Shown here one piece after another: positions 1 to 33,784 of a DNA stretch of 33,784 nucleotides. Every line of letters starts with the position of its first letter. Within the stretch, counting starts at the first letter, position 1. Source of the stretch: Pirellulaceae bacterium (GTDB lineage Bacteria; Planctomycetota; Planctomycetia; Pirellulales; Pirellulaceae); contig JALSIV010000020.1 in assembly GCA_026989685.1 (NCBI GenBank), positions 1 through 33,784 on the forward strand. Direction: 5' to 3'. The notes beneath the pieces are model-generated. The model worked only from the letters and a program-made list of their open reading frames with translations. It was not told the DNA's origin and made no database searches. Made by a program: the position numbers and the translations under genes.

Positions 1-126
1 CTCAAGGCGGCCTGGTGGCTGCCTCGAAAATTCACTCACCTAGTTCAGCGCCTTATCGGTTTGGCTGCCTGAGCTCTGCCATATGTCAGAAAGTGCAGCT
101 CGGTTGAAACCGGCAAAATTTACAAG
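1..126 (+). other. Putative CRISPR leader (partial)
   Basis: This stretch precedes the first CRISPR repeat and holds no convincing gene. It is the only side of the array with room for a leader, because the gene on the right ends only 28 nt beyond the last repeat. The last 25 nt are relatively AT-rich (AAAATTTACAAG next to the first repeat), and there is a small hairpin CGGTT-GA-AACCG near 102-113. No convincing promoter was found. Leader assignment is inference from array geometry and repeat orientation. Confidence 0.45.
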
Positions 127-1976
127 CTTTCCGCGACTTTCATGTCGCGGCCCCATTGAAGCGTCACAACCCTGAGCGGCCTTTCTTCCGCCTTGTACTT
201 TCCGCGACTTTCATGTCGCGGCCCCATTGAAGCGCGCAGGGACTAGTCGGGTTCTGGCCAATGGGTGCTGCCTTTCCGCGACTTTCATGTCGCGGCCCCA
301 TTGAAGCATTTAGACTTGACGTGATTGTAGCCAGGCCATTAGCAGCTTTCCGCGACTTTCATGTCGCGGCCCCATTGAAGCTCACTCCCGTCGGACTGGC
401 ACGTCGAGTCAGTCTGGCCCTTTCCGCGACTTTCATGTCGCGGCCCCATTGAAGCGCGGCTGCTGCCCCGTAGCTTCCATCGCTCCAGCCGCTTTCCGCG
501 ACTTTCATGTCGCGGCCCCATTGAAGCCATCTCGAATGTCGGCACAGGCCTGCACGATTCCGCCGTCTTTCCGCGACTTTCATGTCGCGGCCCCATTGAA
601 GCGGAGAGGGTGGTGGCCCTGCAGGCCCCGGCCGCCGACTTTCCGCGACTTTCATGTCGCGGCCCCATTGAAGCGGTGGTAGCGGTCATTTCGGGTCTCC
701 TTGACAGAAGGCTTTCCGCGACTTTCATGTCGCGGCCCCATTGAAGCCCATTGATAGCCTCTGGAAAGTTGGAGTTTATTGACCTTTCCGCGACTTTCAT
801 GTCGCGGCCCCATTGAAGCGTTATATCGGCATCTACAGCACGTTTACACGGACGACTTTCCGCGACTTTCATGTCGCGGCCCCATTGAAGCAAGCATATA
901 GGGGAGCGAGCGAACGCAAAGACGATACTTTCCGCGACTTTCATGTCGCGGCCCCATTGAAGCTAGGCGATCCAGTGCCGCGAGCATGTCATTGTCGACC
1001 CTTTCCGCGACTTTCATGTCGCGGCCCCATTGAAGCGCATCAAGCCAGCTTCTCTCGCAATCTCGTCAACGACTTTCCGCGACTTTCATGTCGCGGCCCC
1101 ATTGAAGCAATGGGAATGGGAAGACGATTATATGGCATGGTATGCTTTCCGCGACTTTCATGTCGCGGCCCCATTGAAGCTTTGTCCCCCGAGCACCAAC
1201 AGTGGCGTACCTGGCACTTTCCGCGACTTTCATGTCGCGGCCCCATTGAAGCGCATCAAGCCAGCTTCTCTCGCAATCTCGTCAACGACTTTCCGCGACT
1301 TTCATGTCGCGGCCCCATTGAAGCAGTCGGAGTGCGTCTCTCTTATCATACACCTTAAGGTCTTTCCGCGACTTTCATGTCGCGGCCCCATTGAAGCGGC
1401 TGTCACAGTCAGTCTCTTACTAATAGATAATCCACTTTCCGCGACTTTCATGTCGCGGCCCCATTGAAGCTATTTCCTCATCCTTGAGGTTTAGAACGAC
1501 TTCCACCTTTCCGCGACTTTCATGTCGCGGCCCCATTGAAGCTCCCCTCTTGGGGGAATACGGGCCAGCCTCCAAGCTGCTTTCCGCGACTTTCATGTCG
1601 CGGCCCCATTGAAGCGACATGAACTGGGATCCCGACGACACCGACCTTCAACTTTCCGCGACTTTCATGTCGCGGCCCCATTGAAGCCCAATCAAGGGAG
1701 CGGGTGCGTTGTCTCCTTCCACCCGCTTTCCGCGACTTTCATGTCGCGGCCCCATTGAAGCGACTTCGACGAGCGCGGACCAGACGCCCTCGGCATCTTT
1801 CCGCGACTTTCATGTCGCGGCCCCATTGAAGCGAGTGTGCGTATTCGCACGGGGGGCGCGTAAACGTACTTTCCGCGACTTTCATGTCGCGGCCCCATTG
1901 AAGCGCCATCTGCGACTCGAACCGCTGGGCGTCGACGGTCCTTTCCGCGACTTTCATGTCGCGGCCCCATTGAAGC
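127..1976 (+). CRISPR. CRISPR array, 26 repeats and 25 spacers
   Basis: Twenty-six copies of one 36-nt repeat start at 127, 198, 272, 346, 420, 492, 567, 639, 712, 784, 856, 928, 1001, 1073, 1145, 1217, 1289, 1362, 1435, 1507, 1580, 1652, 1726, 1797, 1869 and 1941. All copies read identically, including both terminal ones. Spacers are 35-39 nt, mostly 36. Each repeat opens with CTTT, continues with a perfect 7-bp hairpin (CCGCGAC, loop TTTCAT, GTCGCGG) and ends with CCCCATTGAAGC. The ATTGAAGC end resembles the ATTGAAAC-type 5' handle of many type I and III crRNAs, so transcription is inferred to run left to right; the lack of leader space on the right agrees. No cas gene lies in the window and the repeat alone does not fix the subtype. 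The spacer at 1037-1072 recurs exactly at 1253-1288. Confidence 0.98.
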
Positions 1977-2004
1977 GAGCTAATATCCGTTATGCGTTCT
2001 CGGA

Positions 2005-3297
2005 TCATCGAACGGCTATCGCTGAGATGTCTTGTGCCGCACAGTATGCGTGGTAGACGGCTTTCAGGCATTCCAGGTCGACAGCGCCTCGGTGGATCCA
2101 GATGCGGTAATTCAACTGAACCGGCTGGTTGGGTGGGAAGGAACGCGCCTTGACTCCAGGCCATCCGACACAAAGCGGTCCGTAATGGCGAGTCAACCAA
2201 GTCGGCGGGAAGTCGGGATGTGCGGGATGAACCATCAGCATCGCGCCACTCCTGGCGCCGGCACGATCGAAGGTCGACGTGAGATCGGCCCACGGGAGCT
2301 GCGTGTCGGGCAAGTCCGCCGACGTTCTTCCCGAGGGAACCGTAATCGTGGTGGCTTCCCGAGAACTCGGGTCGAAACGCAGAGCGAGCCCGCCGTAGCT
2401 CTTGTTGGGAGCACCTCGCAGCGAAATCGTCTTGTCTTTGGGAGTGAACGTTAGAGACACGTCGATGACACGATGATCGCCGCTCCGATGGTATGCCGTA
2501 AGCCAGATCCGTTCGGTCATCACTTGCGTGTCACCAATGAACCAGCCGTTTTCGAACGCAAGGACAGCGGCGACGGGGCCGGTTTCACGATGAAGCCAAC
2601 GCAGAAACTTTTGACGGAGTCCACCTCGGTCGGCCCACAGATCGTAGTGCTTGCCGTCGATCTCGACGTGAGGCCAGGTCCAGAACAGGCCATGGTGGTG
2701 GAAGTGGTCGGCGGGAAAATCGGCAGTGAGGACTTCGCCGTCCAGGCCCCAGATCGGGTGAACATAACAGGCACGCTTTCGGCGAGGATCGCCTGGGGGG
2801 ACGTGCCGAGCCACGACCGTGCCGTACTGGTAGGAGAAGACGGGAGCATCTCCTTCCAACAAGCGCAACGATTGGCCGCTGGCATCTTCGAAACGAAAGG
2901 GCGAGGGGACTGTCGATGGAGCAGCGTTTTCGGCAACCGGCCGAAGTTGAAGTCGAAAACGCCGGGTGGTTGCGGTTGCTTGGCCGGCTGGAAGAACGGC
3001 TAGCAGTCGGTACTGTTCCGGTAGCGGCTTGCCGTCTGCTCCAATAGCCGTGCTGATTTGAGCGATGTGCGGCGGTTGCTCAGCGCCGGATTCGAGAAGC
3101 CGGCCGGATCGGAGTGGCTTCCAGCCATCTGCGAGCGTCATCGGCACGCTGAGATGGATCGGCGTTGCCAGTCGCGGCAGGGATAGCTCAATGTCGGCCG
3201 AGGATGCCCTGGTTTGAGAGTCCGCGACCGGGCAGTCCAGAACCAACGCTGCGAGAATCAGCCAAGGAGCGATGACTTGGGGGGACCTGCATGGCAT
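2005..3297 (-). CDS. Secreted PmoA-family (DUF6807-like) protein
   Basis: A 430-residue protein. It starts with a hydrophobic signal segment (about residues 8-27, IAPWLILAALVL), so export is expected. The core carries the hallmark DHFHHHGLFWTWPHVEIDGK region at about residues 197-216, followed by a YDLW motif; this His-rich stretch is typical of the family called PmoA/DUF6807, which is abundant in Planctomycetota. The family is named after methane oxygenase but is not a methane mono-oxygenase subunit, and its biochemical role is unclear. An in-frame start further upstream (3465) exists, but the ATG at 3297 is preceded by GAGGA at a usable distance and places the signal peptide at the N-terminus. 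The stop lies 28 nt from the CRISPR array, converging with it; there is no sign of a functional link. Confidence 0.85.
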   Translation of the reverse strand: MPCRSPQVIAPWLILAALVLDCPVADSQTRASSADIELSLPRLATPIHLSVPMTLADGWKPLRSGRLLESGAEQPPHIAQISTAIGADGKPLPEQYRLLAVLPAGQATATTRRFRLQLRPVAENAAPSTVPSPFRFEDASGQSLRLLEGDAPVFSYQYGTVVARHVPPGDPRRKRACYVHPIWGLDGEVLTADFPADHFHHHGLFWTWPHVEIDGKHYDLWADRGGLRQKFLRWLHRETGPVAAVLAFENGWFIGDTQVMTERIWLTAYHRSGDHRVIDVSLTFTPKDKTISLRGAPNKSYGGLALRFDPSSREATTITVPSGRTSADLPDTQLPWADLTSTFDRAGARSGAMLMVHPAHPDFPPTWLTRHYGPLCVGWPGVKARSFPPNQPVQLNYRIWIHRGAVDLECLKAVYHAYCAAQDISAIAVR

Positions 3298-3432
3298 GGA
3301 AGTGGATCCTCGGCAGGTTTTGGGCTGACAGTGAAACGGCCCCATATCGTGAGCGTATAATGCATGAATTGTAGACGTCTGCCGGTGAGTGTGCGACGGT
3401 GTGTCGATCGACATTGCTTGGAGGTGATCGAA

Positions 3433-3462
3433 TTGCGATCGCCGGTCGTGGTGTGGTAAGAT
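3433..3462 (+). promoter_or_regulatory. Candidate promoter for the 3514 gene
   Basis: TTGCGA (3433-3438) and TAAGAT (3457-3462) are separated by 18 nt and resemble housekeeping -35 and -10 boxes. They lie about 50 nt upstream of the start codon at 3514. Based on consensus matching by eye only. Confidence 0.4.
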
Positions 3463-3513
3463 CATCGGAGATCCTGGGTTGGAGTCGATTGGTTGGTGGG
3501 AGACGGAGGCACG

Positions 3514-4080
3514 ATGAATATCAAGCTGATTGTGGCGGCGATCGTCGCTGCCGGCGTGTTGTTGTTGGCGATGCTGATTGTGGGCGGTGTGCTGCTGTTT
3601 CGCACCATGCGTGATGCCGATCAGGTGTTCGCCGCGAGAATCGATGAGTTGTTCGCGGCCATCGACGAGGAGCGATTCGCAGAGACCTATGACACGTACA
3701 CGGCTTCGGAATTCCGTCGGGCTACCAGTCGCGAGGAATACGCGCAGTTGGGAAAACTAATTCGGGCAGAGTTGGGTGCGATGAAATCAAAGCAGCGCGT
3801 GCAGTTTCATATTCGTCAGTTCAACGCGACTCGTATGGCGAACGTGTCGTACCGGGCCGTGTTCGAAAAGGGGAAGGGGACGATTCACGCTCAGTTCAAG
3901 AAGGTGAATGGCCGCTGGTTGCTGGTCGGTTTCCACGTCAATTCGCCGGTCTTCCAAAAGCACCTGGCCAAGGAGACATGCCCCCACTGCGGCGAAGCCT
4001 ACTCCCCGGGAGCCAGATTCTGCCCGCATTGCGGCAAGAGTCTGGCCGAGGAAGGCAAGCCGGTCGAGGCTAGCCACTAG
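3514..4080 (+). CDS. Membrane-anchored zinc-ribbon protein
   Basis: A 188-residue protein. Residues about 4-28 form one hydrophobic membrane anchor (IVAAIVAAGVLLLAMLIVGG). The middle (about 35-150) is an alpha/beta domain reminiscent of DUF4019-like extracytoplasmic domains, with an Ala/Glu-rich helix followed by beta strands ending in WLLVGFHV. The C-terminus carries a zinc ribbon with C156-x2-C159 and C170-x2-C173 (CPHCGEAY...CPHCGKSL). The ATG at 3514 is preceded by GGAGG five bases away and is better than the in-frame start at 3493. It converges with and overlaps the small gene at 4070-4285 by 11 nt. Function is unknown. Confidence 0.8.
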   Translation: MNIKLIVAAIVAAGVLLLAMLIVGGVLLFRTMRDADQVFAARIDELFAAIDEERFAETYDTYTASEFRRATSREEYAQLGKLIRAELGAMKSKQRVQFHIRQFNATRMANVSYRAVFEKGKGTIHAQFKKVNGRWLLVGFHVNSPVFQKHLAKETCPHCGEAYSPGARFCPHCGKSLAEEGKPVEASH

Positions 4081-4285
4081 GCGAGGCGGTGTCGTCCGCA
4101 ACACGGGTTCGGCGAATGCCGTTGGCGAGCAGCTTCATGCACTGCCGCTCGCTGGGAGCCACATCTTGCTGGCAACGGCAGAAGAGGGACGTGACCTGGC
4201 CCCCGGTGCGCTCGTGATGCCGGCAGACCGGACACTCCCACAGTCGCCGCATATCGTACTTCAGGCGTTCGAACGGGCCTTTCAT
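4070..4285 (-). CDS. Small Cys-rich protein, conserved-looking
   Basis: A 71-residue basic protein beginning MKGPFERLKYD and carrying WECPVC followed by CRC, a Cys pattern (C-x2-C...C-x-C) that could bind zinc. The composition (RRLWECPVCRHHERTGG) looks like a structured small protein rather than antisense noise, and I recall similar short proteins in planctomycetes, though this was not searched. An alternative in-frame ATG lies at 4303, adding six residues; neither start has a strong ribosome binding site. It overlaps the end of the convergent 3514-4080 gene and sits head-to-head with birA. Function is unknown; a nucleic-acid or metal-binding role is only a guess. Confidence 0.6.
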   Translation of the reverse strand: MKGPFERLKYDMRRLWECPVCRHHERTGGQVTSLFCRCQQDVAPSERQCMKLLANGIRRTRVADDTASPSG

Positions 4286-4426
4286 CGATTGGAATTCCCA
4301 CATGTAATCGGATACGGCTTACCGAAAGACGGCCAAAGGAGCGGTCGCCGCCAGACAGCAGGAGTTGTATAGTAGGTTGGCGCAATCGACTTGGCTAGCG
4401 ACCCGGGTCGTAAAGAGGAGACGGCG

Positions 4427-5236
4427 ATGTGGGACTGGCAGGCGATCGGGGAGTTGGAGCAGGTCCCGTGGGTGCGGCATGTCGAGTACCATCCCACGGT
4501 CGAATCGACCAACGATCTGGCTCGCGCACTCGTCGACCGATTCGTTCCCCTGCCGGCACTGGTCGTGGCGGGGCAGCAGACCCGAGGTCGTGGTCGGCAG
4601 GGAAGGCGATGGTGGTCGCCTCCTGGTGCCTTGCTCTGTTCGCTCGTGGTGGGGCCGGACGTGGGGCCGCAGCAGTCTGATGCCTTGTCCGTGATGGCTC
4701 CGTGGACCGGCATTGGGTTGGCCGAAGGTCTGAACCGGATCGAACCGGCTCTGCCGCTATGGCTCAAGTGGCCCAACGACCTGATGGTGGGAGACTGCAA
4801 ACTGGGAGGCGTGCTGGTCGAATGCGTACCGAGCGGCGCGGAGGGGACGCGGTGGATCGTGGGGTTCGGAGTCAACGTCAACAACCGGCGTGAGTCGAGT
4901 CGGGTTCCGCCCGAGGAACTGGAGGGGGGATATCTTCCGTTGTCATTGATCGACTTCAGTGGTCGCAGTTATCCTCTGGTCGGCATTTTGAGCGCTCTGT
5001 TGCATTCGCTGGCCACGACCTACTCGAAGCTGCGAAGCGATCCCGAGTCGTTACCGGAGCGGTGGCAGGTCTACTGTGGACTTCAGGGCCGTCGGATTGA
5101 AGTGGCGACGGGAGACGACCGGCGGATCGCCGGAATCGGACTGGGAATCGATGCGGCCGGCGCGCTGCGTGTTCAGACCGATCACGGCTCTGTCGTGACC
5201 GTACTCAACGGCAGCGTACGTTCTATTCCAGGCTAG
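4427..5236 (+). CDS. birA: Biotin--[acetyl-CoA-carboxylase] ligase
   Basis: A 269-residue class I biotin-protein ligase, which activates biotin with ATP to biotinyl-AMP and transfers it to a lysine of the biotin carboxyl carrier protein. Visible motifs are ESTNDLA (about 26-32), the biotinyl-AMP loop GRGRQGR (54-60) followed by RWWSPPGALLCSLVV, KWPNDL (114-119) with GDCKLGGVLVE, and GFGVNVNN. The C-terminal SH3-like domain holds GRRIEVATGDD. There is no N-terminal DNA-binding wing, so unlike E. coli BirA it should not act as a repressor. The ATG at 4427 is preceded by GAGGAG with six-base spacing, better than in-frame non-ATG starts upstream. It converges with the protoglobin gene, leaving only 22 nt between them. 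Confidence 0.95.
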   Translation: MWDWQAIGELEQVPWVRHVEYHPTVESTNDLARALVDRFVPLPALVVAGQQTRGRGRQGRRWWSPPGALLCSLVVGPDVGPQQSDALSVMAPWTGIGLAEGLNRIEPALPLWLKWPNDLMVGDCKLGGVLVECVPSGAEGTRWIVGFGVNVNNRRESSRVPPEELEGGYLPLSLIDFSGRSYPLVGILSALLHSLATTYSKLRSDPESLPERWQVYCGLQGRRIEVATGDDRRIAGIGLGIDAAGALRVQTDHGSVVTVLNGSVRSIPG

Positions 5237-5258
5237 TTGGCAACAGGCTTCGCCCGCG

Positions 5259-5882
5259 CTAGGACGTTGCCGACGCCGTCTCCGCGGGAGTTTCGCTCGT
5301 TTCCTCCGGCTTGCCCGCGTAATGCCGCACGATGAAATCGTTCTGGATCCACAACAGCTTGTTCCAAGCTCGGATCAGGCGAAACTTGAGCTCGGCTTGC
5401 AACTCGAGTTCCTCGATCAGCCGAAAAATGGTGTCCGACAGTACGCCCATCAGCGCGTTCATTTGGACCAGGGGGACGTCGATTTCGGGATTGCCGGCAG
5501 CCGGTGTGTGCATCTTCCCCACGATGTCCAGGTACAAAGGCGTTTTCTGATTGAATGCGTTGCCGATCAGGTTCATCAGGTACCGCTGTAGATGCTCCTT
5601 GCGGAACTGAATCTGAGCCGGGGCGGATGAAAGTTCGGACAGCGACTGGGGAAGCGGGCCGTCGAAGCCGTGTTGGCGAGGCAGAAAGTGGCGTGCCGTC
5701 GCGTCGTAGCTCAATAACTTCTCGTACGTGGCGGCAACCAGATCGGGTATCCGCGGTGCGAACTGAGCGATCGCGCCTCGAATGGCTGCGATGTCATCGG
5801 CTCCAAAGGACATGAATTCGCAGAGGTAGTCGTACCGGTAGTGGATGTCCTGTTCCAGTCTGCCTTCGTCGATGGCCTTCAT
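5259..5882 (-). CDS. Protoglobin-family haem protein
   Basis: A 207-residue single-domain protein of the protoglobin/globin-coupled-sensor type without a C-terminal signalling module. The opening RYDYLCEFMSFGADDIAAI matches the pre-helix region of protoglobins. The motif LYLDIVGKMHT places the likely proximal haem ligand at His125. The later NALMGVLSD and RAWNKLLWIQNDFIVRHYA segments match the terminal helices, and the last 15 residues form a low-complexity Glu/Thr/Ala tail. Protoglobins bind O2, CO and NO; the physiological role of stand-alone forms is not settled. The start is preceded by AGAGGGAAGAGC, a purine-rich ribosome binding site. It is divergent from hcp across about 340 nt, which suggests a shared gas- or nitrosative-stress context (inference). 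Confidence 0.85.
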   Translation of the reverse strand: MKAIDEGRLEQDIHYRYDYLCEFMSFGADDIAAIRGAIAQFAPRIPDLVAATYEKLLSYDATARHFLPRQHGFDGPLPQSLSELSSAPAQIQFRKEHLQRYLMNLIGNAFNQKTPLYLDIVGKMHTPAAGNPEIDVPLVQMNALMGVLSDTIFRLIEELELQAELKFRLIRAWNKLLWIQNDFIVRHYAGKPEETSETPAETASATS

Positions 5883-6224
5883 GCTCTTCCCTCTCCGCTT
5901 GGCTACGGCAGCTCAACGCTCTTCCCTTTTTCGGCGGCAACCCGGCTATCTCGCGATGCCCGGGCGGCGCATGGCGCTCGGCGCCACCGCGCCGGCCGCC
6001 ACTTGATCGGACCGTCCGGACGAGCTGCTCCCTTTCCGGCGATCCCAGTCACGCCTTGCTATCTTAGCCTCCACAAAACAGGATAACAAGGTCTTGACAT
6101 CCAAATTTGATCCCATTAGGGTATGGGGGACGATTGTGGCGGGGAGCCGCGATTGTGAGGGGGGATGGTCCGGCGTCGGGTCGGCGCTCCCGCATCAGTT
6201 CGATTGGCCGAAAGGAGCCGAGGC
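5883..6224. other. Divergent intergenic region, protoglobin/hcp
   Basis: These 342 nt separate the two divergent genes. They contain a GC-rich hairpin (GGCGC-TCG-GCGCC, 5973-5985) and the candidate hcp promoter at 6094-6122. No further gene or RNA structure was recognised. Confidence 0.6.
6094..6122 (+). promoter_or_regulatory. Candidate hcp promoter with palindromic spacer
   Basis: A perfect -35 box TTGACA (6094-6099) is followed after 17 nt by a weak -10 TAGGGT (6117-6122), about 100 nt upstream of hcp. The spacer contains the palindrome CAAATTTG (6102-6109). This is a plausible operator position for the Rrf2-type regulator encoded just downstream, but it matches no operator consensus I can confirm. 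Confidence 0.45.
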
Positions 6225-7508
6225 ATGTTTTGCAATCAGTGTGAGCAGACATCCAATGGGACGGGCTGCATGGAGCTTGGCGTGTGCGGCAAAGACCCGG
6301 ACATGGAATCTCTCCAGGAGACGCTGCTGTACGGGGTCAAGGGGATGGCCGCGTACGCCAACCACGCGCGGCGGCTGGGACAGTCGGACGAACAGGTGAG
6401 CGCGTTCATCGAGGAGGCGCTGTTCGCCACGATGACCAACGTCAACTTCGATGTGGAGTCGTTGCTGGAGTTGGTGTTGGAATGTGGCAAGCACAACTTG
6501 CGGGTCATGGAAATGTTGGATCGGGGGCACATCGAGCGATTTGGCACACCCGAGCCGACCGAAGTGTACGAGGGAACCAAGGCGGGGCCCGGGATTCTGG
6601 TCACCGGCCATGACTTGCTGGATCTGGCCGACTTGCTCGAGCAGGCCAAGGACGCTGGTGTCAACGTCTACACGCACGGCGAAATGTTGCCGGCTCACAG
6701 TTATCCCAAACTCAAGGCCTATCCCCACCTGGCCGGCCACTATGGAACGGCCTGGCAGAACCAGCACCTGGAGTTCACGACCTTTACCGGTCCGATTGTG
6801 GCGACCACCAACTGTGTGCTGATTCCCTGGGACACCTACAAAGACCGCTTGTTTACGACTCGAGTCACCGCCGTCCCCGGCGGTAAGCGACTCAAGACGA
6901 ACGACTTTTCCGAGGTGATCGAACTGGCCAAGCAGTGTCCATCGCTTCCGGAGGAGCACAAGAAGACTTCGACGATCGGTTTCCATCACTCGGTCATCAT
7001 CGGGTTGGCGGACAAGATCGTCGAGGCGGTGAAGTCGGGTCAGATCAAGCACTTCTACTTGGTGGGCGGCTGTGACGGAGCCGAGTTGGGACGCAACTAT
7101 TTCACGCAAGTTGCGCAGCAGGCTCCCGAACAGTCGGTGATCCTGACGTTGGGGTGCGGCAAGTACCGCATTCGAGATTACGACTACGGCACGGTAGCCG
7201 GCTTGCCTCGCTTCCTGGACATGGGACAGTGCAACGATGCCTATGGTGCCATCCAAGTGGCACTGGCGTTGTCGAAAGCCTTCGAGTGCGGCGTCAACGA
7301 TTTGCCGCTATCGCTGGTGATTTCCTGGTTCGAGCAGAAGGCGGTCGCCGTGCTCTTGACGTTGCTCTATCTCGGCGTCAAGGGAATCCGGCTGGGCCCG
7401 AATCCCCCGGCATTTCTCACGCCCAATGTCTTCAAGATCCTGCAGGAGAAGTTCGACCTGAAGTTGACCGAAGCCGAACCCCCGCAGGAATTGCTGCAAC
7501 TGGCGTAA
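6225..7508 (+). CDS. hcp: Hybrid cluster protein, class III-like
   Basis: A 427-residue hybrid cluster protein (annotated as hydroxylamine reductase; in E. coli Hcp is a high-affinity NO reductase and protein S-nitrosylase). The N-terminal cysteines C3, C6, C15 and C21 have the spacing of the [4Fe-4S]-type family members. All hybrid-cluster ligands can be placed: H129 (TGHD), E153 (HGEM), C197 (TTNC), C283 (GGCDG), C311 (LGCGK), C336 (GQCND), E370 and K372 (WFEQK). The protein is about 120 residues shorter than the usual 540-550. The missing part lies between the N-terminal cysteines and H129, where class III proteins lack the second helical bundle, so it is a natural short form rather than a truncation. 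The ATG at 6225 follows AAAGGAG with seven-base spacing. It is followed by hairpins and an Rrf2 regulator gene. Confidence 0.96.
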   Translation: MFCNQCEQTSNGTGCMELGVCGKDPDMESLQETLLYGVKGMAAYANHARRLGQSDEQVSAFIEEALFATMTNVNFDVESLLELVLECGKHNLRVMEMLDRGHIERFGTPEPTEVYEGTKAGPGILVTGHDLLDLADLLEQAKDAGVNVYTHGEMLPAHSYPKLKAYPHLAGHYGTAWQNQHLEFTTFTGPIVATTNCVLIPWDTYKDRLFTTRVTAVPGGKRLKTNDFSEVIELAKQCPSLPEEHKKTSTIGFHHSVIIGLADKIVEAVKSGQIKHFYLVGGCDGAELGRNYFTQVAQQAPEQSVILTLGCGKYRIRDYDYGTVAGLPRFLDMGQCNDAYGAIQVALALSKAFECGVNDLPLSLVISWFEQKAVAVLLTLLYLGVKGIRLGPNPPAFLTPNVFKILQEKFDLKLTEAEPPQELLQLA

Positions 7509-7554
7509 GCGGGGCGCGGCTGGCATCCTGCCGCAGGCTACAACTCGGCTAGTA

Positions 7555-7574
7555 ATCGGATGGGTGCATCCGAT
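7555..7574. other. Perfect 8-bp hairpin downstream of hcp
   Basis: ATCGGATG and CATCCGAT form a perfect stem around the four-base loop GGTG. It lies 47 nt past the hcp stop, just before the terminator. It may stabilise the 3' end of the hcp transcript or be an operator for the regulator downstream; the sequence cannot tell these apart. Confidence 0.5.
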
Positions 7575-7581
7575 ACGATAG

Positions 7582-7623
7582 AATGAGGGTCGGGGGCCCA
7601 AGTGCCCCCGGCTCGTCATTTTT
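7582..7623 (+). terminator. Rho-independent terminator after hcp
   Basis: The core stem is CGGGGGC (7591-7597) with GCCCCCG (7604-7610). It is extended by an outer AATGA (7582-7586) pairing with TCATT (7616-7620) across an internal loop. TTTTT spans 7619-7623. This would separate hcp from the Rrf2 gene. Confidence 0.65.
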
Positions 7624-7693
7624 GCTTGTAGGATGGGCGGCGGCCCGAAGAACGAGCCGAGGCCCGGAACTTATCGTGGGATCGAGTAAGCCG

Positions 7694-8164
7694 ATGATAT
7701 CTCAAACGGTCGAATATGCATTGCGGGCGATGGTGACCTTGGCCTACCGAGCCGGAGACGCCATGACGGTGCACGAGATCGCCGAAGTCACCCGCGTTCC
7801 CGCTCCCTATCTCTCGAAACTCATGCAGGGCATGGTTCGCTCGGGGTTGCTCAAGTCACGCCGCGGGCTCGGCGGTGGATTCACGCTTTCCCGCCCCCCC
7901 GACGCCATCACCATGTGGGACATCCTGCAAGCCGTCGATCCGTTGAAGCGGATTCATAGCTGTCCGCTGGAGATCGAAGGGCACGAGGAGTTGTGCCCGC
8001 TGCATCGGCGGGTCGACGCGGCACTGGCCGGGGTCGAGTCGGCGTTCAAGGGGACGACATTGGCCGAAGTCATCGCCGAATCGGGGAGCGACAGCCCGTT
8101 GTGTACGCGCCGCAGCGACATTGTCCCGCTGACCATCGAGCCACCCGACAAGAAGGACCAGTAG
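7694..8164 (+). CDS. Rrf2-family transcriptional regulator
   Basis: A 156-residue Rrf2 protein (the family of NsrR, IscR and RsrR), probably a dimeric DNA-binding regulator that senses NO, redox state or Fe-S supply. The N-terminal winged helix is clear: MISQTVEYALRAM, then VPAPYLSKLMQGMVRSGLL, then SRRGLGGGF as the wing. Glu7 sits where family members donate an Asp/Glu cluster ligand. The cluster region holds only C90 and C101 (HSCPLEIEG...LCPLHRR) with His104, not the three closely spaced cysteines of NsrR or IscR; another Cys is at 137. The ATG at 7694 begins the conserved domain exactly, although its ribosome binding site is weak. It lies downstream of hcp behind a terminator and only 13 nt before a transporter gene. 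Confidence 0.92.
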   Translation: MISQTVEYALRAMVTLAYRAGDAMTVHEIAEVTRVPAPYLSKLMQGMVRSGLLKSRRGLGGGFTLSRPPDAITMWDILQAVDPLKRIHSCPLEIEGHEELCPLHRRVDAALAGVESAFKGTTLAEVIAESGSDSPLCTRRSDIVPLTIEPPDKKDQ

Positions 8165-8177
8165 AGGGAATGCGTTG

Positions 8178-9704
8178 GTGAGCCAAGATGGCACACGACG
8201 ATTTTGGCCGGTGGTCCGACTGGTATCGGGACCGCTGCTCGCCTGGCTCGTCTACCATGGGTTGCCCAGTGAGTACGTGGACCATGCGGGCGGCCGGCAT
8301 CCACTGACCCCCGAGGCTCGAGCGACGCTAGGCGTCGCCGTGTGGATGGCCATTTGGTGGCTCACGGAAGCGACTCACATCTCCACCACGGCCTTGCTTC
8401 CACTGTTACTGTTTCCTTTGATTGGCAGCCGATCGCTGTCGGACACGGCCTCCCCGTACGCTCATCCATTGGTCTTCCTGTTTCTTGGAGGATTCTTGCT
8501 GGCGCTGGCCATGCAGCGTTGGCGGCTCGATCGTCGCATTGCGTTGCTGACACTCTCGCTGGTGGGAACGCGCCCGTCGTCGATGGTGGCGGGGTTCATG
8601 GGGGCGACCGCGCTGTTGAGTGCGTTCGTTTCGAACACGGCGACGGCAGCGATGATGTTGCCGATTGCGATGAGCGTCGTGGAGCTGGTGCGATCCGGTC
8701 GCGGTAGCCCCTCGGAGCAGGACAAACTGGCCACGGCGCTCCTGTTGGGGGTTGCCTACGGTGCCACGCTCGGCGGTTTGGCGACGCTGATCGGGACGCC
8801 TCCCAACGTAGCGCTGGCCGCGTTTCTCACCGAGTCGATCGACCCACCTTACCGACTCGAACTCTCATTCGCTCGCTGGTTGCTGATCGGCCTTCCCGTT
8901 TCCCTGGTCCTGCTACCGGTGACTTGGTGGTTGCTGACGCGAGGGGTGATTCGACTCGAGTCGGCCGCAGTCGCCGGTGGTCGCGAGTTGATCGCCGGGG
9001 AATTGCGCGCGTTGGGTCCCTGGTGCTGGGCCGAGCGGACGACGTTGGTGGTGTTTCTGCTCACGGCCGGCTGCTGGATCTTCCGGCCGTGGATGGTCGA
9101 GTGGCAGCTCCCCGGGGCACTCGGCGGCGGCCGACCGTTGGGCCACCTGAACGACACGGCGATCGCCATCGCGGCGGGGATCAGTCTGTTCCTGTTGCCC
9201 TCGCGCCTCTCCGGGGGCGAGCCGATCTTGAATTGGCAGGTGGCGCGAAAGCTGCCCTGGGAGATCTTGCTGTTGTTCGGCGGCGGCCTGAGTCTGGCCG
9301 GCGCGATGCGCGCCAATGGCGTGGCCGAGTTCTTGGGAGCGCAGACCGGCGAATTGCATCGGGTACCGGACTGGATCGTCGTGTTGGCGGTTACCGGTGC
9401 GATCGTATTCTTGACGGAGTTGACGAGCAACCTGGCGACCGTCGCCGCACTGCTACCGGTGCTCACGGCCATCGCACCGGGAATAGGCATTCATCCGTAT
9501 GGTTTGCTGTTTCCCGCGACGGTGGCCGCCAGTTGCGCTTTCATGCTTCCGGTAGCGACACCGCCCAACGCGATTGTGTTCGGCTCGGGGCACCTGCGGA
9601 TGGCCGACATGATGCGGGTCGGTTGGTGGCTGAACTTGTTGAGCATCGCCTGGTTGACGCTGCTGGCGGTCTTTTGGTTTCCGTACGTGCTGGCGGTTCC
9701 ATGA
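8178..9704 (+). CDS. SLC13/DASS-family anion transporter
   Basis: A roughly 508-residue polytopic inner-membrane protein of the divalent anion:sodium symporter family (dicarboxylates, sulfate and relatives). Two inverted repeats are visible by their substrate/sodium motifs: SNTATAAMMLP (about residue 151) with IGTPPNVALAAF, and ELTSNLATVAALLP (about 413) with VATPPNAIVFGSG. The first TM pairs sit around WLTEATHISTTALLPLLLFPL. The substrate cannot be read from sequence. The start is taken as GTG at 8178, preceded by GAGGGA eight bases upstream; a TTG at 8175 is in frame, and an ATG at 8170 is out of frame. It is likely co-transcribed with the Rrf2 gene, whose stop is 13 nt away. Confidence 0.9.
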   Translation: MSQDGTRRFWPVVRLVSGPLLAWLVYHGLPSEYVDHAGGRHPLTPEARATLGVAVWMAIWWLTEATHISTTALLPLLLFPLIGSRSLSDTASPYAHPLVFLFLGGFLLALAMQRWRLDRRIALLTLSLVGTRPSSMVAGFMGATALLSAFVSNTATAAMMLPIAMSVVELVRSGRGSPSEQDKLATALLLGVAYGATLGGLATLIGTPPNVALAAFLTESIDPPYRLELSFARWLLIGLPVSLVLLPVTWWLLTRGVIRLESAAVAGGRELIAGELRALGPWCWAERTTLVVFLLTAGCWIFRPWMVEWQLPGALGGGRPLGHLNDTAIAIAAGISLFLLPSRLSGGEPILNWQVARKLPWEILLLFGGGLSLAGAMRANGVAEFLGAQTGELHRVPDWIVVLAVTGAIVFLTELTSNLATVAALLPVLTAIAPGIGIHPYGLLFPATVAASCAFMLPVATPPNAIVFGSGHLRMADMMRVGWWLNLLSIAWLTLLAVFWFPYVLAVP

Positions 9705-9718
9705 GTTCCGGCGGCGCG

Positions 9719-10654
9719 TCACGAATTGATCAGCCAATAGCCCAGATAGCCTGTGCCCACCAGCGCGCCCATGAACGCCAGGAACAATAGGACCAGCAGG
9801 GCGGTCCGTTTGAGTTTCAGCGGAATCATGGTGGAGGCCACGACGACCAGTGTGATATAGCTGGTGACCCCTACCAGAAAGTAGAAGCCCCACGCGTCCG
9901 GCAGGTCCTCTTTGCCGCTGAACTTTTCCCACCAGCGCAGCCCGAAGATGGGAGCCAAGCCGGCGGTGATCACGGCTTGAGCACCGAGGAAGGCGATGAT
10001 GATGGCCATCGAGTATCCCAGGGGTGGGGCGGCCAGTTCGTCACGAGCTTTGAGGGTCTTGCTGAATTTCTTTTCCAGCGAGCCGTAGATGTTGCTGCTC
10101 ACCGTGAAGATCAGCGCGGTGACAAAGAAGCCGAAGAACGACCCCAACGTCACGCCTGCCATCATCAGCGAGTCGGGCTTGTAGCGCACGGCGTAGTAGA
10201 CGAACCCGCCGCAAAACAGAACGCCCAGCAGAAACACCCACCAGGGGGCCCCTCGCTCCATCCGCTTTTCCTGCAGCTTGTTTCGCAAGATCTCCCGTTC
10301 GGCCCAGTCCAGCATTTCGTTGCCGTGGCTGGGGAGGTTGGCGAACTCGGGGTCGTCGTCCCCTTCGCTCCGCGAAGTCTTCAGACGCTTTCCCGCCTTC
10401 AGGTCGAATCCGCAGTTCACACAGAGCACGGCGCCGGGCTTCAGCTCGGCCCGGCATTCGGGACAGCGGGGAACGGCGGCTTCTTCCACATGAGCGTCTT
10501 CGAGCAGATCTTCCAACGGAGCCGGTCCGGCCGGAGCTCGAGGAGCCGGGATGCTCAGCGGCTGTCCACACTTGGGGCACTTCACGCGCTTGCCCGCCAA
10601 TGCGTCCTTGGCTTGGAAGGATGCTCCGCACTGACAGGTCACCCGGATTGGCAT
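9719..10654 (-). CDS. Double zinc-ribbon, five-TM membrane protein
   Basis: A 311-residue protein with two N-terminal zinc ribbons: C7-x-C9...C26-x2-C29 (CQCGASF...CPKCGQPL) and C64-x2-C67...C78-x2-C81 (CPECRAEL...CVNCGFDL). A charged linker leads to five predicted membrane segments at about 138-157, 163-187, 213-239, 256-278 and 284-308. The first ribbon has the form often seen at the start of planctomycetal membrane proteins (VTCQCG...KCPKCGQ). Function is unknown. The ATG at 10654 follows GAGGAG with ten-base spacing. It converges with the SLC13 gene (14-nt gap) and diverges from groES. Confidence 0.8.
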   Translation of the reverse strand: MPIRVTCQCGASFQAKDALAGKRVKCPKCGQPLSIPAPRAPAGPAPLEDLLEDAHVEEAAVPRCPECRAELKPGAVLCVNCGFDLKAGKRLKTSRSEGDDDPEFANLPSHGNEMLDWAEREILRNKLQEKRMERGAPWWVFLLGVLFCGGFVYYAVRYKPDSLMMAGVTLGSFFGFFVTALIFTVSSNIYGSLEKKFSKTLKARDELAAPPLGYSMAIIIAFLGAQAVITAGLAPIFGLRWWEKFSGKEDLPDAWGFYFLVGVTSYITLVVVASTMIPLKLKRTALLVLLFLAFMGALVGTGYLGYWLINS

Positions 10655-11053
10655 GTCGACTCGACTCCTCGGTCAAAGGAAAGGGGATGGAATAGGCCAC
10701 TCGCCTGTAACGCCATTGTGTATGGTGCCTCCAGGCGACTCAAGCGGCTGGGAGAGGCCGCTGTCAAAATGACAGAACGGCGGCCGCCCCGTTCGCTGCC
10801 GAGCACCGGTTGCGACGGCGGGCCGCAACTCGTGCTTTGGCAATATCTTGCGGCGCGAGCCGGCGACTTGGGCACGCAACTTGCTTGAAATTGGCGGCAA
10901 CTGGCAAAGCCATTGCATTTGGCAGACGGGAATCCCGCGCCGGGGCGTCTCGAGCCGCGAGTCGTCCCGCCAGTCGGGTTGTTGGGAAAGCCGGATAACC
11001 AGGACCGGAAACAAGGGAACTCTCAAGAATTCACAAACGGAGGGAAGTCATCG
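10655..11053. other. groES upstream region
   Basis: These 399 nt lie between the divergent zinc-ribbon gene and groES. They hold one clear inverted repeat (10761-10775, listed separately) and a CGGGA-A-TCCCG palindrome near 10928. No CIRCE element (TTAGCACTC-N9-GAGTGCTAA) and no convincing sigma-70 or sigma-32 promoter was seen. No gene was recognised. Confidence 0.6.
10761..10775. promoter_or_regulatory. Inverted repeat upstream of groES
   Basis: CTGTCA and TGACAG flank AAA as a perfect 6-bp inverted repeat, with GCCG and CGGC as imperfect outer arms. It lies about 280 nt before groES and 107 nt before the divergent zinc-ribbon gene. It could be a dyad operator or an RNA hairpin; the target gene is not certain. 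Confidence 0.35.
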
Positions 11054-11386
11054 ATGGCAACCGCGACCAAGACCAAGTCGAAGCGGCAGACCAAGATCAA
11101 GCTCCAACCGCTGGGCGATCGCGTGGTGGTGAGGCGGGACGAGTCGGAAGAGAAGACGGCGGGAGGGATCCTGCTCCCGGACACGGCCAAGGACAAGCCG
11201 GCTCGCGGCCACATCGTCAGCGTGGGCGATGGCCGCATGCTGGACAACGGCGAGCGGGCTCCCTTGCAAGTGAAGGTCGGGGACCACGTCTTGTTCAGCA
11301 GCTACGCCGGTGAGACGTTCAAGGTCGAAGACGAGGAATTGCTGCTGATGCGGGAAGACGAGATTCTCGCGGTGATTGAAGAATAG
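11054..11386 (+). CDS. groES: Co-chaperonin GroES
   Basis: A 110-residue GroES (Hsp10), the heptameric lid of the GroEL folding chamber. The core [12 protein letters not shown] is followed by the mobile loop [17 protein letters not shown] that docks on GroEL, then [35 protein letters not shown], the standard C-terminus. It is slightly longer than E. coli GroES (97) because of a basic N-terminal extension of about 14 residues ([13 protein letters not shown]). The ATG at 11054 has GGAGGG nine bases upstream. It is the first gene of a groES-groEL operon with a 96-nt gap containing a hairpin. Confidence 0.97.
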
Positions 11387-13105
<1,719 letters not shown>

Positions 13106-13429
13106 TCCCCGCTTCACCGGGAACCGGCTCGTCCGGCTCCCGCATGCATAAACGAACCCGGCTCCCGCATATTGGCGGGGGTCGGGTTCCTTTTGTTACT
13201 GGGATCTTTTCGCCCTCGTTTCGCCAGATGATGAGGGCTGCGCAGGTTGCATGTTTTCGCTGATCGATCCATCTGCGCCGCCAATCGGACGATCCGGCCA
13301 AAAAGCCGGGAAATTGCTTAACTTGTCCGCCGCCAAGGCGTACGATTAACCGGCCTCGGTATGGCCCGCTTGAAACCGATTCGAGTGGATCGGTTCGGAA
13401 GCCGGTTTTTCAACTTGGTGGTAACGGCA
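13106..13429. other. groEL downstream intergenic region
   Basis: This 324-nt gap contains the groEL terminator (13154-13197) and two copies of CCGGCTCCCGCAT, one of which forms part of the terminator stem. The remainder before the 13430 start shows no recognised gene, RNA or clear promoter. Confidence 0.6.
13154..13197 (+). terminator. Strong Rho-independent terminator of groESL
   Basis: GAACCCGGCTCCCGC (13154-13168) pairs over 15 bp, with two G-U wobbles, with GCGGGGGTCGGGTTC (13175-13189) around the loop ATATTG. CTTTTGTT follows immediately. Confidence 0.9.
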
Positions 13430-14881
13430 ATGACGAATGTACCGAAGCGATCGTACCGATCGATGTTGAGGGCAGCCGTGCTGTGGATCAGTGCGGGTAG
13501 CTGGCTCGTGCATGGCACTCCCGCGGCCGAAGCGCAATCGCTATTGGACTGGTGGCGAGGTCGCACCAACGTGGTCAACGTCTACGTTCCTCCGGGAGCC
13601 GTCGTTGCCACGACACCGGTGCGGGCGACCACGGTCACCGCGGCTCGGCCGACAACCGTTTACACCCCTCCGATTACCACGGGAATGACCAGTCCGCCCG
13701 TCCTATTGACCACGCCGGTCCCGGCTGCCGCGGTTCCCGCCACGGCGCTGCCGACCACGGCAGTTCCGTCGACGACGGTCCCGGTCACCGGAGCGACCAC
13801 GGTGGCGCAAGGTTACACCGTGCAGTACCGCGTGCAGACTCGCTATCGCACTCGATGGGTGCAAGTTCCCGTCACGGTTTACCGTCCCGTGACGACCGTC
13901 GATCCTGTCACGGGAGCTCGCACGACGATGACGCAGCCGTGTCAGTCATACACTTGGCAGGTGCGGCGGGTGCCGGTGACGCAGTGGCGTCCGGTGCGAG
14001 TCCTCTACGGTCCGCCGCCGGCCGGTTCGATTCCCACGATCACGCTGCCGAGCACTGCTGCGACGACGGCTTATCCGGTAGCCGCGGGTTCAACGGCGGC
14101 GCCGTCCGCCGCCGGGTCGGTTCCCGCTGACGTCCCTTTCACGACGACTCCGGCGCCCTGGACGAGCGTTCCATCGCCGTCGGTTCCCTCGTTTCCATCC
14201 ACGACCGGCGCCGCGGCACCGGCACCGGCTCCCTCGGCCGTCCCGCCCAGCAGTGGCTCGGATCGTGCCGACCGCTCGCCGCGCATTTCTCCCGAAGAGG
14301 CTCAGCGGCTGAGCAAACCGCCGACTTCGGCGCCCGGTTCTTCCGGCGAGACCTCGTCGGGTGGTGGCGACACAAGTCGCAACGGCCGAGTCGATGATGC
14401 TCGTGCCGATGGCAATTCCCACGACGGTGGTGGGGGGCCCAGTCACGGCAGCGAGGCCGGCCCAGCGCTCGATCCTCCCGCCAACGCTCGACCGAGCACC
14501 GACTCGGCGGGCTTGCGTTCGCTGGGGCCGCCCCCCCATCTCAAGCCGATCCCGCGAGTTCCGGCTCGAGCCACCCAGCCGGTGCCGGCGACCCAACCGG
14601 ATCCCTCGATTCGTCCCCCGGCATCGCCTCCCGTGCGTCGCCCCGACGGTCTGGAAGAGCCGCCGCAGTTGTTGGATCCTCGTGACGCCCTGGTCACCCA
14701 TTCGTCGGTTACTCATCGGGTGATGCGGACGTCATGGCAATCGGGCAGAACCGAGACTGCGTCAGGTCGTCATTCCTCACCCTTGGCAACCGGTGGCTCA
14801 TCTCGGAAAGCCGCCACGCCGCAGCCAACGATTCGCCGTTACCGTTCGACCGGCTGGCGGCATGTCGAGCTGGGAGAGTAG
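13430..14881 (+). CDS. Secreted Pro/Thr/Val-rich protein
   Basis: A 483-residue protein with a signal peptide (basic start, hydrophobic MLRAAVLWISAGSWLV, likely cleavage after AEA at residue 35). The mature part starts with QSLLDWWRGRTNVVNVYVPPG, then long Thr/Val/Pro/Ala-rich stretches. One compact region, QYRVQTRYRTRWVQVPVTVY, contains alternating basic and aromatic residues and a Cys-containing TTMTQPCQSYTWQVRRVP. The last 200 residues are Pro/Ser/Gly/Asp-rich and look disordered. I do not recognise a catalytic domain; a cell-surface or periplasmic role is likely. The ATG at 13430 gives the signal peptide; in-frame starts at 13361 and at residue 12 are possible. Its 3' end overlaps the convergent ATPase gene by 43 nt. 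Confidence 0.7.
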   Translation: MTNVPKRSYRSMLRAAVLWISAGSWLVHGTPAAEAQSLLDWWRGRTNVVNVYVPPGAVVATTPVRATTVTAARPTTVYTPPITTGMTSPPVLLTTPVPAAAVPATALPTTAVPSTTVPVTGATTVAQGYTVQYRVQTRYRTRWVQVPVTVYRPVTTVDPVTGARTTMTQPCQSYTWQVRRVPVTQWRPVRVLYGPPPAGSIPTITLPSTAATTAYPVAAGSTAAPSAAGSVPADVPFTTTPAPWTSVPSPSVPSFPSTTGAAAPAPAPSAVPPSSGSDRADRSPRISPEEAQRLSKPPTSAPGSSGETSSGGGDTSRNGRVDDARADGNSHDGGGGPSHGSEAGPALDPPANARPSTDSAGLRSLGPPPHLKPIPRVPARATQPVPATQPDPSIRPPASPPVRRPDGLEEPPQLLDPRDALVTHSSVTHRVMRTSWQSGRTETASGRHSSPLATGGSSRKAATPQPTIRRYRSTGWRHVELGE

Positions 14882-15636
14882 TTGGAGGCGGCACGGGTTG
14901 GCGGTGCGGCGCATGTCCAGGCGCCCCACTTTCGCAGAGCCGGTGGCAGGGTGCGGGGATCGGGATGGCGGCCGTGGCGGGCTTCCCACCAGTCGTACAG
15001 GTCGAACAGCACGTCGCGGTAGTTGCCTCCATGGTGTCGGTAGAGTTGCTCCAGTAGACCCTCGGGTGGACGCAAGTGGGACGGTGACTGTTGCACTCGA
15101 GCGGCCACCAGTTTGCGCAGTTGCGCGAGGCTGGGCTCGAGCACGGCCAGCGTACTCCAGGGACCGATCGTGTGACTGGTGGCGATAGCGCGGTGGCGTT
15201 TGAGCTGGATGAGCCCGCCGCAGGCTCGCTGCTTCCAGCGGCTCCAGCGATCGAGTCCGTCAATCAGCCACACCGTCGGCCGTCGAGCCGCCGCGATCGC
15301 GCCGACCGCGCACCCGAAGGGCATCCGGTCGGCACACAGCCACTGGCTTTGCCACGTGGTTGTTCGCTGGCCAAGCATTCGCCCGAGCGCGGCCAACGCG
15401 GCCGTCTTGCCGCTGCCGTGAGGTCCAACGAGCTGCATGGGGCGACGGGCCTGTTGGAGCGACTCGAGCCACCGTGTAAGCTGCCGAGGCTTGAGACCGA
15501 CCGGTTCGGTCTGCCGAGGATCGATCCACGACGCGCTGAACGGATTGTCGCTCGCCCTGCGGGACTCGATCGTTGCGCCGGTACGTGGCGCCACGGGAAC
15601 GATGCGGCAGCGAGAAGTCGTGTGGGATCGGATCAT
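14839..15636 (-). CDS. P-loop ATPase, third gene of an unknown operon
   Basis: A 265-residue predicted AAA-type ATPase. The Walker A motif GPHGSGKT is at 71-78 and the Walker B motif VWLIDGLD at 122-129, with ATSH at 152-155 in a sensor-1-like position. The upstream NPFSASWIDP resembles the NPF segment that begins ExeA/ORC-like AAA domains. The C-terminal part (GNYRDVLFDLYDWWEARHG) is likely a helical lid. No DNA-binding, protease or membrane domain is seen. The ATG at 15636 overlaps the stop of the preceding gene in an ATGA junction, so translation should be coupled. Its partners are two beta-rich, arrestin-like proteins, so it may power remodelling of a membrane complex; that is inference only. 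Confidence 0.7.
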   Translation of the reverse strand: MIRSHTTSRCRIVPVAPRTGATIESRRASDNPFSASWIDPRQTEPVGLKPRQLTRWLESLQQARRPMQLVGPHGSGKTAALAALGRMLGQRTTTWQSQWLCADRMPFGCAVGAIAAARRPTVWLIDGLDRWSRWKQRACGGLIQLKRHRAIATSHTIGPWSTLAVLEPSLAQLRKLVAARVQQSPSHLRPPEGLLEQLYRHHGGNYRDVLFDLYDWWEARHGRHPDPRTLPPALRKWGAWTCAAPPTRAASNYSPSSTCRQPVER

Positions 15637-16064
15637 GCCGTGTCCGCCAGCGAAGTCAGGTCCTGTCCCGGCCCCACGACGGCTCGAGCCGTCCGCACGT
15701 TGCCCAGCCGGAAGACTTGCTCTTCGAGAAACTCGCGACCGCTTTTGAGAAACAGTCGGACGCGAGCACACCAGCGGATCTTCAGCAACACGCCGTCATA
15801 GCTGAGCGGAGTCAGCGGCAGTCGCAGCCGCATGCTTCTCATCTCGCGCAGGTCGCTCACTTCCGTCTGTCCCGGAACCCGCCGTTCGAATACGACGACC
15901 GATAGGTCGCTTTCTCCCTTGCCGATGGTGTACCACAACACCGACGCCTCAATGGCCGCGACCGCGTCAGGAGCAACCGCGTCGATCTGGTAGTGCCAGA
16001 CGATCTCTTGTCCCGGTCGATAGCTGCGGCGTCCGGGAAGACTGATGCTAATGAGCGGATCCAT
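15633..16064 (-). CDS. Small beta-rich protein, arrestin-like (hypothetical)
   Basis: A 143-residue protein without signal peptide or membrane segment. It begins MDPLISISLPGRRSYRPGQEIVWHYQID, the pattern of a beta-sandwich opening (a P-G-x-x-hydrophobic turn), and continues with alternating beta-strand-like segments (VLWYTIGKGESDLSVVVF, DGVLLKIRWCARVRLFLKSG). The layout recalls arrestin-like or immunoglobulin-like domains, but this is by eye and I cannot name the family. It overlaps the upstream membrane-protein gene by 17 nt and the downstream ATPase gene by 4 nt, so the three products are probably made in stoichiometry and act together. Confidence 0.65.
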   Translation of the reverse strand: MDPLISISLPGRRSYRPGQEIVWHYQIDAVAPDAVAAIEASVLWYTIGKGESDLSVVVFERRVPGQTEVSDLREMRSMRLRLPLTPLSYDGVLLKIRWCARVRLFLKSGREFLEEQVFRLGNVRTARAVVGPGQDLTSLADTA

Positions 16065-17103
16065 GAGCGGTGACAGAATTGGTTTCGGGAATCACGACCA
16101 TCGGGAAGGGATGTTCAAACGTGCCGCCTCCTCGCTCCAGCGTGCCGCGCACCACCAGTTTCCAGGTGATGGCGTTGTGAGGCGAATGGAACGAGTGCAT
16201 CATGCCTGCCGGGATGCGGGACGCCGTTTCGACCTCCAGCGGCTGGCCGCTGCGTAGTTCAACGGGGCGACGCTCAATGATCGTTTCATTGTAGACGACC
16301 TGCCGATCAAAACGGATGTCCGTTCCCTGATGGCAAGTGGTTTCCTCTTCGCAAACCAAATGCACGGCGAGCTCTTGCAGTCGCACACTGCCGCTTTGTG
16401 AAACGTAGCAAGTGAACGGCTGCCCCGTCTGCAGGGGCTGGTCGGAGATCTCCACCAGCGTCGGTCCGACTCGAGTCTGTCGAACCAGTTGCAAGATGAA
16501 GAAACGAATGGCCCATACGCCGATGGCCATGAAGGGAAGGATGGCGACGGCAGCCAGCGGAGTCGGTTGTCCCTGCCGGTATCCGACCCAGACCTCTCGG
16601 ATGAGAAACAGAGTCAGTGCATTCCAAACCAAGCAGAAGGACGTCGCCGCCAGCATTTCCCAGGCGCCGCTGTGGGACATGGGCAGGCGATAGGCGAGAC
16701 GGATCCCCGGACTGTTGGTGAGGTTGATGCCGCGAGGAATTCCCGGCAGGGCCGTTGCGTCATCATCGTGTTCGGGAAGTGCGGCGAGCTTGGCGGCGTT
16801 GTGAGCCAGCGCGGAGCGGCGTTCCCGGCTGGTGCGCATCTGCAACAGGGATACAGCCAGCCCCCGCCCGCCCAAAAGAATAAACGAGGTGACGACGAGC
16901 AGTACCAGCCAGCGGCCGCCCCCCAACTGCCACGGTGTCTGCTCGTCGAAGAAGGTCGGCGCAAACAGCAGGTAGATCAGCGATGAGAGGCCGAGTAGGA
17001 ACCAGGCGGCGAAAAACGCCGTCTCCCCCCACTGTCCGACTCGCCGTGCACTCGTGGTGCGCGAGCCCTGCTTCTTCACCCAAACGCGAAAACGTCTCGC
17101 CAC
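16048..17103 (-). CDS. Multi-TM protein with C-terminal beta domain
   Basis: A 351-residue membrane protein. Hydrophobic segments lie at about 28-48, 63-85, 148-170 and 180-205. A hydrophilic loop (about 90-145) contains LPEHDDDATALPGIP. The C-terminal 150 residues (SDQPLQTGQPFTCYVSQSG... to ITWKLVVRGTLERGG) look like a beta-sandwich, with the HSPHNAITWKLVV strand resembling arrestin-like domains that follow DUF3592-type membrane modules. Function is unknown. The start is GTG at 17103, preceded by AAGG six bases away. It is the first gene of the overlapping operon 17103-14839 and lies just downstream of the tandem 81-bp elements. Confidence 0.7.
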   Translation of the reverse strand: MARRFRVWVKKQGSRTTSARRVGQWGETAFFAAWFLLGLSSLIYLLFAPTFFDEQTPWQLGGGRWLVLLVVTSFILLGGRGLAVSLLQMRTSRERRSALAHNAAKLAALPEHDDDATALPGIPRGINLTNSPGIRLAYRLPMSHSGAWEMLAATSFCLVWNALTLFLIREVWVGYRQGQPTPLAAVAILPFMAIGVWAIRFFILQLVRQTRVGPTLVEISDQPLQTGQPFTCYVSQSGSVRLQELAVHLVCEEETTCHQGTDIRFDRQVVYNETIIERRPVELRSGQPLEVETASRIPAGMMHSFHSPHNAITWKLVVRGTLERGGGTFEHPFPMVVIPETNSVTAHGSAH

Positions 17104-17146
17104 AGCCTACCTTCCCAGACGGCTCGAGCCGGCACGGCCATCGCCT

Positions 17147-17312
17147 TTAGAGCTTCTGACAAAACCCACCGCGCCGCCTCCCGGCCTCGGGCGTGTTGCC
17201 TGCAGCGTGGAGTTTTGTGACAGCCTCTTAGGCCCTGTAACAAAACCCGCCGCATCGGTACCCGGCCTCGGGCGTGTTGCTTGCAACATGGAGTTTTGTG
17301 ACAGCCTCTTAG
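17147..17312. repeat. Two tandem 81-bp inverted-repeat elements
   Basis: Units 17147-17227 and 17228-17308 are each exactly 81 bp, followed by a third TTAG (17309-17312). They are about 80% identical; the centre CCCGGCCTCGGGCGTGTTGC and the right end AGTTTTGTGACAGCCTC are exact. Within each unit the left end (CTGTAACAAAACCC in copy two) is the near inverse of the right end (CTGTCACAAAACTCC as reverse complement), so each folds into a long hairpin. TTAG flanks each copy as a target-site duplication would. They resemble small non-coding transposon derivatives (MITEs). They sit between the alpha-CTD gene and the arrestin-like operon. Confidence 0.8.
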
Positions 17313-17349
17313 TCTACCGCGGCGAAAGTCGGCGGGAAAAGGTGGGGCG

Positions 17350-17598
17350 TTACTCGAACCCGATTTTCGCTAGTGCCTTGTAGACTTCCTGCAGCGTCTT
17401 TTCGCCGAAGTTGGAGATGTTGAGCAATCGTTTCGGCTTCGTGTTGAGCAGGTCCTCCACCGTGAAGATGCCGTTTTCCTCAAGGCAGTTGGTGGTACGA
17501 ACCGGCAGACCGATCTCGGCGATGCTCAGCTTGAGCCGTTCACGCATCAGTCGCGCTTTTTCCTGAGCCGGATTCAGTGGAATGCGAGTGACCGCCAT
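17350..17598 (-). CDS. Stand-alone RNA polymerase alpha C-terminal domain protein
   Basis: An 82-residue protein consisting of an N-terminal helix (NPAQEKARLMRERLKLSIAEI) and an alpha-CTD fold: IGLPVRTTNCLEENGIFTV, then EDLLNTKPKRLLNISNFGEK and TLQEVYKALAKIGF. In RNA polymerase alpha the matching helix-hairpin-helix contacts UP elements and activators (compare the NFGRKSL type motif). There is no alpha N-terminal dimerisation domain, so this is not RpoA itself. The ATG at 17598 has a very strong ribosome binding site, GGGAGGGAG, and is far better than the in-frame start at 17778. It may bind DNA alone or compete with the genuine alpha-CTD (inference). Confidence 0.85.
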   Translation of the reverse strand: MAVTRIPLNPAQEKARLMRERLKLSIAEIGLPVRTTNCLEENGIFTVEDLLNTKPKRLLNISNFGEKTLQEVYKALAKIGFE

Positions 17599-17890
17599 GG
17601 GCTCCCTCCCTGATTCGCTATCGAGTCGTACAATGTGGCTGACCGAGCAGCCAGCGTGAGTGTTACCCGTCGGCAGACAGTATAGCGACAGGAAGGAAAA
17701 CGTCAGCCCCATTTTTGCCGCTCGGCCGACCCCGTACATGACGAGCGAGCCGAGGATGGTTATACTGATGATGTACATGCGGACAGATGACAGGTGCCTC
17801 TAGCAGAATTCGCAGATCGGCATTCCGGTTTCGGGCGTATGGCCCACGGCGCTCGCGTGCTGCTACGGGCTCTGAGGGAGGGCTCAACGG

Positions 17891-20317
17891 ATGAGTGCGA
17901 TTGGAGCGGCCAAGATCCTGGAAGGACTCAATCCCCGGCAGCGGCAGGCCGTGCTTCATCACGAGGGGCCGCTGTTGGTGATTGCCGGCCCCGGGAGTGG
18001 CAAGACCCGGGTGATCACGCACCGTCTGGCGTATTTGATGAGTGAGGGGGTCCGGCCCTCTCACCTGCTGGCGCTGACGTTCACCAACAAGGCGGCCGAA
18101 GAGATGCGGCGGCGTGTCCGCGAACTGACGGGGCATACGGGGGTGCTGGTTGGAACGTTTCACGGCTTTTGTGCTCGAGTACTCCGCTGGTATGCCTCGC
18201 TGGCCGGCTTGAAGGAGAACTTTTCGATTTACGACCGGGACGATTCGCTCAGCGCGATGCGGCAGGTACTCAAGCAGGGGAGTGAGGAATTTCGCAGCTT
18301 GCGGCCCTCCAAGGTGCTTGCGGCCATCAGCAAATGCAAGCAGGACTTGTTGACTCCCGACGATTACCGTCGCCGCTGCTCGACCGACCATCGGGCCGAT
18401 CCGCTGATCGCCGAGGTGTACGAGGCCTATCAGACGCGGCTGCAACTTGCCAATGCGGTCGATTTCGACGATTTGCTGTTGGCGGTCGTCAAACTACTGG
18501 CCGACAACGAGGCGATTCGTGAAGAGCTCGATACGAGATTTCAATTCGTAATGGTCGATGAGTACCAGGACACCAACCTGGCTCAGTTTGAAATCGTGCG
18601 GCAGTTGTCGCACCGATTCCCCAATTTGATGGCGACCGGCGATCCCGACCAATCGATTTACGGTTGGCGGGGAGCCACCATCCGCAATATTCTCGACTTT
18701 CGGCGGCACTACCCGACGGCCAAGTTGGTGCGTTTGGAAGACAATTACCGCAGCACTCCCAACATCTTGCGAGTCGCCGACACGTTGATTGCGTACAACA
18801 CGCGACGACTGGAAAAGACGCTCCGGACCGACCGCGCCGAGGGGAGTCCGGTCCGACTGATCCGGTTCGCATCGGCTGCCGACGAAGCGGATGCCATTGC
18901 CGGTCGGATCGCCGCGGCGATCTCTCAGGGGCGCCGGAGTCCTCGCGACTTCGCCGTGTTCTATCGTGCCAACTATCTTTCGCGAACGCTCGAACAGTCG
19001 TTGCGCCGGCACGGCATCCCTTATCAGGTCGTGCGAGGCACGGAATTTTATCAGCGCAAGGAAGTCAAGGACCTCATTGCTTACTTGCAACTGGTCTACA
19101 ATCCGGATTGCGACGAGGCTTTCAAGCGAATTGTCAACGTGCCGGCTCGAGCCATCGGCAAGACGACACTGGGGCATCTGGTTGCCGACGCGACGGTTCG
19201 AGGCAGGTCGCTGATGGAATCGGCTCGGCACGCGGACAAGATCGATGCGCTCGGCAAGCGGGCCAAAGCGGCTCTGCAGCGGTTTGTCGAGTTGATCGAC
19301 GTCTTGACCAAGATCGGGGCTCCCGGTGTGAAGGAGTTGCTCGAGGCCATTGTGGAGCGGACCGGTTACTGCCGGCAACTGGAGGAGTCGGGTACCGACG
19401 AAGACTTGGCGCGTGTGGAGAACATTCGGGAATTGATCGAAGACGCGGCCGAATTCGATGCCGGCTTTATCGCGGGGGGCGAGTATGCCACACCGCTGGA
19501 GGCGTTCTTGCAGAATGCGGCGTTGACTTCCGATCAGGACGGATTGCGGGAGGATGTCGATACGGTGTCGCTGATGACGTTGCACGCCGCCAAGGGGTTG
19601 GAGTTTCCATCTGTCTTCATCGTAGCGTTGGAGGAGGGCATTTTGCCTCACGAACGCAGTCGCAACAGTGGCGAGGAAGCCATTGAAGAGGAGCGCCGCC
19701 TACTGTTCGTCGGGATTACTCGCGCCGAGGATGAATTGCAACTGAGTCTGACTCGGGTGCGCGGCGTGGCCGGTCAGGAGCAGCCGTCGGTTCCCAGTTC
19801 GTTCCTCAGAGAGTTGCCGATGAAGGAGATTCGGCAGGAGGGCTTTCGGTTGTCGAGTGTCCCATGCGACGCGTCTGGTGGCGGGGAGTCCGATTGGGAA
19901 GATGCCGAGTGGGATCACGACCGCGCATGGGACGATGAGGCTGCGGGGGGGCAGGACTTCGACGAGCCGGAGATCGTTGAGCGATTGGCGGCGTTGGGTG
20001 ACGAGGCGGCCGGGGCTTCCACCGAGTCCGAGAAGCCGGCTCGCACGTTGCCGGGTGGAATCGTGCGTGCCAGTTGGCTGGAGGACTCGGGTGGCGACCG
20101 CCGCACCAAGCTCGGGGAGGGCGAGACGTTTTCACGGGGAACCGTGGTCATGCATCCTGAGCATGGGTTGGGGAAAGTGGTAGGGCGAGGTGGATCGGGC
20201 CGCAATGCTACGGTTCAAGTTCAGTTCGCCCGCGACACCGATCCTCGTTCATTCCGAGTCGCTTTTGCGCCGTTGACCGTGGTGCGCACGGCTCGAGACG
20301 AGGAGGCCGATCTGTGA
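17891..20317 (+). CDS. pcrA: UvrD/PcrA-type superfamily 1 DNA helicase
   Basis: An 808-residue 3'-5' helicase for repair and removal of proteins from DNA. Motifs in order: Q-motif LNPRQRQAV (13-21), Walker A GPGSGKT (33-39), TFTNKAAEEM (Ia), TFHGFCARVLR, VDEYQDTN (motif II, about 221), GDPDQSIYGWRGA (III), LEDNYRSTPNIL (IV), TLHAAKGLEF (V) and RRLLFVGITRAEDEL (VI). The C-terminus (VMHPEHGLGKVVG...VQVQFA) is the Tudor-like domain that contacts RNA polymerase in PcrA. An acidic linker precedes it. The ATG at 17891 follows GGGAGGG at eight bases. It opens the operon: the next gene starts with GTG inside its stop (GTGA). Assigned to the UvrD/PcrA group; the two names cannot be separated by sequence alone. 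Confidence 0.95.
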   Translation: MSAIGAAKILEGLNPRQRQAVLHHEGPLLVIAGPGSGKTRVITHRLAYLMSEGVRPSHLLALTFTNKAAEEMRRRVRELTGHTGVLVGTFHGFCARVLRWYASLAGLKENFSIYDRDDSLSAMRQVLKQGSEEFRSLRPSKVLAAISKCKQDLLTPDDYRRRCSTDHRADPLIAEVYEAYQTRLQLANAVDFDDLLLAVVKLLADNEAIREELDTRFQFVMVDEYQDTNLAQFEIVRQLSHRFPNLMATGDPDQSIYGWRGATIRNILDFRRHYPTAKLVRLEDNYRSTPNILRVADTLIAYNTRRLEKTLRTDRAEGSPVRLIRFASAADEADAIAGRIAAAISQGRRSPRDFAVFYRANYLSRTLEQSLRRHGIPYQVVRGTEFYQRKEVKDLIAYLQLVYNPDCDEAFKRIVNVPARAIGKTTLGHLVADATVRGRSLMESARHADKIDALGKRAKAALQRFVELIDVLTKIGAPGVKELLEAIVERTGYCRQLEESGTDEDLARVENIRELIEDAAEFDAGFIAGGEYATPLEAFLQNAALTSDQDGLREDVDTVSLMTLHAAKGLEFPSVFIVALEEGILPHERSRNSGEEAIEEERRLLFVGITRAEDELQLSLTRVRGVAGQEQPSVPSSFLRELPMKEIRQEGFRLSSVPCDASGGGESDWEDAEWDHDRAWDDEAAGGQDFDEPEIVERLAALGDEAAGASTESEKPARTLPGGIVRASWLEDSGGDRRTKLGEGETFSRGTVVMHPEHGLGKVVGRGGSGRNATVQVQFARDTDPRSFRVAFAPLTVVRTARDEEADL

Positions 20318-21750
20318 CCGATCCGGCGCGGTTTCCCAAGGTCGGCCAACTCAAGACCGTCGAGGCCCTCTCGCGGCGGCTCGAGGAGTTGGCGTGTTCG
20401 TTGCCGGTCGACGATCGCATCTTGAGTGCGGCTCAGTCTTCGCCGCTGGCCGAGCCGCTCGAGTTGCCTTTCCGCACGGCGGGAAACCGTTGGTGCATCC
20501 ATCCGATGGAGGGGTGGGACGGCGAGACCGACGGGCGGCCGTCGCCGCTGACGCTGCGCCGCTGGACGCATTTCGGGCAGAGCGGCGCCAAGTGGATTTG
20601 GGGCGGGGAGGCGGCCGCCGTCGCTCCGGACGGGCGTGCCAACCCGCGGCAACTGTTGGCCACGCCGCGGCACGAGGCGGGCTTGCGTGCGCTTCATGAC
20701 ACACTTGTGGCAGCTCACCGGGAGGCCTTCGGGGAGACCGGCGATCTGGTCGTCGGCCTGCAGTTGACGCATTCGGGGAGGTTCTGCCGCCCTCATGCGC
20801 AGGACCGGCTCGAGCCGCGCATCGCCTACCACCATCCGCAGCTCGATGCCCGGTTCGGCATCGCTCCGGACGACGTTTCCGTAGTGTGGACCGACGCCGA
20901 GCTGCACCGATTGGTCGACCACTACGTGGCTGCGGCGCGAACGGCCTGGCGAGCCGGTTTCGATTTCGTGGATGTCAAGAGTTGCCATGGCTACTTGTTG
21001 CACGAGTTCTTGTCGGCGCGCGGGCGGCGCGGCACATTCGGTGGAGATTTCGACGGGAGGGTGCGGTTGCTGCGAACGATGGTCCGGCGCATCCGCGAGG
21101 CGGTGCCGGAGATCGGGGTCGGTGTGCGGCTGAGCGTGTTCGACTGTTTGCCGGCACGGCAGACGGAGGCATCTCAGTCCGGCGGCAGTGCGCCGATGTT
21201 CGGTACGATGGATCTGCGAAGCGGGGAGATCGAGTGGGACGAGCCGTTGCGGTTGGTGCGGCAGTTGACGGACTGGGGAGTGACCATGCTCAATGTGTCG
21301 GCGGGGAGTCCCTACTATTGTCCGCACATTCAACGTCCGGCCGCTTTTCCGCCGAGCGACGGTTATCCGCCTCCCGAGGATCCGCTGGTCGGTGCGGCGC
21401 GGCTGCTGGATGCGGCGCGGAGGTGCAAGGAGGCGTCTCCCGGTTTGGCGGTGGTAGGGACCGGGCTGACGTATTTCCAGGACTATGCGGCTCACGTCGC
21501 TCAGGCCGTGGTGCGTGCCGGCTGGATGGATGCGGTGGGGATCGGCCGCATGGTATTGTCGTATCCCAGGTTTCCGGCGGATGTGTTGGCCGGTCGGCCG
21601 TTGGTCCGCCGAGCGATTTGCCGGACCTTCAGCGACTGCACCACGGCGCCGCGTCAGGGATGGGTGTCGGGCTGCTATCCGCTGGACCGGTTCTACAAGC
21701 AGCGTCCCGAATCGGAGTGGCTGAAACGGTACAAGCAGAGTCGATCGTGA
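20314..21750 (+). CDS. NADH:flavin oxidoreductase (OYE family)
   Basis: A 478-residue TIM-barrel flavoenzyme of the old-yellow-enzyme family. The barrel features are CIHPMEGWDGETDGRPSPLT near the start, VGLQLTHSGRFCRPH, then DVKSCHGYLLHEFLSARG as the substrate/FMN His-Gly region, VGVRLSVFD, and GIGRMVLSYPRFP toward the C-terminus. The cysteines near the end (CRTFSDC...GC) do not have the CxxC spacing of the 4Fe-4S 2-enoate reductases, so a single-domain form is likely. The substrate is unknown. The GTG start at 20314 overlaps the pcrA stop by 4 nt, and its own stop overlaps the mfd start by 4 nt; enzymes of this family are not usually seen between repair helicases. Confidence 0.85.
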   Translation: MTDPARFPKVGQLKTVEALSRRLEELACSLPVDDRILSAAQSSPLAEPLELPFRTAGNRWCIHPMEGWDGETDGRPSPLTLRRWTHFGQSGAKWIWGGEAAAVAPDGRANPRQLLATPRHEAGLRALHDTLVAAHREAFGETGDLVVGLQLTHSGRFCRPHAQDRLEPRIAYHHPQLDARFGIAPDDVSVVWTDAELHRLVDHYVAAARTAWRAGFDFVDVKSCHGYLLHEFLSARGRRGTFGGDFDGRVRLLRTMVRRIREAVPEIGVGVRLSVFDCLPARQTEASQSGGSAPMFGTMDLRSGEIEWDEPLRLVRQLTDWGVTMLNVSAGSPYYCPHIQRPAAFPPSDGYPPPEDPLVGAARLLDAARRCKEASPGLAVVGTGLTYFQDYAAHVAQAVVRAGWMDAVGIGRMVLSYPRFPADVLAGRPLVRRAICRTFSDCTTAPRQGWVSGCYPLDRFYKQRPESEWLKRYKQSRS

Positions 21751-24700
21751 ACCGTTCTTCTTCGACTGTTTCGTCGCCGGCCGCCGTGCTGGTGGACCTG
21801 GTGGAGCACCTCCCCCGCTGGGAATCCTGGAGCGCACTGGTGTCCGCGGTGCGCCGCGGCGATCGGGCGACGGTGGGGCGGGTCGTGGGAGCGGCGGGTG
21901 CCTGGCTGGTCGCCGCCTTGCGGCGGGAACTGGACGGTTGGTCGGTGATCGTGTGCCGGGACCCGGACCAGATCGACGATTGGGCCGACGATCTGGCTCG
22001 GTTCGGTATCGACACGATCTGGCGTTTTCCGGCTTGGGAGACGGCGCCGGAAGACCGATCGCCGGTCGACGATGTCCGGCCGCAAAGACTGACGACATTG
22101 CGTCACTTGGTCGACCGGCCCGAGCAGAGCGGGGTATTGATCACTTCGGCAGCCGCTTTGCTGCAACCGGTGTTTTCGCCGGATGAGTTGCGGCGAGGGA
22201 CGCGGTGGCTGCGCTGTGGAGAGCGGCTTCCCATCGAGACGCTGACCGAGTGGTTGAATGGGCACGGTTTCCAAGCCATGCCGGCAGTCGCCTTACCGGG
22301 GGAGTTCGCGGTGCGTGGCGGCATTGTCGACATCTTTCCGCTGGATGCCGAGTTCCCGGTGCGCCTCGAGTGGTTCGACGACGAAATCGACTCGATTCGG
22401 CTGTTTGAGACTCAGACGCAGCGAAGTGTGGAGAAGATCGAGTCGGTGGCCGTCTTGGCGCCGGACCGCCGGGCGACACCGGCGGCCTGCTTGACGGAGT
22501 ATTTCCCGGCAGGCACCTGGCTCCACTTCGACGATTTGGGAAGCATCTTCCAGATGTGGAGGGAGTGGTCCCGTCAGGCGGACAGCCCGATGCACTGGCT
22601 TTCTCCTGAGGATCTGGGCCGCCGACTGACCCGGTACGGTCGGGTCGACGCGTTGCGGGGGCCGGGGCGGGAGAGCGATTGGGAGTTGCCCGTTGAGAGT
22701 GTGGAGCGATTCACGGGGGAAGTGGGCCGGGTGCAGCAGGAGTTGGAGGCGGCGGCCGGCGATTGCCGGGTCGAGCTGATGGCCGAGACGGAGGCCGAAC
22801 GGGAGCGGCTGGGCGAACTGCTGGAAGATTCACCGTTGCACAAGTCGGGGCGATTGCGACTGGAAGTGGGCCGGATCAGCGGCGGCTTTCGGGCTCGGCA
22901 AGCTGGGTGGGTGGTATTGTCGTCGGCGGAATTGTTTTGTCGATCGCAGCCCCGCCGTGCACCGCGCCGGCACTACGGTCGCCCGCTCGATGATTTCTTG
23001 CAACTGCAGGTGGGACAACTCGTGGTCCATCTGGCACACGGTATCGCTCGCTATCGCGGCTTGGAATTGATCGACAAGGAGGGGACGCGTGAAGAACACC
23101 TGGTGCTGGAATTCCGCGGCGGCACCCGGTTGTACGTTCCCTCGTCGCAGATCGGTTTGGTGCAGAAGTATATCGGCGGTTCCAAGCGGCCGCCCATGCT
23201 GTCGACGCTGGGGGGGCGGCAATGGGGCCGCCAGAAGGAGGCTGCGGCGGCTGCCGTGGAGGATCTGGCTTCGGAGATGTTGCAGTTGCAAGCCGAGCGA
23301 ATGCTGCGGGCGGGAATCGCCTTCGACCCCGACTCCCAATGGCAGCGCGAGTTCGACGCCTCATTTCCCTACGCCGAAACGGAAGACCAGATCCAGGCCA
23401 TCGCCGAAATCAAGCGTGACATGGAGGTGGCACGCCCCATGGACCGGTTGCTTTGCGGCGATGTCGGTTTCGGGAAGACGGAAGTCGCCATGCGGAGCGC
23501 GTTCAAGGCGGTCGAGTCGGGGTACCAGGTGGCCGTGCTGGTTCCCACCACCATCCTGGCCGAGCAGCACTACCAGACGTTTCGCCAGCGGATGGCCGAG
23601 TTCCCCATCGATATTGCCAAGCTGAGCCGCTTTTGTTCGGCGGCTGAGACCCGAGCAACTTTGGAGGGACTGCGCACCGGGCGCATCGACATCGTGATCG
23701 GCACGCATCGTCTGGCGTCGCGCGACGTGGTTTTCCACAATCTGGGAATGGTGATGATCGACGAAGAGCAACGATTCGGAGTGGAGGTGAAGGAGCGCCT
23801 CAAATCGCTGCGGTCGACGGTCGATCTGCTGACCATGACGGCAACGCCCATTCCTCGGACTTTGCACATGGCCCTGGTCGGCGTGCGGGACATTTCGACG
23901 TTGCACACGGCTCCGGAAGACCGCATGGCCGTGGAGACGAAGGTGGTCGGCTTTGATGAGTCCTTGATTCGTCAGGCCATCTTGCGCGAGCTCAATCGAG
24001 GGGGGCAGGTCTATTTTGTTCACAATCGCATCGAGGATATCGAGCTGCTGGAAGCCAAGTTGCAGCGGATCGTCCCCGAGGCGCGCATCGGCATCGGGCA
24101 TGGGCGATTGCCCGAGCATGAACTGGAGCGAGTGATGCTCCGTTTCGTCGAGCACCAGTACGATGTGCTGCTGGCGACCACGATCGTCGAAAGCGGGCTC
24201 GACATCCCCAACGCCAACACCATTTTCATCGATGAGGCAGACCGGTACGGTCTGGCCGATTTGCACCAGTTGCGCGGGCGTGTGGGCCGCTACAAACATC
24301 GAGCGTTTTGTTATCTGTTAGTCGATCCGGCGAAGATGCTGACCCCCAATGCGGCCAAACGCTTGCGGGCGATCGAGGAATACAGCGAACTGGGGGCCGG
24401 CTTTCATCTGGCGATGCGCGACCTGGAGATTCGCGGCGCCGGCAATCTGCTGGGAACGCAGCAGAGCGGCCATATCGCCGCCGTCGGCTACGAGCTCTAC
24501 TGCCAGATGCTCGAGGCAGCCGTTCGGAGACTCAAGCAGCAGCCGCCACCCAGGCGACTCGAAATCGATATCCGATTGCCGGGAGACGCCTATCTTCCCG
24601 CTTCGTATGTGCAAGACATGCAACTGAAGATGCAACTGTATCGGAGGATGGCTTCGCTGGAGAGCATCGGCCAGATCGAGTCCTTGCGCGACGAATTGAT

Positions 24701-24983
24701 CGACCGGTTCGGTCCTCTGCCGCCACCGGTCGAGCGGTTGCTGTGGTTGGCCGAGATGCGGATCGACGCGGCGATCTGGCAGATCGAGGCAATCTGGGTC
24801 GAGCAGCGGAAGTATTTGGGAATGCGGTACGGCGATCGAGGGCGGATCGAGACCCTAGCCAAACTACGGCGAGGGAAACTGAGGATTGTCGACGATCGAT
24901 CGGTCTATGCCACGATTCCCAAGGAAGTCGACACGCCTCAAGACCTGTTGAAGTGGGTCAAATCTGTATTGCATCCGGCGTAA
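21747..24983 (+). CDS. mfd: Transcription-repair coupling factor Mfd
   Basis: A 1078-residue translocase that releases stalled RNA polymerase at DNA lesions and recruits UvrA. The N-terminal UvrB-like part contains GEFAVRGGIVDIFP and VRLEWFDDEIDSIR. The RNA-polymerase-interacting CarD-like domain follows (LQVGQLVVHLAHGIARYRGL). The motor has Walker A GDVGFGKTEVAM (about residue 570), DEEQRFGV, TATPIPRTLHMA, and the TRG segment ESGLDIPNANT with QLRGRVGR. The C-terminal D7-like domain is present. The length matches the usual 1100. The start is GTG at 21747, overlapping the stop of the flavoenzyme gene (GTGA). A same-frame opening from 20886 is an antisense-like artefact of reading through the flavoenzyme gene. 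Confidence 0.95.
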   Translation: MNRSSSTVSSPAAVLVDLVEHLPRWESWSALVSAVRRGDRATVGRVVGAAGAWLVAALRRELDGWSVIVCRDPDQIDDWADDLARFGIDTIWRFPAWETAPEDRSPVDDVRPQRLTTLRHLVDRPEQSGVLITSAAALLQPVFSPDELRRGTRWLRCGERLPIETLTEWLNGHGFQAMPAVALPGEFAVRGGIVDIFPLDAEFPVRLEWFDDEIDSIRLFETQTQRSVEKIESVAVLAPDRRATPAACLTEYFPAGTWLHFDDLGSIFQMWREWSRQADSPMHWLSPEDLGRRLTRYGRVDALRGPGRESDWELPVESVERFTGEVGRVQQELEAAAGDCRVELMAETEAERERLGELLEDSPLHKSGRLRLEVGRISGGFRARQAGWVVLSSAELFCRSQPRRAPRRHYGRPLDDFLQLQVGQLVVHLAHGIARYRGLELIDKEGTREEHLVLEFRGGTRLYVPSSQIGLVQKYIGGSKRPPMLSTLGGRQWGRQKEAAAAAVEDLASEMLQLQAERMLRAGIAFDPDSQWQREFDASFPYAETEDQIQAIAEIKRDMEVARPMDRLLCGDVGFGKTEVAMRSAFKAVESGYQVAVLVPTTILAEQHYQTFRQRMAEFPIDIAKLSRFCSAAETRATLEGLRTGRIDIVIGTHRLASRDVVFHNLGMVMIDEEQRFGVEVKERLKSLRSTVDLLTMTATPIPRTLHMALVGVRDISTLHTAPEDRMAVETKVVGFDESLIRQAILRELNRGGQVYFVHNRIEDIELLEAKLQRIVPEARIGIGHGRLPEHELERVMLRFVEHQYDVLLATTIVESGLDIPNANTIFIDEADRYGLADLHQLRGRVGRYKHRAFCYLLVDPAKMLTPNAAKRLRAIEEYSELGAGFHLAMRDLEIRGAGNLLGTQQSGHIAAVGYELYCQMLEAAVRRLKQQPPPRRLEIDIRLPGDAYLPASYVQDMQLKMQLYRRMASLESIGQIESLRDELIDRFGPLPPPVERLLWLAEMRIDAAIWQIEAIWVEQRKYLGMRYGDRGRIETLAKLRRGKLRIVDDRSVYATIPKEVDTPQDLLKWVKSVLHPA

Positions 24984-25002
24984 TGTGGCCGATATAATCG
25001 GC
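24969..25002 (+). promoter_or_regulatory. Promoter with palindrome over the -10 box
   Basis: TTGCAT (24969-24974) and a perfect TATAAT (24993-24998) are 18 nt apart, about 100 nt upstream of the parvulin gene. GCCGAT (24988-24993), ATA and ATCGGC (24997-25002) form a perfect 6-bp inverted repeat centred on the -10. That position would let a dimeric repressor block the promoter, or the symmetry may be chance. Confidence 0.5.
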
Positions 25003-25093
25003 AACCCGCGATCGGGGGTGGTGACGCGTTCCCGCCAGCGGCGGAGACCCTTGCACGACACAGACTGGCACTACAGAGAGTTGCCCCGGCGGC

Positions 25094-26254
25094 ATGATCT
25101 ACTCGTCCCAAGTTGCTCGACTGCCGATGCACGACATCGGTCTCCGCTGCGCGGAAGGCGTGTGCTGGTGCGCGCTGGTGCTGGTCGTCGGTCGAATGCC
25201 CGTGTGGGCGCAGCCGGTCCCGGGCGCGGCTTCACGTCCCCTTGCGGTTTCCCAGTCTCCGCAATCTCGGCCCGTTGCACGGGAAGTGGAGGACGCCGAG
25301 ATCCTCGCCGTGGTGGGCGACACGCCCATTCTGGCGGGCGAGATCCTGCCTCAAGTGCGCGAGATTCTCGAACCGGCTCGCGACAAGATGACCCCGGAAG
25401 AGTATGAGAATCAGAAACGGCAATTGTTGCAGCGGCTGCTCAAGCAGCGGATTCAGTTGCGGATGCTCTACCAGTCGTTTATCGCATCCTTGCCGGAAAA
25501 GCAGCGGGACGAAGTCCTCAAGAAGGTCTATAGCCAACTCGATGAGAAGTTCTACAGCGATCAAGTTCCCGACCTGCTCAAGAAGAGCAAGGCCAAATCG
25601 GCGGCGGAACTCGACCAGATGCTGCGGAAATACGGCTCGTCGCTGGAACAGCAGAAGCTCGATTTTCGCGAACAGGCTGTGGCTCGAATGATGGTCCAGC
25701 AGAACGTCGATCGCAACGAAGAGGTGACTCACGAAGAACTACTGGAGTACTACCAGCAACATCTCGAGGAGTACTCCTTCCCGGCTCGAGCCCGCTGGGA
25801 GCGGCTGACGGCCCGCTTCGATCGTTTCCCGGACAAGGCGGCAGCCGACCGGGCGATCGTCGACATGGGGAACCTGGTGTTGCGGGGCGTTCCCTTTGCG
25901 GAGGTCGCCAAGCGGCACTCGCAGGGATCGCATGCCGACGAGGGCGGCTACCACGATTGGACCAGCAAAGGCGCGCTGGTTTCCAAGGTAATGGACGAAG
26001 CGATTTTTTCGCTGCCGGTGGGTCGACTCAGCCGCATTCTCGAAGACGAGCAGGGGTTCCATATCATCCGAGTGATCGAGCGGCAGCCGGCGGGGCGACG
26101 GCCGTTCGAGGAGGTTCAGGACGAAATCCGGGAGAAGATTCAAAAGGAACGCTTCCAGAAGAATCTCAACGCATATCTGGAGAAAGTGGAGCGGGAAACC
26201 TATATCTGGACCGTATTCGACGATTCCCCCCAGTCTTCCCAACCGTCCAACTAG
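25094..26254 (+). CDS. SurA-like parvulin peptidyl-prolyl isomerase
   Basis: A 386-residue exported PPIase/chaperone. Residues about 18-40 (CAEGVCWCALVLVVGRMPVWA) form a signal or membrane-anchor segment. A helical SurA-type N-domain follows (DTPILAGEILPQVREI... to QNVDRNEEVTHEEL), then the parvulin domain at about 235-335: RFDRFPDKAAADRA, GVPFAEVAKRHSQGSHADEGGYHDW, VMDEAIFSLPVG, and EDEQGFHIIRVIER. The first start (25094) has no strong ribosome binding site, and Met12 (25127) is an alternative. It probably helps fold secreted or outer-membrane proteins. The candidate promoter at 24969 lies upstream. Confidence 0.88.
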   Translation: MIYSSQVARLPMHDIGLRCAEGVCWCALVLVVGRMPVWAQPVPGAASRPLAVSQSPQSRPVAREVEDAEILAVVGDTPILAGEILPQVREILEPARDKMTPEEYENQKRQLLQRLLKQRIQLRMLYQSFIASLPEKQRDEVLKKVYSQLDEKFYSDQVPDLLKKSKAKSAAELDQMLRKYGSSLEQQKLDFREQAVARMMVQQNVDRNEEVTHEELLEYYQQHLEEYSFPARARWERLTARFDRFPDKAAADRAIVDMGNLVLRGVPFAEVAKRHSQGSHADEGGYHDWTSKGALVSKVMDEAIFSLPVGRLSRILEDEQGFHIIRVIERQPAGRRPFEEVQDEIREKIQKERFQKNLNAYLEKVERETYIWTVFDDSPQSSQPSN

Positions 26255-26276
26255 CCTGCAGTTTCGCGCGTTTCTT

Positions 26277-26296
26277 GCCGCTTCTGCGGCCCTTTT
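26277..26296 (+). terminator. Short hairpin with T-tract after the parvulin gene
   Basis: GCCGC (26277-26281) and GCGGC (26286-26290) enclose TTCT and are followed by CCTTTT. The stem is short, so termination strength is uncertain. Confidence 0.45.
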
Positions 26297-26318
26297 CCGT
26301 TTCACACTGGTCGGCGAA

Positions 26319-26347
26319 TTGAACATCGCCCGCCCGCTCGCTACACT
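26319..26347 (+). promoter_or_regulatory. Candidate gltA promoter
   Basis: TTGAAC (26319-26324) and TACACT (26342-26347) are separated by exactly 17 nt and each match the sigma-70 consensus at four of six positions. They lie about 125 nt upstream of the citrate synthase start. Confidence 0.5.
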
Positions 26348-26472
26348 ACGCAGTGCCGGATGCTAGCGGCCGACCGCCGGATGCCGGTGGCCGATCGTCG
26401 CCGATCCATTCTGGGGGGACGAGCCGCCCGGGCGCGACGGTTTGGCGTGGGAAGTTTTGACAGGGAGTAGCG

Positions 26473-27759
26473 ATGTCCGATAGTGCCAAGCTCATTGTGG
26501 GTGATCAAGAGATCGAGTTCCCCGTCGTGACCGGGACGGAAGGGGAGCGGGCGATTGACATCTCGTCCCTGCGGGCTCAGACCGGCTTGATCACTCTGGA
26601 TGAGGGCTACGTCAACACGGGATCGACTCGCAGTGCCATCACCTATCTCGATGGCGAGGCGGGCGTGCTGCGTTACCGGGGGTACCCGATCGAGGAATTG
26701 GCGGCCCAATGCGATTTCCTGGAGGTTTGTTATCTGTTGATCTATGGCGAGTTGCCCGATTCGGAGCAATTCGAGGAGTTCCAGGACGAGATTCGCCGTC
26801 ACACCATGTTGCATGAGGATGTGCGGTCGTTCTACAACGGGTTTCCCCGCGACGCCCACCCGATGGCCATTCTCTCATCGGTGGTGGCCGCTCTTTCCAC
26901 ATTTTACCAGGACGCCTTGGATCCTCGCGATCCGGATCAGGTGAAGATCTCCATCGTGCGGTTGTTGGGCAAGCTTCCCACGATCGCAGCCTACAGCCAC
27001 AAGAAGTCGATCGGTCAGCCGTTCATTTATCCCAAGAACGACCTGAGTTACTGCGAGAATTTCCTGCGAATGATGTTTGCGGTTCCCAGCGAGCCGTATG
27101 AAATCGACCCGGACTATGCCAGCGCCTTGAACATGCTGCTGATTGTGCATGCCGACCACGAACAGAACTGCAGCACGTCGACGGTGCGAATGGTCGGCTC
27201 GTCGGATGCCAACTTGTTTGCATCGATCGCAGCCGGCATTTGCGCCTTGTGGGGCCCTCTGCACGGCGGTGCCAACGAGGCGGTGGTCAACATGCTCACG
27301 CAGATCATCGAAGACGGCGGAAACGTGACCAAGTACGTCGACATGGCCAAGGACAAAGAGAGTGGTTTCCGGTTGATGGGCTTTGGGCATCGCGTTTACA
27401 AGAATCATGACCCTCGGGCCCGGTTGATCAAAACGGCCTGCGATCAGCTTCTCAGCAAGATGCACATCCGCGATCCGCTGTTCGAAATCGCCCAGCAATT
27501 GGAAGAGATCGCTTTGAACGATCCTTACTTCGTGGAACGCAAACTCTATCCGAACGTCGACTTCTATTCCGGTGTGATTTACCGGGCGATCGGGATCCCG
27601 GTGCAGATGTTTACGGCGCTATTCGCCATGGGGCGTCTGCCCGGTTGGATTGCGCAGTGGGTCGAGATGCACCAATCGCCGGGCAAGCGGATTTCCCGCC
27701 CTCGCCAAATCTACACCGGCCCGCAGCAGCGGCCTTTTGTTCCCATCGATCAGCGGTAG
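26473..27759 (+). CDS. gltA: Citrate synthase (type II, hexameric type)
   Basis: A 428-residue citrate synthase that condenses oxaloacetate and acetyl-CoA to start the TCA cycle. The catalytic residues align closely with E. coli GltA: His264 (GPLHGGANEA), His306 (GFGHRVYKNHDPRA) and Asp363 (NVDFYSG). The conserved HADHEQNCSTSTVR is at 226-239, and PGWIAQWVEM with RPRQIYTGP closes the protein. The N-terminal beta extension (MSDSAKLIVGDQEIEFPVV) is typical of the type II form. The ATG at 26473 follows AGGGAGT. Single gene with its own promoter. Confidence 0.97.
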   Translation: MSDSAKLIVGDQEIEFPVVTGTEGERAIDISSLRAQTGLITLDEGYVNTGSTRSAITYLDGEAGVLRYRGYPIEELAAQCDFLEVCYLLIYGELPDSEQFEEFQDEIRRHTMLHEDVRSFYNGFPRDAHPMAILSSVVAALSTFYQDALDPRDPDQVKISIVRLLGKLPTIAAYSHKKSIGQPFIYPKNDLSYCENFLRMMFAVPSEPYEIDPDYASALNMLLIVHADHEQNCSTSTVRMVGSSDANLFASIAAGICALWGPLHGGANEAVVNMLTQIIEDGGNVTKYVDMAKDKESGFRLMGFGHRVYKNHDPRARLIKTACDQLLSKMHIRDPLFEIAQQLEEIALNDPYFVERKLYPNVDFYSGVIYRAIGIPVQMFTALFAMGRLPGWIAQWVEMHQSPGKRISRPRQIYTGPQQRPFVPIDQR

Positions 27760-27940
27760 TCGCAGTGCGGGCGGCACCTCGCCGCCGTCGGGTTCCACGG
27801 TTCCCCATCCGCGCGAAACTGGCGAAACCAGGTGTTCTGCGCGACTCTGGTTGAGCTTGTTGGCTGTAGTGGTTTTGTCTTCTTTCCGCCGCCGAAACTG
27901 CCGACTTCAATGGTGATAGTCCGCGGGATGGAGGCGAGGG

Positions 27941-28948
27941 ATGAAGATCAGTCGGCGAGAATGGATCGGAGTATCGGCTGCCGTTGTGGGGAGTACCGGA
28001 CTGTCGGGACCCCTGCGGGCGGCGAGTTGGAGCGGGCGCGTGCTGCCGCAGAAGGCCGGTCAGGTACGGCCGGTGGTGACGGCTCTGGATTACCAGTCCG
28101 AGCGCGATTGGTTGGTGTCTGCCGGCGATGATCACCTCGTGCGCGTATGGCGATTGTCGGAAGGGGCGTTGCTGCGGCGGCTGGAAGGGCACCGGGACTG
28201 GGTGCGTACGGTGGCTTTTGTCGGAGACTGCACCATAGCGAGTGCCGGCAACGACCGTACGGCGCGAGTATGGAACCTGTCTGAGCATTCGAGTGTTCGG
28301 CCGCGGGTGTGGTTTCGTGCTTCGAGTCCCATCGTACGTCTCGCCGTGAGTCCGGATCGGCGCTGGCTGGCGATCTGCTGTTTTTCGGGTGAGGTCCACT
28401 GGTTTTCGCTGCCGGAGATGAAGCCGAGTGGCCGGCTGGCCGGCGAACACCGGGATCTGCGCTGCTTGGCCTTTTCTCCGGACAGCCGGTTGCTGGCGTT
28501 TGCCGGGCGCGACGGTACGCTGCGTTGGATCGAACTGGCGACCGCCAGGCAAGGGGAACGGAAGGTCTCGCGGGCACGGCGCCGCGATCTGGTTTTTCTC
28601 ACTCGCCGAACCCTGCTGTCGGTGGGTGACGACGGCAAGGCGTGCTGGGTGGATGTCGGTGACGACGCCGGCCTGGTCCATGACTTGCGCTGCGAGCGGG
28701 GGCGCGTGTTCGCTTTGGCCAAGCTGGACGAGCGACGGATCGCCACTGCCGGAAGCGACAACCGCATCCGCATCTGGAACGTGGAGAAGCGGGAGATGGA
28801 ATTCGAGTTGGCGGGGCACGAGGGGACCGTCAGTGCCATGTGCTGGACCGGCCGAGAGCTCGTGTCGGCCGGCTATGACACCACCGTTCGCGTGTGGTCG
28901 ACTAGCCGGCCGGTCGCTACTCGACCGTCGCCGGATGCTCGGCGTTGA
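27941..28948 (+). CDS. Exported WD40-repeat protein
   Basis: A 335-residue protein whose N-terminus MKISRREWIGVSAAVVGSTG carries a twin-arginine motif (SRREWIG), so Tat export is likely. The rest is a beta-propeller of about seven WD-type blades, for example DWLVSAGDDHLVRVWRL, CTIASAGNDRTARVWNL, RIATAGSDNRIRIWNV and LVSAGYDTTVRVWS. It may be a protein-interaction scaffold at the cell surface. The ATG at 27941 follows a GGAGGCGAGGG purine tract. It precedes the SdrD/FG-GAP gene by 73 nt on the same strand, so co-expression is possible. No enzymatic domain is visible. Confidence 0.88.
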   Translation: MKISRREWIGVSAAVVGSTGLSGPLRAASWSGRVLPQKAGQVRPVVTALDYQSERDWLVSAGDDHLVRVWRLSEGALLRRLEGHRDWVRTVAFVGDCTIASAGNDRTARVWNLSEHSSVRPRVWFRASSPIVRLAVSPDRRWLAICCFSGEVHWFSLPEMKPSGRLAGEHRDLRCLAFSPDSRLLAFAGRDGTLRWIELATARQGERKVSRARRRDLVFLTRRTLLSVGDDGKACWVDVGDDAGLVHDLRCERGRVFALAKLDERRIATAGSDNRIRIWNVEKREMEFELAGHEGTVSAMCWTGRELVSAGYDTTVRVWSTSRPVATRPSPDARR

Positions 28949-29021
28949 CATCCGGCCCGGAACGACGACGGCATGTTGGTCTTATTGGGAACATCCAGCG
29001 ATACAGGGAAGGAACCCATCG

Positions 29022-32000
29022 ATGGCACGTCTTGGTTGGTGGGGTTGGTGGCGTCGCTGCAAACCGCAGTCGTCGACGCTTCAAGTCGAATCGCTCGAGC
29101 GGCGGTGCCTGATGGCGGCGGACCCGCTGACACTCGGCGCCGTCTACATCGAAGACGACACGGGAGCGGACCACGCGGGGGACACTTTCGAAGTATCGTT
29201 CGTCGGCGGAGCCCAGGGAACGACGCTCGACCGCCTGGTGATCGATGGCGACCAGGATCGAGATGGTCTCAGTCGTGGAGACTCCATTTTCGACTCGCAG
29301 CCCGGTGGACTGGGGGCTGACGAGGCGTCGGCGTTTCGGATTGTGGATCTGCAGACGGCCGACCCTGCCGCCACCGTCTCAGCCTCGGTCATCGATGGCT
29401 CGTCAACTCTCGTGCTGACCTTCGAGAGGTTTCAGGCGGGTGACAAACTCGTCTTCCAAATCGATGTGGACGAGATCGAGGTCTGGGACGCGGCGGAAAC
29501 CGACACGGCGATTATCAATGAAGGGTTGGACCCGGTTACTTCGGGAATCGAATTTCACGGCTCGATTCTCGCCGCCAGTTTCTCGGCGCCGCATTACGAG
29601 GAAGCGGCGGGCGAGACGACATTTCGCAATCGCTATGACGATCTGCTGGCCGGAACCGGTCTCCCGCTGACAGCCGACGACGACGGCGGTCGCCGGGATC
29701 GGACGGCCGGCGGAGTGTTGCCGCTTCAGCAGCAGGTGAAGCCGGCCGAGATTCGCGGTTCCGTCTACCACGATCGCAACCTCAACGGTCGCCGCGATGC
29801 GGGCGAAGAGGGAATCGAGGGAGTGGCCGTGCGGCTTGTGCCGATCGATACCGTCGAGCCGCAGGCGGTGCTGGAACAACTCACCGACAGCGACGGAAAC
29901 TACGGTTTCGTCGATATCATGCCGGGCAGTTACGAGGTGATCGAAGTCGTGCAGCCGGTCCCTTACCGTGACGGTGCCGAGTCGTTGGGTAATGTGAATG
30001 GTGTTGCCAGCGGACGAGTCGCCGACGGCGGGGATCGTTTCACCGACATCGTCCTCCCCGGCGCTGCCGCCGGGGTCGGTTATGATTTTGGCGAATATCT
30101 GCCGGTGAGCATTGCCGGACGTGTGGGGCTGGCTCGCCGAGGCGAAGACTGCGGCGGACAATATGAAAGCGAGCGGTTGGCCGGAGTTCGCGTCACACTC
30201 TATGACGAGCGAGGCGCACTGGTGTCTCAAGTTACCACCGGCCAGGACGGAACGTTCCGGTTCGACGACCTCGAGCCGGGACAATACCGCATTGTCGAGG
30301 AGACACCTTCCGAGTGGTACGACGGTCGCGACGTGGCCGGCCATGTCTCCGGAGAGGGAACCGCGGTCCTTGCCGACAACGATGTGGTGGTGACCCGACT
30401 CGGATCGGGATCATCGCTACGGCAGGTGGAGTTTTGCGAGCTGCGTCCGGCCAGTCTCGAAGGATACGTCTACCACGACCGTAACAACGACGGGATGCGG
30501 CAGGTGGACGGCGAGGAGGCGATTGCCGGGGTGACGGTCGAGTTGTTCGGTGTGAATGGGAAAGTGGCCGAGGCGGTGACCGATGCCCAAGGACGTTATC
30601 GGTTTGCAGGATTGCCGGCCGGTCGTTATCGAATCGTGGAAAGGCAACCGAGCGGCTGGCTCGACGGACGAGAGCGTTTGGGACTCGTCGATGGCAGTTC
30701 GAACGGTCTTCTCGGTGCTGACGAGTTCATGGGAATCGATCTGGGCTGGGGCAGCGCCGGTGTCGATTATGCGTTTGGTGAGCTGCTGCCGGGAACGATC
30801 GCGGGGCGGGTCTACAGCGACCCCGACGGCGACTGTCGCGGTGAACACACGGGGCCGCCCATCGCCGGAGTGCGCGTAGAACTGCTGGATGCCGAAGGAC
30901 GCGTGATTCGTACGGGACAGACCGACAAGCAGGGGCATTACCGGTTCGATGGTCTCCTTCCGGGGCAGTACTCGGTGCGCGAGATCCAGCCGGACGGCTG
31001 GCTGCAGGGTGAGAGTCATGTCGGCAATGGCGGCGGATCGGTCGACGGCATCGACCGGATCGGCCGCATCAACGTTGGCTCGGGCCAAGCGTGGACCGAG
31101 TACGACTTTTGCGAGGTTCCACCGGCCACCATCTCGGGTTTCGTCTATCAGGACGGAGACGTGATCACCACCGTCGACGGCCGCGTCCCGGAGGATCTGC
31201 CCAGTCTTCGCGACGGTTTGCGCACACCGGACGACCGGCCGATTGCCGGTGTGGTGTTGCAGCTCCGACACGGATTGACCGGTCAGCCGATCCCCTCGGA
31301 TTGGGCCTTGCCGGGAATCTACCCCGACGGTCCGATCCAGACGACTACCGACGCCGACGGCTATTACGAGTTTGTCGGCCTGCCTCCGGGGCTCTACTCC
31401 GTTTACGAAGTCCATCCCGAGGATTACGTCGACGGAATCGACCATGCGGGAACCACGGCTGGCGTGGCCATCAACCCCAGCGACCCGGATTCGATGACCA
31501 TTGCTGTTTCACTGGCCGTCGATCCCAAGGACGACGCCATTGTGAGGATTGCGTTGCCGGCAGGTGAGCATTCGCGGGAGAACAACTTCAGCGAAGTGAA
31601 AGTGCGCCGCGAGCTGGTACTGCCGCCGCTCGAACTGCTGCGGCGTGTCGATCCCGTTCGTTTGAGTGCACCCATCGGCAAGGTGCCGTCTCAGCCATTG
31701 CAGCCGTGGGTTTGGTTCGCTCCGGGAAACTACGACTTCGATCCCAGCCACGCATCGATGAGTTATACGTGGCACTTGAGCATCATCAACGGCGGTTCGC
31801 CTCGCGATGACGGAAAGGTCGCTGTTTCCACGTCATGGCAGCAGACCTCGTGGCTAACGGCGAAAGAGTGGTCGACCCGACCGATCAACGACGGAGAGTG
31901 GTTGGCGGTCTCGACGAACGTCGCCGCTGCCGATGCGACCGGGGCATTGCAGTTGGGCCGTCCCGGCGCCATTCCGATCGCCGGCGATTTCAACGGGGAT

Positions 32001-32747
32001 GGAGTCGATGAAATCGGCTTCTTCGATGAGGGCGATTGGTATCTCGATCTGAACGGCAACGGTCGGTGGGATGACGAAGATTTGTGGGCTCGACTGGGTA
32101 GTTCAGGCGACTTGCCGGTGGTTGGCGACTGGGATGGCGACGGCAAGGACGATATCGGCATTTTCGGTCCGGAGTGGCGTCGCGACCGTCTGGTGATTCC
32201 TCACGATCCCGGCGTGCCGGACGTGGCCAACGAACGTCGGATCGTCTCGTCCGAGGCCAACATCGACACGGCCAAGAACGTACCTCCTTCGCCGGAAGCG
32301 GCCGCCGAGCGTGCTCGGTTGATGAGGCGCAGCCGGCACGGAAATCCAAAGGCTCATGTGATCGATCACGTGTTCGCGTTCGGCAATGCGGGAGCCATTC
32401 CGATTGCCGGGGATTTCAACGGGGACGGGATCTCGACGATCGGCACGTTCCACTTCGGCCGCTGGTTCCTGGATGCCGACGGCGACGGTCGCCGCGACGG
32501 CAAGGACGAGAGTTTTCGATTCGGCGAACCGGGAGATCTGCCGATCGTGGGCGATTTCAACGGCGACGGCGTGACGGAGATCGGTGTCTATCGCGGCGGC
32601 GTGTGGATTATCGATAGCAACGGAAACCGCCGGATCGACTCGGGCGACCAGATCATCCATCTGGGAGGCCCGCATCAGTTGCCGGTAGTGGCCGATATGG
32701 ACGGGGACGGCGTCGACGAGCCGATGGTCTACCGTCCCGCCGGCTAG
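29022..32747 (+). CDS. Large secreted SdrD-B and FG-GAP repeat protein
   Basis: A 1241-residue protein, extracellular by its architecture. It begins with a tryptophan-rich segment (MARLGWWGWWRR) and SLERRCLMA (about 24-32), similar to the N-terminal motif of planctomycetal exported proteins. After a roughly 200-residue globular region come five prealbumin-like SdrD-B/CNA-B domains beginning near residues 242, 362, 476, 590 and 701 (YHDRNLNGRRDAGE, GYRFAGLPAGRYRIVE and similar). The C-terminal part (about 980-1240) has five Asp-rich FG-GAP/VCBS-like units: GDFNGDGVDEIGFF, GDWDGDGKDDIGIF, GDFNGDGISTIGTF, GDFNGDGVTEIGVY and ADMDGDGVDEPMVY, probably calcium-binding. AAGGA lies eight bases before the ATG. 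The role is surface structure or adhesion by family inference only. Confidence 0.9.
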   Translation: MARLGWWGWWRRCKPQSSTLQVESLERRCLMAADPLTLGAVYIEDDTGADHAGDTFEVSFVGGAQGTTLDRLVIDGDQDRDGLSRGDSIFDSQPGGLGADEASAFRIVDLQTADPAATVSASVIDGSSTLVLTFERFQAGDKLVFQIDVDEIEVWDAAETDTAIINEGLDPVTSGIEFHGSILAASFSAPHYEEAAGETTFRNRYDDLLAGTGLPLTADDDGGRRDRTAGGVLPLQQQVKPAEIRGSVYHDRNLNGRRDAGEEGIEGVAVRLVPIDTVEPQAVLEQLTDSDGNYGFVDIMPGSYEVIEVVQPVPYRDGAESLGNVNGVASGRVADGGDRFTDIVLPGAAAGVGYDFGEYLPVSIAGRVGLARRGEDCGGQYESERLAGVRVTLYDERGALVSQVTTGQDGTFRFDDLEPGQYRIVEETPSEWYDGRDVAGHVSGEGTAVLADNDVVVTRLGSGSSLRQVEFCELRPASLEGYVYHDRNNDGMRQVDGEEAIAGVTVELFGVNGKVAEAVTDAQGRYRFAGLPAGRYRIVERQPSGWLDGRERLGLVDGSSNGLLGADEFMGIDLGWGSAGVDYAFGELLPGTIAGRVYSDPDGDCRGEHTGPPIAGVRVELLDAEGRVIRTGQTDKQGHYRFDGLLPGQYSVREIQPDGWLQGESHVGNGGGSVDGIDRIGRINVGSGQAWTEYDFCEVPPATISGFVYQDGDVITTVDGRVPEDLPSLRDGLRTPDDRPIAGVVLQLRHGLTGQPIPSDWALPGIYPDGPIQTTTDADGYYEFVGLPPGLYSVYEVHPEDYVDGIDHAGTTAGVAINPSDPDSMTIAVSLAVDPKDDAIVRIALPAGEHSRENNFSEVKVRRELVLPPLELLRRVDPVRLSAPIGKVPSQPLQPWVWFAPGNYDFDPSHASMSYTWHLSIINGGSPRDDGKVAVSTSWQQTSWLTAKEWSTRPINDGEWLAVSTNVAAADATGALQLGRPGAIPIAGDFNGDGVDEIGFFDEGDWYLDLNGNGRWDDEDLWARLGSSGDLPVVGDWDGDGKDDIGIFGPEWRRDRLVIPHDPGVPDVANERRIVSSEANIDTAKNVPPSPEAAAERARLMRRSRHGNPKAHVIDHVFAFGNAGAIPIAGDFNGDGISTIGTFHFGRWFLDADGDGRRDGKDESFRFGEPGDLPIVGDFNGDGVTEIGVYRGGVWIIDSNGNRRIDSGDQIIHLGGPHQLPVVADMDGDGVDEPMVYRPAG

Positions 32748-32914
32748 CCCTTCTTCAGTTTCTCGGCTTCGGCTTCCAGCCGGGCGATCTCTTGTTCCAG
32801 TTTGCGAATGTCCTCGGGATCGTCACACTGCTGTCGTTGTCCCGCCAGTTGTCTGCGCGCCCGCTGAAGCTGCTCGCGGACCTTCTGCAGTTTCTTCTTT
32901 TGCTTCTTGTCCAT
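32744..32914 (-). CDS. Small charged coiled-coil protein
   Basis: A 56-residue Lys/Glu/Gln/Arg-rich protein (MDKKQKKKLQKVREQL...LEQEIARLEAEAEKLKKG) with heptad-like leucines, so a coiled coil is predicted. It is in antisense orientation to the preceding gene, sharing the palindromic CTAG that serves as the stop on both strands. The ribosome binding site is weak. A longer open frame upstream would read through the TGTAGTC repeat and is not believed. It may be a genuine short conserved protein; confidence is moderate because low-complexity frames can arise by chance. Confidence 0.5.
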   Translation of the reverse strand: MDKKQKKKLQKVREQLQRARRQLAGQRQQCDDPEDIRKLEQEIARLEAEAEKLKKG

Positions 32915-32939
32915 GGTGCGATGGGGTCTGTGAGGAGCC

Positions 32940-32995
32940 TGTAGTCTGAAGTCTGTAGTCTGTAGTCTGTAGTCTGTAGTCTGGAGTCTGTAGTC
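32940..32995. repeat. Heptanucleotide tandem repeat, TGTAGTC x8
   Basis: Eight contiguous 7-mers, six exact TGTAGTC units plus TGAAGTC and TGGAGTC variants, make 56 nt. The 7-nt period is not a multiple of three, so it does not encode a simple repeat in one frame. It lies in an intergenic gap. Confidence 0.95.
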
Positions 32996-33058
32996 GAATG
33001 TTACGCGGATAGGCAATGGCCGGACAGGGCGAGGGGCGGGTGCAATAACGATTTCGGG

Positions 33059-33082
33059 TACGAGCACGAGTACGAGCACGAG
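33059..33082. repeat. 12-bp direct repeat TACGAGCACGAG x2
   Basis: Two exact copies of TACGAGCACGAG lie head to tail and can also be read as four degenerate CGAGNA-type 6-mers. It is in the same gene-free gap as the heptamer run; no further structure was seen between 32996 and 33163. Confidence 0.8.
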
Positions 33083-33163
33083 GCGTAAGGAAAGAGGCTG
33101 GTCGTCCCATCTTCTTCCTTCACTCCTCATCCCTCGAAGGCCCCCTCACACTTTTCTTTGGTG

Positions 33164-33784
33164 CTAAGGCGGCTTGTTCTTGGAATCGAGCTTACGGTAG
33201 ACCGATTCGGCGAGTTGTCGGGCTTCTTGCGGGGTGTGGACCCAGCCGTCGAGTTGAGCGGCTCGCACGCGTTTCAGCACGTCGGCGAATCGGGGCCCCG
33301 GTTCCCAGCCCCACTGGCGCAGATCGTCGCCGGTGAGCAGGGGTGGGGGATCGAGTTGGTCGCGGGGTTGGCGGCGTTTCTCTTCCAACTGCTGCAGAGG
33401 TGTTGTGTCGCGACCGCTCGTTTCCCATCGCGCTCGCATCCAGCGGATCAGGGCGGGGAAATGCGGGTGGACCACGATCGGTTGCAAGGTGGACCAGGGT
33501 AGATTGGGGAGCCGGTCGAGTATCGGGGCGGTCTCGAGCAGCCAGATGAGTTCGTCTCGCACGGCGTTGGGGAGCCGCCACCGGCGGGCCAGTTTACGGG
33601 CGATCGATCGAGCCGTGGATGGCGTGACCAACGGTTCGAGCAGTGTGGCGAGAGCCATCGCTGCATCGGGAGCGTCCAGTCTCGCGAGAACTTGCAGGGT
33701 GGTTTCCCATCGGGGCGAGTCGAGGAGGGGAGTGGACTCAGGGAGGATCGGTGCGAGCAGTCCCCACTCGTGCAACAGTTCGAT
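33164..33784 (-). CDS. cca: CCA tRNA nucleotidyltransferase, C-terminal part
   Basis: The last 206 residues of a minus-strand gene whose 5' end lies outside the window; the frame is open to base 33784. The C-terminus matches CCA-adding enzyme/poly(A) polymerase family tails: PLLTGDDLRQWGWEPGPRF, then ADVLKRVRAAQLDGWVHTPQEARQLAESVYRKL. The preceding helices (RWRLPNAVRDELIWLLETAPIL) belong to the tRNA-binding body. The full protein adds or repairs the 3' CCA of tRNAs using CTP and ATP; the catalytic head (GSxxD motif) is not in view, so an archaeal-type or poly(A) role cannot be excluded. Confidence 0.85.
   Translation of the reverse strand: MELLHEWGLLAPILPESTPLLDSPRWETTLQVLARLDAPDAAMALATLLEPLVTPSTARSIARKLARRWRLPNAVRDELIWLLETAPILDRLPNLPWSTLQPIVVHPHFPALIRWMRARWETSGRDTTPLQQLEEKRRQPRDQLDPPPLLTGDDLRQWGWEPGPRFADVLKRVRAAQLDGWVHTPQEARQLAESVYRKLDSKNKPP

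Follow-up and report, generated by a model that had tools for sequence, protein, structure and literature searches.

Three overlapping genes lie on the minus strand of a 33,784-nt stretch of DNA from a Pirellulaceae bacterium, the whole of which is referred to here as the window. They encode a membrane protein, a small beta-rich protein and a P-loop ATPase, which raises the question of what kind of system these proteins form. The initial annotation regarded the genes as one unit with no described counterpart and guessed at a membrane-associated remodelling or trafficking machine. We examined the composition, distribution and relatives of the three genes.

Gene layout and surroundings

The overlaps noted initially, 17 nt between the membrane-protein and small-protein genes and 4 nt between the small-protein and ATPase genes, were confirmed from the window coordinates (Table 1). 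The ATPase start is the ATG at 15636, with the 4-nt overlap that is present at 15 other loci too; the GTG at 15771 chosen by the ORF tool represents an N-terminal extension. The ATG of the small-protein gene matches the start of its closest homologue, at locus L032. Among related loci, the membrane/small-protein junction overlaps in 24 of 49 cases and the small-protein/ATPase junction in 28 of 52, with 4 nt being the commonest overlap at both (20 and 15 cases, respectively); the starts in this survey were picked by program, which took a later GTG for the window's own ATPase and so mis-scored that junction.

Table 1. Coordinates of the three genes and their features in the window
Feature	Residues	Position	Strand	Basis
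Four-TM membrane protein with a C-terminal arrestin C-type lobe; GTG start; lacks DUF3592	351 aa	16048..17103	-	homology and hydropathy
TM1, after basic N-terminus	29-47	16963..17019	-	hydropathy
TM2	66-84	16852..16908	-	hydropathy
TM3	150-168	16600..16656	-	hydropathy
TM4	186-204	16492..16548	-	hydropathy
Arrestin C-type lobe	about 213-341	16081..16467	-	alignment; homology to Arrestin_C half of L102, L093 and others
Small protein, separate arrestin N-type lobe ("beta protein"); ATG start	143 aa	15633..16064	-	profile, homology, model
AAA+ ATPase, clamp-loader/initiator type; ATG start	265 aa	14839..15636	-	model and motifs
NPF motif before AAA+ core, invariant in 49/49 sequences	31-33	15538..15546	-	alignment
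Walker A, GPHGSGKT	71-78	15403..15426	-	alignment
Walker B region, VWLIDGLD, with DG instead of DE	122-129	15250..15273	-	alignment
Candidate sensor-2 arginine	R207	15016..15018	-	R in 47/49 sequences

Several other elements adjoin the operon. A VYRPV-rich ORF on the plus strand (13361-14881) is convergent with the ATPase gene and overlaps it by 43 nt (14839-14881), unlike most other loci, where the related ORF has the operon's direction. Just upstream of the operon are two tandem 81-nt direct repeats (17147-17308) that are 83% identical. Their 22-nt core occurs in 51 copies in the genome, with 0 matches for a reversed-pattern control, and the repeats belong to an interspersed repeat family. 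Positions 17350-17778, between the operon and the UvrD gene, code for a small protein that carries the C-terminal domain of RNA polymerase alpha (E 7e-19); the corresponding block at several further loci also holds a related ORF.

The two arrestin lobes and the membrane anchor

None of the three window proteins gave more than a generic P-loop in direct scans against Pfam and NCBIfam. The small and membrane proteins matched no Pfam family, and thus not the Spo0M family, and stayed below the curated cut-offs of Arrestin_N (PF00339) and Arrestin_C (PF02752). A profile of 54 small-protein homologues was then compared with the PDB, and all 20 matches belonged to the arrestin clan, including ARRDC3, TXNIP, beta-arrestins and VPS26, each of them weak (E 0.009-0.55). 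The fold was modelled on L052, a natural fusion in which the membrane protein is followed by the N lobe, the order opposite to that of the single-chain relatives described below. The small-protein domain of this model (pLDDT about 95) has an arrestin-type beta-sandwich fold. Its best match is Vps26A of retromer/retriever (Z 12.5 over 112 residues), with Spo0M (PDB 5cl2; Z 12.0) and ARRDC3 (Z 11.8) following. The two-lobe part of the model was of low confidence and poor in the ArrC part, probably because the mixed rows of membrane and small proteins align badly there, and was left out as evidence.

The link between the two proteins comes from single-chain relatives elsewhere in the phylum. In these chains, the small-protein profile aligns to the N-terminal half and the membrane-protein profile to the C-terminal half, with one or two TM segments between the two arrestin halves. 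Their matches exceed the Pfam curated cut-offs, as in L102 (Arrestin_N 4e-14, Arrestin_C 9e-13), with similar values in others. Because both profiles meet in one chain, the small protein is taken to be the N lobe (ArrN) and the membrane protein's C-terminal domain the C lobe (ArrC) of one arrestin. By comparison with these one-chain ArrN-TM-TM-ArrC relatives, the window encodes both arrestin-clan lobes, as a split arrestin. The assignment is one of transitive homology, since the window proteins score under the cut-offs whereas their relatives score above them. A small-protein paralogue encoded elsewhere in the genome of the window does exceed the Arrestin_N cut-off, and none does in 14 control genomes. 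Spo0M matches, weak to moderate, were found in relatives only. The arrestin-like C-terminal domain that had been recognised in the membrane protein therefore corresponds to the Arrestin_C half of the single chains. The small protein, described initially as soluble and beta-rich, is indeed a beta protein, but its identity as the second arrestin lobe had been missed.

Four TM segments were predicted in the membrane protein, in agreement with its description as a multi-TM protein. Its strongly basic N-terminus indicates an N-in orientation and, by the positive-inside rule, a cytoplasmic C-terminal domain. The basic N-terminus and the four TM segments together predict that both arrestin lobes and the ATPase lie on the cytoplasmic side. 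Most homologues share with DUF3592 proteins (PF12158) a domain between TM1 and TM2, which is predicted to be on the outer side of the membrane where present. The window protein differs in having no domain match and a TM1-TM2 gap of 19 residues. In the alignment, the window protein and ten others have a short loop (gap of 7-26 residues versus 95-122), and DUF3592 has been lost in the window's lineage. No open-access paper joining DUF3592 with arrestin or Planctomycetes was found.

The ATPase

The P-loop ATPase of the initial annotation can be assigned more closely. Its model (pLDDT 85.6) shows an AAA+ fold with a lid and matches CTF18-RFC, a clamp-loader subunit (Z 13.8), ORC (Z 13.3) and RarA/MgsA (Z 12.2). 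The fold, Walker A and sensor-2 arginine are shared with AAA+ clamp loaders and initiators (RFC, ORC, RarA, DnaA, MuB). However, the family mostly has DG in place of DE, and it is encoded beside membrane arrestin genes rather than replication genes. The Walker A consensus is GPHGSGK(S/T), with the lysine in all 49 ATPase sequences, and an invariant histidine is found near the sensor-1 position. The Walker B aspartate is followed by glycine in 41 of 49 sequences, including that of the window, and DE occurs solely in the diverged modules L059, L061 and L062. Since most members have no glutamate at its usual place in Walker B, ATP hydrolysis may be weak. Compared with the nearest relative, L032 (ATPase gene at L032:7483-8259), the window's ATPase is only 40% identical, against 85% for the small protein and 72% for the membrane protein. 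The ATPase is diverging much faster than its two partner proteins, most extremely in the window's lineage.

Distribution and module types

The initial annotation had proposed a genome search for co-occurrence of the three families. Our distribution searches covered genomes of Planctomycetota. Among 146 genomes of the window's order, probably Pirellulales, homologues were found in 128 (membrane protein), 129 (small protein) and 129 (ATPase). All three occur together in 126 genomes, and none in 17 genomes from 11 genera, a class in which weak matches to other module types (in G005 and G103) are disregarded. The remaining three genomes have partial sets, one of which is a fragment at a contig edge. 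Fisher values for the co-occurrence range from 1e-19 to 1e-22, with phylogeny ignored. The three genes are all adjacent in 108 of the 126 complete genomes and not all adjacent in 18, some of which may reflect contig breaks. In G115 and G131, the ATPase gene is about 1.6 and 1 Mb distant on the same contig, so the set is retained as a whole even when its genes are far apart. The strict co-occurrence and co-absence, together with the conserved overlaps, support the earlier view of one functional three-component unit.

In a phylum sample of 292 genomes, the small protein was found in 43; every one of the 11 genomes from the order has it, as do 32 of the 281 others. A scan of genome contigs gave one relative only, L032, and the one-chain relatives had no match in plasmids or phages. 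The modules fall into three types. Type I, that of the window, has the architecture TM-(DUF3592)-TM-TM-TM-ArrC plus ArrN plus ATPase, in separate genes. Type II (L059, L061, L063, L065, L105) has TM-TM-ArrC plus ArrN plus ATPase, also in separate genes. Type III (L103, L104, L107-L109, L114-L117) combines the ATPase with a one-chain ArrN-TM-TM-ArrC, some with a C-terminal tail. The ATPase gene thus adjoins a one-chain arrestin at nine loci; five further loci (L106, L110-L113) have a single-chain arrestin and no recognised ATPase neighbour. The window's own genome (G000) carries a second, diverged module, L062 on contig C345, in which the membrane-protein and ArrN genes are convergent, with slight overlap, with an ATPase gene of the DE type, the usual Walker B. 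The neighbours mostly differ between module types, and outside the order the arrestin-ATPase pairing recurs in other architectures across the phylum. Genes for PIG-L type GlcNAc de-N-acetylases were seen near two related modules (L105:5335-6141 and L103:2427-3206).

Possible function and relation to known systems

We favour a reading, to which we give a probability of about 0.45, in which the module is a membrane-anchored split arrestin adaptor on the cytoplasmic face, with its assembly or client binding gated by the AAA+ ATPase. The four-TM protein would display the ArrC lobe in the cytoplasm, with DUF3592 on the outer side in most relatives. The soluble ArrN lobe would dock on ArrC, giving a two-lobed adaptor resembling arrestin or Vps26. 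The ATPase may then serve as a switch, driven by nucleotide, for loading, unloading or re-setting either the ArrN lobe or a membrane-protein client of the adaptor. The arrestin-clan homology of both lobes, the AAA+ fold, the strict co-occurrence and the one-chain forms beside a related ATPase gene speak for this reading; the low confidence of the two-lobe part of the fusion model, the DG of Walker B, the five one-chain loci with no recognised ATPase neighbour and the missing DUF3592 of the window protein speak against it.

Other readings were weighed against this adaptor. The module might be an envelope-signalling unit, with the TM bundle as envelope sensor and the split arrestin as a scaffold of the kind suggested for Spo0M; the ATPase would be a switch that binds nucleotide but hydrolyses little of it. 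The predicted outer position of DUF3592 in most homologues and the DG of Walker B are in line with this, and Spo0M has been reported to interact with cell-division and signalling proteins (PMC5325327). However, no conserved kinase, receptor or regulator gene lies beside the modules, and DUF3592 is dispensable, as the window and about ten others show, so that we consider signalling unlikely. A trafficking or membrane-remodelling machine, as first guessed, would be analogous to the retromer and arrestin adaptors of eukaryotes. Vps26 and alpha-arrestins are among the folds nearest to the small protein, and planctomycetes are reported to have elaborate membranes and coat-like proteins (PMC2799638). 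Shared fold is, however, no proof of function, and the module is missing from 17 of the 146 genomes, which leaves this reading improbable.

The neighbourhood of the operon suggests two further explanations. Genomes of the order show conserved synteny of the type I block with the UvrD gene, the PQQ-propeller gene and the VYRPV-rich gene. At many of these loci the ATPase gene has a related VYRPV-rich ORF downstream of it, and the module could be a platform for envelope or surface-protein biogenesis that serves this predicted secreted protein. The orientation of the ORF varies, though, being convergent in the window; the ORF is missing at other loci, and by family match it was not seen in modules of the wider phylum, which makes such a platform quite improbable. 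The same synteny would be expected if the three genes were mere hitchhikers in the block with no shared function. This explanation is largely refuted and very improbable, because the genes are kept when dispersed and are jointly absent in 17 genomes of 11 genera, and differently built modules that lack the syntenic block still pair the arrestin with the ATPase. An anti-phage defence system was also considered and rejected: PADLOC models gave P-loop matches only, with E of 0.001 or weaker.

The split arrestin adaptor can be compared with several known families. Proteins with Arrestin_N and Arrestin_C have been treated as eukaryotic, with Spo0M as a prokaryotic cousin (PMC2515105). Alpha- and beta-arrestins are homologous to the module in both lobes, and distant relatives of the module pass both cut-offs; the module differs in being bacterial and membrane-anchored, with the lobes on two genes in the window, and in being paired with an AAA+ ATPase. 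Spo0M of Bacillus subtilis (PF07070), a bacterial protein of the arrestin clan, is tied to sporulation and cell division (PMC2515105, PMC5325327), but it consists of one soluble chain, for which neither a membrane anchor nor an AAA+ partner has been reported. Vps26 acts with Vps35 and Vps29, neither of which is among the genes of the module. As the initial annotation had it, this composition matched no described system that could be found in Pfam, NCBIfam, PADLOC, the PDB or open-access papers, and a search of open-access papers for arrestins of bacteria or planctomycetes turned up nothing relevant.

As a tentative and still doubtful generalisation, the module may represent an undescribed class of bacterial machine, an integral-membrane and often split arrestin with a dedicated AAA+ ATPase, near-universal in the order, that would select or move membrane proteins as eukaryotic arrestin and retromer adaptors do. 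A bacterial module that spans nearly the whole order and combines both lobes, a membrane anchor and an ATPase offers a deletable system for probing the function of the arrestin fold in bacteria, in a phylum whose eukaryote-like membrane biology has long been debated.
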